Positions 1 through 64,000 of a stretch of 64,000 nt of DNA are shown here, in pieces. Positions within the stretch are counted from its first letter, which is position 1; each line of letters opens with the position of its first letter. A model generated the notes under the pieces. It searched no databases, had not been told where the DNA came from, and was given only the letters and a program-made list of their open reading frames with translations. Both the position numbers and the translations under genes were made by a program. The stretch is taken from assembly GCA_002937505.1 (NCBI GenBank), contig PTJY01000001.1, positions 310,001 through 374,000 on the forward strand, in the 5' to 3' direction. The stretch is from Alphaproteobacteria bacterium MarineAlpha12_Bin1. GTDB taxonomy: Bacteria; Pseudomonadota; Alphaproteobacteria; UBA6615.

Positions 1-105
1 TAATTTCCTGTAAATGACCATAAACTAATACACTTGTTGAATTCTTATTACAAAAATTAAACAGGATGTCTTGCAGTAAGAAAGCAATCCCTACATATTA
101 ATGGA

Positions 106-678
106 ATGCGTGAAGGATTTGACGGCAATTATTCATTGGGAAAGGAGACTACCGATCCGATTAACGATCGGGAAGTCCGTAATTGTGACCAGGCTAATTG
201 TAAACGCCAGGCCGAATACCGTGCTCCAAAATCTCGTAAAAACCTACGAGAGTATTACTGGTTTTGCTTGGAACACATTAGACTTTATAATAGTTCGTGG
301 AACTATTATAAGGGTATGACTGGTGTTGAGATAGAGTCAGAAAGACATGCAGACGCATACTGGCATCGTCCTACATCACCTCTGGGAGGCAATAATAGAC
401 ATAGACTGAATATAAAAGACAATTATGGTATTTTTGATAAAGAAAAGGAAAACAACAAAAGAAAAAGTGATTTTTTTAAATTGACTGCACCCGAGCTAAG
501 TGCACTATCAATTTTAGACCTTTCACCCCCTGTAAGCATACAGGAGTTGAAAGATAAATATAAAGAGCTTGTTAAACTCTATCATCCAGATACCAATGGT
601 GGCAGCAAATCTGCCGAGGAAAAGTTGAAATCGATCAATAGAGCCTATGAGACACTCATACGACTTACTAACTCTTAG
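106..678 (+). CDS. J-domain (DnaJ-like) protein upstream of cobS
   Basis: A 190-residue protein with a C-terminal J domain at about residues 133-188. The Hsp70-activating HPD tripeptide is at 160-162. The N-terminal half has two cysteines four residues apart (C27, C32) and a later C54-x2-H57, a spacing that could bind zinc; the stretch between them is rich in aromatic residues. A J-domain gene directly before cobS-cobT is a recurrent alphaproteobacterial arrangement, so a chaperone role for the cobaltochelatase AAA+ complex is possible but inferred. An ATG five bases upstream in another frame opens only a short overlapping frame. cobS begins 43 bases downstream on the same strand. Confidence 0.85.
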   Translation: MREGFDGNYSLGKETTDPINDREVRNCDQANCKRQAEYRAPKSRKNLREYYWFCLEHIRLYNSSWNYYKGMTGVEIESERHADAYWHRPTSPLGGNNRHRLNIKDNYGIFDKEKENNKRKSDFFKLTAPELSALSILDLSPPVSIQELKDKYKELVKLYHPDTNGGSKSAEEKLKSINRAYETLIRLTNS

Positions 679-721
679 AAAAAATTCTAGACCCACTCTT
701 AATTATAAATTGGAAGTTTAA

Positions 722-1747
722 ATGGATCCGAAAGAACCAATAATAGCCCCTGAATCAATATCTAGCGGTGATATGCCCTCTAATAGCGTGCCTGATATGA
801 CTGTGTCTGCAAGACAAGTTTTTGGCGTAGACACTGACATGGAGATTCCAGCTTTTTCTGAGCCAACAATACACGTGCCAGAACTCGACGAAAGCTACCG
901 ATTTGATCCAGACACCACTTTGGCCGTTTTAGCTGGCTTTTCTCATAATAGAAGAGTTCTAATTCAAGGTTACCATGGAACCGGGAAATCAACTCACATT
1001 GAACAAGTTGCAGCCCGCTTAAATTGGCCTTGTATTCGTATAAATCTAGACAGTCATATTAGTCGAATTGACCTTATCGGAAAAGATGCCATAGTTTTGA
1101 AGGACGGTCAGCAAGTAACTGAATTTAGGGAAGGATTGTTGCCGTGGACCTTGCAACACCCTTGCGCGCTGGTGTTTGACGAATATGACGCAGGACGACC
1201 TGACGTAATGTTTGTGATTCAGCGAGTTCTTGAAGCAGACAGTAAACTAACCTTGTTGGACCAAAACAAAGTAATAAGGCCCCATAGCAGCTTTCGACTT
1301 TTTGCAACGGCTAACACAGTCGGTTTGGGGGACACTACAGGGCTCTATCACGGAACACAGCAAATTAATCAAGCTCAGATGGACAGATGGAATATAGTAA
1401 CTACACTAAATTATCTTCCGCACGAGCAGGAAGTGGAAATAGTTATTTCTAAGAGTCCAGAATACGACAATGAGGAAGGACGCAAAACAATTGCAGCTAT
1501 GGTCGCCACGGCTGAGCTGACCCGTGCCGGTTTTGTAGCAGGAGATATATCAACTGTAATGTCACCCCGCACAGTCATGACTTGGGCTGACAACGCAAAT
1601 ATATTTGAATCTATCTCACTTGGATTCCAGGTAACATTTTTAAATAAATGTGATGAAGTAGAACGCGCCACCGTAGCCGAATATTTTCAAAGGTGTTTTG
1701 GAATGGAGCTTACAGATAGCGTTATTGAACAGCCTACGGAACAATAA
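722..1747 (+). CDS. cobS: Aerobic cobaltochelatase subunit CobS (AAA+ ATPase)
   Basis: 341 residues, the normal size for CobS. It supplies ATPase power for cobalt insertion into hydrogenobyrinic acid a,c-diamide, working with CobT and CobN in the late-insertion (aerobic) cobalamin pathway. The Walker A motif GYHGTGKS lies at 83-90 and the Walker B segment VFDE at 151-154. A sensor-like stretch (FATANT) follows. GGAAG lies about six bases before the ATG. cobT follows after 22 bases, so the pair is probably co-transcribed. The large subunit cobN is not in this window. This is MoxR-like AAA+ architecture, but the neighbouring cobT makes the CobS call firm. Confidence 0.96.
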   Translation: MDPKEPIIAPESISSGDMPSNSVPDMTVSARQVFGVDTDMEIPAFSEPTIHVPELDESYRFDPDTTLAVLAGFSHNRRVLIQGYHGTGKSTHIEQVAARLNWPCIRINLDSHISRIDLIGKDAIVLKDGQQVTEFREGLLPWTLQHPCALVFDEYDAGRPDVMFVIQRVLEADSKLTLLDQNKVIRPHSSFRLFATANTVGLGDTTGLYHGTQQINQAQMDRWNIVTTLNYLPHEQEVEIVISKSPEYDNEEGRKTIAAMVATAELTRAGFVAGDISTVMSPRTVMTWADNANIFESISLGFQVTFLNKCDEVERATVAEYFQRCFGMELTDSVIEQPTEQ

Positions 1748-1769
1748 ATTATAGGAAACTATTTCAGCA

Positions 1770-3647
1770 ATGGTTAAAGGTAATAATGATGGCCCTGTAG
1801 AAGAGTTTCGCCGAATCACAGAGGCGGCTATGCGGGCCATTGGACGCAATGCTGAAATTTCAGTTACATTTTCACCAGACCCACCTAGTTCACAGGGAAA
1901 TGAAGCACGTCTGCCCCTGCCAAGTCGCGATCTACCTCATGAAGAAGTCAGTGTTGTACGCGGAGAATCAGACTCCATAGCTCTAAAACAGCGTTATCAC
2001 AACCCAACCATTCATAATGATAGGATGCCTGCTACTTCAATAGCACAAGAACTTTATGACACAGTAGAGCAAGTACGTGTTGAATCGATCGGCGCAAAAT
2101 ATATGACAGGTGTAGCAAACAACTTGGATGCCGCATTAGAGGAGCGCTGTCGATCTAAAGGCTTTTCTAGAGTTACTGAAAGAGAGCAAGTTCCTATAGC
2201 AGAAGCTGTCGGCTTACTAGCCAGGGAAGCGATAACTGGTCGTCAGCCTCCCCCCTCAGCGCGACAAATGTTAGATTTATGGAGACCTTTTATTGAGTCT
2301 AAAGCAGGTCCTGTTCTAAATGAGCTGGAAAAAAGCCTATATGATCAAGCTAAGTTCCAAGATGTAGTTAGGAAAATCATAACTGATTTAGGATTTTCCG
2401 ATGACGAAATGAATGCTTCTCAAGAGAGTGATGGTGCGGAAGGAGAAAACCAAGAATCAGGAGAAGGTCAACAAGACGGAGAAAATGAAACGGAAGGTGA
2501 TTCATCGGCTACGGACGGAACTGGAGAACAGCAAGAGGGTGACGAACAGTTTGAAGAAACAGACATGCTCACAGAAGATGGGGATGGAGAACTTCAGCCT
2601 GGGTCCGGAGAGGAAGATCCTGAAGCTCCAGGAAGTCCATGGCGTCCACCTGATGGAACACATAACCAAGCTAACCAATTTAATTATAAAGTATTTACGG
2701 GAGAATTTGACGAAATAGTTGAAGCAGATGACTTATGTGATCATGACGAGCTAGCACGTTTGCGTCTGCAGCTGGATCAACAAATTGGGCATCTCCAAAG
2801 CGTTATTTCTAGACTGGCAAACAGACTACAACGCCGATTAATGGCAAAACAAACGAGATCATGGGATTTTGACTTAGAAGAAGGGTTACTTGACACTGGG
2901 CGACTGTCTCGGGTGGTAACAAACCCTACGCATCCGTTAAGCTTCAAACAGGAAAAAGACACAAACTTTAGAGATACAGTCGTCACACTCCTTATCGATA
3001 ATTCTGGTTCAATGAGAGGTAGGCCTATTTCGGTGGCTGCAATGAGTGCAGATATACTGGCTCGAACTCTTGAAAGATGTGGAGTAAAAGTAGAGATATT
3101 AGGTTTTACCACGAGAGCCTGGAAGGGAGGACAATCCCGCGAAAAATGGCTTGCTGCAGCTAAACCTGCTAGCCCAGGTAGGCTTAACGATTTGCGACAT
3201 ATAATCTACAAATCAGCTGATGCTCCCTGGAGGAGAGCCCGTAAAAACTTAGGACTAATGTTGAGAGAAGGACTTTTAAAAGAAAACATCGACGGAGAGG
3301 CGCTAATTTGGGCACATGAAAGACTATTAGCTAGATCTGAACAACGTCGTATTTTAGTCATTGTATCCGATGGAGCTCCCGTTGACGATTCAACTTTATC
3401 GGTAAACGCTGGTAACTACCTAGAACGTCATCTTAGACAAGTAATAGAATGGATAGAAACATATTCACAAATCGAACTACTCGCTATAGGGATTGGCCAT
3501 GATGTGACTCGTTACTATCGACGTGCTGTAACCATAGTCGATGCTGAACAACTTGGTGGAACAGTTATGGACCAGTTGGCCGAGCTATTTGAGGAAGAAG
3601 ATTCTTCTCTGAACACTAATCAACCACGCAGAAAGAGAATCGCCTAA
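1770..3647 (+). CDS. cobT: Aerobic cobaltochelatase subunit CobT (VWA domain)
   Basis: 625 residues. The N-terminal CobT domain is followed by a very acidic low-complexity linker (about residues 209-290, rich in E, D, G and Q). The C-terminal von Willebrand A domain carries the MIDAS motif DNSGS at 410-414 and later a second acidic strand (VSDGAP). This matches CobT, the partner that docks on the CobS hexamer and joins it to CobN. Being directly behind cobS supports the call. The 3' end converges with tgt, leaving only about 20 bases with no obvious terminator hairpin. The acidic linker produces spurious frames on both strands, which are ignored. Confidence 0.96.
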
Positions 3648-3668
3648 AACAAAGTTCTCTATATACTA

Positions 3669-4928
3669 TTAACTAGAAAACCATCTTTCACGCGAAGAGG
3701 CGTAGTCATCATTCTTTATTGATGTCCTTATAAAATCCATGAGGTGGTTCATAAATGCCACGTTGTGAATAGCTATGTACTGACTCACAGTCATCTCACC
3801 TGCCTTGATAAGGTGGTGTAAGTATGATCGAGTAAACTTTTTACATGTGTAACAATTACAATCTGGTTCGATAGGAGAGCTATCATCTCTAAAAGAAGAG
3901 TTTTTAAGGTTTATGTGATCACGATTGAGTGAATTATTTAAAAACTTTGGACGAACATAGGCCCCTCCATGACGTGCTAAGCGGGTTGGATTTACGCAAT
4001 CAAAAGTATCAATGCCCATAGCAACACCATCCCAAATGTCAACGACCCCACCTATTCCAAGCAAATGTGTAGGACGAGGTTTCTTTGAGGCTGCGTTTAA
4101 AGGTGCCATGGCCATTCCCATCACATCCTTTAAGTCAAACTTATTACTGCCCAAACAACCTCCAATGGCATAGCCAAAATAGTCTTGAGAAGCTGTAAAC
4201 TGCGCACTCTCTAGACGTAAGTCCTCATACACTCCTCCTTGAACTATTCCATATAAAGCTTGTGAACCAGCAGACCCCACATTTTCTTTTTCGAACTCTT
4301 TGATACTTCTTAGTGCCCATCTATGAGACATACTCATCGACTCAGCAGTATAATCTCGACCCGCCTCATACGGAGAGCACTCATCAAGCACTAACGTTAG
4401 ATCTGCCCCCAATTTTCTTTGGACCTGAATTGAGGATTCAGGAGTTAATCTATGGACACTGCCATCTATATAAGATTTAAAAACAGCACCTTCCTCTTCA
4501 ATTCTAATTAATAAAGGCTTTCTCTTGATATTACGACTTCCCTTTATTTCTCCGGATGCACTGCCGCCACCAAGAGAAAATATTTGAAAACCACCCGAAT
4601 CAGTCAACATCGGCCCGTCCCAAGCAACCATTTTATGTAAACCACCGTGCTTAGCTACAATTTCTGGACCTGGCTGCAACATAAGATGGTATGTATTCGA
4701 CAAAATTACTTGCGTGCCTGCCTCTTTCATCTGATCCGGTGCTACACCACGGATGACACCATTAGTGGCACAAAAAATGAAAGCAGGAGTGTTAATAGAG
4801 CCATGAGGCGTACGAATCACACCAACTCTAGCTGCGCCAGGCCAAGACTGCTCTGCTGTGGTTCTGTGGTGAATAATGAAATCAAACGAAGTGGTTTTTT
4901 TATCCAAAACTTTTGTCCTATAAAACAA
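3669..4928 (-). CDS. tgt: Queuine tRNA-ribosyltransferase, chlamydia-like type
   Basis: 419 residues from the TTG at 4928. Tgt swaps guanine-34 for preQ1 in GUN-anticodon tRNAs. The general-base Asp is D110 in LTDSGG, the nucleophile is D310 in FDC, and the zinc ligands are C357, C359, C362 and H388. After FSLG there is an insertion of about 27 residues (starting GGGSASGEIK) where the E. coli enzyme has about eight; from memory, chlamydial Tgt has a similar insertion and similar flanking motifs (ATNG, IGG, ARHG). Start is uncertain: TTG 4928 has GGAG only three bases upstream, while TTG 4907 has AGGA eight bases upstream and suits the family N-terminus better. No queA is adjacent. Confidence 0.93.
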   Translation of the reverse strand: MFYRTKVLDKKTTSFDFIIHHRTTAEQSWPGAARVGVIRTPHGSINTPAFIFCATNGVIRGVAPDQMKEAGTQVILSNTYHLMLQPGPEIVAKHGGLHKMVAWDGPMLTDSGGFQIFSLGGGSASGEIKGSRNIKRKPLLIRIEEEGAVFKSYIDGSVHRLTPESSIQVQRKLGADLTLVLDECSPYEAGRDYTAESMSMSHRWALRSIKEFEKENVGSAGSQALYGIVQGGVYEDLRLESAQFTASQDYFGYAIGGCLGSNKFDLKDVMGMAMAPLNAASKKPRPTHLLGIGGVVDIWDGVAMGIDTFDCVNPTRLARHGGAYVRPKFLNNSLNRDHINLKNSSFRDDSSPIEPDCNCYTCKKFTRSYLHHLIKAGEMTVSQYIAIHNVAFMNHLMDFIRTSIKNDDYASSRERWFSS

Positions 4929-4970
4929 AATCTCCAGTAAACATCCATTTCAATACACATTGATGCTATG

Positions 4971-4991
4971 AAAAAACCCGCATAAAGCGGG
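4971..4991 (-). terminator. Rho-independent terminator of rpmB
   Basis: Read on the minus strand: CCCGC, loop TTTAT, GCGGG, then six T. The hairpin sits about 35 bases after the rpmB stop and before tgt, so it should end the rpmB transcript and insulate tgt. It is the cleanest intrinsic terminator in the window. Confidence 0.85.
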
Positions 4992-5024
4992 CCGGGTATC
5001 AACATAAACAATCATAAGCCCTAC

Positions 5025-5315
5025 TTAATTCGTTTCTGATGTTACCTTAAGCAATTGCTTTTTTAGTCTGCGTAGCTCAGTCGGAAGATCCGATGTTGCT
5101 GCACTCTTCAAGTATGCATCAAGCCCTCCAACATGTTCTATCGTTCTTGCTGCAGATGTTGTAACTCGCATACTAACCTTTTTCTCAAGAGCCTCACTAT
5201 ACATAGTCATTGTTTGAAGATTAGGAAGGAAACGTCGACGCGACCTATTGTTTGCGTGACTAACATTGTTTCCAGTTAATACACCTTTACCAGTAATACT
5301 ACAGCGTCTAGCCAT
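5025..5315 (-). CDS. rpmB: 50S ribosomal protein L28
   Basis: A 96-residue basic protein with the L28 N-terminus (MARRCSITGKG), followed by the asparagine/arginine-rich segment NNVSHANNRSRRRF and the core VSMRVTTSAART. The length fits alphaproteobacterial L28, which has a longer tail than the E. coli protein. It is a component of the large ribosomal subunit near the E site. It is an isolated gene with its own terminator downstream. Confidence 0.97.
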   Translation of the reverse strand: MARRCSITGKGVLTGNNVSHANNRSRRRFLPNLQTMTMYSEALEKKVSMRVTTSAARTIEHVGGLDAYLKSAATSDLPTELRRLKKQLLKVTSETN

Positions 5316-5430
5316 AAAAGTTTCTCCGAATCTAATAATTTGTTTAGCAGCGCATCAGCAGTATTGGGGTCTTAAAGGAGGAAGTAATTGTGGTCAAGCC
5401 CTTACTAGACAACTAATTTAAACAAAAAAC

Positions 5431-6414
5431 TCACGATTCCCTCTTAAATACACTGAGCAATTCTCTTGCAGCTTGGGCAGGGCTTTTCAAACCAGATTCA
5501 ACCTTACCTTCCATTACTGTAATAACTGACTTAACTGCCTCACTTGAATGAAAATCATGAAATATTAGATCATCTAATTCTCTTCTCATGCTACTTAGTG
5601 CTTGTTGTATTCTTCGTTTATCGAAAAGGTTATCTTCTGACAAAGAATTACGAAATTGTATAACAATATCCCATATATCATTTATGCCCTTTTCTTCGAT
5701 GGAAGAACATGTGACTACTGGTGTTACCCATTGAGCATGAGAGGACTGTAAAAGTCTAACTGCACTTGAGTAGTCTGAAGCAACGCTTTTTGCAGCACTT
5801 ACTAAATCACCATCTGCTTTATTAACGATAATTAGATCAGCTAGTTCAACAATTCCACGCTTGATTCCCTGCAGTTCATCGCCACTTCCAGGCAAAAGCA
5901 TTAGGAAAAACATGTCAACCATTTCTGAAACAACTGTTTCCGATTGTCCTACTCCAACTGTCTCAACCATTACTACGTCATAACCCGCGGCCTCACAAAC
6001 CAGTATCGACTCTCGAGTACGGCGCGCCACCCCTCCCTGTTCCCCTGATGTAGGAGTAGGCCTAATAAAGGCCTCACTTTGTTGTGAAAGTCCGTCCATC
6101 CTAGTTTTATCTCCTAGTATAGAGCCACCACTGATTTTTGATGACGGATCTACAGCAAGGACAGCGACCTTCTTACCTAAAGATATAATATGCTTTCCGA
6201 AAGCTTCTATAAAAGTTGATTTACCTACCCCAGGCACGCCCGAAACAGCAATTCTCATAGATTTACCTGTAAAGGGCAAAAGTCCTTCTATAAGATTTTC
6301 GGCTTGCTCTCGGTGGTCATCACGAACTGATTCTATCAAAGTTATCGCTTGAGCTAATGCGCGACGATCGCCTTCTCTAATAAGTTTAATTAGATTTGTA
6401 TCTGACTGGGTCAT
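5431..6414 (-). CDS. meaB: MeaB/ArgK-type GTPase, methylmalonyl-CoA mutase chaperone
   Basis: 327 residues from the ATG at 6414; the frame is open 25 codons further, but that extension would overlap the upstream lrp gene and has no family counterpart. This G3E P-loop GTPase gates cofactor loading and protects cobalamin in methylmalonyl-CoA mutase. The P-loop GVPGVGKS is at residues 59-66, and the guanine-recognition motif NKAD is present. The methylmalonyl-CoA mutase gene is two genes upstream on the same strand, which supports MeaB over the historical ArgK annotation. Confidence 0.95.
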   Translation of the reverse strand: MTQSDTNLIKLIREGDRRALAQAITLIESVRDDHREQAENLIEGLLPFTGKSMRIAVSGVPGVGKSTFIEAFGKHIISLGKKVAVLAVDPSSKISGGSILGDKTRMDGLSQQSEAFIRPTPTSGEQGGVARRTRESILVCEAAGYDVVMVETVGVGQSETVVSEMVDMFFLMLLPGSGDELQGIKRGIVELADLIIVNKADGDLVSAAKSVASDYSSAVRLLQSSHAQWVTPVVTCSSIEEKGINDIWDIVIQFRNSLSEDNLFDKRRIQQALSSMRRELDDLIFHDFHSSEAVKSVITVMEGKVESGLKSPAQAARELLSVFKRES

Positions 6415-6442
6415 AAAACTATTATAAATTCCAAGCTCTTTT

Positions 6443-6889
6443 TTATGTGATTGGAGAGGACAGTACAACAGATGTGTGGGCGGTACCAAACTGACGAAAA
6501 AGTGAGATTACATCTTCCAATTCTAACATGCCAGAAACACATAATTTAATTAAAAAACAATCATCGCCCGTTAGATGGTGACATTCAATTACAGACTCCA
6601 CTGAATTACAAAGACCAATAAGACGCTGATAACTAGAAGTAGTAGTGTTTAGTCGCATATAAGCTGTAATCTTATTGTCTAACATATGCTGGTCTATTGA
6701 AGCATGATAGCCAGTAATAACACCAGACTCCTCTAACCGCTTTACCCTTTCTGCGACTGCAGGAGTAGACATGCCAACAAGACGACCAAGCGCGTTAAAA
6801 GAAAGCCGTCCATTAATCTGAAGTTCTTTTAATAATTGAAGACTCTTTTCATCTATAGAGTTTTCTGGCTGTAATTTTTCTGTGTTCAT
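6443..6889 (-). CDS. Lrp/AsnC-family transcriptional regulator
   Basis: 148 residues. An N-terminal winged helix-turn-helix (about residues 14-60, containing NGRLSFNALGRLVGMS) is followed by the AsnC/RAM ligand-binding fold, where small molecules such as branched-chain amino acids usually bind. It lies between the mutase and meaB on the same strand, 28 bases before meaB. The likely targets are therefore this propionate/branched-chain degradation cluster; that is inference. The effector cannot be read from sequence. An AT-rich upstream region of about 240 bases probably contains its promoter. Confidence 0.9.
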   Translation of the reverse strand: MNTEKLQPENSIDEKSLQLLKELQINGRLSFNALGRLVGMSTPAVAERVKRLEESGVITGYHASIDQHMLDNKITAYMRLNTTTSSYQRLIGLCNSVESVIECHHLTGDDCFLIKLCVSGMLELEDVISLFRQFGTAHTSVVLSSPIT

Positions 6890-7127
6890 TATTATTCGAG
6901 AAAATTAATTTAATGTTTTTAATGTTATATCTAAGTTTTATTAATATATTTAAAGTATGATTTATTATTAATTAAAGTATATTATATATATAGCAATAAT
7001 AATTAATGATCAATATATATAATTATCATAAATGAATTTAGTATTTTACCTAATCTTAGGCAAAAAGAATGAATCTGAATGAACAAGACCACGTCCAACC
7101 AACTGAAGTTTCAATCTTATATTATGA
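6890..7127. other. AT-rich intergenic region before lrp
   Basis: About 238 bases, the longest gene-free stretch here, dominated by A/T runs and TATAT tracts. It separates the mutase stop from the lrp start, both on the minus strand. No cobalamin riboswitch core, tRNA or strong hairpin is visible. It may hold the lrp promoter and autoregulatory Lrp sites, but no specific box can be defended. Confidence 0.4.
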
Positions 7128-9278
7128 TCAAGACTTATCTTGAGATCCTATTAACTCAATGACCTCAGAAGCTGCTTCAGGGATATTCGTGCCTGGGCCA
7201 TAGATGGCCGCAACACCCTTATGCTTTAAAAATTCGTAGTCCTTTGGCGGAATCACCCCACCACATATAACAATAATATTCGTCGCTCTTCTATCACAAA
7301 GAGTTTCAATTAGCTTCGGCACTAGAGTTTTGTGACCAGCAGCCTGGCTTGAAACACCAATTACATGTACATCATTTTCAATTGCTTGTTGAGCAGCCTC
7401 TTCTGGTGTTGCAAATAAAGGCCCTATATCAACGTCAAATCCAATATCTGCAAAAGCTGTAGCTATCACTTTAGCGCCTCTATCATGGCCATCCTGTCCC
7501 ATTTTAGCCACAAGCATCCTAGGTCTTCTGCCCTCTTTATCAACAAACAAATCAATCTGAGCTTTAACTTTATGAAACATTTTATCTTTTTCATACGCCT
7601 TGCCGTAGACCCCTGAAATAGAACGAATTGATGCTCTATGCCGAGTAAAAACATCTTCCATTGCGTTTGAAATTTCTCCTACTGTTGCCCTTGCTCTAGC
7701 CGCTTCTATACATGCTTCAAGAAGATTACCCTTTTCACTCTTAGCAAGAGAAGTGATTTTATTGAGAGCAGCGATACATCGATTTTTGTCTCTTTCTCTT
7801 TTAACTTTCTCTAATCTCTGAATCTGCGATTCCCTAACCTTAGTATTATCTATATCTAAATATTCTAGAGATTCTTCTTCATCTAGACGATACTTATTCA
7901 CGCCAACAATAACATCTTCACCCTGATCTACTCTAGCCTGCCTACGAGCGGCAGATTCTTCTATTCGTAATTTAGGCATGCCAGATTCGACTGCCTTAGT
8001 CATGCCTCCAATTGCTTCCACCTCATCAATAAGCTTTTTTGCCTCTAAAACAACACTTTGTGTCAAATTTTCAACATAATACGAACCCGCCAACGGATCA
8101 GAGACATGTGTAATACCTGTCTCGTGCTGTAAAACTAATTGCGTGTTTCGAGCAATACGTGCTGATCTAGGGGTTGGTAGAGCTACAGCCTCATCAAAAG
8201 AGTTTGTATGTAAAGATTGTGTGCCGCCGAGCGTTGCAGCCAAAGCCTCAATAGTCGTTCGAATAATATTATTATAGGGGTCTTGTTCGGTAAGTGACAC
8301 CCCCGATGTCTGACAGTGGGTACGCAACATTAGAGACCGTTCATCCCTAGCCGAAAAAATGTCAGACATCATATTAGCCCAGAGGTATCTAGCGGCTCGA
8401 AGCTTAGCTATCTCCATGAAGAAGTTCATACCTATCCCAAAGAAAAACGAAAGACGAGGGGCAAAGCTGTCAACATCAAGACCAGAAGAATGAGCCGCAC
8501 GCACATATTCTATTCCGTCAGCCAATGTAAAAGCTAACTCCTGCACTGCTGTCGCGCCTGCTTCCTGCATATGGTATCCGGAAATAGAAACCGAATTAAA
8601 CTTCGGCATATGATTTGCCGTGTAAGATATTATGTCTGAAACAATCCTCATTGAGGGCTGAGGTGGATAAATATATGTATTTCTAACCATAAATTCTTTT
8701 AAAATATCGTTTTGTATAGTGCCTGCTAGCTTATCTTTTTTTACACCCTGCTCCTCAGCCGCAACTACATACCCGGCCAAAACAGGTAAGACCGCCCCAT
8801 TCATAGTCATTGAGACACTCATCTGATCTAGGGGAATCCCATCAAATAGAATTTTCATGTCTTCTACAGTGTCAATTGCAACGCCAGCCTTACCAACGTC
8901 ACCTACCACTCTAGGATGATCACTGTCATAACCCCTGTGAGTTGCCAAATCGAAAGCAATTGAAAGACCCTTTTGTCCAGCGGCCAAATTAGCCCTATAA
9001 AAAGAGTTTGATTCTTCAGCAGTTGAAAAGCCAGCATACTGTCTAACTGTCCAGGGCCTCCCAGCATACATAGTTGCTTTAGGCCCACCAACAAATGGAG
9101 GGAAGCCCGGAAGACTATCGAGCCATCCAATTTCTTCTAAATCAGCCGAAGTATAAGTGGGTTTAACACCAATTCCCTCAGGGGTATGCCATATAAGACT
9201 TTCTGAAGCACCGCCTTTAAGTTCTTGCTCAGCAAGAATCTTCCAATCATCTAGTGTTTTTTTTGAAAAATTAGCCAT
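7128..9278 (-). CDS. Methylmalonyl-CoA mutase, single-chain form
   Basis: 716 residues from the ATG at 9278, which has AGGA just upstream; a TTG seven codons earlier is the other possible start. It converts (R)-methylmalonyl-CoA to succinyl-CoA with adenosylcobalamin. The N-terminal TIM barrel holds the substrate ([13 protein letters not shown] region). The C-terminal B12 domain has the cobalt-ligand motif DxHxxG with His 598. The length fits the alpha subunit or homodimeric type (ScpA/BhbA/MutB). No propionyl-CoA carboxylase or beta subunit is adjacent. lrp and meaB follow on the same strand. Confidence 0.97.
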
Positions 9279-9411
9279 TTGTCCTGTCTTTCCAAACAAC
9301 AGATATAGCCAGAGACCAATATATCATAATTAGTACAGACATAAAAATTTTATAAAAACTCATGCATAAAATAAATGAATATAACAGAACACGGCTTTAA
9401 AATAAAAACAG

Positions 9412-10287
9412 TTACCATGATAGGTGCATTGCCGCGTAGTTAGGTGCCTGGCCATATTTTCGTAAAAGCTCTACTAGCAATGTCTCTTTTACACCACCTG
9501 CTTTGTCAACTCCAAGTACGTCAGCATGTATTCCCCCGCACAAAAATAAAGAATCAATATCAGCTCCTTTAGCACCCGCAACATCTGTGAGAATTCCATC
9601 TCCGATCATTAAAACTTTATTTCTCTGCGGATAACTCAAAAGTGTAATCATTTCATCAAATATAGGTCGGAACGGTTTACCATACCAGGAGACTACTCCT
9701 TTGTACGTAGTCTCGTAATAGTCAGCTATAGCGCCAGCACATATTTCTCGCTCCTGCCCTCGCATTACTTCTCTGTCAGGGTTAGCACAAACCATTGGCA
9801 ATGAAAGATTAGCAGCTTCCGACAGCTCAGAAACATAATCCTCTATTGTATGACTTTGCTTTCGAGGACCGGTGCATAATATAAAATCGGCCTGTTTGAT
9901 ACTGTTTACTTCTTCTATATTAGGGTTTTCTAACATCGATCGATGTCTTTCATTGCCTATAAAAACAACCCTCTTACCTAAACATTCAAACAAATTATTT
10001 GAACGGTCAGCAATCGCGTTCCAGGCCACCTCACCAGATGACAAAACATTATCGTACAAATCATATGGAACACCAATTTGAGTTATAACTTTTACTACGA
10101 CGTCAACTCTGAAAGGGGCGTTTGATAGTAAAGCTATGGACTTCCCTGCTGTCTTTAATTTTTTTAAACAGTCTATAGCCTCAGGAAAAGGCTCAACCCC
10201 ATTATGCAATGTACCCCACAGATCAATTATGTAGGAATCATAGGAGTCCGCTATCGAGGACAGTCTTGATATAAGCTGTGTGTTCAT
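9412..10287 (-). CDS. HAD-superfamily class IIA hydrolase (TIGR01459-like)
   Basis: 291 residues. HAD motif I is DLWGTLHNG near residue 22: the nucleophilic Asp is present, but the usual second Asp of DxD is Trp, as is normal in this particular subfamily. Motif II (LLSNAP) and motif IV (MIGDGILTDVAGAKGADI) are clear. These are NagD-like small-molecule phosphatases of unknown substrate. It is in the same direction as the upstream M20 hydrolase, with about 54 bases between them. No specific substrate is claimed. Confidence 0.87.
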   Translation of the reverse strand: MNTQLISRLSSIADSYDSYIIDLWGTLHNGVEPFPEAIDCLKKLKTAGKSIALLSNAPFRVDVVVKVITQIGVPYDLYDNVLSSGEVAWNAIADRSNNLFECLGKRVVFIGNERHRSMLENPNIEEVNSIKQADFILCTGPRKQSHTIEDYVSELSEAANLSLPMVCANPDREVMRGQEREICAGAIADYYETTYKGVVSWYGKPFRPIFDEMITLLSYPQRNKVLMIGDGILTDVAGAKGADIDSLFLCGGIHADVLGVDKAGGVKETLLVELLRKYGQAPNYAAMHLSW

Positions 10288-10341
10288 AAAATTACTTACC
10301 CAAAAGATCTTTTAATAAGAGCTAATAATAAAAATATTTCT

Positions 10342-11529
10342 TCATCGAGAATGAGACGAGCTTTCAGTAATGAGTATTTGTTCCACCAAAGTCGCCCAAT
10401 AACTAGCACCGATTGGTAATATATCATCATTAAAATCATATTCCGGATTATGAAGCATACAATTATTTTCAGCCGGTCCATTACCTAACCAAACGTAACA
10501 CCCAGGCCTTTCACGTAACATGTAGGAGAAATCTTCTGATCCCATACTTGGTGCTGGGTTTAAGTCAATGTTTTTCTCTCCAACAATTTCTGATGCGGCA
10601 GTCACAGCTAATTGAGTCTCTTCCTCATGATTAATAGTGGAGGGATACCTGCGTTCATAGTTTAATTCAAATTTGCTGCCAGTAGCTTCACAAATCCCTT
10701 CACAAACTCGTCGTATAGCAAATTCAGCATCGTCCCTGACCCGGTCTTTAAAACTTCGAACTGTTCCTTTCAGTTCAACCGATTCAGGGATCACATTATA
10801 TGCGTCACCTCCATGTATTTGAGTTATTGATACGACCAAAGCATCAAGTGGATCAGTGTTTCTACTGGTAATTGTTTGTACTGCGGTAATTATTTGCGAG
10901 GCTGCAACAATTGGATCTATGCCCTGATGGGGCATAGCACCATGACTTCCCTTACCTACTACTTTCAAATCAAAAATATCAAAAGCGGCCATCATAGGGC
11001 CTGAAGAGATGCCAAATTTACCCACCTCCATTCCTGGCCAATTATGTAATCCGAATACTGATTCTACAGGGAATTTTTCAAATAATCCCTCCTCTATCAT
11101 TACCTTACCACCACCTTCTCCTTCTTCTGCAGGTTGGAAAATAAAGTACACTACACCATCAAAATTTAAACTTTCTGAAAGATATTTTGCTGCCCCGAGT
11201 AACATCGCAGTATGACCATCATGGCCACAGGCATGCATCATCCCAGTATTCTTCGAGCAATGCTCAAAGTCATTCTTTTCAGTTAAAGGAAGAGCGTCCA
11301 TATCTGCTCTCAGCGCAATTGCCCTATTTCCTTTGCCAGCTTTTAGTCGACCGACTACTCCTGTTCCTGCAAGGCCTGAATGCACTTCTAGCCCAAGACC
11401 TTCAAGTTTATTTAATACGAACTGAGATGTTTCCTGCTCCTTAAACGCAATTTCAGGATTAGCATGCAAATGACGCCTCCAGGCAGTCATCAGAGCCTTT
11501 TCTTTGTTTATTTCTGGTTTAACTGGCAT
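10342..11529 (-). CDS. M20-family amidohydrolase (hippurate/N-acyl amino acid hydrolase type)
   Basis: 395 residues, a typical M20D length. It has the metal-ligand motif MHACGHDGHTAML, the catalytic glutamates of PAEEGEGG, and the dimerisation-domain motif GKGSHGAMPHQGIDP. Such enzymes cleave N-acyl or amidated amino acids; the exact substrate is unknown. The ATG is preceded by GAGGGAG at good spacing. It is divergent from the class III aminotransferase, so the 205-base intergenic region should hold promoters for both. Confidence 0.9.
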   Translation of the reverse strand: MPVKPEINKEKALMTAWRRHLHANPEIAFKEQETSQFVLNKLEGLGLEVHSGLAGTGVVGRLKAGKGNRAIALRADMDALPLTEKNDFEHCSKNTGMMHACGHDGHTAMLLGAAKYLSESLNFDGVVYFIFQPAEEGEGGGKVMIEEGLFEKFPVESVFGLHNWPGMEVGKFGISSGPMMAAFDIFDLKVVGKGSHGAMPHQGIDPIVAASQIITAVQTITSRNTDPLDALVVSITQIHGGDAYNVIPESVELKGTVRSFKDRVRDDAEFAIRRVCEGICEATGSKFELNYERRYPSTINHEEETQLAVTAASEIVGEKNIDLNPAPSMGSEDFSYMLRERPGCYVWLGNGPAENNCMLHNPEYDFNDDILPIGASYWATLVEQILITESSSHSR

Positions 11530-11734
11530 CGTTGCTCCCTCTAATATTACAGGCTAATATAACTTTATTCTTCGTTAGCTTAAAGCGATGGGGTATAAAT
11601 TAATAATTTGATTTATATGTTTGATAGCTTTCGTTGATCATATTAGCGCTATTAAAAAATATACTTATATACGTTTTTATGTGATCCTATGTTCTAAATG
11701 AAACAAAATCTATTTATCGAGGAAACGCTTAGCC

Positions 11735-13138
11735 ATGGCACCTTCAGATCAAGCCCAATTCGCTCCCAACTCTGCAGCCGCAAGGGACATAGCCTACTAT
11801 CTACATCCTTATACAAACATTAAAGCCCATGAAGAGAGTGGCCCTCTTATCATTAATAGTGGAAAAGGTGTGTTTGTATACGACGATCAAGGCAAGGAAT
11901 ACATAGAAGGTATGGCTGGGCTTTGGTGCACCTCCCTTGGATATGGAGAAGAGCGTTTAGCCAAAGCGGCTTATGATCAACTTCTCAAAATGTCATACAC
12001 CCAAGGATTCACTCATCGCTCAAACGAAACTGCAATTGATTTGGCTGAAAAGTTGATATCTATAGCCCCAAAGGGGATGAGCAAAGTTTTTTTTACAAAT
12101 TCAGGGTCTGAGGCAAACGACACTCAAATTAAAATTGTTTGGTACTATAACAACGCACTAGGACGTCCAAATAAAAAGAAAATTATTGGCCGCAAAAGAG
12201 CTTACCATGGCATTACTCTAGCTGCCTCGAGCCTAACGGGGGTTGAATATGCCCAAAAAGGTTTTGACGTGCCACTTGAGCGTTTTTTGCATGTCTCCTC
12301 AGCTCATTATTGGAGAGATGGAAAGGACGGTGAATCAGAAGAAGAGTATACAGACAGGCTAGCAGAGGAGCTGAATCAGCTAATTATTTCTGAGGGGGCA
12401 GATACTGTCGCGGCTTTTATCGCCGAACCTGTAATGGGCGCTGGAGGTGCAATTCCGCCTCCAAAATCTTATTTTCCTAAAATACAAGCTGTTTTAAAAA
12501 ATCATGACGTTTTATTCATAGCGGACGAGGTAATAACAGGATTCTGCAGAACAGGTAACATGTTTGCCACTGAAACTTATGACCTTGACCCAGACTTAAT
12601 ATCTGTGGCAAAGGCTTTATCTTCCGCTTATCTGCCTATAGGGGCAGTAATGATGAAGGATGAAATTTATCAGGGCCTCCGTTCTGGAGGGGATAAATTT
12701 GGAATGTGGAACACTGGCTATACTTATTCAGGACATCCAGCCGCAGCTGCAGTGGCGCTCGAAACCCTAAAAATTTATGAAGAACGTAATACTCTAGACC
12801 ATGTCAGGAGTGTAATGCCAAAGTTTCGTGAGCGTCTTATGAGTTTTGCCAGCCATCCTTTAGTAGGGGACGTGCGCAACGTAGGACTTATTGGGGGCAT
12901 AGAGCTAACACCTGATAAAACAAACAAGGGAGTATTTGATCCAAATGAAAAAGTTGCTCCCTATTTTGTATCTAGAGCGCACGAATATGGTCTCATATTA
13001 AGAGCTGCCCCATCAGACGTTATAGCTTTTTGTCCACCTTTAATTATTAGTGAAAAAGAGATTGATTTAGTTATGGATCGTGCCGAAAAAGCATTAGATG
13101 ACACGTGGAATCATGTACAAAAAAAGGGATTAGTATAA
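11735..13138 (+). CDS. Class III (omega) aminotransferase
   Basis: 467 residues with the fold-type I class III pattern: cofactor-phosphate region NSGSEANDTQIK, the aromatic segment KKIIGRKRAYHG, the Asp of IADEVITGF, and the PLP lysine in SVAKALSS. The N-terminus (AAARDIAYYLHPYTN) resembles omega-amino acid:pyruvate and putrescine/taurine-type aminotransferases. Donor specificity cannot be read. It is divergent from an M20 hydrolase and upstream of hemA. A weak hairpin with a T-run follows the gene at about 13191-13225. Confidence 0.9.
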   Translation: MAPSDQAQFAPNSAAARDIAYYLHPYTNIKAHEESGPLIINSGKGVFVYDDQGKEYIEGMAGLWCTSLGYGEERLAKAAYDQLLKMSYTQGFTHRSNETAIDLAEKLISIAPKGMSKVFFTNSGSEANDTQIKIVWYYNNALGRPNKKKIIGRKRAYHGITLAASSLTGVEYAQKGFDVPLERFLHVSSAHYWRDGKDGESEEEYTDRLAEELNQLIISEGADTVAAFIAEPVMGAGGAIPPPKSYFPKIQAVLKNHDVLFIADEVITGFCRTGNMFATETYDLDPDLISVAKALSSAYLPIGAVMMKDEIYQGLRSGGDKFGMWNTGYTYSGHPAAAAVALETLKIYEERNTLDHVRSVMPKFRERLMSFASHPLVGDVRNVGLIGGIELTPDKTNKGVFDPNEKVAPYFVSRAHEYGLILRAAPSDVIAFCPPLIISEKEIDLVMDRAEKALDDTWNHVQKKGLV

Positions 13139-13190
13139 ATTCATCCGAGAAATATTTGTACAGATTTAGTACAGCGGATCAACTTTGATT

Positions 13191-13225
13191 AAAAGCTCTG
13201 GTTACTTTATAAATAAAGCTTTTTT
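13191..13225 (+). terminator. Possible weak terminator after aminotransferase gene
   Basis: The arms AAAAGCT and AGCTTTT can pair around a long (19-base) AT-rich loop and run into a T tract. The stem is A/T-rich and the loop long, so this is only a candidate. Confidence 0.3.
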
Positions 13226-13259
13226 GATGTTTTAACTCAGATGCGTCACTCCGCCGCCG

Positions 13260-13288
13260 TGGGCAAAGCTGATAGCTCTGGCTATAAT
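13260..13288 (+). promoter_or_regulatory. Candidate sigma-70 promoter of hemA
   Basis: A perfect TATAAT (13283-13288) lies 17 bases after TGGGCA (13260-13265, four of six matches to TTGACA). The start point would be near 13295, giving a leader of about 40 bases that includes a small hairpin ACCGA/TCGGT. It was found by eye; other promoters are possible. Confidence 0.5.
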
Positions 13289-13332
13289 AATCTTATAAAA
13301 AACCGAGATGAAATCGGTCTGGCAGGGCTTTA

Positions 13333-14544
13333 ATGCAATACGACAAGTTTTTTGCTGAAAATTTGGGAGGCTTACGAGCAGAGGGTCGGTATCGAGAGTT
13401 TGCTGACTTAGAGCGTAATGCTGGAAGTTTTCCCAAAGCCATTCGCTACTCTAATGGTAAGCGTCAAGATATAACTGTATGGTGTTCCAACGATTATCTG
13501 GGTTTTGGGCAACACCCGGCTGTTTTAGAAGCCATGCATGAAGCTATCAACCGTTGTGGAGCAGGAGCAGGTGGTACACGAAATATTTCTGGCACTAATC
13601 ACTATCACGTTCTGCTAGAAGAGGAATTGGCTGATTTACATGCAAAGGAATCGTCTCTGTTATTCACATCTGGATATGTTGCTAATTGGACAACGCTAAG
13701 TACGCTAGCATCTTGTCTGCCAAACTGTTTGGTTATTTCAGACGCTCTAAATCACAATTCCATGATAGAAGGAATTCGTCATGGACGATCAGAAAAAACT
13801 GTATTTCGACATAACGATGTAGCACATCTCAAAGAAATACTATCTAATCAAGACTTCGACCGCCCAAAAATTGTTGCTTTTGAGTCAGTATATTCGATGG
13901 ACGGTGATATATCCCCGGTTTCAGATATTCTAGACTTATGTGAGCGACATAACGCTCTTTCATATTTAGATGAAGTTCATGCTGTAGGCATGTACGGCGA
14001 AAGAGGTGGAGGTGTGGCCGAGCGCGAAGGTGTGATGGATAGAGTAGACATAATACAGGGAACTTTAGGTAAGGCCTTTGGAGTAATGGGTGGTTATATT
14101 GCTTCCTCAGATAACCTTATAGACTTTATCCGTTCTAATGGTAATGGTTTTATTTTCACTACGTCCCTACCACCAGCGTTAGCCGCAGGAGCAAGAGCTG
14201 CGATCAAAATACTGAAAGAACGCAACGATATAAGAGATAAGCATCAAGAAAGAGCGTACACGCTCAAAAAAGGATTACTTGATGCAGGAATAGAGGTAAT
14301 GGCATCTGAGTGTCATATAGTACCTGTTTTAGTCGGAGATGCGAGGCTGTGCAAGATAGCTAGCGATGAACTGTTAGATCGCCATAATGTCTACGTTCAA
14401 CCAATCAATTTTCCTACTGTACCTAAGGGAACAGAGAGACTTCGTCTAACCCCTACTCCTTTACACACTGACGCAGAAATGGACCATTTGATTTCTGCTT
14501 TCCAAGATGTTTGGTTACGCCTTAATTTGCGTAAGGCTGCTTAA
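13333..14544 (+). CDS. hemA: 5-aminolevulinate synthase
   Basis: 403 residues. It condenses glycine with succinyl-CoA to 5-aminolevulinate, the first step of haem and corrin synthesis by the Shemin route. The glycine-rich [12 protein letters not shown] motif, the [13 protein letters not shown] segment, the cofactor Asp/His pair in [10 protein letters not shown] and the PLP lysine K247 in TLGKAFG are all in place. This enzyme is characteristic of Alphaproteobacteria, whereas most bacteria use glutamyl-tRNA. Its product also feeds the corrin ring that CobS/CobT metallate. Confidence 0.97.
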
Positions 14545-14569
14545 TAAAATAAATTTAATAGCCTTTAAT

Positions 14570-15046
14570 TCAGTCAGAAACGGCCTCAGCAGCTGTCATT
14601 GTAGGCAAAATCCCGTTAGATTCTGCCTCGCTAGAATCAAAATTCAGCTCTACTCGCATCCCATCAGGACCAGTTAAAAATAATTGATAGAGGTCACCCG
14701 CATTTGCTTGCCTCTGTAAAAATTTGACGCCATTGCGTTCTAAGCGACCTATCATCTCAGGTAATCCAGTGCACCTAAAAGCCACGTGATCGATTATGCC
14801 AGTTCCAGTATTTTGTTCAGATAATCGTCCTCCTAGGTAACGATCTTGAAAGCGTTTTTCTTTTCCTTCAACAGGTGATTGCGCAATATGCAGAACGTCA
14901 CGGTTTCCTATGTATAACCAAACTACTTTAACCTTAAAATCAGGCGTATAGCCCTGTTCAAGGCCGATATTTTCTATAAACCAGTTAGCTGTTGTTTCAA
15001 CGTCGTTAACCAGCAAGAGAAGATGTTCTATATGGCTCAAAGGCAT
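14570..15046 (-). CDS. VOC-fold (glyoxalase/dioxygenase superfamily) protein
   Basis: 158 residues with two beta-alpha-beta-beta-beta modules. Candidate metal ligands are the His of SHIEHLL, the His of IIDHVAF and the Glu of MRVELNF. Related proteins are called glyoxalase or lactoylglutathione lyase-like, but the substrate is unknown. It does not look like a canonical methylmalonyl-CoA epimerase, despite the mutase in this window. It runs in the same direction as pdxH, 48 bases downstream. Confidence 0.8.
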   Translation of the reverse strand: MPLSHIEHLLLLVNDVETTANWFIENIGLEQGYTPDFKVKVVWLYIGNRDVLHIAQSPVEGKEKRFQDRYLGGRLSEQNTGTGIIDHVAFRCTGLPEMIGRLERNGVKFLQRQANAGDLYQLFLTGPDGMRVELNFDSSEAESNGILPTMTAAEAVSD

Positions 15047-15094
15047 TTTTAGTTCCTAATTCGTTATAAACAGACAACCCAAACACACTACTGC

Positions 15095-15685
15095 TTAAGG
15101 ATAAAGATTACTTGTGTTCCAGCAACCCTGCCCGGTAAGCTCAAACAAAAGTCGGTCGTGCATTCTATCATCTTTCTCAGTCCAAAATTCAATCCGACTT
15201 GGCTTCAGTCTATAGCCTGACCAGAAAGGTGGACGGTAAACTTTCCCGGATTTAAACTTTTTTTCAAATTGCGCGGCTTTTTCTTCAAATTCTTCTCGCG
15301 TCTTCATCAATTTAGATTGATCAGATGCCCAAGCTGAAATCTGACTGCCTCTTGACCGTGAGCTAAAATATAGATCTGCTTCTTCATCGGTCACTTCCAT
15401 GACGGATCCGTCTATGCGCACCTGTCTACCTAGCTGTCTCCAATAGAAACATAATGAAGCGAGAGGTTTCTTTTTTAAATCTTGAGCTTTTTTACTTTCC
15501 ATATTTGTGTAAAAAACAAACCCATCCTCTCCGTAACCTTTCAATAAAACCATACGCACGGAGGGGACCCCCTCGGAACTTACTGTGGCTAGTGCCATTG
15601 CATCTGGATTCTTTTTCTCAGAGACGATAGCATCATCATACCAATCACTAAATTGTTTGATTGGGTCGATTTTTGGCTCAGACAT
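15095..15685 (-). CDS. pdxH: Pyridoxamine/pyridoxine 5'-phosphate oxidase
   Basis: 196 residues. This FMN enzyme makes pyridoxal 5'-phosphate. Visible family marks are SVRMVLLKGY and FYTNMESKKAQDL (FMN/phosphate binding), CFYWRQLGRQVRIDG, the SRSRGSQISAWAS segment, and a C-terminal region resembling the usual RL.P end. PLP serves HemA, SerC and the other PLP enzymes in the window. It diverges from the lipoprotein gene at 15834. Confidence 0.96.
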   Translation of the reverse strand: MSEPKIDPIKQFSDWYDDAIVSEKKNPDAMALATVSSEGVPSVRMVLLKGYGEDGFVFYTNMESKKAQDLKKKPLASLCFYWRQLGRQVRIDGSVMEVTDEEADLYFSSRSRGSQISAWASDQSKLMKTREEFEEKAAQFEKKFKSGKVYRPPFWSGYRLKPSRIEFWTEKDDRMHDRLLFELTGQGCWNTSNLYP

Positions 15686-15833
15686 GTCTTTTTTCTGCCA
15701 TTATAGTTTTTTAATTAATTATATACCTAATTCCTGCTTTTCTCATTTATCAGTTTTGAAGGCCTGTACCACTAAAAAACAAGAACATAAAGTCACTATT
15801 AAAAAATGAATCATAAAACTAGGGTAAATAAAA

Positions 15834-16307
15834 ATGAAATTAAAAGTTACTATAGCAATAATTGTCGCAATATTTTCTCTTTCCTCTTGTGCTAATGAAA
15901 TTGGTCAAAAAGAAGGTCTGGGAACCATTATTGGAGCAATGAGCGGCGCAGTTATTGGATCAAATATAGGTAAGGGTAAAGGACGTACAGCAGCCATTGC
16001 TCTTGGCACTCTAGCCGGCGCAGTTCTGGGCGCAGATATTGGTAAAACTCTAGATCGGAAAGATCGATTAGCTATGAAATCTGCAGAATCAAAAGCCCAT
16101 AAAGCAAAAATAGGTGAACAAATCACCTGGAATAATCCGAAAAGTGGAAATTCTGGATCAGTTACACCCATACGAGAAGGTAAAAGAAAATCAAGCGGCG
16201 CATACTGCCGTGAGTATCTAACTCGAGTAGAAATAAATGGTCGTACTCAGCAAGCTTATGGAACAGCTTGTCAACAACAAGATGGGAGTTGGAAAATAGT
16301 AAAATAG
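15834..16307 (+). CDS. Glycine-zipper lipoprotein, 17 kDa surface-antigen family
   Basis: 157 residues. A short hydrophobic signal ends in the lipobox LSSC with lipidated Cys 19. Glycine-zipper repeats follow (GAMSGAVIGSNIGKGKG and GTLAGAVLGADIGK), then a C-terminal domain with CREYLTRVEINGR and YGTACQQQDGSWKIV. This is the architecture of the rickettsial 17-kDa antigen and related alphaproteobacterial outer-membrane lipoproteins; the function is probably structural. AGGG lies just before the ATG. Confidence 0.88.
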   Translation: MKLKVTIAIIVAIFSLSSCANEIGQKEGLGTIIGAMSGAVIGSNIGKGKGRTAAIALGTLAGAVLGADIGKTLDRKDRLAMKSAESKAHKAKIGEQITWNNPKSGNSGSVTPIREGKRKSSGAYCREYLTRVEINGRTQQAYGTACQQQDGSWKIVK

Positions 16308-16382
16308 TTTATTGCCTTGCCGCAATCAAACTTTGGTGTAGGATGCCGACAATGTTGAAAAACTTCTAGTCTGCAGGATTTT

Positions 16383-17225
16383 ATGAGTAATAAAAAAGGA
16401 TTAATGTCGGGAAAACGAGGCCTGATAATGGGGGTTGCTAACGATCGCTCTATTGCCTGGGGCATAGCTCGGTCAATTGCTGATCATGGAGGAACTCTTG
16501 CTTTCACTTATCAAGGTGAAGCACTAGAAAAACGAGTTCGACCACTAGCTGAACAAGTAAACTCTGACATAGTCCTTCAATGCGATGTCTCGGACAACAA
16601 AAGCTTAGATAGTGTTTTCTCAGAATTAGAAGAAAAATGGGGAGGTATTGATTTCCTTGTCCATGCGATAGCTTTTTCTGATAAAGATGAGTTGAAAGGT
16701 CAGTATTTAGATACAACTAAAGAGAATTTTCTTCGTTCATTAGAGATATCCTGTTATTCTTTTACTGAGCTTTGTAGGCGAGCATCAAAACTTATGTCCG
16801 AAGGCGGCAGTCTTTTGACACTGACTTATTATGGTGCAGAAAGCGTAATGCCCCATTATAATGTCATGGGAGTTGCTAAAGCAGCTCTAGAAGCTAGCGT
16901 AAAATACCTTGCTGTAGATTTGGGAAACAAGTCAATTCGTGTTAATGCGATATCTGCTGGTCCTATTAAGACCCTAGCTGCAAGCGGTATTGGCGATTTT
17001 CGTTATATACTTAAATGGAATGAGCTTAATTCTCCCCTGAAACGTAACGTGACAATTGAGCAGGTTGGCAGTGCAGGACTATATTTACTTAGTGACCTCA
17101 GCTCGGGTGTAACCGGTGAAGTTCACCATGTTGACAGCGGATATAATGTAGTGGGTATGGTAGCGGTAGATGAGGCGTCCGAAGTCGCAAAATTGCTATC
17201 GAATATAAAAACAGACAACGACTGA
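16383..17225 (+). CDS. fabI: Enoyl-[acyl-carrier-protein] reductase, NADH type
   Basis: 280 residues. It performs the last reduction step of fatty-acid elongation. The divergent SDR cofactor motif is GVANDRSIAWGIA, and the FabI Y-x6-K active site is Y159/K166 in YNVMGVAK. The SAGPIKTLAASGI loop is the usual substrate-binding loop. aroC follows after 21 bases with a strong AAGGAG, suggesting a fabI-aroC operon. Confidence 0.96.
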   Translation: MSNKKGLMSGKRGLIMGVANDRSIAWGIARSIADHGGTLAFTYQGEALEKRVRPLAEQVNSDIVLQCDVSDNKSLDSVFSELEEKWGGIDFLVHAIAFSDKDELKGQYLDTTKENFLRSLEISCYSFTELCRRASKLMSEGGSLLTLTYYGAESVMPHYNVMGVAKAALEASVKYLAVDLGNKSIRVNAISAGPIKTLAASGIGDFRYILKWNELNSPLKRNVTIEQVGSAGLYLLSDLSSGVTGEVHHVDSGYNVVGMVAVDEASEVAKLLSNIKTDND

Positions 17226-17246
17226 AAGTCATAAAGGAGAGCTTTC

Positions 17247-18341
17247 ATGTCAGTTAATAAATTTGGTCGAATACTTAATTTCACTACCTGGGGTGAAAGT
17301 CATGGCAGTGCAATTGGCTGTGTTATAGATGGAGTGCCTCCCCTCATCAATCTTTCTGAAGAAGATATTCAAATATGGCTTGATAGAAGAAAGCCTGGTC
17401 AATCTCGCTTTACTTCTCAAAGAAAAGAACCAGATAAAGTAGAGATATTGTCGGGAATATTTGAAAATAAAACAACTGGAGCTCCACTTAGTCTAGTAAT
17501 CAAGAATATAGATGCCCGATCGCGCGACTATGGAGAAATTGCTGATAAATATAGACCAGGACACGCGGACTATACCTACGACGCTAAGTACGGCATCCGA
17601 GACTATCGAGGAGGAGGTCGTTCGTCAGCAAGAGAAACCGCTTCCCGGGTAGCAGCTGGTGCCATCGCGCGAAAAGTTCTTGATAGCATCATCCCCGGGA
17701 AAGTAAAAATACGTTCAGCGTTAATCCAAATAGGAAGCCAGTCAATAAATAGGGAACACTGGGACGACTCAGAAATAGAAAAAAACCCTTTTTGGTGTCC
17801 CGATGCCGTCGCCGCAAAGAATTGGGCAGGCTATTTAGAGAAAATTCGAAAAGATGGATCTAGTGTTGGGGCTATAATTGAAGTTATTGCATCCGGAATA
17901 CCAGTAGGGCTAGGTGAACCTATCTATGGAAAAATTGACTCAGAACTTGCTATGGCCATGATGAGCATAAACGCTGTTAAAGGCGTAGAAGTAGGGGAAG
18001 GCATGGCAGCTGCTTCCCTAACAGGCGAAGAAAATGCTGATGAAATGTATACTGAAAGTGGCCTTGTTAAATTCAAATCAAATAAATCAGGTGGTGTGTT
18101 GGGAGGGATAACGACAGGACAGGATATAGTTGTAAGATTTGCTGTAAAGCCAACTAGCTCAATTTTGTCAGAACGAAAAACGGTTGATAAAAGTGGCGCA
18201 GAAACAAAAATAAGCACTAAAGGCAGACATGATCCTTGCGTTGGCATAAGGGCCGCACCAGTAGGAGAAGCGATGATGGCATTAGTATTAGCCGATCAAC
18301 TGCTTCGACACCGTGCGCAAATAGGAAATATTGATTTTTAA
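17247..18341 (+). CDS. aroC: Chorismate synthase
   Basis: 364 residues. It converts EPSP to chorismate using reduced FMN. All three family signatures are visible: [14 protein letters not shown] near the N-terminus, [20 protein letters not shown] in the middle, and [17 protein letters not shown] near the C-terminus. The ATG is preceded by AAAGGAGAG. Co-directional with fabI, as often in Alphaproteobacteria. Confidence 0.97.
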
Positions 18342-18408
18342 TATATTAAATAATTCATAGCGCTAAAAAACTATTGCTTAAATTCTTATCAAGCACAAAG
18401 AAACATCC

Positions 18409-19467
18409 ATGCAAGATGCAATAAATGAAAAAAAAATAGCGGTGCTTGCAACTGGAGCAAATGGATGCTGCATTGCGGCAGACTTGACTGCGGCCGATCT
18501 CGATGTGGTTTTGATTGATCAATGGGCTGATCATGTCGATAAAATGCAACAAAATGGCTTAAACATCATTACCAATGAAGAAAATAATAACATAAAGGTA
18601 AGAGCCTATCACCTTGGTGATGTTTGTGCGATCAAAGATAAGTTTGATATAGTTTTTCTAACTTCAAAAGCATATGACTCTCGTTGGTTAACTACATTTA
18701 TAAAACCATATCTTGCTAAAGATGGCCTTCTTATAGCTGTTCAGAACTGCATGACAGCGGAGATGATTGGAGAAATAGTTGGAGTGGAACGCACCGTTGG
18801 ATGTGTAGTAGAACTTTCCTCTCAATTATTTCAACCAGGAGAAGTAAAGAGAAACACTCTTAAGGAAAACACCTGGTTTGGGCTAGGTTCTTTTGACATT
18901 TCTCATGAACAAAGGTTACCAGAGGTGCAAGAAATTCTATGCTATTCGGGAAAAGTTGACCTTACCGATGATATTTTGTCAGCGAAATGGATGAAATTAA
19001 TTGTTAATGCAATGACAATGGCTATAAAAGCTATACTTGGAATGACAAACGAAGAGGTTTTTCATCTAAACGGTAAAGAATATGCCCAAAAGGTCCAAAG
19101 ATTATTTCTTCAAGCAGGAGAAGAAGCCTTAACAGCAGGACAAAATATGGGATACAAACTAGTTCCTATTTTTGGACTAGAAGCTGATGAAGTTAAAAAC
19201 ACAAACAACCTGCTAGAAACACTACTTGACAAAATAGTTAGTGACGTAGGACCAACAGCAATTAATACCGTTCTTCAAGATCATATGAAAGGTCGATATA
19301 GTGAAGTAGATATGATTAATGGTATTGTTGCCGATGAAAGTTATAGTAAAAATAAGGCTGCCCCTGTCTCTAAAATGCTAGTGGACCTAACACATCAGAT
19401 TTATAGCGGAGAATTGAAACCAAGTAAGGACAACCTACAACTCATGTATCAGAACTTAAATTTGTAG
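18409..19467 (+). CDS. Ketopantoate reductase-like (ApbA/PanE family) dehydrogenase
   Basis: 352 residues. The N-terminal Rossmann fold has a degenerate nucleotide motif (ATGANGCCIAADL, with GANG where GAGA is usual), followed by an ApbA C-terminal helical domain with the conserved lysine segment KWMKLIVNAM. The family includes 2-dehydropantoate 2-reductase and paralogues of unknown substrate. It is somewhat longer than PanE, so I do not assign panE. It stands alone between aroC and hisZ. Confidence 0.8.
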   Translation: MQDAINEKKIAVLATGANGCCIAADLTAADLDVVLIDQWADHVDKMQQNGLNIITNEENNNIKVRAYHLGDVCAIKDKFDIVFLTSKAYDSRWLTTFIKPYLAKDGLLIAVQNCMTAEMIGEIVGVERTVGCVVELSSQLFQPGEVKRNTLKENTWFGLGSFDISHEQRLPEVQEILCYSGKVDLTDDILSAKWMKLIVNAMTMAIKAILGMTNEEVFHLNGKEYAQKVQRLFLQAGEEALTAGQNMGYKLVPIFGLEADEVKNTNNLLETLLDKIVSDVGPTAINTVLQDHMKGRYSEVDMINGIVADESYSKNKAAPVSKMLVDLTHQIYSGELKPSKDNLQLMYQNLNL

Positions 19468-19573
19468 GGTGAATTTTTGTAAACATTTTAAACTTAAGTG
19501 ATTAGCTCTAATAAAACGAGAAATACTCATTTTATAAATAAAATAGAAATAATAAACTCTACAAGTCTAAAAT

Positions 19574-20776
19574 ATGCCAACCAATAAAGAAAACAAGGGT
19601 TTACTACCCTCAGGCTTACACGACCTCCTTCCTCCAAATGCAGCCCTGGAGGACAGAACGATTCGTGCGCTCATAGACACTTTTAGATCGTTTGGTTATG
19701 ACCACGTAAAACCTCCTCTTATCGAATTCGAGAACACCTTAACCGCTTCAGAGAAGAACGGCGGTGGCACACTATCTGGGCAAATGTTCCGATTGATGGA
19801 CCCGACAAGCGAAAGAATGATGGGAGTCAGAGCTGACATCACTTTACAAGTAGCAAGAATTGCTGAAACACGACTTAAGCAAAAAGCCCGTCCCCTTCGG
19901 TTGTCATACGCTGGCGAGGTTTTAAGAGTGAAAGGAAGTCAACTAAGGCCCGAACGCATGTTTGCTCAAGCAGGAGTTGAATTGATCGGTTCAAATGATA
20001 TCTCTTCTGATGTTGAGATGGTCGTTTTAGCAAGTAATGCTCTTGCTGCTGCTGGCATCAGTGAACCGACTATAGACTTAAACTCTCCAGCCTTAGTTAC
20101 AAATATACTAGCAGATATCAAAATCGATCCGAATATAGTTAAACAGTTACGATCAGCACTAGATCATAAAGACTCTACCGAGGTTCATAAAGTAGTTCGT
20201 AAACACGAAACTACTTTAGGAAAAAAAGCTGATGTACTGAATGGCCTATTAGAAGCCATAGGCCCTGCTGAAGATGTTATTTTAAAATTACGACAGCTAG
20301 AATTGCCAGATTTGGCCGTAGTCGAATTGGATCGATTAGAATTAGTTGTTAATGGAGTTTTAGATGGAAGCATTAATCTATCCTTAACAATTGATCCCGT
20401 TGAATACAGGGGTTTCGAGTATCACACTGGCGTTAGTTTTACAATTTTTGCTGCTGGAGTTAGAGGAGAGTTAGGTAGAGGCGGCCGCTACATTACTTCT
20501 TCTGACGAGCCTGCTACTGGTTTTTCTTTATACCTAGACTCAATAATGAGGGCATTACCAGACGCACTCAACCCACAAAAACTTTATTTACCATTCGAAA
20601 TAGCAGCTGAAGTTTCCAAAGCGCTAAGATCTGACGGCTGGATCACTGTCACAGGTCTAACACCGATTACTAATATTGCAGCAGAGGCTAGAAGGTTGGA
20701 ATGCAGCCATTATTGGGTTGAGGGGAAAATATTGTCTTCGATTGACCAAACTGACATAAGTCCAAAGGAGGCATAA
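19574..20776 (+). CDS. hisZ: ATP phosphoribosyltransferase regulatory subunit
   Basis: 400 residues. HisZ is a catalytically inactive histidyl-tRNA synthetase paralogue that activates short-form HisG in histidine synthesis. Class II synthetase traces are seen in GLHDLLPP, the motif-2-like LRLSYAGEVLRVKG with QAGVELIG, and the late YHTGVSFTIFA and RGGRY. Length and degenerate catalytic motifs separate it from HisS. Its stop TAA abuts the purA ATG, so translation is probably coupled. hisG is not in the window. Confidence 0.92.
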   Translation: MPTNKENKGLLPSGLHDLLPPNAALEDRTIRALIDTFRSFGYDHVKPPLIEFENTLTASEKNGGGTLSGQMFRLMDPTSERMMGVRADITLQVARIAETRLKQKARPLRLSYAGEVLRVKGSQLRPERMFAQAGVELIGSNDISSDVEMVVLASNALAAAGISEPTIDLNSPALVTNILADIKIDPNIVKQLRSALDHKDSTEVHKVVRKHETTLGKKADVLNGLLEAIGPAEDVILKLRQLELPDLAVVELDRLELVVNGVLDGSINLSLTIDPVEYRGFEYHTGVSFTIFAAGVRGELGRGGRYITSSDEPATGFSLYLDSIMRALPDALNPQKLYLPFEIAAEVSKALRSDGWITVTGLTPITNIAAEARRLECSHYWVEGKILSSIDQTDISPKEA

Positions 20777-22069
20777 ATGGCCAATGTTGCTGTAGTGGGC
20801 TCCCAATGGGGCGACGAAGGAAAAGGAAAAATAGTAGATTGGCTATCTGAAAGAGCTGATATAGTTGTTAGGTTTCAGGGGGGGCACAATGCAGGCCATA
20901 CTCTTGTAATCGGAGATCGTACTTATAAGCTTAGCCTGCTACCCTCCGGTGTTGTTAGACCCAACAAAATAGGGGTTATTGGTAATGGTGTTGTTGTAGA
21001 TCCTTGGGCATTAATCAAAGAGATTGAGACCGTATCAAGTCAGGGAGTTTCTATCACACCAAATAATTTAAAAATAGCTGATAGCGTCCCTTTAATATTA
21101 CCTTTACATCAACAACTAGACAAAGCATTAGAAAAGGCTCGAGGTAACAGCAAAATCGGCACTACAGGACGTGGCATAGGCCCAGCCTATGAAGATAAGG
21201 TAGGAAGACGAGCAATACGTTTATGCGATCTGAAAGATAGAGAAACTCTAAATTCTCGATTAGAACAGCTTTTGTTCCACCACAATGCTTTACTAAGAGG
21301 ATTAGGGGCCGAAGAAACCAACCCAAAAGAAATACTTATTAGCCTAGAAAGCATTGCGTCTAAACTATTACAGTTTTCATGTCCAGTTTGGAGCTGGCTA
21401 GATGAAGCAAAAAAATCGGGAAAACGGATCCTATTTGAAGGTGCCCAAGGTACGATGCTAGACGTTGACCACGGCACATACCCATTTGTTACATCATCAA
21501 ATACAGTAGCTGGTCAAGCTGCTGCTGGATCAGGTGTAGGCCCAAGCTCTATAGGGTACATTCTTGGAATTACCAAGGCCTATACCACCCGTGTTGGTAG
21601 TGGCCCCTTCCCAAGTGAGCAAGATAATGAAATAGGAGAGCTACTAGGACAAAGAGGACATGAGTTTGGGACAGTAACAGGTCGCAAACGTCGGTGCGGT
21701 TGGTTTGACGCAGTTATGGTAAGGCAAGCCGTTACTATTGGAGGAATAGATGGCATAGCCTTAACCAAAGTTGACGTATTGGATGGTTTAGACAAAATAA
21801 ACATGTGCACAGGATACTTACTTAACGGCAATAGAATTAATTTCTTACCACCAAGTATAACAGAACAGAGTCAGGTTAAGCCCATTTATGAAACTTTTGA
21901 AGGGTGGAGCGAAAGCACAGTTGGCGCAAGAAGTTGGATGGATCTGCCAGCAACGGCAATCAAATACGTGCGTCGCATAGAAGAACTAATTGGCGCCCCA
22001 GTTGCTCTGCTATCAACTAGTCCAGAACGACAGGACACTATACTAGTTAAAGACCCATTTAGCGATTAA
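20777..22069 (+). CDS. purA: Adenylosuccinate synthetase
   Basis: 430 residues, the usual size. It joins IMP and aspartate using GTP on the way to AMP. The P-loop-like [16 protein letters not shown] is at the N-terminus, with [27 protein letters not shown] and the IMP/GTP loops ([11 protein letters not shown] and [16 protein letters not shown]). The hisZ-purA arrangement with zero-base spacing is common in Alphaproteobacteria. It converges with rpoH. Confidence 0.98.
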
Positions 22070-22092
22070 GTAACCTGTTAAGAGAGAATGTT

Positions 22093-22983
22093 TTAGGAGA
22101 GAGCTGCGTTCTGCTCACTAACCTGATCATGAATGGTTTTTTGCAATTTCTCAAATGCTCTTACTTCAATTTGTCTAACACGCTCTCGGCTAATACCATA
22201 TGTTTTTGATAATTCTTCTAAGGTAAGAGGATTCTCCTTAAGCCTTCTTTCCGTTAAAATGTGCTGTTCCCGATCATTTAAACCTGACATAGCCGTGCTA
22301 AGCATTTCTCGACGCTTCTCTAGCTCGTCTTCTTCTGCAATCAATATTTCTTGAGAATCTGACTCATCAACTAGCCAGTCCATCCACTCACCCTCACCGT
22401 CACCATCTGTTCTAACAGAAGCGTTAAGAGAGGCATCTGGACCCGCAAGCCGACGATTCATTGAGACTACATCCGCCTCAGCAACATTGAGTTCAGTAGC
22501 AATTTTTTCAACATTTTCTGGCGAAAGGTCACCCTCATCCAGCGCCTTTAATTTTCCCTTCATCCTTCTAAGGTTAAAAAACAATTTTTTTTGAGCCGCT
22601 GTAGTGCCCATTTTAACCAAGCTCCATGAATGAAGAATATATTCCTGCATAGAAGCCCTTATCCACCACATTGCATAAGTAGCTAAACGAAAACCTTTGT
22701 CAGGATCAAACTTTTTAACTGCCTGCATTAACCCTATGTTTCCTTCAGAAATCATCTCTGCTAATGGAAGTCCATAACCACGATAGCCCATAGCGATTTT
22801 AGCAACTAGCCGAAGATGACTAGTAACCAATTTGTGAGCAGCATCAACATCTTCATGCTCGATCCACCTTTTTGCTAGCATAAATTCTTCATCATGAGAA
22901 AGCATCGGAAATTTGCGGATCTCATTCAAGTACCTCGAGAGATTACCCTCGGGCGTCAAACTAGGAAGGTTAGGTGTTGCCAT
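22093..22983 (-). CDS. rpoH: Heat-shock sigma factor RpoH (sigma-32 type)
   Basis: 296 residues. The sigma-70 family regions are in order: 1.2/2.1 (LSRYLNEIRKFPML), 2.3/2.4 (GFRLATYAMWWIRASMQEYIL), the RpoH box (QKKLFFNLR) that separates RpoH from RpoD and RpoS, and a region 4 helix-turn-helix (YGISRERVRQIE). It directs transcription of chaperone and protease genes. ftsH in this window is a probable target (see the promoter before it). rluD lies upstream on the same strand. Confidence 0.97.
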   Translation of the reverse strand: MATPNLPSLTPEGNLSRYLNEIRKFPMLSHDEEFMLAKRWIEHEDVDAAHKLVTSHLRLVAKIAMGYRGYGLPLAEMISEGNIGLMQAVKKFDPDKGFRLATYAMWWIRASMQEYILHSWSLVKMGTTAAQKKLFFNLRRMKGKLKALDEGDLSPENVEKIATELNVAEADVVSMNRRLAGPDASLNASVRTDGDGEGEWMDWLVDESDSQEILIAEEDELEKRREMLSTAMSGLNDREQHILTERRLKENPLTLEELSKTYGISRERVRQIEVRAFEKLQKTIHDQVSEQNAALS

Positions 22984-23128
22984 CTTGTATTATCCCAACA
23001 TATGTGGACTGAACCATATACACAGTTTTCTTTAAATATTACAAAAAAAACTAATTAAAACCTGTCAGAAACAGTTTATCCGACCCTGTGGCTAACCATA
23101 TAGAGACTTTTTTGTAAGATTCAAGGCT

Positions 23129-24169
23129 CTAAAACGATTCTAAACTATTTATTAAGTTTTCCATGTCATTTGGTAATTTTGTTTCAAAATATAGGTTTTT
23201 ATTGATTCTAGGGTGTTTGAAACCAAGTTGAAATGCATGCAAGGCTTGACGATTAAAGTTTTTTAGAAGAGGCAAACTCTCTGCTTTTTTCTTAAAATCA
23301 ATATTGTTATATTTTGCTTTTAGAAAGGATTTTTTAGCGCCAATATATAAAGGGTCTCCAATTATAGGATTACCTATATAATTTAAATGCACGCGTATTT
23401 GGTGCGTACGACCGGTAAATAGTTTGCAAGTCAAAACACTAGCAAAAGGGGGAACTGAAGATCCTAAAATTCTTTCCATTTTATATGTAGTGATAGCAGT
23501 TTTGCCATTACGGTTTACAACAGCCATTTTTTTTCGATTGTTAGGGCTCCTTCCTATAAGTGTTTTTATTTCATTAGTCGCATTTTTTGGTGAACCAAAG
23601 ACAATAGCTCTATATGCACGCTCGACCGATCGATCGCTAAATTGTTTTGAAAGGGACTCATGAGCCAGTGAGGTTTTAGCCACAACCATAGCGCCACTGG
23701 TATCTTTATCTAGCCTATGAACGATTCCCGGACGAGTAACACCCCCTATGCCTTTTAAGCTTTCTCCACAATGAGAAATAAGTGCATTTACCAGAGTCCG
23801 ATCTGGATTTCCTGGCGCAGGGTGAACCACTAATCCAGCAGGCTTATCAACAACAATAAGATCTTCATCCTCAAACAAAATATTTAAAGGTATATTCTGA
23901 CCTTCAGGGATAGCGGATCGAGCAACAGGAATAGTAAAATTAAAAGTATCTCCTTTAGACACTCGAAATGAAGGTTGTTTAAGAATTTTTCCATTTTGAG
24001 TTAAGTTTCCTTCTAGAATAAGCGCTTTAAGACGTGAACGTGACATGCCATCGATTAACCCAGCCAAGGTCATATCTAGCCGCTGACCAGACTCAGCCTG
24101 AGTGACATCTATATTAATCACTTTACCTTCGAGAGCTTCTAGAGAGATTTTCTTGCGTTTATTGTCCAC
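23129..24169 (-). CDS. Large-subunit pseudouridine synthase, RluD family
   Basis: 346 residues from a GTG start. The S4 RNA-binding domain (QRLDMTLAGLIDGMSRSRLK) is followed by the RluA/RluD catalytic domain with the active-site Asp 154 in HRLDKDTSG. It should make pseudouridines in 23S rRNA, most likely the helix 69 set; specificity among RluA, RluC and RluD is inferred from the S4 domain and its position next to rpoH. The start lies only 11 bases from a divergent frame, so the start of one or both genes may be further inside. Confidence 0.93.
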   Translation of the reverse strand: MDNKRKKISLEALEGKVINIDVTQAESGQRLDMTLAGLIDGMSRSRLKALILEGNLTQNGKILKQPSFRVSKGDTFNFTIPVARSAIPEGQNIPLNILFEDEDLIVVDKPAGLVVHPAPGNPDRTLVNALISHCGESLKGIGGVTRPGIVHRLDKDTSGAMVVAKTSLAHESLSKQFSDRSVERAYRAIVFGSPKNATNEIKTLIGRSPNNRKKMAVVNRNGKTAITTYKMERILGSSVPPFASVLTCKLFTGRTHQIRVHLNYIGNPIIGDPLYIGAKKSFLKAKYNNIDFKKKAESLPLLKNFNRQALHAFQLGFKHPRINKNLYFETKLPNDMENLINSLESF

Positions 24170-24180
24170 GGCTTTAGACT

Positions 24181-24507
24181 ATGATGACTATACATGCAGG
24201 GAGTACGCTAAAAGTGAAGTTTATTAAAGGTCTAGTTATATTCATGTCGGTACTTATTTTTCTCGGTTTGATTGCCTTGGTATGGACCATTTTCAACTTA
24301 AATAAATCTACTAATAACATAAACAATTCAACACCTCCTGAAAAGATATCGCTCGGTATGCCTGACTCTTGTGAAATAACTGAAATGAAATTGAATACAA
24401 AATTTTTGACTGTAAGAACTGATTCATCCAACAAATCAATTGAGTGTGATCAGATCTATATAATAAATTTATCAAAAGGTCAGGTAATTAGAACGGTAGG
24501 TCGTTAA
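24181..24507 (+). CDS. Small single-span membrane protein (DUF6476-like)
   Basis: 108 residues from the first ATG. One strong membrane helix (about residues 14-36, IKGLVIFMSVLIFLGLIALVW) is followed by a polar linker and a small extracytoplasmic domain. Small one-span proteins divergent from rluD occur in many Alphaproteobacteria (DUF6476); the match is from position and layout, not a search. A GTG at 24214 with AGGGAG ten bases upstream is a good alternative start and would give rluD a normal promoter region. Its stop abuts the ATG of the next gene. Confidence 0.65.
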   Translation: MMTIHAGSTLKVKFIKGLVIFMSVLIFLGLIALVWTIFNLNKSTNNINNSTPPEKISLGMPDSCEITEMKLNTKFLTVRTDSSNKSIECDQIYIINLSKGQVIRTVGR

Positions 24508-25554
24508 ATGGCAGTCAATCTTACTAGTGATAACGTTAGTGGCGCTTCTCCTTCAATTTTGGAGGCGTTAGTTTCAGCTGGAACTGAAGTGGCAATGCCA
24601 TATGGCAATGATAAATGGACTATAGGGGTCGAAAAAAAACTGAGCCAAATATTTGAGACCGAGCTTGTAACAATTCCCGTATCAACGGGCACTGCTTCAA
24701 ACGCTTTGGCTTTAAGCGCACTAACACCGCCGTATGGTGCCATTTATTGTCATTCATCTAGTCACGCTTATAAAGATGAATGCGGTGCTCCCGAATTTTA
24801 TAGCGGAGGAGCAAAAATGATTCCGCTTGAGGGTAAAAATGGAAAAATTTCAGAAGTCGATTTAAAAGAAAAACTAAAAAATTCACGACCCAATGGTGTA
24901 CATAATGTATTACCTGCCGCATTAACATTATCTCAAGCAACCGAGTTTGGGACTATTTATAGCACCGAAGAAATTCAAGCCTTAACGAAAACTGCCCACG
25001 AACACTCGATGATGGTCCATATGGATGGAGCACGGTTTGCAAACTCACTGGTTCAACAGAATATAAGCCCAGCAGATGCAACGTGGAAAAGCGGGATAGA
25101 CGTACTAAGTTTAGGTGCCACTAAAAATGGTGCATTAGCTGCAGAGGTAATAATATTTTTTAAAACTGAGCTTGCTAATAAAATTCCTGAAACTCATAAA
25201 CGTGGCGGTCATTTGCTTTCAAAGATGCGTTTTATTACTTGCCAGCTCGACGCCTACCTAACAAATGACTTATGGAAAACAAACGCATCAAATGCGAACA
25301 ATGCGGCCAAGGCTTTGGCTGAAGGTTTAAATACCTTTAACTTCGCAACTCTAAAATATCCAGTGGAGGCAAATGAAATTTTTGTATCTCTTCCTGAATA
25401 CATAATTAATAAACTGGAGAAAGATGGATTTGGATTTTATAGAATCGGAAACGAAGGAGTAATTCGTCTAGTTACCTCCTTTAACACTGATGTGTCCGAT
25501 GTAGATACTTTCTTATCCGCAATTAACCATCATTCTAAACATCTTAAAGAATAA
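24508..25554 (+). CDS. Low-specificity threonine aldolase (beta-eliminating lyase family)
   Basis: 348 residues, PLP fold type I. HMDGARFANS holds the cofactor Asp/Arg pair, the PLP lysine is in SLGATKNG, and an early SDNVSGASP motif matches the LtaE family. It would split threonine or allo-threonine to glycine and acetaldehyde, and glycine is a HemA substrate. The ATG follows the preceding TAA directly, so it is probably co-translated with the small membrane protein. Confidence 0.9.
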   Translation: MAVNLTSDNVSGASPSILEALVSAGTEVAMPYGNDKWTIGVEKKLSQIFETELVTIPVSTGTASNALALSALTPPYGAIYCHSSSHAYKDECGAPEFYSGGAKMIPLEGKNGKISEVDLKEKLKNSRPNGVHNVLPAALTLSQATEFGTIYSTEEIQALTKTAHEHSMMVHMDGARFANSLVQQNISPADATWKSGIDVLSLGATKNGALAAEVIIFFKTELANKIPETHKRGGHLLSKMRFITCQLDAYLTNDLWKTNASNANNAAKALAEGLNTFNFATLKYPVEANEIFVSLPEYIINKLEKDGFGFYRIGNEGVIRLVTSFNTDVSDVDTFLSAINHHSKHLKE

Positions 25555-25620
25555 TTGGTAAATTGGTGCTATTTATTTATCTATGCTTTGTAAAATTTAA
25601 CTTAGATCGAAAGGTTCCGC

Positions 25621-25649
25621 TTGAATTGCTAGACCAGTTTCGATATTGA
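25621..25649 (+). promoter_or_regulatory. Candidate promoter of tRNA-Glu
   Basis: TTGAAT (25621-25626) and TATTGA (25644-25649) are separated by exactly 17 bases. The start point would be about 10 bases before the mature tRNA. Spacing and position are good; the boxes are moderate matches. Confidence 0.5.
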
Positions 25650-25667
25650 ATCATCTGTGCTGAAAGA

Positions 25668-25743
25668 GTCCCCTTCGTCTAGTGGCCTAGGACAACGGCC
25701 TCTCACGCCGTAAACACGGGTTCGAGTCCCGTAGGGGACGCCA
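25668..25743 (+). tRNA. tRNA-Glu (anticodon CUC)
   Basis: A complete 76-base cloverleaf. The acceptor stem is GTCCCCT/AGGGGAC with discriminator G and an encoded CCA. The anticodon stem ACGGC/GCCGT encloses the loop CTCTCAC, giving anticodon CTC, which reads GAG. The T arm is ACGGG-TTCGAGT-CCCGT. No integrase or repeat is seen near its 3' end. Confidence 0.97.
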
Positions 25744-25786
25744 ATTTTCAGCTAAGAACTGCAACCAACAGCAGGGGGGACGAAAC

Positions 25787-26677
25787 GTGTCCTTTAGCCT
25801 ACACCCTATAACGCCGGACTTTGCAGCTGAGATAGGAGATATTGATCTCAGAAAACCTCTTTCTGAGGTGGAATTCAAATCTCTAGAGAACGCTTTTAAC
25901 ACCTACTCTGTTTTAGTTTTTCCTGATCAAACGCTTTCTGAAAAACATCAGATGAAGTTTAGTTCTCTGTTTGGTCCATTAGAAACATCAATACAGAAGT
26001 TTCGAAAAGGAGTTAAATTACGTTTAGGGCCAAAATTTGCAGATGTTTCTAATCTCGGCCCAGACAATGAAATATTAGGAGAGCATAGCGAACGACGCTT
26101 GTTTAATTCAGGAAACCAATTGTGGCATACCGATAGTTCTTTTATGGAAATACCTGCTAAGTGTTCTTTGCTTTATGCAAAATCGATTCCCCCAGTGGGG
26201 GGACAGACGGAGTTCGTTGACCTGCGAGCAGCGTATGATGCTTTGCCAAAAAAGACTAAGGACAATATAAAAGGCCTCGTTGCAGAACACTCTATTAGAG
26301 AATCAAGAATAAAAATAGGTTATAAGGAATTTACATCTGATGAGGTCTCGAGCATGCCTCCAGTTCCTCAAGTTTTAGTGAGGACTCATGAAGGATCTGG
26401 ACGTAGAACACTTTATTTGGCTTCGCACGCAGCCCGAATTATTGGATTATCAGATGAAGAAGGTAAAGCATTATTAGCAGAATTAATCGGGCATTCCACA
26501 CAAAGGCGGTTTGTATATACTCATAGGTGGCGTGCAAAGGACCTAGTTATGTGGGATAACCGGAACACTATGCACAGAGGAAAACCTTTTGAAGATTTAA
26601 GATACAAGAGGGATATGCGACGAACTACCGTTAGAGACGTTTCCTCCACCTGTGAACAAGAGGGCATACATCCCTAA
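25787..26677 (+). CDS. TauD/TfdA-family Fe(II)/2-oxoglutarate dioxygenase
   Basis: 296 residues from a GTG preceded by a very strong AGGGGGG. The facial-triad start HTD is at 114-116; the distal His is in NTMHRGKPF and the 2-oxoglutarate Arg in RRTTVRD. This is the layout of taurine, alkylsulfonate and 2,4-D dioxygenases. Substrate unknown; no sulfonate transporter is adjacent, so taurine use is not claimed. It lies 43 bases after tRNA-Glu. Confidence 0.9.
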   Translation: MSFSLHPITPDFAAEIGDIDLRKPLSEVEFKSLENAFNTYSVLVFPDQTLSEKHQMKFSSLFGPLETSIQKFRKGVKLRLGPKFADVSNLGPDNEILGEHSERRLFNSGNQLWHTDSSFMEIPAKCSLLYAKSIPPVGGQTEFVDLRAAYDALPKKTKDNIKGLVAEHSIRESRIKIGYKEFTSDEVSSMPPVPQVLVRTHEGSGRRTLYLASHAARIIGLSDEEGKALLAELIGHSTQRRFVYTHRWRAKDLVMWDNRNTMHRGKPFEDLRYKRDMRRTTVRDVSSTCEQEGIHP

Positions 26678-26848
26678 ATTCATTTTAGTAAAGTTAATCT
26701 ACGGGCGTGATCACTAAATAGTCGAATTTATGTTGCAGCTGAGCGCTTTTATTAATTACCAGAAAGTTTTGACAAAATCTTTTTATTCTTCTCTGCAAAG
26801 ATTATTGACTAAATAGAAATTTTATTTTTACGGAATTAGTTTAATGAT

Positions 26849-28090
26849 ATGGAACATGCTTTATTAGATCTATCAGCTTTACTCCTGACTTTAGCCGCCA
26901 TATTTGGCTATATTAATCATATTTGGCTCAAGCTTCCGCATACTATAGGAATCTTGGTTATCACACTGTTGTTTTCTTTGTCTGTGATAGCAATTGACCT
27001 TATGGTCCCTTCATTAAGTTTAGGTGGGATAGTCTCCGGAATAAAATACAATATTAACTTCTCCAATACTTTAATGACGGGACTATTAAGTTTTTTACTT
27101 TTTGCCGGAGCTCTACATGTGGATTTGGAATATTTAGCAAAACAAAAATGGACTATTGGTACGATGGCTAGTGTAGGTGTTATTTTATCCACCTTAATTA
27201 TTGGCTATTCTACTTACTTACTTTTCAACTTTTTGGAAATTCAGGTTCCGCTAGAATACTGCCTTGTGTTTGGGGCCTTAATATCCCCTACTGATCCTAT
27301 TGCTGTTCTCGGAATTATGAAAACTGTAGACGCACCTAAATCACTCGAAGCAAAAATCTCCGGTGAAAGCTTGTTTAATGATGGCGTCGGAATTGTTGTT
27401 TTCACAATACTTGCTGCAATTGCTATCTCTAGCGGAAATGAGACTTCATTATCAATGACAAGTATAATTAATTTATTCGTGAGAGAGGCTATCGGTGGGA
27501 TCATACTTGGTTTGGTTACTGGCTTCATTTCATATCGAGCAATAAAATTGATAAATGAATATAATCTTGAGATACTCATTACCCTTGCTCTCGTAACGCT
27601 AACTTATTCTATAGCGCTTAACCTCCATGTATCAGGACCTATAGCCGTTGTTGTGGCCGGTATAATGATAGGCAACCAAGGCAAGAAATTTGCTATGAGT
27701 AAAACCACGAGTGACCATCTCTTTAAATTTTGGTCACTAATCGACGAGGTTCTAAATTCTGTTTTATTTTTGATGATTGGATTCGAACTAATAGGCATAT
27801 CATTTACAAAACCAATTTTATTAGCGGTGATTTTCTCAATTCCTATTATGTTAATAGCGCGATTAACCTCAATATCGATACCTATACTAGTTTTCTCTCA
27901 ACCACGTAATTTTATCCCTTTACTCACCTGGGGAGGCCTTAGAGGCGGTATTTCAGTGGCCTTGGCTCTTTCACTTCCAGACTCCCCTGAAAAGAACTTC
28001 ATACTTGCTATGACATATGGTGTAGTTATTTTCTCAATTATTTTTCAGGGATTAACTTTTCGACCACTTTTACGACAAATAATCAAATAA
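26849..28090 (+). CDS. Na+/H+ antiporter, CPA1 (NhaP) family
   Basis: 413 residues with about 12 hydrophobic segments along the whole chain. The CPA1 marks SPTDPIAVLGI and ESLFNDGVGIVVF carry the ion-binding Asp residues, and a later GGLRGGISVALALSLP matches the conserved late helix. It would exchange cytoplasmic Na+ (or K+) for protons, consistent with a marine habitat. It lacks a long cytoplasmic tail. It stands alone. Confidence 0.92.
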   Translation: MEHALLDLSALLLTLAAIFGYINHIWLKLPHTIGILVITLLFSLSVIAIDLMVPSLSLGGIVSGIKYNINFSNTLMTGLLSFLLFAGALHVDLEYLAKQKWTIGTMASVGVILSTLIIGYSTYLLFNFLEIQVPLEYCLVFGALISPTDPIAVLGIMKTVDAPKSLEAKISGESLFNDGVGIVVFTILAAIAISSGNETSLSMTSIINLFVREAIGGIILGLVTGFISYRAIKLINEYNLEILITLALVTLTYSIALNLHVSGPIAVVVAGIMIGNQGKKFAMSKTTSDHLFKFWSLIDEVLNSVLFLMIGFELIGISFTKPILLAVIFSIPIMLIARLTSISIPILVFSQPRNFIPLLTWGGLRGGISVALALSLPDSPEKNFILAMTYGVVIFSIIFQGLTFRPLLRQIIK

Positions 28091-28152
28091 TCAGCACTAA
28101 AAAACGTTTGAATATAAATTATTTTATTTAAAAACTTAAAAGAGACGTCTCC

Positions 28153-29253
28153 ATGGAAATTTCAAAAATAGAAATATTAGCCGCTGATCTTCCACTAATC
28201 CGACCTATAAAAATGTCTGGAGTTGAAATTGGAGTTTCACAAAATGTTTTTGTCCGGATAGAAACAAATAATGGTTTAACTGGATGGGGTGAAGCTTCAT
28301 CTTCTCCTGAAATGACTGGAGAAACAGTGGAGAGTATGGTCTCTGTTATCAAATATCTCGTCCCTTTTTTAGTAGGAAGAGATCCATCTGCCTTTAGTGA
28401 AAATCTTCTGGAAATGGACCGAAGAGTTTACGGAAATTCTAGCGCTAAAACTGTGATAGAAATGGCATGCTATGACATTACAGGAAAGTACTTCGAAAAA
28501 TCAGTCGCAGAGTTATTGGGTGGCACTAAAAATTATAGAATGCCCGTAGTACAGATGTTAGCGACTGGTAATTTAAATAATGATGTAGATGAAGCTCTAC
28601 ATAAAGCAGATCTCGGTTTTTCTGCAATGAAAATAAAGGTCGGCGGAAAACCACTTTCTGATGACATAAAACGCACACAAACAATTGGTAAAGAGTTAGA
28701 TGGGAAAGTCCAACTTTCCGCAGATGCCAATCAGGGATGGGATCTGGCAGACGGTATTATATTTGCTGAAGAGGCAAGCGAATTTCTTGATTTTTTAGAA
28801 CAACCAGTAATCGGACATGATATAGAAGGCATGTCTGAAATTGCTAAAATCTCAAGTTGTAAAATAAGTGCAGATGAAGGCTTACACAGCTTGGATGACA
28901 TTAAAACACATCATACCGCTAGAGCGGCTCAGGGTGGCAGTTTAAAAACAATTAAACTAGGAGGAATTACTAAGGCATTTCAGGCAATAGAACTTTTCAA
29001 AAAACTGGGCATGAGTGTTAATCTTGCTGGAAAAACAGCTGAAACTAGCATTGCAAGCGCGGCGGTCTTGCATATAGCAGCTGCGGCACCAGATCTTTCT
29101 TGGGGAGTCAGTCCTACTGCACCCTATCTTAGCACAGATGTAGTTAGGAACCCTATTAAGGTATATGAAGGTCACGCTGATCCTCCAGAAGGATGGGGCT
29201 TAGGCATCGAGGTCGATGAGGACAAACTATCAGAATTAACGCGGACAATTTAG
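28153..29253 (+). CDS. Enolase-superfamily racemase/cycloisomerase (MR/MLE family)
   Basis: 366 residues. The N-terminal capping domain contains GLTGWGEASSSPE; the barrel has the general base in MKIKVGG (KxK), metal ligands in SADANQGW, EQPV and DEGLHS, and the second base lysine in KTIKLGG. KxK plus a later lysine is the muconate-lactonizing/dipeptide-epimerase/racemase subgroup. Substrate cannot be read. A CoA-thioesterase-like gene follows 22 bases downstream and may act in the same pathway. Confidence 0.88.
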   Translation: MEISKIEILAADLPLIRPIKMSGVEIGVSQNVFVRIETNNGLTGWGEASSSPEMTGETVESMVSVIKYLVPFLVGRDPSAFSENLLEMDRRVYGNSSAKTVIEMACYDITGKYFEKSVAELLGGTKNYRMPVVQMLATGNLNNDVDEALHKADLGFSAMKIKVGGKPLSDDIKRTQTIGKELDGKVQLSADANQGWDLADGIIFAEEASEFLDFLEQPVIGHDIEGMSEIAKISSCKISADEGLHSLDDIKTHHTARAAQGGSLKTIKLGGITKAFQAIELFKKLGMSVNLAGKTAETSIASAAVLHIAAAAPDLSWGVSPTAPYLSTDVVRNPIKVYEGHADPPEGWGLGIEVDEDKLSELTRTI

Positions 29254-29275
29254 TAATATCTTAGGAACATTAATA

Positions 29276-29782
29276 ATGAAAGAGAGTGTTAAAGAAAGTT
29301 CTAAAACTGAGGAAAGCCCCTTAGAGCTTCACAGAGAGTTCGTTAATGAAGAGTGGATTGATTATAATGGACACATGAATTTAGCTTATTATGTTTTAGC
29401 TTTTGATCATGCAACAGATGCTTTCTTCGACCACCTGGGGCTTGGAATTGATTATCTAAAAAGTAATAATTGTTCTACTTTCACCCTTGAAGCTCACATA
29501 ACATATGACAGGGAATTGATAGCAAATGATCCAATGCGTTTTGAGACTCAACTCCTGAATCATGATTCCAAACGAATTCACTACATACACATGATGTACC
29601 ATGGGGAAAAAGGCTATTTAGCTTCAACAAATGAACTGATAAGTTTGCACGTAAACATGACTAAACGTAGATCAGCCCCATTACCAAACTCAGTGACTAA
29701 AAAACTAGAAACAATAATGAAATCACATAAACTGCTCCCTCGTCCGAAACAAACAGGTCAGGTGATATCTCTTGCCAGGTAA
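29276..29782 (+). CDS. Hotdog-fold acyl-CoA thioesterase
   Basis: 168 residues. The motif WIDYNGHMNLAYY, with Asp and His at the hotdog active-site helix, is that of the 4HBT family and is close to what I recall of betainyl-CoA thioesterases in carnitine degradation. The substrate is therefore a short or quaternary-amine acyl-CoA by analogy only. Co-directional with the enolase-superfamily gene. Its last 11 bases overlap the start of the SprT-like gene. Confidence 0.82.
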   Translation: MKESVKESSKTEESPLELHREFVNEEWIDYNGHMNLAYYVLAFDHATDAFFDHLGLGIDYLKSNNCSTFTLEAHITYDRELIANDPMRFETQLLNHDSKRIHYIHMMYHGEKGYLASTNELISLHVNMTKRRSAPLPNSVTKKLETIMKSHKLLPRPKQTGQVISLAR

Positions 29783-30338
29783 GACATTATATAAAAACCA
29801 CAAGAAGGCTAAAACTTCCCGAGTGTTAGGTTCAGTACGAGAGTTATCGGATAAATGGGGATTAACTGAACAATTACAGAAAGGAGAGGTATTAGGGCCT
29901 CCGTTTAGGGAGGTATTAGAATGTGCTGTAGAAATAAGCAAACGAGCAAAAATTCTGGCAGGGACCGCAAACAGCCAAGAGAGACGAATAGTTCTTAACG
30001 TGGCCTTATTAGAAATCGGAAGAGAAAACGATCGCAATGTAACTTTTATGCACGAATGTGCACATATTTTAACTGATTTGTTCTATGGACGTTCTTGTAA
30101 ACATAACCAGTCATGGCGGGACATCATGCGACTACTGGGTCAAAATCCTATAGTTAGTCATAATCTTTCGTACCTATCCCGTTCATCACAAGCAGTTGTA
30201 GCTTGGCAATGCAACAACTGTATTAAAAAATACTATTTCGTCAGAAAACCACGCCGTAATCCGTCAAAATGTTTTTGCCAGTCTTGTGGCCCTGAGCTGG
30301 GCCACCTAAAAGTTATACCTGTTTCTTGTGACAATTAG
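29772..30338 (+). CDS. SprT-like zinc metalloprotease-type protein
   Basis: 188 residues from a TTG, the first possible start after an in-frame stop; AGGTGA lies a few bases upstream. The SprT-like domain has HECAH at 94-98 with a third His at 111 (HNQSW), followed by a zinc ribbon with C147, C150, C169 and C172. This is the SprT/Spartan architecture, in which the eukaryotic member cleaves DNA-protein crosslinks; the bacterial role is unclear. Overlap with the thioesterase suggests translational coupling. A further unknown gene follows after five bases. Confidence 0.85.
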   Translation: MPGKTLYKNHKKAKTSRVLGSVRELSDKWGLTEQLQKGEVLGPPFREVLECAVEISKRAKILAGTANSQERRIVLNVALLEIGRENDRNVTFMHECAHILTDLFYGRSCKHNQSWRDIMRLLGQNPIVSHNLSYLSRSSQAVVAWQCNNCIKKYYFVRKPRRNPSKCFCQSCGPELGHLKVIPVSCDN

Positions 30339-30343
30339 GTTCT

Positions 30344-30787
30344 ATGAATAAAAGCTCACAGACTATCGAAAAAAAATTTCCTATCGAACTTAGGATCGTA
30401 GTCTGGGAATTTGTAAGAATTATGGTACAACTTGAAAAATCGACGAAGTCTAAAAACCTTAAAAACACTCCATCCATTTACCACGCTTGGCTACCTTCAT
30501 GGCGCGAAATAGATGATCGTCTAACAAAATCTGGCAAAAAAGATGTGTCAGAATTTTCCCAACTAATGATGGAAAAAGAGGTTTTATTACAATGTAGAAG
30601 TAATAAACAACTTAATGAGTTAATTAGAGCACTTGAGAATGTTATCAATCAGCTGAAAGTAGAAGCAAAACTAGCCTCTGGAGACGCAGAAAAATTAACT
30701 AGTTTTAGATATGAAAAAAGTGAGTTAGAAACGCTTTTAAGAAAAATACGAAGAATGAGAAAGTCGCCGAATAGAAATAAGCGTTGA
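30344..30787 (+). CDS. Uncharacterised basic helical protein behind the sprT-like gene
   Basis: 147 residues, not recognised. It is lysine/arginine-rich with a very basic C-terminus (KIRRMRKSPNRNKR) and a middle likely to form helices (NKQLNELIRALENVINQLKVEAKL). No membrane segment, signal peptide, Cys cluster or catalytic motif is seen. It starts five bases after the SprT-like stop, so the two are very probably one transcript. A nucleic-acid or protein-binding role would fit the charge, but this is speculation. Confidence 0.7.
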   Translation: MNKSSQTIEKKFPIELRIVVWEFVRIMVQLEKSTKSKNLKNTPSIYHAWLPSWREIDDRLTKSGKKDVSEFSQLMMEKEVLLQCRSNKQLNELIRALENVINQLKVEAKLASGDAEKLTSFRYEKSELETLLRKIRRMRKSPNRNKR

Positions 30788-30808
30788 TTATAAAGAGGCC
30801 TATTAGCA

Positions 30809-31708
30809 CTAGTTAGCTTCCTCGGACTTTGTTCTTACCATCTCTACAAATATGTTGATTGCCTCATCTAAAGTCCTGCTTCTATCAGCATTTTCAACTG
30901 TTTCTACAGCCAGTGGTGACTCCGACAACAAACTAAAAATCTCTGCAGCTCCTCGGTGAAAACCTCCGGGAAGTTTAGAGGCTTCAAGGGTATTTCTTAT
31001 TTCATTCATCTCTCCAATCCAACGTTTCGCGTCAGTACTTAACCATGGAACACGGTTTTTCATCCTATTAAAGGCCTCTGGCTGACTTTCCGACAACTCA
31101 TTCTTTAAATTTTCATAGACACCCAATTGTTTTCCAGCCAACAAAACTGCCGTATCTAATGTCATCGTTCCTTTAGTTAGAGCCGCGTAGCACATTTTTA
31201 AAGCTGAAGAACGGGCCCAATCCTTACCTAATGAAATTATTTTCAGACTTTCTCCCCCAAGTGGAAGAATCTGCTCAGCATACTTACCAGAAACATAGAG
31301 CCTAGTAGCGTCTCCCTTTCCTGGTGGTGGCCCTATTATGCCAGCATCAACGTATAAGGCCCCTACTGAACTAATTAATAACCTTATTCTTTCAGAGGTC
31401 GAGGGTGCGATTGCGTTACACTCAACGTAGAGGGGTTTTACTTTTAAAGCCTTAATAATTTGCTTAACTTCAGCTGCAAAACCCTCAGCCTCACTAGGGG
31501 GCATTATCGAAAGCATTAAATCAGATTCTTTAACAACAATGTGGAGATCTTTTACGTCTTCAATTCCGGCGTTAAAACAGAGACTGCGAGTACGATCACT
31601 CCTTCCATTTAAAGCTGTAATCACCCTAAATTTATTATTTAATAGTACTTTTCCTATCTCATTACCCATATCACCAGGGCTCATCAAACCAATAGTTTTT
31701 ATGGCCAC
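30809..31708 (-). CDS. 6-phosphogluconate dehydrogenase-like NAD(P) enzyme with DUF1932 domain
   Basis: 299 residues from the GTG at 31708, which has GGAGG eight bases upstream; a TTG five codons earlier overlaps that site and is less likely. The N-terminal Rossmann domain (IGLMSPGDMGNEIG) belongs to the beta-hydroxyacid dehydrogenase/6PGDH superfamily. The conserved second motif is the DAGIIGPPP region, and the C-terminal helical half is of the DUF1932 type. Substrate unknown. It stands alone, convergent with the gene at 30344 and divergent from the sulfurtransferase. Confidence 0.83.
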   Translation of the reverse strand: MAIKTIGLMSPGDMGNEIGKVLLNNKFRVITALNGRSDRTRSLCFNAGIEDVKDLHIVVKESDLMLSIMPPSEAEGFAAEVKQIIKALKVKPLYVECNAIAPSTSERIRLLISSVGALYVDAGIIGPPPGKGDATRLYVSGKYAEQILPLGGESLKIISLGKDWARSSALKMCYAALTKGTMTLDTAVLLAGKQLGVYENLKNELSESQPEAFNRMKNRVPWLSTDAKRWIGEMNEIRNTLEASKLPGGFHRGAAEIFSLLSESPLAVETVENADRSRTLDEAINIFVEMVRTKSEEAN

Positions 31709-31827
31709 CGAGTTACCCTCCAAATTGATTTAATAGTAATTATTGCTTTTGTTGCGCCCTCAGAGTTTACTTGAGTAAATCATTAATTCCTACGGTCCGA
31801 ATAAATATCTAATTTAGGAAACAAAAA

Positions 31828-32670
31828 ATGAAAGCTGGTAACCTTGTAAGTCCTGAATGGCTAATGAAAAACATAGAAAACCCTAGTATAAAGATACTGG
31901 AATTCAATTGGAACGGAACCGATTCATATGATTCGTGGCATATACCGGGAGCGCAGGGCTGGTTCTGGAAAGACTGGCTTTGGGATGAAAACATTAGGGA
32001 CTTTCCAAGCCCAGATGATTTTGCCAGAAGGTGTTCCCTTAGCGGAATTGAAAATAAGACCAAAATAGTTTGTTATGGAGATCCTCCTCAATTTGGAACA
32101 TATGGCTGGTGGGTTATTAAATACCTTGGGCACTTAGATGTATGTGTGCTGGATGGTGGCCGAGTAAAGTGGGAAAAAATGGGCTTTCCAAAATCACTAG
32201 AGCCCCCCACGATCTCAGAGGTGAATTATTTACCTAACGCCAAACGAAATAATAACATGCGTATTAGACGTGATGAAATTTTAGATAAAATCGATGAAAT
32301 TGATCAACAAAAAATCATATTACTCGATCATAGGTCAGCTGAAGAATATCGGGGTGAAAGAGTCAATATGATAGGGGCCCCTGATGTGGGAGCGGAAAGA
32401 GCCGGACGCATCCCTGGTGCTAGACATTTATACTTCGAAGATCTCCTCGATAAAAACATGTGCTTTAAATCTGCTAATGAGTTGTCTGATCTGTTTGAAG
32501 CAAAAGGAGCTACAGCCGATTCAGAGATTATTTCGTACTGTCGTCTTAGTCATCGAGCTACCCTCGCTTTTTTTGCAATGACTGAGCTCTTAGGTTATAC
32601 AAATGTAAGAAGCTATGATGGCTCATGGACCGAGTGGGGAAGTCTTGTTGGCGTTCCAATAGAACGTTAG
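31828..32670 (+). CDS. Two-domain rhodanese-like sulfurtransferase
   Basis: 280 residues with two rhodanese repeats. The catalytic Cys is C238 in the loop CRLSHRA. That loop differs from the CG(S/T)GVTA of mercaptopyruvate sulfurtransferases and is nearer the CRxGxRS loop of SseA-type thiosulfate sulfurtransferases. SYDGSWTEWG near the C-terminus is a family mark. It would move sulfane sulfur from thiosulfate or 3-mercaptopyruvate. AGGAAA precedes the ATG. The old yellow enzyme follows 39 bases downstream. Confidence 0.88.
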   Translation: MKAGNLVSPEWLMKNIENPSIKILEFNWNGTDSYDSWHIPGAQGWFWKDWLWDENIRDFPSPDDFARRCSLSGIENKTKIVCYGDPPQFGTYGWWVIKYLGHLDVCVLDGGRVKWEKMGFPKSLEPPTISEVNYLPNAKRNNNMRIRRDEILDKIDEIDQQKIILLDHRSAEEYRGERVNMIGAPDVGAERAGRIPGARHLYFEDLLDKNMCFKSANELSDLFEAKGATADSEIISYCRLSHRATLAFFAMTELLGYTNVRSYDGSWTEWGSLVGVPIER

Positions 32671-32709
32671 AACAGTATTTATTTTATTTACAATTATTCA
32701 GGAATTATT

Positions 32710-33888
32710 ATGACTTTAACTGGACCAGGCGTTGAAAAGTTTCCTACTCTTTTTTCATCCTATAAATTGAAAAACTTGAACATATCAAATCGGTGTATCG
32801 TATCTCCTATGACAAGAACCAGCGCAACGGAGGATGGATTGGTTACTGACCAAATAGCAGAATATTACGCCAAATATGCAAGAAGCGGTTGGGGACTAAT
32901 CATTACCGAGGGCACCTATATTGATTTTCGATATAGCCAAGGTTACACATACCAGCCTGGCATTGCTGATGAACGTCAGCAAGAATCTTGGAGAAAGGTA
33001 GTCGAGGCCTCACACGCAGCCGGGACGCCTATTTTTATGCAAATATTTCACTGTGGAGCCATTAACCAAGGTAATTACTGGGTTAAAGGGTCTATAGCAC
33101 CATCTGTTGTAAAACCCAAAGGCGAGCAAATTCCTCGCTACCGAGGAGCAGCTGGGGGATTTCAAACTCCTAGAGAAATAACAAATGAAGAAATTGAGTC
33201 CGTCATCGAAAGTTTTGGAGAAGCGGCCAAAAGAGCAGACGAAGTGGGATTCGATGGGATAGAAGTCCATGGTGCAAACGGTTATTTACCTGATCAATTT
33301 CTAACAACATACACAAATCAAAGAGAAGATGACTATGGCGGGCAAATCGAGAATCGTATTAAGTTTCATTGCAAAATAATGACTGCTGTGAGGAATGCAG
33401 TCCCTAATAAACCTGTTGGAGTACGTATTTCGCAAACAAAGGTTAACGACTTTGAGTATAATTGGCCCGGTGGAACATCAGATGCTCAGGTTATTTTTTC
33501 AAAATTGGCAGAAACGGGAATAGACTTTATTGATTGCAGCGCCCACCTGGGCGTTACCCCTATATTTGACACTAAAAATAGTCTATCAGGTTTAGCTAAA
33601 AAGTATTCAGGTGTTCCCGTCATATCTAACGGAAAATTACAGGACCCAATTGTAGCTGAAAAAGCTTTGACCGAAGGTGAAGGAGATTTTGTAGCTATAG
33701 GAAAAGGTGCTCTCGCTGACTACGAGTGGCCACTTAAAATAGCCGCGGAAAACGATCCATTTCCATTTGATCCAGGTATGATAACGCCTTACGCAACCTT
33801 GGATTGTAATGAAGATTTCTGGACTAAAAATCCTGATGGAGTATCAACTGAAATAGTAGAAGCGAGGGATGCAGGTGAGAGGGCATAA
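32710..33888 (+). CDS. Old yellow enzyme-family NADH:flavin oxidoreductase
   Basis: 392 residues, FMN-binding TIM barrel. The motifs are VSPMTRTSA, QIFHCGAINQ (active-site His), HGANGYLPDQFL and NQREDDYGG (substrate/FMN binding), plus a late region ending in AIGKGALADYEWP. It reduces activated alkenes or demethylates small N-methyl compounds depending on the subfamily; no C-terminal [4Fe-4S]/Rossmann extension is present, so it is the short type. Co-directional with the sulfurtransferase. Confidence 0.92.
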   Translation: MTLTGPGVEKFPTLFSSYKLKNLNISNRCIVSPMTRTSATEDGLVTDQIAEYYAKYARSGWGLIITEGTYIDFRYSQGYTYQPGIADERQQESWRKVVEASHAAGTPIFMQIFHCGAINQGNYWVKGSIAPSVVKPKGEQIPRYRGAAGGFQTPREITNEEIESVIESFGEAAKRADEVGFDGIEVHGANGYLPDQFLTTYTNQREDDYGGQIENRIKFHCKIMTAVRNAVPNKPVGVRISQTKVNDFEYNWPGGTSDAQVIFSKLAETGIDFIDCSAHLGVTPIFDTKNSLSGLAKKYSGVPVISNGKLQDPIVAEKALTEGEGDFVAIGKGALADYEWPLKIAAENDPFPFDPGMITPYATLDCNEDFWTKNPDGVSTEIVEARDAGERA

Positions 33889-33897
33889 ATATAGTTT

Positions 33898-35436
33898 TTA
33901 CCTTCCCGATTTCATGGCCAAAGCCACTATAATTGATAATGCACAAACTATAAAAAGAACAACAAAAATATCTTTGAAACCGTACATGTTTGACTGGACA
34001 TAAATAACCTTATCTAAATACCCAAGAGCCATTGGCGCCTGCTCTAACAGAGGTAAGCCCGCATGAGAAAGTAAGTCCTTAACTTTATCCAATAGCTCCA
34101 TGGTTTGGGTGTTTCCTGCATTTTGAAATGGAGTCAACATTTCACTAAAAAATTGTGTTCTTCTCTCTAAAAAGACAGCAAACAGATTCACTCCAAACGC
34201 CCCTCCAAGTTGGCGCATGCAATTTACTGTTCCAGAAGCTTGAGCGACCATATTAGCAGGAACAGGTCTAAGCGCACCAACGCTAACCGCTGGAAATACA
34301 AATATATTACCAAAACGTCCGACAAAAACCCAAAAAGTCAAAAACCAAAAACTTGTGTTCAGATCAGCAAACGAAGTCAGAAGCGCAGAAATAGCGATCA
34401 AAGCCATCCCTAGTGAAGCCAATAAAGAGATAGACATTCGATCACTCAAGTAACCTCCCAAAGGAAAGAGGAGTGCAAGAAGCACTTGAGGAAGTAAAAT
34501 TAAACCGGCTTGGGTAGCTGATAGTCCCTGAACGGTTTGTACAAACAGTGGAACCATATAGGTTGTAACAAAGATAGATACGCCGAATAAAAAACTAACA
34601 ATAGCTGCCGAAGCAAAGCGTAAGTTTAAAAAAAGCCGTAATTCAATCAAAGGCTCCTTTGCCCTTAACTCCCATAAAATAAAAATAATTAAAGTGAAAA
34701 TTGATACCCACAGAAGCAATACAACTTCAAGAGAACTCCAACCTAATCTCTGTCCATTTACAAATGCAGTCAGGAAACCAACCGTTATTATCAACATCAG
34801 CGTGAAACCCAACCAATCAAACTTTGGAGTTTCTATTGAACGATCTCGGCCCGGAAGTGTAAAAGGGGAGAGAACTAAACCAATTAAAGCAAAGGGAAGA
34901 GCAATATAAAACGTATGACGCCAGCCATAAAGGTCTACAACAATTCCACCGAACAAGGGAGCAACAGCGGGAGCAAGGACTGTTCCCATGGCGAATATTC
35001 CCATCGCTTTCCCTCGTTGTTCGGGAGGAAATACTCTGAACATTGCCAACATTGAAATTGGCTGAACTATTCCCGCAGCGGCACCTTGTAAAACTCTAGA
35101 GAGGATCAAAATGTCTTCGTTCGGAGATATTGCGCCCAGTAAGGATGCAAAAACGAACAATGAAAGCACCGATATAAATGTAAACCTCAACCCTACTGCT
35201 TTATCTAACCAATCGATCATGAGCATCGTTGAGGTCATCGCCGCAAGAAAAGCTGTTGACATCCACTGGGCTGTTATTTGCCCCATACCGAAGTAGCCCA
35301 TGATGTCAGGTATTGCAGTGTTAATTACAGTAATTGCCAGCGTAACCGCTACTCCTGAAGCAATGGCGGTGATAGTGACCAACCACCTCTGCAACTGGCT
35401 ACTATGTGCTGACATAGAGCTAACCGTCGTCAGCAT
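33898..35436 (-). CDS. emrB: MFS multidrug exporter, DHA2/EmrB family
   Basis: 512 residues with 14 predicted membrane segments, the DHA2 length. The motif GAAAGIVQPISMLAMF and the following RVFPPEQRGKAMGIF match the family. It would export drugs or lipophilic toxins across the inner membrane with the EmrA-like adaptor. The first ATG (35436) overlaps emrA by 17 bases; an ATG seven codons later would leave four bases between them. It is the last gene of marR-emrA-emrB. Confidence 0.93.
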   Translation of the reverse strand: MLTTVSSMSAHSSQLQRWLVTITAIASGVAVTLAITVINTAIPDIMGYFGMGQITAQWMSTAFLAAMTSTMLMIDWLDKAVGLRFTFISVLSLFVFASLLGAISPNEDILILSRVLQGAAAGIVQPISMLAMFRVFPPEQRGKAMGIFAMGTVLAPAVAPLFGGIVVDLYGWRHTFYIALPFALIGLVLSPFTLPGRDRSIETPKFDWLGFTLMLIITVGFLTAFVNGQRLGWSSLEVVLLLWVSIFTLIIFILWELRAKEPLIELRLFLNLRFASAAIVSFLFGVSIFVTTYMVPLFVQTVQGLSATQAGLILLPQVLLALLFPLGGYLSDRMSISLLASLGMALIAISALLTSFADLNTSFWFLTFWVFVGRFGNIFVFPAVSVGALRPVPANMVAQASGTVNCMRQLGGAFGVNLFAVFLERRTQFFSEMLTPFQNAGNTQTMELLDKVKDLLSHAGLPLLEQAPMALGYLDKVIYVQSNMYGFKDIFVVLFIVCALSIIVALAMKSGR

Positions 35437-36577
35437 CGATCTCTATATCTAATTCAACCATCATACCAGGCCGCAGATGATTACTTCTTTGCTTAATTTC
35501 AATGCGGACAGGAATACGCTGAGTAACTTTTGTAAAGTTTCCACTAGGATTAGGAGCAGGCAATAATGCAAACTGGCTCGTAGTCGCATCTCCGATACTA
35601 ACTAATTTTCCAGAATAAATTTGATTCGGATAAGCGTCTACCTGAACCGAAACTAATTGTCCAAGTTTCAGGTTACGCAATCTAGTTTCTTTAATATTAG
35701 CTTCAATCCATACGTGACTAGGATCATGCATCAGGAAAAGTCGCTGCCCTGACTGAGCCATTTCACCCGAAGATATAAAACTCTTATCAATAACTCCGTC
35801 AATCGGACTTATGATATTAGTCTCATCTATCTGTATTTTCTTGCCATCAATTTTTGCAACCAGATGTTCCTTCTGGGCTATCTGTCTAGATAACTCATGC
35901 CGCAAGACATCGATTTCATCACGTGTAATCTCTGCAGACCTAAGTGCAGCTTCCGCTACCTTGACTTTAGCGGCAGCTTTTCTTGCCTCTTGGTTTTTCA
36001 TTTCTACTCTAGTTTTAAGTAAGCGCCATTTTTTTATGGAAACAACACCCCTTTTTTTCAATGAATCAGCTCGATAAAAATCATCTTTAGCCAATTTAAT
36101 GTTTAACTCACGAGCAGCAAATTCTGCTTTAGCCGCAGTTAGTTCCGATTTTCTTTCAACGACCAAAGCTACTCTTCTACGATCTAACATCCTTATCTGC
36201 GACTCAATTTGACGAATCTGGGCTAGTTTTCCATCTACCAGATATTTGAGTTCTCTTAATTCTATTTTCGCTTCCCGATCGTCAATTTTAAGCAAAAGGT
36301 CCCCAGACTTAACTTTATCTCCCTCTTTAACATTTAAGCTAATAATATTGCCTGCTGTGCTAGAGCTAATAGTTTTCATCTCTGTGTCAATTCGAGCATC
36401 CACCACATGAATATTATTTATTTGATCGAGGTACCAACTTATAACTCCTATACCGGAAACAGAGACTAACAAAAGTATTAGAACTGTTTTAAGAACGAAT
36501 TTATTCCCGAAAGATCTCGCCTCTGGCTTTAGGTCGGGATTGGCATCAGAATTATTAGAAAGTTCGCTATTCGACAT
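35420..36577 (-). CDS. emrA: EmrA/HlyD-type membrane fusion protein
   Basis: 385 residues. One N-terminal membrane helix (about residues 30-48, FVLKTVLILLLVSVSGIGVI) precedes a split biotinyl-lipoyl domain and a long alpha-helical hairpin rich in E, K and R, then a beta-barrel domain ending in LRPGMMVELDIEI. This is the periplasmic adaptor linking the EmrB-like pump to a TolC-type channel, which is not encoded nearby. Second gene of the marR operon, 22 bases after marR. Confidence 0.93.
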   Translation of the reverse strand: MSNSELSNNSDANPDLKPEARSFGNKFVLKTVLILLLVSVSGIGVISWYLDQINNIHVVDARIDTEMKTISSSTAGNIISLNVKEGDKVKSGDLLLKIDDREAKIELRELKYLVDGKLAQIRQIESQIRMLDRRRVALVVERKSELTAAKAEFAARELNIKLAKDDFYRADSLKKRGVVSIKKWRLLKTRVEMKNQEARKAAAKVKVAEAALRSAEITRDEIDVLRHELSRQIAQKEHLVAKIDGKKIQIDETNIISPIDGVIDKSFISSGEMAQSGQRLFLMHDPSHVWIEANIKETRLRNLKLGQLVSVQVDAYPNQIYSGKLVSIGDATTSQFALLPAPNPSGNFTKVTQRIPVRIEIKQRSNHLRPGMMVELDIEIDADDG

Positions 36578-36599
36578 TGGTTCAACCAGAATTATAAGA

Positions 36600-37058
36600 T
36601 TAATTAACTTTCTTATATGAAGAAACTTTTAGGCCTATATGCTTAAAAACGGTTAAGCAGACACTGATTTCTTCTTTAGTGAGATCACTAAGAAACTCGT
36701 CTCTAAAATCATTAATCGTTGTTTTAATTTCTTCTACTAATGGTCGACCCTTCTCTGTAATTGATATCACTTTTCGCCTTCGATCACTTTTAGATTCACT
36801 ACGCTCTATAAGATTCATACTCTCTAAAGCGTCAAGTAAACGGACTAGAGTGGGTCCCTCAATGCCCATGCTTAATGCAAGATCTTTTTGAGAGAGCTCT
36901 TCACTACTTCGAGAAATATAATACAGTGTTAACCACCGTGACTGAGTCATCCCAATAGACATTAGATGCTTGTCAATAAGGCTTCTCCAAGACCAATAAA
37001 GCCTGCCAAGTTCAATATTAAAATTTTCTTTTTCTTCTGAATTAATAGTCATCGACAT
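36600..37058 (-). CDS. MarR-family transcriptional regulator
   Basis: 152 residues. The winged helix-turn-helix contains LSQKDLALSMGIEGPTLVRLLDALESM and a basic wing (RSESKSDRRRKVISITEKG). It heads the marR-emrA-emrB transcript and probably represses it until a phenolic or lipophilic ligand binds, as in E. coli EmrR. Two exact 12-base direct repeats lie directly before its ATG and are the obvious operator candidate. Confidence 0.93.
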   Translation of the reverse strand: MSMTINSEEKENFNIELGRLYWSWRSLIDKHLMSIGMTQSRWLTLYYISRSSEELSQKDLALSMGIEGPTLVRLLDALESMNLIERSESKSDRRRKVISITEKGRPLVEEIKTTINDFRDEFLSDLTKEEISVCLTVFKHIGLKVSSYKKVN

Positions 37059-37062
37059 ATAC

Positions 37063-37089
37063 TTAGCATACTATTAGTTAGCATACTAT
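37063..37089. repeat. Direct repeats, candidate MarR operator
   Basis: TTAGCATACTAT occurs at 37063-37074 and again at 37078-37089, a 15-base period. It begins four bases upstream of the marR ATG, and inverted TAGT/ACTA half-sites run through both copies. The position fits autoregulation of marR-emrA-emrB. The divergent thiolase promoter lies in the same 150-base intergenic region and may share control. Confidence 0.6.
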
Positions 37090-37208
37090 ACTATTATTTA
37101 TTTATCTGATATGACATAATTATTGCAATTTAGTAGCTTTAAATTCCGTATCTATATCTCTATTGTTTAGATCATAATCTCTATAAATAATTCAAAGGGA
37201 GTTCCAGA

Positions 37209-38417
37209 ATGGCTGAAGCATTTTTATGTGATGCAGTCCGCACACCTTTCGGACGTTATGGTGGAAGCCTATCAGAAATAAGAACTGACGATCTTGCCGC
37301 TACCCCACTTAAAGCGCTAGTTGCCCGAAACGAAAAAGTTGATTGGGAGGCTGTAGATGACGTCATTTATGGTTGTGTAAACCAGGCTGGTGAGGACAAT
37401 CGTAATGTTGCTAGAATGGCCTCCTTACTGTCCGGATTACCAACTTCGGTTACTGGCGCAACAGTAAATAGACTTTGTGGTTCAGGTCTTGAAGCACTAA
37501 CTGCAGCTGCAAGATCAATTAGAACAGGCGAAGCGGAAGTAGTGATCGCCGGAGGTGTAGAGAGTATGTCGAGAGCTCCTTTCGTCATGCCAAAGGCAAC
37601 ATCAGCCTTTAGTAGAGCCACAAAAATAGAAGATACAACTATAGGATGGAGGTTTGTTAACCCCAAAATGAAGCAAGAGTACGGAATAGATTCTATGCCA
37701 GAAACTGCTGAGAACGTTGCAGTTGAGTTCCAAATTAACCGTAGAGACCAAGATTCATTTGCTTTTAGATCCCAACAAAGAGCCAAAAACGCACAAAGCA
37801 ACGGACGTCTTTCTAGAGAGATCATACCTGTTAGTGTACCTAAAAGACGAAGTGACCCAGTTATAGTTGATACTGATGAGCACCCGAGAGGAGAAACAAC
37901 TCTGGATGTTTTAGCAAAACTACCAACGCCATTTAGAGAAGATGGAACTGTAACCGCTGGAAATGCATCAGGCGTTAATGACGGGGCCTGTGCCATGATA
38001 ATAGCTTCTGAGGGTGCAATAAAAAAATATAGTCTTAATCCCTTAGCTAGAATTTTAGGAACAGCAACAGCAGGTGTACCTCCCAGAATCATGGGCTTTG
38101 GTCCAGCGCCAGCAACAAGAAAGCTTTTAGAACGCCTCAAAATTAAAGTTAGTGATATAGGAGTGATTGAATTAAACGAAGCTTTTGCTGCTCAAGCTTT
38201 AGCCGTGACACGAGATCTAGGTTTGCCCGATGATGCAGAACATGTAAACCCTAACGGAGGAGCAATAGCTCTAGGGCACCCTCTTGGAGCAAGTGGCGGC
38301 CGCCTAGCAATGACAGCAGCATATGAATTGCTGGATCGCAATGAGAAATACGCGCTATGCACAATGTGTATAGGAGTAGGCCAAGGAATAGCTACTTTGC
38401 TTGAAAGGGCTGCATAA
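37209..38417 (+). CDS. Acetyl-CoA acyltransferase, PcaF/PaaJ-like thiolase
   Basis: 402 residues. The nucleophile is C90 in [21 protein letters not shown] provides the His, and [10 protein letters not shown] the second Cys. Motifs such as [14 protein letters not shown] and [10 protein letters not shown] resemble beta-ketoadipyl-CoA thiolases more than short biosynthetic thiolases, suggesting degradation of a dicarboxyl-CoA. No other pca or paa genes are present, so a general beta-oxidation thiolase is possible. GGGAG precedes the ATG. Confidence 0.9.
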
Positions 38418-38419
38418 AT

Positions 38420-39898
38420 TTAATCATTAGTATCACTTGTTGGAATAACAAGGTCTATTTCATCATGTTCCATTATGGTTCTTAGATAGTGATCTTTGTC
38501 ATCTAAAAACAGTTGCCTAGTAACCCCCTCAATAACTCTCGGAATTCCATAACGCATTGTAGTTACCGAACTTCCTGTCATGCCTAAACTAATTAGTGTA
38601 CCTATTGTAAAGCAGTGAATATGATGAAGGTAGGGCGCTTCACCTGGAGTTTTTTCAATAAATTCAAAATTCTTTCCAAGATATGGATAACTTGATGCGG
38701 GCACAGACTCCTCCCCTGGTAAAGGAACAAATCTATCAGCCCACAAAGCAATTTTATCTGATAATAGAGACGTTTCCGCTCGTAAACTAAAATCATTAAT
38801 GTGCCCTGTCGCTGCTATTATAAAGTCGACCAGGTGTTTATGCCCCCCGCAAGTTTCAATTAGAATGTCATTCCCACTATCACCATTTAATGAAACACTT
38901 TTCCAAGCGGCATCCTCATGCATTCGAAATCCTTCAAGAGCGTATGCTCTATCAAATGATTCTTGTGGAGGGGGCTGATGAGTTTGTAAAATATGCACCG
39001 CGATACGCCAACGTTCCAAATCACTAAAATCAGAAAAATGTTTCAAGTAAGCAATATCGTCAAATGGCTTATGCGCGTTTATTTTAGCTATCTCACGCCT
39101 TCTAACAAATACATGTGCTTCTTTCGCTCCGGCCTCTAGTGCCGCCGCTGCATTGTCAAAAGCTCCAGCATTGGCACCCAGAACCGCTATTCTTTTTCCT
39201 TGAAGTAAATGAAAATTAATTTCACAATTTGCCTGCGAATAGCGTTCCTCGGGTAACGCGTCTTTAATCAACTCAGGAACATACCATTCCCCACAGCCCT
39301 CCAAACCATTTGCCAAAATAACTTCTCTCGCAAAAACTATGCCATCTTTCCCTTTGGCACCTGTTGATTTCAGAGGAACCTTGATCAGACTATTACTAGA
39401 ACCTGGCTCATCCGCCTGTAAGGGGCCCACTTCTGTTTCATTCCATACTGGTATGTTAAGAACGTCTCTGTACCAGGTCAGATATTGATGCCATTCTACT
39501 GTAGGGAACTTTTCTAAGGCATCCCAGGCTTTAGATCCATATTTAGCAGTATACCAGGCGCGGGGAGTCAAAGATGGGATACCGAGATCGGGGCCAGTCA
39601 AATTAAGCGCCGTTCTCAAATGATGCATTCGAGCGTAGCTATTCCAGGGACCCTCCTTGCCCATTGGCTTAGAGTCTATCGCAATAACATTATTTATATT
39701 TTCTCTTTTGAGAGCGAAAGAAAGGGCTAAACCGCTTTGACCAGCACCAATAATCAGAACATCAAAAACCGGGGCCCCAGAATGATGATGGTGCTTCACA
39801 AGCCAAGGCTTCTTGGGATGATCTAACAAGTCTAAATCAACAAGAACCTGTTTGCTAAGTTCATATAACTTTGTTGTCTTTTGAAGATCTTCAGGCAT
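38420..39898 (-). CDS. FAD/NAD(P)-binding flavoprotein monooxygenase-like protein
   Basis: 492 residues. The FAD-binding Rossmann motif GAGQSGLALSFAL lies at about residue 52, the second dinucleotide motif VLGANAGAFDNAAA at about residue 235, and the later IIAATGHIND resembles the ATG motif of flavin-dependent oxidases. Layout matches class B flavoprotein monooxygenases, but no clean FxGxxxHxxx(Y/F) fingerprint is seen, so Baeyer-Villiger activity is not claimed. It converges with the thiolase gene, two bases apart. Confidence 0.8.
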   Translation of the reverse strand: MPEDLQKTTKLYELSKQVLVDLDLLDHPKKPWLVKHHHHSGAPVFDVLIIGAGQSGLALSFALKRENINNVIAIDSKPMGKEGPWNSYARMHHLRTALNLTGPDLGIPSLTPRAWYTAKYGSKAWDALEKFPTVEWHQYLTWYRDVLNIPVWNETEVGPLQADEPGSSNSLIKVPLKSTGAKGKDGIVFAREVILANGLEGCGEWYVPELIKDALPEERYSQANCEINFHLLQGKRIAVLGANAGAFDNAAAALEAGAKEAHVFVRRREIAKINAHKPFDDIAYLKHFSDFSDLERWRIAVHILQTHQPPPQESFDRAYALEGFRMHEDAAWKSVSLNGDSGNDILIETCGGHKHLVDFIIAATGHINDFSLRAETSLLSDKIALWADRFVPLPGEESVPASSYPYLGKNFEFIEKTPGEAPYLHHIHCFTIGTLISLGMTGSSVTTMRYGIPRVIEGVTRQLFLDDKDHYLRTIMEHDEIDLVIPTSDTND

Positions 39899-39993
39899 GT
39901 ATAACTCAAACTCACTAATCTATTATCATATGTATAGCAAATATAAGCCATAATTTGTAGTTACTCCTGTGAACATAACTTATCGCCTAAGAG

Positions 39994-40036
39994 TCAACAG
40001 GATCATAACCTAAAAGTCGTAGGTTCAAATTCTACC
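39994..40036 (+). pseudogene. Decayed 3' half of an initiator tRNA-Met
   Basis: The stretch holds an anticodon arm with loop CAT (AGG-ATCATAA-CCT), a variable region AAAAGTC and an intact T arm GTAGG-TTCAAAT-TCTAC. From memory of bacterial initiator tRNAs it matches at about nine bases in ten over 40 bases. The 5' half and acceptor pairing are absent and there is no CCA, so it cannot be a working tRNA. It lies between the flavoprotein and aldolase genes. Confidence 0.65.
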
Positions 40037-40125
40037 TCGTTTCTGATACCTTAGTTAATCTAATGAGTTCGGAATGAATATTCCGCCATTAGTTCTATTG
40101 ATTAATACAAATCTAGGATAATAAA

Positions 40126-40887
40126 ATGCGCCCGAACCGCCTTAAGCAAATCTGGAAATCTGGTAAACCTGCTCTTAATGGCTGGTGCCAAATACCCCAC
40201 TCTTTGTCTACTGAGATGATGGCTCATCAAGGTTGGGATTCTATTACAATAGACTTACAGCACAGCGGAGTTACTGAATCAGAAGTCATATCAATGCTGC
40301 AAGCAATCTCAACAACTGAAGCAGTTCCTATGGTTCGCACGCCATGGAATGAGCCTGGCGTTATAATGCGTCTATTAGATGCAGGTGCATACGGCATTAT
40401 TTGTCCAATGATTAATAATCGCAGCGACGCGGAAGATTTCGTATCTGCGTGTAAATATCCACCCGCGGGAATTCGTTCGAATGGTCCATTCAGAGCATTA
40501 ATGTATGGCGGAAGTGATTACCAAAAGTTCGCAAACGAAGAAATAGTGACTTTAGCTATGATAGAGACACAAGAAGCAATGGAAAACTTAACTGAAATAG
40601 TGGCAACTCCTGGTCTCGATGGCGTTTATATCGGCCCATCCGACTTATCTATATCCCATGGAGAAGCCCCAATTCTTGACCACTTTGATGGACCAATAGT
40701 TCCATTAATAGCTCGCATCAGAGAAGAAGCTCATGCTGCGGACAAAATTGCTGGCGTTCATGGAGCCAGTTCGAAATATGCCATAAGAATGATATCAGAA
40801 GGTTTTAATTTAGTGACACCAACCTCTGACATTCGTCTAGTTGCAGCTGGAGCAGCTCAAATGGTTGATGAAATAAGAAGAGGGTAA
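40126..40887 (+). CDS. HpcH/HpaI-family class II aldolase
   Basis: 253 residues, the family length. It shows the early GWCQIPHSLSTEMMAHQGWD, the metal-ligand region MIETQEAMENL (Glu) and GVYIGPSDLS (Asp), and an arginine in VPMVRTPWN. These enzymes cleave 2-keto-3-deoxy or 4-hydroxy-2-oxo acids to pyruvate plus an aldehyde. The natural substrate is unknown. It stands alone and converges with the RND pump gene. Confidence 0.9.
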   Translation: MRPNRLKQIWKSGKPALNGWCQIPHSLSTEMMAHQGWDSITIDLQHSGVTESEVISMLQAISTTEAVPMVRTPWNEPGVIMRLLDAGAYGIICPMINNRSDAEDFVSACKYPPAGIRSNGPFRALMYGGSDYQKFANEEIVTLAMIETQEAMENLTEIVATPGLDGVYIGPSDLSISHGEAPILDHFDGPIVPLIARIREEAHAADKIAGVHGASSKYAIRMISEGFNLVTPTSDIRLVAAGAAQMVDEIRRG

Positions 40888-40952
40888 CAACTAGTGATAT
40901 ATTATGAAAAACTGATATATAAGTTATATATCTGGAAAACGATCACAACATA

Positions 40953-43900
40953 TTAACTCCACTTACTCTTTTTCTCCCACACCGCAACACTAATTGACAT
41001 CATGGGTGGAACAACAGCTAGTGTAAGTACAGCAGATAACGCCAGTCCTCCAACGACAACAGAGCCCAGACCACGGTACAACTCAGAGCCTGCTCCTGGA
41101 AAAACCACCAAAGGCAGCATACCAAAGACCGATGTTAAGGTTGACATAAAAATAGGCCTAATCCTGTTTCGTGTAGCCAGAGTTATGGCCTCGTCTGCCG
41201 ACATTCCCTGTTTGCGAATATGTAATAAGGTTTGATGAACCAGTAGTATCGCATTGTTTACGACTATACCAATTAGAATGACAAAACCTAACATGGTCAA
41301 CATATCCAGTGGCTGAAAAACCGATTTATTTAATAGGGCTAAGCCAGCCAACCCTCCAGCTGCCGCTATGGGCACAGATAACAAAATTATCAAGGGATAC
41401 ACAAAACTCTCGAACAAAATGGCCATTACTAAATAAACTATAACTACTGCTAGAAGTAGGTCGATGACAATCTCATTCCAAGTTTCTGTTAACTTATCAG
41501 CCGTACCACTAACCCTAAAACGAACCCCTTCAGGCATCCCAGCCACCTCAATAGGTTTAATTACCTGACCTCTAATTAGCTCAATAGCTTTTTGCAAAGG
41601 CATAGAATCTGAAGGAGTCACTCTCAATGTCATAGTTCTAACTCGTTCTGAGCGGCGAATTTCGGTTGGACCGCTTGTTACTGTTACCTTTGCAAGGCTA
41701 TCTACAGGTATTAAACGACCTTCACGTGTTACCATGGGCAAAGAACCAATTTCTTGCGTAGCGTTAATTTGATCGAGTTCGCCCATAAGCGTCAGATCGA
41801 TTCTTTTCCCATCTACGGTAATCTCAGAAACTCTTAACCCGTCATTAAAAGCATCTATAGATTGACCCAGTTCCTGCGCAGTTAGACCATTGTCTGCAAG
41901 AGCAATTGGATCTGGTTCTACCCTTATCTCAGGTGCCCCTAGTGTTAGGCTTGGCAGCGGACGTGTTCGGTGTCCATCTTTAGGAGGCAACAGTTGCATT
42001 AACTTAAAAAAAGCCCTTTTTCCTACTTCATAAATAAGAGGTAGCTCAGGCCCAGACACGTCAATATCTACCGCACGCCCTCCTCCTACCGAACGACCAA
42101 ATAATGAAGGTTGAAAGACAAATGCAAATGTTCCAGGCTCTTGAAATGCTGCCTTCTGCATAATTGGGATGAGATCCCTCACACGAGTTGAGTCTTGCGC
42201 TGTTCCACCAATGAAAGCTCTGCCATTAAAATCAACTCGTATAAAACGCTGGAATGTTGGAGAATCATCTTTTACATCTGTTTCTTTGACTTCAGTTACC
42301 CAATTTTCACGAGTTCTATTTGCGATATTTTCTGTGAGCTTACTCACTGTGTCTAGGTTATATCCTGCAGGCGGCTGAACAAAACCAAACACAAAGTTCC
42401 GATTTCCAGTCGGCAAATAATCTAGCTTTGGTAAAAATAAAATTGTTGAAGCAATAGAAAGACCAGTAATTAGAACAACAACTCCAATGGCAGAGATTTT
42501 TGATTTTACAACCAGTCGAGTAAAAAATATCCAGAACCTGGTAAACCCGCTTGCAAAATGATCAAGCACAGGGATTCTGAGAGATTCACTCTCACTGTAG
42601 CTTTTAACTAAAAGTCGATTTGATAAAGCGGGTATTAAGGAAATTGAGACTATAAGGGAAAGAAGCACCGACACAGATATTGCAACTGCAATATCACGAA
42701 AAAGTTGTCCTACCTCCAGATCCATTAAAAGGATTGGAATAAAAACCATAGCTGTCGTCAGAGCGGAAACTAGTACAGCTGGCCAAACTTCAATTGCCCC
42801 TTGATAAGCTGCTTCGGAACGAGAAAGTCCACCCTGCCTAAGTCGAAAAATATTTTCGAGAACAACTATAGCTGCATCAACAACCATACCCACTGCAAAA
42901 GCAATACCTGCTAAGCTAATCACATTTAGTGAGCGGCCCAACAAAGCCATAGCAACAAATGAGCCGATTACAGACACGGGGATAGCTAAAGAAATAACAA
43001 GGGTTGGGCGCCATGATCTTAAAAATAAGAGTAATACGACTGCAGCTAATACTCCGCCAACAAATATATTCTGCTGAACCAATCTAATTGCAGAGTTAAT
43101 ATAAACTGTTTCATCATATACATTTCGTACCTTCAACCCCACATCATTTAGGACTCCCTCACCTAACTCTTTTACCGCAACATGCACTTTAGACATTGTT
43201 TCTAAAACGTTCGCGCCTTGAGAACGGGTCATGTTAAAAGCCATAGCTCTCTCGTCAAAGTTATGAGCTATAGCACGCGCTTTTTTATATGACAGGTAAA
43301 CCTGAGCTACATCACCAACAGTTACTCTGCCTATTCTTTCTTTGCCTGATATGTACTCGGAACGAAGGACTATATTACGCACCTGATCGGGCCTATTTAA
43401 ATCTCCTTCAGTGCGCACAACATAGCTTCGTTTACCCTCTTCAACATTTCCCCCAGATATGGAGGCATTTTCTGCCCTAACACGTTTTAAAACATCCAAA
43501 ACAGTCAGACGATATTGTGCTAATCTTTGTGCATCAACAACAATTCTTAATTCACGCTTAGTTTCTCCATAAATATTAACAGCAGATATGCCTTCAATAC
43601 GTTCGATTCTCTCCTGAACAACATCTTCTAAAAAATCACCATAGGTTATCATATCACGATCGTTCCCTGGCTTTCGTGTAAGCAAAAACCAGGCTATGGC
43701 ATTGTCATCGGTGCCTGATGTTCTCAATAGAGGCTCATTCGCCTCTGCAGGATACCCTGTGACACGATCAAGCCGATTAGCGACCAACAAAAGAGCTTTG
43801 TCCATATTCTGACTGGGGGCAAATTCTAAAGTAACTTCAGCTCTCCCAGTTCTGCTTCGACTTTGCATTGAGCGAATGCCCTCGAGTCCCTTTAGCACTT

Positions 43901-44105
43901 CTTCTTGACGATTAACTATCTCACGCTCAACCTCTGCCGGAGCAGATCCTGGCCAGAAAGTTTGCACAATTATCACCGGTTGACGCACATCAGGAGCCAT
44001 CTGTATTGGTATACGTTGTAAGGCCACATAACCAAACAAAACCACCATCAACACAACCGCGACTATCGCTACCGGACGATTAATAGAGAAAGAAATGAGA
44101 TTCAT
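40953..44105 (-). CDS. RND-superfamily efflux pump, inner-membrane subunit
   Basis: 1050 residues, the normal size for AcrB/CusA-type pumps, with 12 membrane segments and two large periplasmic loops. TM4 reads VVDAAIVVLEN: one proton-relay Asp where drug pumps of the AcrB type have two in a row (VDDAIV). A single Asp followed by Ala is otherwise known in heavy-metal pumps, but the methionine relay of CusA is not evident. TM10 contains GIVVNNAILLV. AGGAC precedes the ATG. The adaptor gene lies 30 bases upstream in the same operon; no outer-membrane channel is adjacent. Confidence 0.94.
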   Translation of the reverse strand: MNLISFSINRPVAIVAVVLMVVLFGYVALQRIPIQMAPDVRQPVIIVQTFWPGSAPAEVEREIVNRQEEVLKGLEGIRSMQSRSRTGRAEVTLEFAPSQNMDKALLLVANRLDRVTGYPAEANEPLLRTSGTDDNAIAWFLLTRKPGNDRDMITYGDFLEDVVQERIERIEGISAVNIYGETKRELRIVVDAQRLAQYRLTVLDVLKRVRAENASISGGNVEEGKRSYVVRTEGDLNRPDQVRNIVLRSEYISGKERIGRVTVGDVAQVYLSYKKARAIAHNFDERAMAFNMTRSQGANVLETMSKVHVAVKELGEGVLNDVGLKVRNVYDETVYINSAIRLVQQNIFVGGVLAAVVLLLFLRSWRPTLVISLAIPVSVIGSFVAMALLGRSLNVISLAGIAFAVGMVVDAAIVVLENIFRLRQGGLSRSEAAYQGAIEVWPAVLVSALTTAMVFIPILLMDLEVGQLFRDIAVAISVSVLLSLIVSISLIPALSNRLLVKSYSESESLRIPVLDHFASGFTRFWIFFTRLVVKSKISAIGVVVLITGLSIASTILFLPKLDYLPTGNRNFVFGFVQPPAGYNLDTVSKLTENIANRTRENWVTEVKETDVKDDSPTFQRFIRVDFNGRAFIGGTAQDSTRVRDLIPIMQKAAFQEPGTFAFVFQPSLFGRSVGGGRAVDIDVSGPELPLIYEVGKRAFFKLMQLLPPKDGHRTRPLPSLTLGAPEIRVEPDPIALADNGLTAQELGQSIDAFNDGLRVSEITVDGKRIDLTLMGELDQINATQEIGSLPMVTREGRLIPVDSLAKVTVTSGPTEIRRSERVRTMTLRVTPSDSMPLQKAIELIRGQVIKPIEVAGMPEGVRFRVSGTADKLTETWNEIVIDLLLAVVIVYLVMAILFESFVYPLIILLSVPIAAAGGLAGLALLNKSVFQPLDMLTMLGFVILIGIVVNNAILLVHQTLLHIRKQGMSADEAITLATRNRIRPIFMSTLTSVFGMLPLVVFPGAGSELYRGLGSVVVGGLALSAVLTLAVVPPMMSISVAVWEKKSKWS

Positions 44106-44135
44106 ATTAGTTTTGTCCTACCCACCTAAAATCTA

Positions 44136-45470
44136 TTAATCACTTGATAATCTAACACTTTGCCCAGGGCGAAGATTCTCATTTCCTCTTATAACCACAG
44201 AGTCTCCCAGCTTTAAACCAGACAAAACAACAAAACGATTACCAATCGACTGACCAAGTTTCACTGTTTTAGGAATACTCTGCTGGTTTCTGACCAAAAA
44301 GACCTTATTGACTCCGTCACGTTGAAGAACTGCGTCCTTAGATACAGTTATGACCTTAGAACCTCTTCCAATTGGTACGTTCAAAGTAACATTCTGATTA
44401 GCAGCTAACGATAAATTCAAAGAAGAAAAGTCTGGTTTAAATCTTACCATTCGCGTTCTAGTTCTAGCGTTTTCGTCAGGTATAACTGCATGTACTGATG
44501 CTTTATGAAAATCTTCCCCATTGAGAGTTAATTGTAGGGTGTAACCAGGTTTAAGTTTACCTAGCTTTGCATGAGGAACTTCAGCTTCAACCATAACGCT
44601 TTTATCATTAATTAAACCCACAACAGGGTTACCTATTTTCAAGAATGCCCCAACCTCGGTATATTTTGTACTTACTACACCAGGATAAGGGGAACGTATC
44701 TGACTGTCTTTTAGATTAATTATTGAACGTTTTAACTGTGCTTGAGCCTGAAGTAATTGTGCCGCTGTTTCACCCACTTTACTTGTTTGTTTTACAACCT
44801 CTTGAATAACCTCTAAATACTTTGCCTGAGAGAAAGAAGATGACTTTCGAATAACTTTTAATCGATTTAGCTCAAGATTGCGTTTCTCTAAATCTGCTTT
44901 TGCACTATCAAGTCTGGCAATTTGCTGGGAAACAATAGCTTCATTTCGATCACGTTCAACTAATAAAATTTCAGTATCCAATTCAGCCAATAATTGACCC
45001 GTTTTAACTCGGTCTCCAACTCCAACATAAATCTTTTTTACAGGACCGCTAATCCGTGTTGCTACAGGCCCAAACTCATTAGACACGACACGGCCTAGAA
45101 CTGGTACAGTTTGGGTCGTAACCTCCTCAATTACTGCATCAACAACTACATTAGCTTTTGGACCACCTCTATTTTTTTTCTTTCCGGCACCACCACGAAA
45201 AAAATTGAATAGCTCCGTGCCATTAAGGGAACCACTTTTATCCTTATCAATAACATCGAAGTTTGAGCTTACTGGCCCCCTAGCTTCACTGCGCTCAATT
45301 AAATTATTATTGTTCTTATCTAAATTTTTTGCCATTCCAGACAATTTTCTAATTTCCTGGGCATGTAAAACAGGGGTGTCATTTAAAACAGATTCAGAAA
45401 CGAAAAGAATTAAAAAGCTGGTGAAAATGATTCCAATTTTAATAAATAATGTTTTCAATTTTTTTCTCAA
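44136..45470 (-). CDS. RND periplasmic adaptor with N-terminal EF-hand pair
   Basis: 444 residues from a TTG, about 60-80 more than usual. The order is signal segment (residues 8-37, ending VLHA), two EF-hand calcium loops (D51-E62 and D75-E86, with acidic or polar ligands at positions 1, 3, 5, 9 and 12), a basic glycine-rich linker (GGAGKKKNRGG), then the biotinyl-lipoyl half, helical hairpin, second lipoyl half and beta-barrel of an RND membrane fusion protein. It is co-transcribed with the pump. Calcium binding in the periplasm is inferred from the loops. The weak start context leaves the exact N-terminus open. Confidence 0.88.
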   Translation of the reverse strand: MRKKLKTLFIKIGIIFTSFLILFVSESVLNDTPVLHAQEIRKLSGMAKNLDKNNNNLIERSEARGPVSSNFDVIDKDKSGSLNGTELFNFFRGGAGKKKNRGGPKANVVVDAVIEEVTTQTVPVLGRVVSNEFGPVATRISGPVKKIYVGVGDRVKTGQLLAELDTEILLVERDRNEAIVSQQIARLDSAKADLEKRNLELNRLKVIRKSSSFSQAKYLEVIQEVVKQTSKVGETAAQLLQAQAQLKRSIINLKDSQIRSPYPGVVSTKYTEVGAFLKIGNPVVGLINDKSVMVEAEVPHAKLGKLKPGYTLQLTLNGEDFHKASVHAVIPDENARTRTRMVRFKPDFSSLNLSLAANQNVTLNVPIGRGSKVITVSKDAVLQRDGVNKVFLVRNQQSIPKTVKLGQSIGNRFVVLSGLKLGDSVVIRGNENLRPGQSVRLSSD

Positions 45471-45663
45471 TATATTTTACTTTTTTAGCAGTGCTAATAT
45501 AGAAACAAGTGAATTCCATTCCAAAATGAAATTTATTTAGTAGATAAAACTGGATCTCTATTTCAAAGCATAGATAATTTTGGCATTATAGGTTTAATAA
45601 CTAATATTTCTTTTATCAATGTAAACATATATTTACTTACAAAACTAATTTCTAAAACCATTC

Positions 45664-46596
45664 ATGACTACAATTTTATATACGCACCCAGCCTGTCTAG
45701 ATCACGACACCTCACCTAACCATCCAGAATCGGCAAATCGATTAAGAAAAATTCTGGAGGCTTTAGAAAGCCCAAAATTTGATAGTCTTATCCGACAGGA
45801 AGCTCCCCTTGCTACCCTAGAACAAATACAAGCTATACATCCTAAGGAACATGTAAACTCTATTTTTTCTAAAATCCCTTCTTCTGGCTACTGCAAAATT
45901 GACGCAGACACTATTGTATCAATGGATTCTAAGGAAGCGGCTTTAAGATCTGCAGGCGCTGTGATTGCAGCAGTTGATTCAGTAATGTCCAAAGAGGCTA
46001 ATAACGCCTTTTGCGCCATAAGACCACCCGGGCACCATGCAGAGACTAATCGATCTATGGGTTTTTGCTTATTCAATAATATAGCGCTTGGTGCAGAACA
46101 TGTCATGAAAACTTATGGGCTGAAAAAAATAGCAGTAATTGACTTTGATGTTCATCATGGCAATGGAACTCAAGAAATATTTATGAAAAATCCGAACCTG
46201 TTTTATGCTTCAACACACCAATCCCCACTTTATCCAGGAACAGGTAACGTTACTGAAATAGGACCTAATAAAAATATAATTAATTGCCCGCTACCCCCTG
46301 GCTCGGGCTCTGAGGAATTTAGAGAGGCTATGTACTCATTAATTTTACCATCGTTAATTGAGTTTGCCCCTCAGTTTCTTTTTATCTCAGCTGGATTCGA
46401 TGCACATATCAAAGATCCGTTAGCGCAGATGGAATTAACTAATGAAGATTTTGCTTGGATCACAGAAAAGTTATGTGAAGTATCTGAACAATGTTGTTTT
46501 GGTCGAATAGTTTCCGCGCTAGAGGGTGGATATGATTTAAACGCTTTAGCAGAGGCAACAGCTGAACATGTGGAGACCTTGATGGCGCTATCTTAA
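45664..46596 (+). CDS. Histone deacetylase-family (acetylpolyamine amidohydrolase-like) protein
   Basis: 310 residues, arginase/deacetylase fold. The active-site pair is in RPPGHHAE, zinc ligands in DFDVHHGNG and SAGFDAH, and a late Gly-rich LEGGYDL is the tyrosine-loop region. Bacterial members deacetylate small substrates such as acetylpolyamines or acetoin-related proteins; the target here is unknown. A family member next to xseB-ispA-dxs is a recurrent alphaproteobacterial arrangement. Divergent from the RND operon. Confidence 0.92.
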   Translation: MTTILYTHPACLDHDTSPNHPESANRLRKILEALESPKFDSLIRQEAPLATLEQIQAIHPKEHVNSIFSKIPSSGYCKIDADTIVSMDSKEAALRSAGAVIAAVDSVMSKEANNAFCAIRPPGHHAETNRSMGFCLFNNIALGAEHVMKTYGLKKIAVIDFDVHHGNGTQEIFMKNPNLFYASTHQSPLYPGTGNVTEIGPNKNIINCPLPPGSGSEEFREAMYSLILPSLIEFAPQFLFISAGFDAHIKDPLAQMELTNEDFAWITEKLCEVSEQCCFGRIVSALEGGYDLNALAEATAEHVETLMALS

Positions 46597-46651
46597 GCTT
46601 GACCCTAAACCTGACAAAGATAAACTCATCTAAGACAAAATGGAGAGCTCA

Positions 46652-46915
46652 ATGACGGCTAGTAAGAAAAATAAAGAAATACCTGAAGAAATTTCCTCTC
46701 TGTCTTTTGAGAAGGCTCTTAGTCAACTTGAAGACATAGTCAGACAACTAGAGGGAGGAGAAAAGGGTCTGGAAGAGGCTTTGGAAGCATATGAGAAAGG
46801 CGCTTTACTGAAAGAACATTGTGAGGACAAGCTTAAAAAAGCTCAATTGAGGGTAGAAAAAATATCTTTATCCTCTAACGGGGAACCAAAATTAAGCCCA
46901 GTTGAAGTAGACTAA
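46652..46915 (+). CDS. xseB: Exodeoxyribonuclease VII small subunit
   Basis: 87 residues from the ATG at 46652, which has GGAGAG six bases upstream; an ATG four codons earlier sits on that ribosome-binding site and is unlikely to be used. The XseB signature FEKALSQLEDIVRQLEGGE is followed by LEEALEAYEKGALL and a helical tail. It binds XseA to form exonuclease VII; xseA is not in the window. ispA follows after six bases. Confidence 0.95.
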   Translation: MTASKKNKEIPEEISSLSFEKALSQLEDIVRQLEGGEKGLEEALEAYEKGALLKEHCEDKLKKAQLRVEKISLSSNGEPKLSPVEVD

Positions 46916-46921
46916 GCTGAA

Positions 46922-47812
46922 ATGGCATCTTATCCACCTAGTGCAATCACAAAGGTTGCGTCTTCAGTTGATAAAGTTTTAGAAACAGTAATGACTCCGT
47001 CAGATGCAGTAGCCTCGGAACTTTGGGAAGCAATGCGATATGCCTCACTATCTGGTGGCAAGAGGTTACGCCCATTTTTTGTCGTGCAGTTTGCCTCATT
47101 ATGTGGAGTTGAACAGAATCAATCTTTAAGAACTGCTGCAGCCGTTGAAATGATTCATTCATACTCTCTTGTGCACGACGACTTACCAGCAATGGATGAC
47201 GATGATATTAGACGAGGAAGACCCACCGTGCATAAGAAGTATGATGAAGCGACCGCGATACTTACTGGGGATGCCCTTCAATCTCTCGCTTTTGAGTTAC
47301 TATCTGACCCAATGACTCATCCCTCTCCAACTGTAAGGTGTGAACTAATATATGGCTTAGCTAAAGCCAGTGGAGGGAAAGGAATGGCTGGAGGCCAAAT
47401 GCTTGACCTTAATGCACATAAAAAAGACTGGGATATAAAACTCGTAAATGACCTGCAATTAATGAAGACTGCTGCATTATTCGGTTTCGCCTGCGAAGCA
47501 GGAGCCATTCTTGGAGAATCCTCAGCCGAGGAGAAAAATAATCTCAAAAATTTTGGTATTAATTTTGGCCTAGCCTTTCAAATCACTGATGATTTACTAG
47601 ATATAACAGGGAGTGAACATCTAGCAGGTAAAGCTTTGGGAAAAGATGAGGCAAAAGGAAAGGCGACTTTTGTAGAGCTAGATGGAATTGATGGAGCACT
47701 TAAAAATGCTGCGAAATTTTGCCACAACGCTATGGAAATATTAGACTTATATGGCGATAATGCAGAAGTATTACGTAATGTTGTGCGTGGGGTTATTGGT
47801 CGCCAAATGTAA
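46922..47812 (+). CDS. ispA: Farnesyl diphosphate synthase (geranyltranstransferase)
   Basis: 296 residues. The first aspartate-rich motif DDLPAMDDDD starts at D86 and the second is DDLLD within FQITDDLLD. LSGGKRLRP near residue 44 binds diphosphate. It makes farnesyl diphosphate for quinones, undecaprenyl carriers and hopanoids. Six bases after xseB and ahead of dxs, the usual proteobacterial isoprenoid cluster. Confidence 0.96.
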   Translation: MASYPPSAITKVASSVDKVLETVMTPSDAVASELWEAMRYASLSGGKRLRPFFVVQFASLCGVEQNQSLRTAAAVEMIHSYSLVHDDLPAMDDDDIRRGRPTVHKKYDEATAILTGDALQSLAFELLSDPMTHPSPTVRCELIYGLAKASGGKGMAGGQMLDLNAHKKDWDIKLVNDLQLMKTAALFGFACEAGAILGESSAEEKNNLKNFGINFGLAFQITDDLLDITGSEHLAGKALGKDEAKGKATFVELDGIDGALKNAAKFCHNAMEILDLYGDNAEVLRNVVRGVIGRQM

Positions 47813-47813
47813 A

Positions 47814-47829
47814 ATGGGCCAAAGCCCAT
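47814..47829 (+). other. GC-rich hairpin between ispA and dxs
   Basis: ATGGGC, loop CAAA, GCCCAT: a perfect 6-base stem beginning one base after the ispA stop. No T-run follows, so it is not an ordinary intrinsic terminator. It ends nine bases before the AGGA that precedes dxs, and may protect the upstream mRNA or modulate dxs translation. Confidence 0.4.
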
Positions 47830-47848
47830 AATCATATAGGATAGGCTT

Positions 47849-49771
47849 TTGGACAACAAAATAAGAACGCCACTCTTAGACTCGGTGAACACACCATCCG
47901 ACTTGAAAAAACTAAAGCCTGAAGAGTTAAAACAGGTTGCAGATGAACTACGCCAAGAAACAATAGATGCTGTTTCTATTACTGGCGGCCATTTAGGAGC
48001 AGGACTTGGTGTAGTTGAACTAACCGTTGTCTTACACTATGTTTTCAATACTCCGGTTGATAGACTCATTTGGGATGTCAGCCATCAAACGTATCCCCAC
48101 AAAATAATTACGGGACGCCGCAACAAAATCCGTACTCTTCGTCAAGGGGGAGGACTTTCCGGTTTTACTCGTAGAATAGAAAGTGAGTTTGACCCTTTTG
48201 GCGCTGCACATAGTTCAACCTCTATTTCTGCAGGTTTGGGGATGGCAATAGCTAGAGATTTATCTGGTGCTTCTAACAACGTAATTAGTGTAATTGGGGA
48301 CGGAGCAATGAGCGCTGGCATGGCATATGAGGCAATGAACAATGCCGGTTCAATGAACAGTCGACTGGTTGTAGTGTTAAATGATAACGATATGTCGATT
48401 GCGCCTGCAGTGGGGGCGTTTAGCGCATACCTATCGCGCCTGATCTCGTCTAAGGGATATCGATCTCTTCGAAAAGCCGCCAAAGATGTCGCTAATCATC
48501 TTCCAAAAGGACTAGAGCAAGTTGCACGCCGAGCTGAAGAATACGCTCGAGGTTTTGTAACTGGTGGAACTTTATTCGAAGAGATGGGTTTCTATTATAT
48601 AGGACCTATTGATGGACATAATATTGACCACCTATTACCCGTATTTCGTAATGTACGTGATAGCAAACAAACTGGTCCAGTCCTAGTTCATGTAGTAACA
48701 CAAAAGGGAAAAGGTTTTGAGTCAGACCGAGGCGCAGGAGAAAAATACCATAGCGTCAACAAATTTGACCTTGTAACAGGCACACAGGCAAAAGCACAAC
48801 CTAAAGCTCCTAGTTACACAAGTGTTTTTTCAGACTGTTTAATAAAAGAGGCGGAGTCTGATGAAAAAATTATTGCTATTACTGCAGCAATGCCCTCAGG
48901 AACCGGTCTGGATAAATTTAAAGAGAGATTCCCTGATAGGTGTTTTGATGTTGGCATTGCAGAACAACATGCAGTAACTTTTTCAGCTGGTTTAGCGGCC
49001 GAGGGATATAAGCCCTTCGCAACTATATACTCAACTTTTTTGCAACGAGCTTATGACCAAATTATACATGATGTCGCCATACAAGAGCTCCCTGTAAGAT
49101 TTGCGATTGATCGTGCTGGACTAGTTGGGGCTGATGGCGCAACTCATCATGGATCATTTGACATTACATACCTGGGATGCCTGCCTGGGTTTGTGTTAAT
49201 GGCTCCAGCAGATGAGCTAGAACTAATGAACATGATCGCAACTGCGGTGAGTATAGATGATAGGCCTTCAGCATTTAGATATCCGAGGGGAGAAGGACAA
49301 GGTGTTAGCTTACCCTCAAAAGGTGAGGTTTTAGAAATTGGAAAAGGTAGAATAATTCGTGAGGGTACTGCCGTGGCTATCTTGTCCTATGGAGCTAGGC
49401 TATCCGAATGCCTCAAAGCAGCCAATGAATTAGCCTCTCGTGGACTATCTGTTACTGTAGCAGACGCTCGTTTTGCTAAACCGCTAGACTCGGAGCTATT
49501 ATATCAATTAGGTCGAGAGCATGAGGTTCTAATAACAGTTGAAGAAGGCTCAATCGGCGGCTTTGCAAGCCAGGTAATGACGTCTCTAGCAAATCAAAAT
49601 ATGCTGGGAGATGGATTAAAAATCAAACCTATAACCATACCAGATATTTTTATTGACCATGACACTCCTTCTAAACAATACTTACGTAGTGGTCTTGTAG
49701 CTACGAGTATAGTTAAAAATGCCCTGAATGCTTTAGGTCGTGACTACGAAGAACTCCCTGTTAGAGCTTGA
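47849..49771 (+). CDS. dxs: 1-deoxy-D-xylulose-5-phosphate synthase
   Basis: 640 residues from a TTG with AGGA seven bases upstream; the resulting N-terminus ([19 protein letters not shown]) fits the family. It joins pyruvate and glyceraldehyde-3-phosphate using thiamine diphosphate, the first step of the MEP isoprenoid pathway. [13 protein letters not shown], the ThDP motif [18 protein letters not shown] and the transketolase pyrimidine domain with [15 protein letters not shown] are clear. Confidence 0.97.
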
Positions 49772-49820
49772 TTTTTGAGAATAGATTCAGGACATAAATT
49801 GACACCTGAAGTTGAAGATC

Positions 49821-50588
49821 ATGAAAAAATTCACTCAAACGAGCAAACATCATATTAGAGTCGATTTGGCACTAGTAGAAAAAGGGCTCGCCAAAAACCG
49901 TAGTCGTGCACAGGCGTTAGTTCTTGCAGGAAAAGTATTTTCTGGAGAGCAAAGGATTAATAAGGCAGGCATGTTGATTCAAAAAGACATGCCCTTAGAA
50001 GTCAGAGGACAAGATCATCCCTGGGTAAGTCGGGGTGGAGTAAAACTTAACCATGCATTAAATCAATTTCAAATAAACGTAGATCATAAAATTTGTTTAG
50101 ACATTGGCTCTTCAACTGGGGGTTTTACTCAAGTTTTGTTGAGTCGTGGCGCCCTACGAGTCTATTCTGTAGATGTAGGTCATGGTCAACTAGATTGGAA
50201 ACTCCGAACTGATAATCGAGTTATTTTACTCGAAAAAACAAACGCACGTCATTTATCTATAAATGAAATTCCCGAGCAAATTGACTTAATCGTATGTGAT
50301 GCAAGCTTCATAGGGTTAGAGACTTTACTACCTTCTGCCTTAAGTCTTGCTTCTCCAAACGCTATATTATCCGCACTGATTAAACCCCAATTTGAAGCTG
50401 GAAAAGATCAAGTAGGCAAAGGAGGGATTGTCAAAAACCCAGATGTTCATGAAGCCGTCTGCAAACGAATCTCAAGTTGGATAAATAATTTACCCGAATG
50501 GAAATCGCTAAATATTATCGAAAGTCCTATAGCCGGAGCAGAAGGAAACAAAGAGTTTTTTATACATGCTGAACGCAAAAAAATTTGA
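49821..50588 (+). CDS. tlyA: TlyA-family rRNA methyltransferase (hemolysin A family)
   Basis: 255 residues from the ATG at 49821; a TTG three codons upstream is the alternative. The S4 RNA-binding domain (RVDLALVEKGLAKNRSRAQALV) is joined to an FtsJ-type methyltransferase with the SAM motif LDIGSSTGGFTQVLL. TlyA in mycobacteria makes 2'-O-methylcytidines in 16S and 23S rRNA. It follows dxs as in many Alphaproteobacteria and overlaps rlmD (TGATG). Confidence 0.92.
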   Translation: MKKFTQTSKHHIRVDLALVEKGLAKNRSRAQALVLAGKVFSGEQRINKAGMLIQKDMPLEVRGQDHPWVSRGGVKLNHALNQFQINVDHKICLDIGSSTGGFTQVLLSRGALRVYSVDVGHGQLDWKLRTDNRVILLEKTNARHLSINEIPEQIDLIVCDASFIGLETLLPSALSLASPNAILSALIKPQFEAGKDQVGKGGIVKNPDVHEAVCKRISSWINNLPEWKSLNIIESPIAGAEGNKEFFIHAERKKI

Positions 50589-51883
50589 TGAAAAACTACA
50601 AAGAATTAGAAACATCAATTACGCACCTTGGTGAAAAAGGAGATGGCATAGCCTTAACAACTGAAGGACAAGTTTTTGTTCCGATGACCTTGCCTGGCGA
50701 AAAAGTGCGCATCCGAATAGAAACGTCTGCTAAAAAAGGCAGAAAAATTGATTTACTAGAAATTATTGAAGAATCCAAACATCGCTTAGTCCCCCATTGT
50801 AAATATTTTGGTGCTTGCGGAGGTTGTGTCATCCAACATCTGTCCATTGAACCCTACCTTCAATGGAAACAAGCCATAATTGTAAAAGCTCTAAAGAATA
50901 AGAGAATTGATAGCGATTTAATTCAGCCTACAATAGCCACCCAGGCTAATGGCAGGCGTAGAACAGAGCTAACCGCCACTAAAACAAAAACTCTTAATAA
51001 TAAGCTGACCTTTGGTTACACTGCGCGCTCAACTCATAATGTCGTTGATATTACAGAATGCCCAATATTAACTTCCACATTAGATAGTATTATTCAGCCT
51101 CTTAGGATTCTAGTAGAAAAAATTCTGCAGCCAGGATCATCTTGTAAGATTATGCTTACCGAAACAGAGGTCGGAATCGATATGCTAATAAGCAGCAAAA
51201 ATGATCCCAATCCGCAACACTTAAGTGGTCTTTCTAACTTTGCTATAAACCACAATCTCGCTCGAGTGTCCTGGAGATCGGATAATAAAAGAACGGAGCC
51301 CATATACCAAGAAAGAGTTCCAACAGTAGATTTTGATGGAATTTCAGTCGTTCTTCCACCAGGTTCATTTTTACAGACTAGCGTTCAGTCTCAACGAATC
51401 ATAACCTCATTAGTTATTAAATACACCGGAGAAATAACACTACATAAGAAAGTAGCCGACCTGTTTTCAGGACTAGGTACTTTTACATTACCTCTTGCCA
51501 AAAGAGGTGCTCAAGTTCATTCAATTGATATTTCTGGAGAAACACTAGAAAACTTGTTAGCTGCAAGTGGAATGGCTGGTTTCAGTGGAAGGGTAACAAC
51601 TGAAAAACGTAACTTAATGAAACACCCTCTTTCGCCCGCAGAACTTGCCTTTTATGAGATAGTGATTTTTGATCCTCCGCGTGCAGGCGCAGAGGCGTTA
51701 GCAAAAAACTTAGCTGTTTCCAAAGTTCCAATAATTATTGCTGTTTCTTGTAATGCTAAAACTTTTGCTCGAGATGCAGAAATCCTTATATCGGGAGGAT
51801 ATGAAATGGTGGAGCTGACCCCTGTAGACCAATTTGTTTTTAGTAACCAAATTGAATTATTGGCTAGATTTCAGCATAAATAA
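50588..51883 (+). CDS. rlmD: 23S rRNA (uracil-5-)-methyltransferase, RlmD/RumA type
   Basis: 431 residues; the ATG overlaps the tlyA stop by one base. An N-terminal TRAM-like domain precedes the [4Fe-4S] cysteines C71, C77 and C80 plus a later Cys in ITECPIL, the mark that separates RlmD/RlmC from TrmA. The SAM motif is LFSGLGTFTLPLA and the catalytic Cys is in AVSCN. It methylates U1939 or a nearby uracil of 23S rRNA; choice between RlmD and RlmC is inferred. Confidence 0.9.
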   Translation: MKNYKELETSITHLGEKGDGIALTTEGQVFVPMTLPGEKVRIRIETSAKKGRKIDLLEIIEESKHRLVPHCKYFGACGGCVIQHLSIEPYLQWKQAIIVKALKNKRIDSDLIQPTIATQANGRRRTELTATKTKTLNNKLTFGYTARSTHNVVDITECPILTSTLDSIIQPLRILVEKILQPGSSCKIMLTETEVGIDMLISSKNDPNPQHLSGLSNFAINHNLARVSWRSDNKRTEPIYQERVPTVDFDGISVVLPPGSFLQTSVQSQRIITSLVIKYTGEITLHKKVADLFSGLGTFTLPLAKRGAQVHSIDISGETLENLLAASGMAGFSGRVTTEKRNLMKHPLSPAELAFYEIVIFDPPRAGAEALAKNLAVSKVPIIIAVSCNAKTFARDAEILISGGYEMVELTPVDQFVFSNQIELLARFQHK

Positions 51884-51993
51884 CTAGAGAAAAATAGAAT
51901 GAATAATAATTCTGCCCAATCCTGAATTTTTCAAATTCGCGAGTTCCCTGAATATTTTTAATTCTACTTGTCACCAATCATTGACTATTCTCA

Positions 51994-52620
51994 TTAGTTT
52001 GTCTCATCAACGCTCGTGTCTGGTAGTCGATTCATGCCAAAATAATTTTCATTTGGAAGCATACCGAGCCCATGCGTCATCCTATTTGTGTAGTTAAAGT
52101 ACGCGACTGTATCAGTAATATCGTAAACATCTTCATAGGAAAAACCGACCTTGTACAAAGCCTCCCTATCCTCATCGCCTATGTGCCAAGGTTCAGAAGT
52201 CATTTTCCAGGCAAAATCAAGCATAGCTCTATGACGTTCTGAAAGGTTTAATTCCCTATAATTGGTCATTAAAATATCCCCAAACACTGGATCCTCGGAT
52301 AGCTCTCTGACTGCTTGGCCATGCGAAGTGATGCAATACACACAGTGATTATGACAAGAAACCACGACGGCAATCATTTCACGCTCTAACCGAGATAGAC
52401 CAGTGTCTTCGCTCAACATTAATTGATTATATTTACTTATGAAAGTTCTCAGAGATTCCTGACGTAATGCTTTGGCACGTATTACATTCGGAACCAGTCC
52501 CAGTTTTTCTTCACACACTTTCATATATTTTTGAATATCGTCATCAAGGGTATCAGTCTCAGGGACCGGTAGTTTAGAGATTTCTTGTAATTGAGGAAGA
52601 GTTTTTGGTGTTTTACTCAT
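51994..52620 (-). CDS. AhpD-like peroxidase-related protein (carboxymuconolactone decarboxylase family)
   Basis: 208 residues from the ATG at 52620, which has GGGAG about eight bases upstream. The AhpD core is visible as SCHNHCVYCITSHG: redox pair C93-x2-C96 with His 100. The longer size matches the 'uncharacterised peroxidase-related enzyme' branch. A thiol peroxidase or disulfide role is likely; the partner reductase is unknown. It lies downstream of serA with 177 bases between. Confidence 0.88.
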   Translation of the reverse strand: MSKTPKTLPQLQEISKLPVPETDTLDDDIQKYMKVCEEKLGLVPNVIRAKALRQESLRTFISKYNQLMLSEDTGLSRLEREMIAVVVSCHNHCVYCITSHGQAVRELSEDPVFGDILMTNYRELNLSERHRAMLDFAWKMTSEPWHIGDEDREALYKVGFSYEDVYDITDTVAYFNYTNRMTHGLGMLPNENYFGMNRLPDTSVDETN

Positions 52621-52797
52621 AATCATAACTCCCAATTAAAGGCTTTTAGTCAAAGTAGTAGTCATTATTTACAGATATATAAAGATTATCCAGCTTTTAC
52701 ATGTCTGAGTATTCGTACCAATTACCTTAGACTTATTACAATGAAAAATAAAATAATCACTTTAACGCTTAGATTACTTTCCTTGTTCAATTAGACC

Positions 52798-54378
52798 TTA
52801 GTAAAAAGTCAGAGCTTTTGCCTGTACTACATTAGGTAGATTTGCAACTGCTTTTAACACTTCTACATTTACTTCAACATCAACTTCAACTAAGGCTATG
52901 GCGTCCCCACCTGGTTTAGTTCTGCCTAGATGGAACGAACCAATATTAATACCCGCTTCACCCAAAATAGTACCCAGGCCACCAATCAAACCAGGACGGT
53001 CATCATTATTCACATATAACATATGAGAGCTTAATTCTGCCTCAATCGGTACACCCTTAACATTGACCAACCTAGGCTTATCCTCTCCGAATAAAGTTCC
53101 TTCAACGCTTCTTGTTTGATTTTCAGTCGTAATAATCAGTCTAATAAGAGTCTGATAATTGGATTGTCTATCATGACGAACATCAGAAACTTCTATTCCC
53201 CTCTGTCCAGCCATCACTGGAGCACTCACCATGTTAACCCCCTCCAGTAAGGGAGACAAAAGTCCTTTGAGGACAGCTGCATTCAGGGCTTTGGTGTTAA
53301 GTTCTGCAGCATGACCTTCATACTCAATACGCACAGATTTTATGCCAGATTCTGTCATTTGACCCGCAAAACTGCCTAATTGTTCTGCTAACTTCATATA
53401 AGGTTTTAAACGAGGAGCATCTTCCGCGCTGACAGAAGGCATATTCAGTGCATTGGCCACCGCACCTGTGAGCAAATAATCTGCCATTTGTTCTGCCACC
53501 TGTAAGGCCACATTTACCTGAGCCTCAGTAGTAGAGGCTCCAAGATGGGGGGTACACACCAAATTTGGGGTACCAAAAAGAGAGTTATCCTTAGCTGGCT
53601 CAACTTCAAACACATCAAGAGCAGCTCCTGCAACATGTCCCTCTTCAAGGGCAACCCTTAAGTCCTCCTCAACGACCAGTCCACCTCGAGCGCAATTAAT
53701 TATACGAACCCCCTGTTTGGTTTTTGAAAGCGCTTTCGCATCAATTATACCTCTGGTCTGATCCGTCAATGGTGTATGCAGGCTAATAAAATCAGCTCGT
53801 TGCAATAATTTATCAAGAGTGACCTTTTCAACGCTAATATCTCTTGCATGCTCAGGAGTTAGAAATGGATCGTAGGCTATTACCTTCATCTTTAAACCAT
53901 GAGCACGTTCTGCCACGATCGAGCCAATGTTACCACATCCAATTATACCAAGTGTCTTACCAGTTACTTCAACACCAACAAACTTTGATTTTTCCCATTT
54001 ACCGGCCTGAGTTGACAAGTCTGCCATAGGAATTTGTCGGGCTAACGCCATAATCATAGCAATAGCGTGCTCAGCTGTCGTTATAGCGTTACCAAAAGGA
54101 GTGTTCATTACAACAACTCCATTTGCAGTAGCTGCTTCTATATCTACATTATCCACTCCAATCCCGGCGCGACCTATAACCTTTAGGTTCTTGGCCTCTG
54201 CTAGGATAGCAGATGAGACTTTTGTAGCTGACCGGACTGCCAACCCTTCATAATCATTGATACAAGAAATTAGTTCGACTTCCGTTAGGCCTGTACGAAC
54301 ATCAACATCTATACCACGATTAACAAACACCTCTTCGGCGAGAGAGCTCATAGAATCAGAAATTAAGATTTTAACCAT
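52798..54378 (-). CDS. serA: D-3-phosphoglycerate dehydrogenase
   Basis: 526 residues, the long three-domain form. The NAD-binding domain has LGIIGCGNIGSIVAERA, the catalytic Arg/Glu/His set includes HLGAS, then an intervening (ASB) domain and a C-terminal ACT domain (NNDDRPGLIGGLGTILGEAGINIGSF). It oxidises 3-phosphoglycerate as the first step of serine synthesis. The ACT domain suggests serine feedback. serC is upstream on the same strand, so serC-serA form an operon. Confidence 0.97.
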   Translation of the reverse strand: MVKILISDSMSSLAEEVFVNRGIDVDVRTGLTEVELISCINDYEGLAVRSATKVSSAILAEAKNLKVIGRAGIGVDNVDIEAATANGVVVMNTPFGNAITTAEHAIAMIMALARQIPMADLSTQAGKWEKSKFVGVEVTGKTLGIIGCGNIGSIVAERAHGLKMKVIAYDPFLTPEHARDISVEKVTLDKLLQRADFISLHTPLTDQTRGIIDAKALSKTKQGVRIINCARGGLVVEEDLRVALEEGHVAGAALDVFEVEPAKDNSLFGTPNLVCTPHLGASTTEAQVNVALQVAEQMADYLLTGAVANALNMPSVSAEDAPRLKPYMKLAEQLGSFAGQMTESGIKSVRIEYEGHAAELNTKALNAAVLKGLLSPLLEGVNMVSAPVMAGQRGIEVSDVRHDRQSNYQTLIRLIITTENQTRSVEGTLFGEDKPRLVNVKGVPIEAELSSHMLYVNNDDRPGLIGGLGTILGEAGINIGSFHLGRTKPGGDAIALVEVDVEVNVEVLKAVANLPNVVQAKALTFY

Positions 54379-54428
54379 TAGCTTTCAACCTCAGATAGAT
54401 TATAAGTTCTTTCATATGTTCAACTTTT

Positions 54429-55601
54429 CTAGACTTGAAATTCAGACTTTACTTCAGAATATGCCCAGTCTAACCAAGGAACCAATGCTTTTAGGTTTTC
54501 CGTTTCTACTGTGGCTCCTGCCCATATACGTAAGCCAGGTGGTGCCGAACGATAGGCACTAATATCATAAGCCACCTTTTCTGATTCCAACAAAGAAGCA
54601 ATAGAATTAGCAGCGTTGGTTCTTTTTTCTTCACTCAAATCTCTAAACCAGGGATCAATAATTTTTAGGCATACACTAGTCGACGACCTATAGCTTTTTT
54701 CTTCAGCAAGAAACTCAACCCAGTCTGACTTAGAAACCCATTCACTGAGTATATTCAAGTTTTTATCACAACGAGATATTAAGGCAGGCAAACCGCCAAT
54801 ACTTCTAGCCCAAGATAGAGCATCTAACTGATCCTCAACACATAACATTGAAGGAGTGTTAATGGTGCTCCCATTAAATATTTCCTCAGTTATCTTTCCA
54901 TTTTTGGTGAGCCGAAAAATTTTAGGCATCGGCCACGATGGCACATAGGAAACTAACCTTTCAGCAGCGCGGGGACTGATAACCAGCATGCCATGTTGTG
55001 CTTCCCCACCTAGTACTTTCTGCCACGACCAAGTCACTACATCCAGCTTGTTCCATGGAATGTCCATAGCAAAAACAGCAGAGGTAGCATCACATATGGT
55101 TAAGCCTTTTCTTTTATCAGATATCCAGTCACCATTGACAACCCTGACACCGGATGTGGTTCCATTCCAAGTGAAAACACAATCTCTATCAGAATCAACT
55201 TGTTCTAAATCAACTAATTGACCATAAGGAGCTTCAAAAACTCTTACGTCCTGGAGTTTTAACTCTCCAATGATATCCGAAACCCATCCAGTTCCGAAGC
55301 TTTCCCAAGCCAGTACATCAATGCCTACTGGCCCCAATAATGACCAAAGAGCCATCTCGACAGCTCCAGTGTCAGAAGCAGGAACTATTGCTATTCGATA
55401 ATCTTCTGGAATTCCCAGTAATTCACGACTTTCATTAATCACCCTTGTGAGTTTAGACTTAGGAGCCTTAGAGCGGTGGGATCTACCCAAGTCAGCGTCA
55501 GACAACACCCCAATATCCCAGCCAGGGCGCTTTGCGCAGGGCCCAGATGAAAAATGGGGGTTGGACGGCCGAATAGTCGGTTTTACTTGTGTGTTTTGCA
55601 T
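54429..55601 (-). CDS. serC: Phosphoserine aminotransferase, alphaproteobacterial type
   Basis: 390 residues, PLP class V. It makes phosphoserine from 3-phosphohydroxypyruvate. The start ([21 protein letters not shown]) and the PLP lysine in [16 protein letters not shown] fit the longer alphaproteobacterial/archaeal group. Its ATG is preceded by a structured leader that contains the ribosome-binding site. Confidence 0.96.
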
Positions 55602-55605
55602 TTAA

Positions 55606-55644
55606 GCGCCCCTTTCAGAACGCCGCCCCTCGTTGGGGAGGGAT
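55606..55644 (-). ncRNA. serC leader: two-hairpin RNA element over the ribosome-binding site
   Basis: Read on the minus strand. Hairpin 1: TCCCTC, loop CCCAAC, GAGGGG (55643-55626). Hairpin 2: GCGTTCT, tetraloop GAAA, GGGGCGC (55623-55606), seven pairs including G-U pairs; it buries the AGGGG that would serve as Shine-Dalgarno site, and the ATG follows four bases later. A conserved two-hairpin 'serC motif' before alphaproteobacterial serC genes is described in Rfam; identity with it is from memory. Confidence 0.7.
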
Positions 55645-55656
55645 GGCCCAGTAACA

Positions 55657-55684
55657 TACGTAAACAGTTTCTCATTAAGGTCAA
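55657..55684 (-). promoter_or_regulatory. Candidate serC-serA promoter
   Basis: On the minus strand TTGACC (55684-55679) and TACGTA (55662-55657) are 16 bases apart. Initiation about seven bases further, near 55650, would start the transcript just before the first leader hairpin, which supports both calls. Confidence 0.5.
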
Positions 55685-55834
55685 TGGACGCTTTGTCGCA
55701 TGTTACCGAAATTAGTCCAAATTGCTCTTAATGCTCAGGTTAAAAATATAACGCCCTAACTAGACAAGAAGTTTGTCGTAAAATTCCTAATTTCGAAGTC
55801 GGTATTATCAATAGAACTAAAATTTGAATTTAAT

Positions 55835-56281
55835 CTAATTTCTTTTTCGAACCATAATTATAGTCGTAAAAATAGCAACAACACCGCCTTTATTACTTAT
55901 GGTATATTGAAAATGTACAATACCGCGATCTGATCTGCTTTTAGACACTCGGCAATCAGTTATTTCAACTAAAGTATTTAACACATCTCCTGGCCTGACA
56001 GGTGCCAACCAACTTATATCCTTCATACCTGGACCCCCTAGGCTAGTGCCTTTTAGCAGCCCTGTTCTTAACCACTGCCCTGCGGCAATTGCTATTGTTT
56101 GAAACCCACTTGCAATTAATCCTCCATATACTGACTTTTCAGCTGAGTCTTTATCAATGTGGAAAGGTTGAGGGTCATATTTTTCTGCAAACGCTATAAT
56201 TTCTGATTCGGAAATTGTTACTGGATCGGTGGTGAATTTTTGCCCAAGATACAAATCTTCTAAAAATAACCCTGACATCAT
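55835..56281 (-). CDS. MaoC-like (R)-specific enoyl-CoA hydratase-type protein, copy 2
   Basis: 148 residues, hotdog fold. The hydratase motif is in AEKYDPQPFHID, where the Asp/His pair forms the dyad, followed by the GGLIASGFQT loop. Likely acts on 2-enoyl-CoA or a related thioester. It overlaps the previous MaoC gene by four bases (ATGA), so the two are coupled. Clearly homologous to its neighbour; the pair may form a heterodimer. Confidence 0.88.
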   Translation of the reverse strand: MMSGLFLEDLYLGQKFTTDPVTISESEIIAFAEKYDPQPFHIDKDSAEKSVYGGLIASGFQTIAIAAGQWLRTGLLKGTSLGGPGMKDISWLAPVRPGDVLNTLVEITDCRVSKSRSDRGIVHFQYTISNKGGVVAIFTTIIMVRKRN

Positions 56282-56736
56282 TTTACCCCCAAATTATGGC
56301 GTCTTAATAAAAAAGTGGTACTAATAAACTCAACAGCAGGCGATCCATTCGCAGACATCAAAAACTTTAATCTTATTATCCCCCTGTCTTGCTTTGTTTT
56401 TGACTCACGTACTTCAAGAACTTCAACAGTTGTAGTCAAGGTATCTTCTGGCCTTACTGGTAACAGCCAGTCCACCTTATCTATACCTGGGCCTCCAAGT
56501 GATGATTCGGTGATGTACCCAAGCCGGATAAACTGACCAAATGCCACCGCTATCGTTTGAAGACCACTAGCAATTAAACCGTTATAAGGGCTAGAGATTG
56601 CCTTATCTGGATCCAGGTGAAAACTTTGAGGGTCATAAAGTTTAGCAAATTTTATAATTTCTTCAGCACTTAAAAATGTTGGATCAGTATCTATTATTTC
56701 TCCAACCGTAAAATCTTCTAGGTATTTTGTAGACAA
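56278..56736 (-). CDS. MaoC-like (R)-specific enoyl-CoA hydratase-type protein, copy 1
   Basis: 152 residues. The dyad motif is AKLYDPQSFHLD with NGLIASGLQT after it. Shares LGGPG and PVRPxDTL/VL with the downstream copy along its whole length, so the genes arose by tandem duplication. Lies 166 bases downstream of thiD. The substrate is not known. Confidence 0.88.
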   Translation of the reverse strand: MSTKYLEDFTVGEIIDTDPTFLSAEEIIKFAKLYDPQSFHLDPDKAISSPYNGLIASGLQTIAVAFGQFIRLGYITESSLGGPGIDKVDWLLPVRPEDTLTTTVEVLEVRESKTKQDRGIIRLKFLMSANGSPAVEFISTTFLLRRHNLGVK

Positions 56737-56902
56737 TGAAACCTCTTAAACTTTCAACAGATTTAAAATTAACACTAAAATCCTTATGTAAATTAGGCTA
56801 AATAAAGCACTGGTTATTCAAAAAACTCTTAGTTTATCTAATAAGGCAGCAAAAGGCTTTACTGTAAAATCTTGAATGTTAATTTTTGAATTACCCTTAT
56901 AG

Positions 56903-57712
56903 CTAAGTAATAATTTTCTTCGTATCAACTGTTACTGAATGATTAACTGGCCCATGGCCAGAGCCAAAACGAGGCGCTGTAGTAATCGCAGCCAATAAGT
57001 AAAATCGTGCGTTGGTTACCGCACGCACAAGATCATCACCCTTAGCAAGGCCAGCGGCAATCGCAGAAGCTAGTGTACAACCAGTTCCATGAGTATGGGG
57101 AGTATTAATTCTTGGCCCCTTAAAAGGAATCACACAATCATCCATTAATAATAAATCATTAATCATAGCACCTTGTATATGAGCGCCTTTGACTAAAACT
57201 GCCTTCGCCCCCATTTTAAGTAGCGCCTCTCCGGCTTTTTTTTGAGAATTTAGGTCTATTACTTCAATTCCAGTTAACATTGATGCTTCAGGGGCATTTG
57301 GCGTCAAAACGGTTGCTAATGGTATGATTCGCTTAATCAGCGCACTGCTGGATTCTTCATCTAATAGTATTGCCCCCCCCTTGGCCATCATCACTGGATC
57401 AGCGACCAAAGGTAAACCTTCCGCATTTTTCTCGATCGTATCTGCAACTGCATTTATCACGTCAATATTGTGTAACATTCCAGTTTTAAGACAATCGGCA
57501 CCGATATCATCTAAAACAACAACCATTTGTTTGGCTATAAAGCTAACCTCTACAGGATAAATTTCATGGACACCCAAGGTGTTCTGTGCTGTCAGGGCAG
57601 TAATAGAAGTAGCAGCAAAGCCTCCTAAGGCAGTAATAGTCTTAATATCTGCCTGAATACCCGCACCACCACCGGAGTCAGAGCCAGCAATAACTAAAAC
57701 TTTTCCTTTCAT
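56903..57712 (-). CDS. thiD: Hydroxymethylpyrimidine/phosphomethylpyrimidine kinase
   Basis: 269 residues, ribokinase fold. It phosphorylates HMP and HMP-P for thiamine synthesis. The N-terminal GSDSGGGAGIQADIKTI, the DPVMMAKGG loop and the catalytic GTGCTLASAIAAGLAKG are plain. It is 29 bases after glmM. No thiamine-pyrophosphate riboswitch is seen before it. Dxs in this window uses thiamine diphosphate. Confidence 0.95.
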   Translation of the reverse strand: MKGKVLVIAGSDSGGGAGIQADIKTITALGGFAATSITALTAQNTLGVHEIYPVEVSFIAKQMVVVLDDIGADCLKTGMLHNIDVINAVADTIEKNAEGLPLVADPVMMAKGGAILLDEESSSALIKRIIPLATVLTPNAPEASMLTGIEVIDLNSQKKAGEALLKMGAKAVLVKGAHIQGAMINDLLLMDDCVIPFKGPRINTPHTHGTGCTLASAIAAGLAKGDDLVRAVTNARFYLLAAITTAPRFGSGHGPVNHSVTVDTKKIIT

Positions 57713-57741
57713 TTTAGATAACAGTCCAAAAACAAGTTTGA

Positions 57742-59094
57742 TTAGTTTTTAATAGCATTTCTTTCCAAAATTTCCACTATATCATCTACAATTAACTCAA
57801 TCTTAGATTTTTCTTTGCCCTCAGCCATTATTCTAATAACAGGCTCAGTTCCAGACGGTCTAATTAATAGGCGGCCTTCTTTTCCCAGAATAAATTCTTT
57901 CTGATTTATTAACTTTTGCACTTCTTCGTCATCAAGCACCTTGGAACCGCTCACAACGACATTTTTCAACACCTGGGGATAGGGCTTAAAAACGTGACCT
58001 ATCTTACTTAATGGATCACCACTTTCGACAGCAATCGCCGCCACTTGCAAAGCAGCTATCAGCCCATCCCCCGTTGTAGAGTAGTCACTGAGAACTATAT
58101 GACCTGATTGTTCACCCCCAACATTGTAACCGTTTTTTCTCATATGATCTAAAACATACCTGTCGCCCACTTGAGTTCTAATTAGTTCTAAACCTATTTT
58201 TTTAAAATATTCATCAAGCCCCATATTGGACATTACGGTAGCAACAACACCACCTCCATTTAATGTGCCACTTTTGTGCCATTTTGTGGCGATTAATGCC
58301 ATTACTTGATCACCATCTAGAAGAGCACCGTTTTCATCAGAAACTATTAATCTATCCGCATCACCATCAAGGGCAAAACCAAGATGAGCCTTACACTCTC
58401 GCACCATATTTTGCATGCTAGTTGTTGCTGTTGCACCAGAATTTTCGTTTATGTTCAATCCGTTTGGCTCAATAGCAATAGGAATTACTTCTGCGCCAAG
58501 TTCGTGTAAGACCTGGGGCGCCACTCTGTAAGCTGCTCCGTGCGCGCAATCTATAACAACCTTTAAGCCATCAAGACTTAGTCCGCGTGGAAAAGTATGT
58601 TTTATAAACTCAATATACCTTCCAGAAGCGTCTTCAAGCCTGCGAGCCCGACCGATATTAGCTGGTCCTGCCAGCTGCTGACCGTGCTCACTTTTAAGCA
58701 GTTGTTCTATCTCTTCCTCAACAGAATCGGATAATTTATAACCGTCCGGACCAAATAATTTAATTCCATTGTCCTCAAATGGGTTATGAGAGGCTGATAT
58801 CATAACACCCACATCAGCTCTTAGAGATCTTGTTAACATGGCCACGGCTGGTGTGGGCATAGGCCCAACTAATACGACATCCATACCAACAGAAATAAAG
58901 CCCGACTGCATGGCTGGCTCGAGCATGTAATTGCTTAGTCTTGTATCTTTTCCAATTATTGCCAGCTGTCTATGCTCACCTTTAGAAAAATACTTACCCG
59001 CCGCCATTGCAACACCCAGGGCAGTTGCAGCTGTCATAGGCTCAACGTTAGATTTACCTCGAATTCCATCAGTGCCAAAAAGCCCACGTTTCAT
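57742..59094 (-). CDS. glmM: Phosphoglucosamine mutase
   Basis: 450 residues from the ATG at 59094; a GTG ten codons upstream gives a tail not usual for the family, and neither has a strong ribosome-binding site. It converts glucosamine-6-P to glucosamine-1-P for peptidoglycan and [11 protein letters not shown] starts the protein, the phosphoserine is S102 in ISASHNP, the metal loop is DGDADR, and the C-terminal [15 protein letters not shown] binds phosphate. Confidence 0.97.
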
Positions 59095-59179
59095 TTTTAC
59101 ATCTAATTTCACAACTAATTTCACTTTTTTTGTTATTGAAGGAAATCATAATTCCAATACTTAAGAAATTCGGATTACT

Positions 59180-60283
59180 TTATCTTTCCATGACTATTTT
59201 ATGCCACATATTAATAGCTTGAAGAGTTTCTGAAACATCATGCACTCTCACAATATTAACGCCTTGATTTAAAGCAGCTATCAAAGAAGCTATTGATCCT
59301 AGCAGTCTTCTATCAGGGCCATCGGTCTTGGACACTGAATCTATGAAACTTTTTCTGGAGATCCCTATGGCTAGCCCACAACCAAGACCCTGAAAGATTG
59401 ACAAAGAAGAAATCAATTCCAAATTATGTTCTACAGATTTTCCGAAACCAACGCCAGGGTCCACACAAATTCTCTTGCGCTCAATACCAGCCTCTAAACA
59501 ATGATTAATTCTGTCATAGAGCATGTCATAAACATCTAATACAACATTTTTATAAAAAGGCTCATTCTGCATAGTTTCTGGTAACCCTCGCATATGCATT
59601 AAAATAACATCTACGTCATTATTTGCCACTACGCTAAGTGATTCGGCATCGTGTCTCAGGGCGGATACATCATTAATGACTTTTGCACCGGCGCCTATTA
59701 CCTGTCTCATAACTTCGCTATGCCTTGTGTCAACAGAAACCACAATACCGTCTTCTGACAGCGCCTTAACAACGGGCATCACCCTTGATAGTTCTTCATC
59801 TAAAGACACCTCTTTAGCCCCAGGTCGAGTTGATTCACCTCCTATATCAATTATATCTGCCCCGGCTATATGTAAGGCTCTTGCATGAGATATAGCCGCC
59901 TCAGTTGTTTCATAGAGACCACCATCAAAGAAACTATCCGGAGTAACATTTAAAACACCAAGTATACGCGGCTTATAGTCAAGACCTGACAAAGAAAATC
60001 CGGCGAAGCTTTCTCGCGTTTCTATAAAATGTTCTAAACATTCAGTTACCTTTGCCTTATTGTTTATGCAAAAATTTCTAAAGTTATCTTTTAGACCTTC
60101 TACACTAGATATTTTACTCTCTATATTACCAACACTGTCACTGGCTATCATCTCGGCATGAGAAAAAGAAAATGGACCACCTGCTAACCTGTAGGCTTGT
60201 CCCGCAGAAATAAGCTGATCCGCAATACTTCCAAATAGTACTCCTACAGGTCGAATATAAGATTTTTTGTTAGTATGAGACAT
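59180..60283 (-). CDS. folP: Dihydropteroate synthase with alphaproteobacterial N-terminal extension
   Basis: 367 residues from the ATG at 60283 (a TTG four codons earlier is possible). The catalytic barrel begins at about residue 105 with ILGVLNVTPDSFFDGG, followed by DIGGESTRPGA and VSVDTRHSEV. It joins p-aminobenzoate to the pterin for folate. The extra 100 residues (IRPVGVLFG, and so on) are common in this class and of unclear function. Between ftsH and glmM, the classical alphaproteobacterial order. Confidence 0.95.
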   Translation of the reverse strand: MSHTNKKSYIRPVGVLFGSIADQLISAGQAYRLAGGPFSFSHAEMIASDSVGNIESKISSVEGLKDNFRNFCINNKAKVTECLEHFIETRESFAGFSLSGLDYKPRILGVLNVTPDSFFDGGLYETTEAAISHARALHIAGADIIDIGGESTRPGAKEVSLDEELSRVMPVVKALSEDGIVVSVDTRHSEVMRQVIGAGAKVINDVSALRHDAESLSVVANNDVDVILMHMRGLPETMQNEPFYKNVVLDVYDMLYDRINHCLEAGIERKRICVDPGVGFGKSVEHNLELISSLSIFQGLGCGLAIGISRKSFIDSVSKTDGPDRRLLGSIASLIAALNQGVNIVRVHDVSETLQAINMWHKIVMER

Positions 60284-60345
60284 AAAGTCCGACAATCAAT
60301 AAGCTAGCGCCCCCAGATAAAATAATTTTAGGTTAATATACGATT

Positions 60346-62280
60346 TTACCCCTGAGGCTGAGGTTCAGGTTCGAAACCATTATTGGGTTTGTCCTTCTTT
60401 CCTGGGCTTCCACTAGATGGCACAGAGGAACGAGAACGATCACCTAAGTTTTCGTCATCTGAATCAGCCCTATCAATCTTTCCACCCGCAAGTAAATGAC
60501 GCACTTCTTCACCTGATAGGGTTTCATATTCTAGTAATGCCTTCCCAATAACATGTAATTCATGAATATTTTCTGTTAAGACATTTCGAGCTTTAGATTC
60601 TCCAGCCTCCACAAGAGTTCGAATTTCTTCATCAATCACCTTAGCTGTAGCTTCTGAGACATTTTTCTGCTGTGAGACCGAATGCCCAAGAAATACCTCT
60701 TCTTGATTGTCCTCATACCGCAAGGGACCAAGCTTATCACTAAACCCGTACTCAGTAATCATGCTTCGGGCAAGATTAGTTGCCTCTTTAATATCATTCG
60801 ACGCGCCGGTTGTTACCTTTTCTCTGCCAAAAATTAGTTCCTCTGCAATACGACCGCCAAACATCATTGCTATCCTAGCTTCCAGCTCAAATTTTGAATA
60901 TGAATAACGATCCCTTTCAGGAAGAGACATTGTTACTCCAAGAGCCCTTCCACGAGGAATAATTGTAACTTTGTGTAACGGATCACACCCTTCGACATGT
61001 AAGCCAACCAGTGCATGACCGGCTTCATGGTAAGCAGTATTACGTTTTTCCTCCTCACTCATAACCATAGAACGTCTTTCAGCACCCATCATTACTTTAT
61101 CCTTGGCCTCTTCAAACTCAGCCATGGTAACCATGCGTCTTCCTTTTCGGGCGGATAATAATGCTGCTTCATTGACTAGATTAGCAAGATCAGCACCCGA
61201 AAAGCCTGGGGTTCCACGAGCTATCACTTTAGCTTCAACGTCTGGCGCAAGAGGAACCTTTCGCATATGAACTTTAAGAATTTTTTCACGGCCTATAATA
61301 TCAGGATTTGGAACTACTACTTGGCGATCAAACCTGCCTGGACGGAGCAACGCAGGATCAAGAACATCAGGTCTGTTTGTAGCAGCAACTAATATGACCC
61401 CCTCAGAACTTTCAAATCCATCCATTTCAACTAATAATTGATTAAGAGTTTGTTCTCTCTCGTCATTTCCTCCTCCAAGGCCTGCCCCACGATGCCGTCC
61501 TACTGCATCAAGCTCATCCACAAATATAATACAAGGTGCATTTTTTTTGCCCTGTTCAAACATGTCTCTAACGCGACTGGCTCCTACCCCAACAAACATT
61601 TCAACAAAATCAGAGCCCGATATGGTAAAAAAAGGAACATTGGCCTCTCCTGCAATGGCTCTAGCTAGGAGTGTTTTTCCCGTGCCAGGAGGGCCAACAA
61701 GTAAAACTCCTTTGGGAATTTTGCCTCCAAGTCTTTGAAACTTTTGTGGATCCCTTAGAAATTCAACTACTTCCTCTACTTCTTGCTTGGCCTCTTCAAC
61801 TCCAGCAACATCTTCAAAAGTCACACGTCCAGAATGTTCTGTTAATAACTTGGCTCGTGATTTTCCAAAGCCCATTGCGCCACGACCACCGCCGCCCTGC
61901 ATTTGGCGCATAAACAGTATCCATATACCAACGATTACAATAAACGGAAGCCAGGTGAGTAAGTGTCCTAGTATAGGATTAATAGATTTTTGAGGGGTCG
62001 CTGTTATTCTAACTCCCTGATCTGTTAACCGCTGAACAAGTTGAGGATCATCCGGAGCATAGGTTTTAAAAGGAACCTGGTTTTGAAGTCTTCCCTGTAT
62101 ATCATTACCCTGTATAGTAACTTCTGAAACTTGTCCTGATTCAACTTGGGCTAGAAAATCTGAGAACGCCAACTGCTGCTCATTCCCATTACGTCCAGAT
62201 CCTTGAAATAGGTTAAAAAGCCCCACCACGAGCAATGCAATAATTACCCAAAGTACGATATTTTTACCTATGTTTTTCAA
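60346..62280 (-). CDS. ftsH: ATP-dependent zinc metalloprotease FtsH
   Basis: 644 residues from a TTG with GGAGA seven bases upstream; the N-terminus [13 protein letters not shown] fits the family. Two membrane segments (about 7-24 and 107-123) flank a periplasmic domain. The AAA+ module has GPPGTGKT at 196-203 and the SRH region with RPGRFDRQ; the zinc site HEAGH lies near 418. It degrades misfolded membrane proteins and, in E. coli, RpoH itself, whose gene is in this window. The C-terminus ends in a Pro/Gln-rich tail. Confidence 0.98.
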
Positions 62281-62380
62281 CTTTATTCTCCGTTAACTCT
62301 TTAAGCATTATGTTCATAAAGCGCTATTTTAGTAAAAGTAATAATTCATATAAAAGCTCACAGTAAATAACCTAGAGATC

Positions 62381-62409
62381 AAATAGGGATTTAATTCGCC
62401 TTTGGCAAT
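62381..62409 (-). promoter_or_regulatory. Candidate RpoH-dependent promoter of ftsH
   Basis: On the minus strand ATTG and CCTATTT are separated by 18 bases (62409-62406 and 62387-62381). The alphaproteobacterial RpoH consensus, as I recall it, is CTTG-N17/18-CYTATNT, so the -10 box matches fully and the -35 box at three of four. It lies in the 164-base gap between tilS and ftsH. Confidence 0.5.
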
Positions 62410-62444
62410 GCCCCGCACAACAAATCGAGTATATATTTTTTAAG

Positions 62445-63779
62445 TTAAACACTTCCGAATTTAGCAGATGCTACCGCAGAAGGAGGCGCCCATCTTATAC
62501 TAAAGTTAACCTTATCCAATTCTTTTATCTTCTTTTTATAACCTAGATGTGGCACTGCAACCACAGAGCCACCGTGCCAAACAGAAGGTAAAGAGAGACG
62601 GGCTTCAAATGGTATTGAAGTTTTTTTTATATTAGCATCATCACCAATTACTTGAGCCCAGCCCGCTTTATTTACGGCAGCAATTCTCAAGCCCAAAGTT
62701 AGATCTTGATTAGCGCTTATAATGAAACGATTGTCCCAAAGAGTTTCTCGTTTACCTCGTAAAATCACATCAGGCCCTAATCTTGCAAGCTCCCTAATTA
62801 TGTAGATATTTCTTTTCTGCCCCAAAATATGACATCCAGCTAAAGTACAATCTCTAAACTGAGTATTATTAATCAAGTTTTTAGCAAGACTTTTAATTTG
62901 TCTCAAGCGTGGAGGATAGTAACGTGCAGCAACAGTCATTATTGTTTTGGACAAAAGTTTCTCTAGTGTATTGGCATTAGCAGCATCGACTTGTTCTCGG
63001 TCTATTATAATAAAAGCTGCAGAATTAAAGCTTAAAGCCCGAGCTGCCATACGAGCTGTTTCAATCTCACTTTTGATTCTGATGCTTGCTGAGTTCTTAG
63101 CAATTACTAATGCTTCATCCAAGGTTGATTCCTTAACATCAGCACGTAATCGTCCCCTAGCTGTTTCAGCATTCATATTACTGGGATCATCAACCCATTC
63201 TTGATCAAGGGCATTAAGAGTAGCAACTAAACGAGGTTTAGAAACCTTTAAAAAGGGTCTTAATATTCGTATGTCTTTTTTTTCATAAATAGCCGCCATA
63301 GCAGCAAGCCCATCAGGACCACTCGAGCTTTCTTGTCGAATTAAAACAGTTTCCGCCTGGTCATTTTGATGGTGTCCGACCAGTAAATGTAAAATATTTT
63401 TATTACGACAAAATTCCTCTAAAAGCTTATACCTAGCCAAGCGCGCCGCTGCCTGTATTCCACTTCGTGGGTAAGGGCCATTCCACTCGATTATTTTATG
63501 AGTGATATTATAGCATTTCAACCAATCACTGACCTGTCGAGCCTCAACCTTTGATTCCTTTCTTAATTTGTGATCCAGTGTTACTGCATGGAGTTTCCCT
63601 TCTCTTTTTTTGATCCATCGATTTGAGAGAATAGCGAGACACAAACTATCACTCCCTCCAGAGACAGCCACAGCAATCTCAGGTCTTGACTCAAATGGGC
63701 CTAAGCTTTCCATATATTTCTCGAACTCTTCATCAGAAACGAGTGAAGAAATACTAGAAACTGGACAGTTCTCATTCAT
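62445..63779 (-). CDS. tilS: tRNA(Ile)-lysidine synthetase
   Basis: 444 residues. The PP-loop SGGSDS is at 40-45, after AVAV. The catalytic lysine/adenylation region includes HHQNDQAETVLIR, followed by a GLAAM region. It changes C34 of tRNA-Ile(CAU) to lysidine so that AUA is read. The middle and C-terminal domains are more divergent, as usual. It lies 37 bases after cpoB in the tol-pal-cpoB-tilS-ftsH order. Confidence 0.95.
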   Translation of the reverse strand: MNENCPVSSISSLVSDEEFEKYMESLGPFESRPEIAVAVSGGSDSLCLAILSNRWIKKREGKLHAVTLDHKLRKESKVEARQVSDWLKCYNITHKIIEWNGPYPRSGIQAAARLARYKLLEEFCRNKNILHLLVGHHQNDQAETVLIRQESSSGPDGLAAMAAIYEKKDIRILRPFLKVSKPRLVATLNALDQEWVDDPSNMNAETARGRLRADVKESTLDEALVIAKNSASIRIKSEIETARMAARALSFNSAAFIIIDREQVDAANANTLEKLLSKTIMTVAARYYPPRLRQIKSLAKNLINNTQFRDCTLAGCHILGQKRNIYIIRELARLGPDVILRGKRETLWDNRFIISANQDLTLGLRIAAVNKAGWAQVIGDDANIKKTSIPFEARLSLPSVWHGGSVVAVPHLGYKKKIKELDKVNFSIRWAPPSAVASAKFGSV

Positions 63780-63816
63780 CTTATTAGATATCGTGATATT
63801 TGTCGGTCTAGAAAAA

Positions 63817-64000
63817 TTAATTACATTTCAATTTCAGACGTTCTGTTTTTGTGCGCTGCTTAATGCTGGACGGTGAATTCGGATACTCTTTGATTAACTT
63901 ATCTAGGGTGATGCAGGCATCCTCAACTCGCTTAAGAGCCGATAAGGACATGCCCAATTTTAATAAGTTATCAGGAGCTTTTTTATTCTTTGGATAGCGC
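63817..64000 (-). CDS. cpoB: CpoB/YbgF (Tol-Pal system) C-terminal fragment, cut by the window edge
   Basis: The last 60 residues or so of a gene that enters from the right. It reads RYPKNKKAPDNLLKLGMSL, then a tetratricopeptide-like helix pair (EDACITLDKLIKEYPNSP) and a basic end. The YPK...KAPDALLKLG pattern is the final TPR repeat of CpoB, which couples peptidoglycan synthesis to outer-membrane constriction. The stop TAA is at 63819-63817. Too short to appear as a full gene here. Confidence 0.85.
   Translation of the reverse strand, partial: RYPKNKKAPDNLLKLGMSLSALKRVEDACITLDKLIKEYPNSPSSIKQRTKTERLKLKCN

Follow-up and report, generated by a model that had tools for sequence, protein, structure and literature searches.

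The window, by which we mean the whole 64,000-nucleotide stretch of Alphaproteobacteria bacterium MarineAlpha12_Bin1 that was analysed, carries on its minus strand a two-gene operon that encodes a periplasmic adaptor of the resistance-nodulation-division (RND) type and its cognate permease, and the adaptor has a compact pair of EF-hand loops in front of its core. The features are as follows:

40953..44105, minus strand: cognate RND permease, 1050 aa (PF00873, E 1.7e-201)
44136..45470, minus strand: RND efflux periplasmic adaptor (membrane fusion protein), 444 aa, TTG start
45360..45470, minus strand: signal segment, adaptor residues 1–37 (...PVLHA/QEI), assigned from sequence
45198..45344, minus strand: compact two-EF-hand unit, residues 43–91, assigned from conservation, dN/dS, and profile matches
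45285..45320, minus strand: EF loop 1, residues 51–62, DKNNNNLIERSE
45249..45284, minus strand: inter-loop stretch of 12 residues (63–74, ARGPVSSNFDVI), presumed to be a shared short helix
45213..45248, minus strand: EF loop 2, residues 75–86, DKDKSGSLNGTE
45153..45197, minus strand: basic, glycine-rich linker, residues 92–106, length differing between relatives
44151..45152, minus strand: adaptor core (barrel-sandwich/lipoyl, hairpin, barrel), residues 107–440 (TIGR01730, PF16576, PF13437)

The open reading frame, strand, and coordinates given for the adaptor in the initial annotation are correct; its two EF loops (D51–E62 and D75–E86) are indeed placed after the signal segment and before the core, and the linker that follows them is basic and glycine rich as claimed. 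An in-frame stop is located three codons 5′ of the TTG start. A downstream start at M46 was considered and rejected because the protein would lose its signal segment and because relatives retain the upstream start, which in the closest relative is an ATG 5′ of the EF unit. The concern that related genomes might start downstream of the EF-hands is likewise allayed, as the start codon and signal peptide of the relatives lie upstream of their EF units. The core matches the TIGR01730 (RND_mfp) model over residues 110–440 with 153.8 bits (cut-off 94.9; E 5e-45). The presumed cleavage site, VLHA/QEI, contains no cysteine, and the same is true of the presumed site in adaptor orthologues that have no EF unit.

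The permease gene begins 30 bp downstream of the adaptor gene, and a permease homologue follows the adaptor at all loci examined, whether the adaptor has EF-hands or not. We saw no outer-membrane factor gene and no regulatory gene in the operon; the only OEP/TolC-type gene found in the genome is encoded on another contig, which also carries a second RND pump. By curated cut-offs neither protein is a member of a heavy-metal subfamily: the adaptor scores 111.6 bits against TIGR00999 (CzcB; cut-off 319.3), the permease scores 300.6 bits against TIGR00914 (CusA/CzcA; cut-off 701.45), and the permease reaches the cut-off of none of the RND permease models compared. The TM4 motif VGMVVDAAIVVLEN (residues 402–424) and the TM10 motif GIVVNNAILLVHQ (residues 938–960) of the permease are nearly invariant among alphaproteobacterial relatives. 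AcrB has two adjacent Asp and a Lys at the corresponding positions, so the proton relay of the permease may differ from that of AcrB. The neighbouring genes (window positions 45664–51883), which were named by eye, are deacetylase-like, xseB, ispA, dxs, tlyA, and rumA-like, and the order and sizes of these reading frames are the same in the closest relative (L024:885-5809) as far as that locus reaches.

Loop 2 of the window protein scores 21.5 bits against the Pfam EF-hand_6 model, under the gathering score of 25, and curated annotation would therefore miss this copy. Three relatives that contain two units pass several Pfam EF-hand models in the same chain as HlyD domains. To search beyond Pfam models, we used a profile built from 36 units with the genus of the window left out, which finds the adaptor frame among the 886 stop-to-stop frames of the window at E 2.3e-25, and a profile built only from units of a second alphaproteobacterial order, which matches the adaptor frame alone at E 3e-20; the second-best of the 886 frames has an E value of 0.1 or worse against these profiles. 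Comparison of the two closest genomes gives dN/dS values of 0.12 for the EF unit, 0.14 for the core, about 1 for the linker, and 0.82 for the signal segment, figures that are rough because they come from a single genome pair and short segments. Because of the cross-order match and the low dN/dS of the unit, we judge that the EF loops are not a chance resemblance, and by this comparison the unit is under purifying selection with a constraint like that of the core while the linker drifts.

Conservation of the loops was assessed in 18 aligned adaptors. In both loops the D at position 1 and the E at position 12 are identical in 18 of 18, and ligand-type residues are kept at positions 3, 5, and 9, so that all ligand positions of an EF-hand loop (1, 3, 5, 9, and 12) are suitably occupied; the loss of ligands among homologues that would have spoken against the initial annotation was not seen. 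Loop 1 has invariant D1, N3, and E12, and loop 2 has invariant D1, L8, G10, and E12. The affinity of loop 1 may be low, since its positions 3 and 5 are Asn and, in the window protein, position 6 is also Asn instead of Gly.

Adaptors of this type were identified at E below 1e-100 in 52 of 385 sampled alphaproteobacterial genomes. The order to which the window belongs is represented by 24 genomes from one family, 21 of which encode the adaptor, and the EF unit is present in 19 of these 21 (in G007 within a broken frame) and absent from the adaptors of G010 and G012. The second order has the unit in 7 of 10 genomes. Outside these two carrier families the unit was found in none of about 45 alphaproteobacterial adaptor orthologues, of which about 30 were read directly and the others were judged from the start of the match, and at E 1e-8 no other gene in the 385 genomes contains a unit of this type. 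A search of 398 sampled genomes elsewhere in the phylum detected no combination of EF-hands and adaptor, with a query specific to this adaptor family that could miss independent EF-hand fusions to other adaptor families, and no relative was found among viral contigs. In a tree of concatenated adaptor and permease sequences, the EF-bearing adaptors of both orders together with that of G010 form one clade (support 0.96). The EF unit is thus, as far as this sampling extends, limited to one adaptor clade, and because of this grouping one gain and one loss would be the simplest history. Since G010 is a member of the clade and has no unit, the unit is not essential to this type of pump. Two units, or four EF-hands, are present in 15 of 25 intact carriers, and the tendency of units within one genome to group together suggests repeated duplication or homogenisation.

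Several other sequences were noted in the course of these searches. A metallo-beta-lactamase-fold protein in G009 (L099:1087-2130) has a compact EF-hand pair inserted in its domain and is a weaker relative of the unit. Adaptors of another family (f104; L070, L071, and L072) have an Arg/Gly-rich stretch, for example KGKRRGGRRGRRGRGG, at the place of the EF unit. The genome of the window also has a gene for a distinct 157-aa protein (L134:1324-1797) that begins with a signal-like segment and contains several EF-hands, and a 340-aa protein (L132:1378-2400) combines EF-hand-like loops with sequence that by eye looks MORN- and Sel1-like.

The two loops are separated by 12 residues in the window protein and in 38 of 40 units; this short spacing and the frequent doubling of the unit go beyond what the initial annotation noted. 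A separation of 12–13 residues between adjacent EF-hands is regarded as a hallmark of lanmodulin, whereas calcium-responsive EF-hand proteins have about 25. The short separation leads to a bundle of three helices with EF2–EF3 and EF1–EF4 pairs instead of an EF1–EF2 pair; Hans-lanmodulin undergoes metal-dependent dimerisation (PMC10232371). Among solved structures the unit best matches two lanmodulin chains, with an alignment that spans both loops; entry 8fns, although titled only "EF-hand domain-containing protein," gives the same alignment as 6mi5 across the displayed stretch. Position 2 of the loops is K, A, T, S, or another residue but never the P of lanmodulin. The loop-end glutamates of EfhP from Pseudomonas aeruginosa are 27 residues apart (PMC9132961), which suggests that proteins other than lanmodulins can also have compact spacing.

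The explanation that we tentatively favour, at somewhat less than an even chance, is that the unit is constitutively loaded with Ca2+ and helps to assemble or brace the adaptor ring, so that calcium would serve the pump as a structural cofactor and not as a signal. In a two-gene RND operon that is ordinary in other respects, the mature adaptor would have gained at its N-terminus an EF unit on a flexible, glycine-rich leash. We infer that this unit is exported to the periplasm, where it would bind Ca2+ constitutively and fold, and that it would strengthen adaptor–adaptor or adaptor–permease assembly near the inner membrane. The short distance between the two loops of a unit should preclude calmodulin-like pairing of one with the other, so each unit would need a partner unit, either the tandem copy in relatives or that of a neighbouring protomer in single-unit proteins such as the window adaptor. 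RND adaptors are reported to function on the permease as trimers of dimers (PMC4446572), so a second unit would always be near; pairing between protomers is proposed by analogy. It is possible, though we hold this with less confidence, that metal-filled lanmodulin-type units pair between protomers or within tandem chains and so confer calcium-dependent assembly on a pump outside the heavy-metal subfamilies. Structure prediction was poor for the full-length adaptor (pLDDT 42) and returned no EF fold for the isolated unit (pLDDT 70; pTM 0.30), owing to an alignment of just two sequences, the window protein and one relative.

Sea water contains calcium at about 10 mM. Micromolar sites would be permanently full at this concentration, and a structural or assembly role therefore fits better than that of a sensor. 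The periplasmic Ca2+ level follows or exceeds that outside the cell, and a bacterial EF-hand protein has been found to bind Ca2+ with a Kd of about 14 uM (PMC9132961). The initial annotation proposed a calcium sensor or gate, in which the EF-hands fill and empty as periplasmic Ca2+ changes and thereby switch the pump on or off. Precedents are calcium-sensing EF-hand proteins, among them EfhP of P. aeruginosa (PMC9132961), and the metal-RND adaptor CusB, which detects metal and triggers assembly of its pump (PMC13328181). However, the operon includes no regulatory gene. In addition, the nearly constant sea-water calcium of roughly 10 mM would saturate sites of micromolar affinity. The EF pair itself stands as real, conserved, and unusual for RND adaptors, whereas sensing or gating by sites that are expected to be saturated is, in our view, unlikely.

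We consider it slightly less likely again that the unit acts in the manner of a dockerin and grips the permease, the outer-membrane factor, or peptidoglycan in a Ca2+-dependent way. The flexible linker and the N-terminal position of the unit near the membrane would suit such docking, and another tether would be useful to an adaptor that shows no lipid-anchor cysteine, but no partner gene was found, and, as the unit-less orthologues also show no cysteine at the presumed cleavage site, the pump type needs no tether of that kind.

A neutral folded appendage that merely protects the N-terminus or helps export would agree with the absence of the unit from G010 and with its variable copy number, but it is difficult to reconcile with invariant ligands and a dN/dS of 0.12 and is improbable. 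Just as poorly placed, or marginally worse, is hand-over of a metal substrate as in CusB and SilB, in which the EF unit would capture the metal and pass it to the permease. In some heavy-metal adaptors, transfer involves metal-binding extensions at the N- or C-terminus (PMC4446572). Against such a function in the window protein, the adaptor and permease score far under the CzcB and CusA/CzcA cut-offs, the EF loops are oxygen-ligand sites, and the export of periplasmic calcium into sea water makes little sense. Finally, that the unit is half of a lanmodulin and the pump a part of lanthanide handling is very improbable, as the identical 12-residue spacing and the best solved match are offset by the missing Pro at loop position 2, by the few acidic ligands in loop 1, and by the occurrence of the order's strong quinoprotein alcohol dehydrogenase hits in G012 only (several of them, at L110), whose adaptor has no EF unit, and in none of the carriers.

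A literature search for EF-hand RND adaptors yielded nothing relevant, and the adaptor and tripartite-pump reviews searched for such features describe neither an EF-hand nor a calcium site in any RND adaptor; by these reviews, the statement that ordinary adaptors lack EF-hands holds and the pair is unusual. Metal-binding adaptor extensions are reported in the same reviews solely for heavy-metal pumps, whereas here a conserved and often duplicated EF-hand unit is found on a pump outside the heavy-metal subfamilies. Such a unit may couple assembly of the pump to calcium or to a different metal ion, and as a 67-residue module it makes the control or bracing of tripartite pump assembly by a common ion directly testable. 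It is also a natural EF unit with lanmodulin spacing in a non-lanthanide setting, which helps to ask what the short spacing is for.

Compared with known systems, the adaptor shares all core domains and the operon with an RND permease with the TIGR01730 adaptors, whose solved relatives include chain 6vej_P, MexJ, and MacA, and differs from them by the EF-hand unit or units between the signal segment and the core. Lanmodulin likewise has EF loops 12 residues apart and is periplasmic, as the EF unit of the adaptor would be, but lanmodulin is a protein of under 200 residues with four EF-hands, whereas the unit is fused to a 444-aa adaptor, has fewer acidic ligands, and occurs in no lanthanide context. 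Membership among the lanmodulins was accordingly rejected for the window protein, which departs from them in proline 2, stand-alone size, and its two rather than four loops, the proteins with four being fusions in all 15 of the 25 carriers concerned. EfhP of P. aeruginosa, a periplasmic calcium-binding protein, also has two EF-hands, but it is a stand-alone sensor outside any pump, whereas the EF unit of the window is part of an adaptor. The nearest functional parallels are CusB, with its N-terminal metal-binding region, and SilB, with its C-terminal CusF-like domain, which are also adaptors with a metal-binding extension at one end, built from methionine sites rather than from the oxygen-ligand EF-hands of the window adaptor.

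Follow-up and report, generated by a model that had tools for sequence, protein, structure and literature searches.

A candidate 5'-terminal pseudoknot in the serC leader RNA (RF00517) of an alphaproteobacterial serC-serA operon

SAM-II and preQ1-I are small pseudoknot riboswitches. The serC motif, which shares a source paper with SAM-II (PMC1273637, in the portion available), has been an orphan since 2005. The RNA family, its Shine-Dalgarno-masking hairpin and the fact that its ligand is unknown are already published in the available portions of PMC1273637 and PMC7266159, and that of PMC3766115 lists the motif with an unknown ligand. In-line probing in 2005 revealed no effect of serine, threonine, PLP, pyridoxal, pyridoxine, pyridoxamine or 4-pyridoxic acid, as reported in the accessible text of PMC1273637. 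According to the accessible text of PMC7266159, Greenlee et al. 2018 extended the serC motif with more conserved sequence and structure.

Here we describe a serC leader on the minus strand of a 64,000-nucleotide stretch of the genome of Alphaproteobacteria bacterium MarineAlpha12_Bin1 (contig PTJY01000001.1, positions 310,001 to 374,000), referred to below as the window. This leader shares with RF00517 (Corbino et al. 2005) its sequence, both hairpins, the GNRA loop, the masked ribosome-binding site and its occurrence in Alphaproteobacteria, as well as its placement between a predicted promoter and serC of a serC-serA operon. The window's own features are a hairpin 2 of GCGUUCU/GGGGCGC with three G-U pairs and a hairpin 1 that ends in U-G, and the leader is otherwise ordinary. 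What is added here are the spacing between the -35 box and a conserved GGG, the complementarity of this GGG to a loop CCC, the occurrence of the core without hairpin 2 in several lineages, and the placement of the motif before serC only, with serA behind. The Rfam RF00517 structure line is drawn without the GGG/CCC pairing, unlike the pseudoknot proposed below, and this pseudoknot may already be part of the extended motif of Greenlee et al. 2018. The proposed serC core resembles SAM-II and preQ1-I in being a compact H-type pseudoknot that would adjoin the ribosome-binding site. In contrast to these two RNAs, it has another sequence and a putative ligand, and the 5' terminus of the mRNA would itself supply one of its pseudoknot strands. 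The PyrR-binding RNA, a protein-read leader named in the accessible part of PMC1273637, is likewise a short hairpin element that controls a biosynthetic operon, whereas a protein partner of the serC leader would be putative.

Identity and genomic setting of the leader

The first-pass annotation had proposed that this region belongs to the serC motif, with an Rfam scan as the check, and had staked this on a match to RF00517 and on covariation among relatives. Both were found. A cmscan search matched RF00517 at 55602-55653 (minus strand) with 49.5 bits (gathering score 35, E 6.6e-08), and the two hairpins covary. In the 2.34-Mb genome RF00517 scores over the cut-off only once, at 55653-55602 on the minus strand. 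The leader adjoins serC directly upstream on this strand (54429-55601; phosphoserine transaminase, 390 aa; TIGR01365 serC_2, 616.1 bits, cut-off 448.2), and 50 nt behind serC lies serA (52798-54378, minus strand; 3-phosphoglycerate dehydrogenase, 526 aa; TIGR01327 PGDH, 658.2 bits, cut-off 454), whose product contains an ACT domain. The serC-serA operon expected downstream of RF00517 leaders is thus present, as are the two conserved stems, the second with a GNRA loop and the ribosome-binding site. Four bases separate the end of hairpin 2 (55606) from the serC ATG (55601-55599), within the 11 nt that the family description allows between the last hairpin and the start codon. The window's leader is therefore a new member of the published RF00517 family and, as a single occurrence, ordinary. 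Upstream of serC, two overlapping MaoC-like dehydratase genes (PF01575) occupy 55835-56281 and 56278-56736 on the minus strand, probably as a tandem pair.

Across the sampled genomes of the class, RF00517 was found in 115 of 385 at E 0.001, 111 of them over the cut-off. Within the window's family it was present in 22 of 24 genomes, and in 13 of the 13 that are at least 90% complete. SerC of the same type is encoded in 300 of the 385 class genomes, so that many genomes carry the gene without the motif. For comparison, loci were collected with a register scan. It required a TTG upstream and [AG][AC]C in the loop, and it tolerated no more than one failure among the six stem pairs and one among the six G/C letters. 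Of the 206 loci obtained, L053 and L066 were dropped; they held the sole GGG/CCC mismatches among distinct rows, and their matches lay outside the 110 nt before serC. This left 204 loci, which include some leaders repeatedly, or 164 leaders distinct in 60 nt. A stricter scan missed three loci with a bulged stem (L032, L041 and L212), in which GGG and CCC are present by eye. In all 204 loci serC lies downstream of the motif, within 90 nt in 202 and at 152-168 nt in the other two (L065 and L086).

Two covarying hairpins and the masked ribosome-binding site

That two neighbouring hairpins precede serC, the second with a GAAA loop, had been read from the letters beforehand, and this reading stands, both by position in the window and by covariation in 111 relatives. 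Hairpin 1 (55626-55643, minus strand) consists of six pairs that join 55643-55638 to 55631-55626 around the loop CCCAAC (55637-55632). Hairpin 2 (55606-55623, minus strand) consists of seven pairs, three of them G-U, that join 55623-55617 to 55612-55606 around the GAAA loop (55616-55613). We compared these hairpins in alignment A1, which holds 111 distinct relatives out of 117 listed references; the six left out (L036, L048, L095, L176, L192 and L244) have a hairpin 2 that is not cleanly delimited. A1 contained 339 double-changed cells; shuffles averaged 104.6, and none of 500 reached the observed value. Changes on both sides affected 10 of 16 pairs, namely five of six in hairpin 1 and five of seven in hairpin 2, and in a second alignment (A2; 75 rows, including divergent ones under the Rfam cut-off) they affected all six pairs of hairpin 1. 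Pairing was seen in 99.9% of 1713 A1 cells and fell to 47.6-64.6% in slid-partner controls. Because A1 rows were picked for a clean hairpin 2, this percentage is partly due to selection, and the double changes are the better measure. The single-sequence folding check that had been suggested did not set the leader apart from its shuffles: at -19.5 kcal/mol (z -0.39), it was equalled or surpassed by 65 of 200. The serC leader of the window exceeds chance by comparison, not by folding.

The same variation bears on the question of whether the conserved element acts as RNA at all. Hairpin 1 follows closely on the predicted promoter and is, at the DNA level, an inverted repeat, as would be expected of an operator bound by a repressor. 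However, an operator is expected to keep its letters, whereas the stems change letters and keep their pairs, G-U included, and hairpin 2 carries GNRA loops. We consider a DNA operator very unlikely.

The tetraloop of hairpin 2 is GNRA in 152 of the 164 distinct leaders, with G, U, A or C at N. The two adjoining pairs (C-G and U-G) are invariant in A1 (U-G in 111 of 111), which fits a need to keep AGG for the ribosome. The predicted Shine-Dalgarno sequence of serC, AGGGG (55609-55613, minus strand), of which AGG is invariant in A1, does lie inside hairpin 2 as the first-pass annotation had it; its distance from the ATG is slightly greater than the four to ten bases given there, with seven bases between. 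The further suggestion that the C-rich strand of hairpin 1 could pair with this AGGGG instead did not hold up. Such a fold is feasible in the window and has no conservation, with 50.3% and 61.0% of cells paired in the two registers considered, and we rejected it as no better than shuffles in either. A separate pairing is visible at 55622-55647 (minus strand), between a GCC and a GGC on either side of hairpin 1. It adds to the minimum-energy fold three pairs that compete with hairpin 2; by eye, this pairing across hairpin 1 is not conserved beyond near relatives.

The bases directly before and after stem 1 are A/C in 154 of 164 distinct leaders, G/U in 5, G/C in 4 and U/C in 1. A-C and G-U wobbles have a similar shape, and the alternation of A/C and G/U at this position is suggestive. 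A G before stem 1 coincides with a missing GNRA hairpin in eight of nine cases, a count with few lineages behind it.

The predicted 5' end and a candidate pseudoknot

Upstream of hairpin 1 stands an invariant GGG (55647-55649, minus strand), which we predict to be positions +1 to +3 of the mRNA. A predicted -35 box, TTGACC, is located at 55679-55684 (minus strand), its first T 35 nt from the first G of GGG (55649). Of the 164 distinct leaders, 97 show this spacing at 35 nt and another 56 at 36 nt (153 together), in a count for which a TTG within a 12-base upstream stretch had been required beforehand. Averaged over the distinct leaders, a -10-like T-A-A/T-T-A/T-T stands at -13 to -8, and the base that precedes GGG is a pyrimidine, C or T, in all 164. 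Given this spacing, the -10-like average and the pyrimidine at -1, the mRNA should start at GGG or one base earlier. The promoter-like pair from which transcription had been predicted to start directly before hairpin 1 is supported by its good -35 box and the conserved 35-36 nt spacing, and weakened by its -10 region: a strict consensus promoter scan at the window's serC leader found no promoter, because the -10 is weak. In essence, the start site was already stated in 2005, when promoters were described as directly preceding all examples (PMC1273637, accessible part). In Sinorhizobium meliloti (L214), GGG has its first G 46 nt upstream of the ATG. Since the serC RNA of A. tumefaciens that was probed in 2005 also had its 5' end at -46 (PMC1273637, accessible part), the probed RNA probably contained GGG. 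The accessible text of published work on Sinorhizobium, Rhizobium etli and Zymomonas yielded no usable serC 5' end.

A further reading is a leader peptide, in which ribosome progress over a short open frame through the hairpins would set serC expression. Of the 164 distinct leaders, 43 do have a GTG that overlaps the beginning of the motif; however, 79 of the 164 have GCG in place of this start codon. The invariant CTGNRAGG was located in 152 leaders, and its distance from GGG was 31 nt in 74 of these and 32 nt in 77, and therefore no frame is kept. We rejected the leader peptide on this shift and give it next to no credence.

The loop of hairpin 1 is mostly CCCAAC or CCCACC and opens with three Cs (55635-55637, minus strand) that are complementary to the 5' GGG. 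All 111 A1 rows and all 75 A2 rows carry both GGG and CCC, which makes these three base pairs possible in every row; they show no covariation because they never vary, and as the rows were found partly through the GGG/CCC letters, their invariance is partly due to row selection. This complementarity suggests that GGG pairs with the hairpin-1 loop CCC as a candidate H-type pseudoknot. The surroundings of CCC are less constant. In A2 the loop-closing pair beside it is C-G in 63 rows, U-G in 10, G-C in 1 and another combination in 1. Among the loci of the register scan, CCCA is followed in the loop by either A or C. A fourth pseudoknot pair, between the base before GGG and the loop A, was considered and rejected, since it was paired in 37.8% of cases against 37.2% in shuffles. 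A pyrimidine before GGG that does not covary with the loop A is as expected of position -1, not of a transcribed pairing partner. Since the closing pair and the later loop base vary and the -1 base does not covary, the conserved loop block matches the transcribed G run in length. We infer a geometry with a 3-bp GGG/CCC helix, a three-base linker (usually [C/A/U]CA), a 6-bp stem and a loop of AAC or ACC. A 3-bp helix, a three-base linker, a 6-bp stem and a three-base loop form a classical H-type pseudoknot geometry.

Transcription initiation, not pairing, could also be the reason why GGG is conserved. It would then serve GTP sensing, slippage or 5'-end protection, and hairpin 2 would set basal translation only. 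Its position at the predicted +1 to +3 after a G+C-rich discriminator is consistent with this, and in Bacillus pyrG, CTP is sensed by slippage at such a start. However, an initiation role leaves unexplained why the three opposing loop Cs never vary although neighbouring loop and closing positions do, and with C, A or U at +4, no single nucleotide would be sensed by a pyrG-like stall. We regard this explanation as improbable.

Proposed sensor, read-out and signal

The pseudoknot reading, which is the one that we prefer, treats the serC leader as an RNA switch that acts in cis from the very beginning of the serC-serA mRNA, with the 5'-terminal pseudoknot as sensor of a signal and hairpin 2 as translational gate; we place its chances at about even. 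Transcription would begin at the invariant GGG, and this GGG would pair with the CCC of the hairpin-1 loop to form an H-type pseudoknot that acts as the sensor. The signal bound by it would most likely be a small metabolite of serine or one-carbon metabolism other than serine, threonine and PLP. Binding would alter the grip of the adjoining GNRA hairpin on AGGGG and so set serC translation, and serA translation, coupled to that of serC, would be set along with it. A core that senses and a hairpin 2 that gates is the most likely division of labor. The annotation had likewise inferred a translational control element responsive to serine-pathway status. The Rfam match and the covariation support its view of the second hairpin as a gate of translation; a serine-pathway response is plausible from the serC/serA context.

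This context is restricted. A core-only model matched 110 of 385 genomes, with a single match in each, and in all six of these genomes outside the Rfam matches (G033, G126, G128, G162, G260 and G315) the core lies just before serC. Model R1 was built from the collected rows, and its matches to those rows exist by construction. Of 80 named serC loci, non-alphaproteobacteria included, 37 have the motif by scan, and serA is behind serC in all 37. Among the other 43, which are scan-negative, serA is present in 16; these 43 include L041 and L043, which have the motif by eye and also serA. A serine-pathway response is plausible because the motif was seen only before serC, with serA behind in all scan-positive named loci, and the presence of serA behind every named motif suggests the serine pathway rather than PLP.

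The restriction of the motif to a single gene is almost equally compatible with a protein partner. SerC, SerA with its ACT domain or another RNA-binding protein could bind the core of GGG and hairpin 1 and free or block the ribosome-binding site, and a core that occurs once per genome and before serC is expected of such autogenous control. In the accessible part of PMC1273637, Corbino et al. proposed a PyrR-like protein after their negative ligand tests. A bound protein could also sterically block the nearby ribosome-binding site even without hairpin 2. Against SerC as the partner, SerC of this type is far more widespread than RF00517 (300 against 115 of 385 genomes, as above), so that SerC itself does not demand the motif. 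We consider control by a protein possible and rather unlikely.

The notion of a sensor apart from its gate comes from lineages in which the core is kept and hairpin 2 is unrecognisable (L036, L081, L248, L257, L259, L260, L277 and L282; the leader of L248 is identical to that of L233). Since hairpin 2 is missing in some lineages, the proposed gate cannot be a general read-out. In genomes where no Rfam match exceeded the cut-off, the core was found by eye in 11 of 60 stretches (L248, L251, L253, L257, L258, L259, L260, L276, L277, L282 and L303), a selection hence biased to GGG/CCC. Two further loci, L065 (2824-3000) and L086 (2727-2885), have a long leader, in which the core is followed by a hairpin away from the ribosome-binding site and then by about 100 nt more. 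By eye, and in these two loci only, the last hairpin, CTCCCTTC...GAAGGGA(G) with seven Ts, stands directly before the serC ATG. CCCTTC and GAAGGG occur twice each in alternation, and the arms could exchange partners. This long leader may be an attenuator form. A terminator scan of L065 and L086 listed none; the tool counts loops of 3-8, and the loops here are longer by reading.

We propose, at somewhat less than even probability, that the sensor is a 5'-terminal H-type pseudoknot, formed by the first three bases pppGGG and the hairpin-1 loop CCC, and that it is a separable module. The masking hairpin would be its usual and dispensable read-out, lost in several lineages and replaced by the long leader in L065 and L086. 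If the first three mRNA bases belong to the sensor, the native 5' end has to be preserved in ligand tests and in reporter fusions, and an mRNA would carry the sensor or lack it altogether depending on the start site chosen. Lineages without the masking hairpin would then be natural minimal sensors for binding tests, and the ligand question would become more directly testable.

Other serC genes have other surroundings. The Kiloniella-type serC loci (L035, L046, L052, L058 and L294; four named loci and one further genome) are without the serC motif; a conserved leader of another kind, GCGACCTGAAAAAGTCGGTTTGCGACCC..., precedes their start codon. In Agrobacterium sp. T29 (L213), a plasmid-borne serC, also without the serC motif, lies beside an aspartate aminotransferase family gene.
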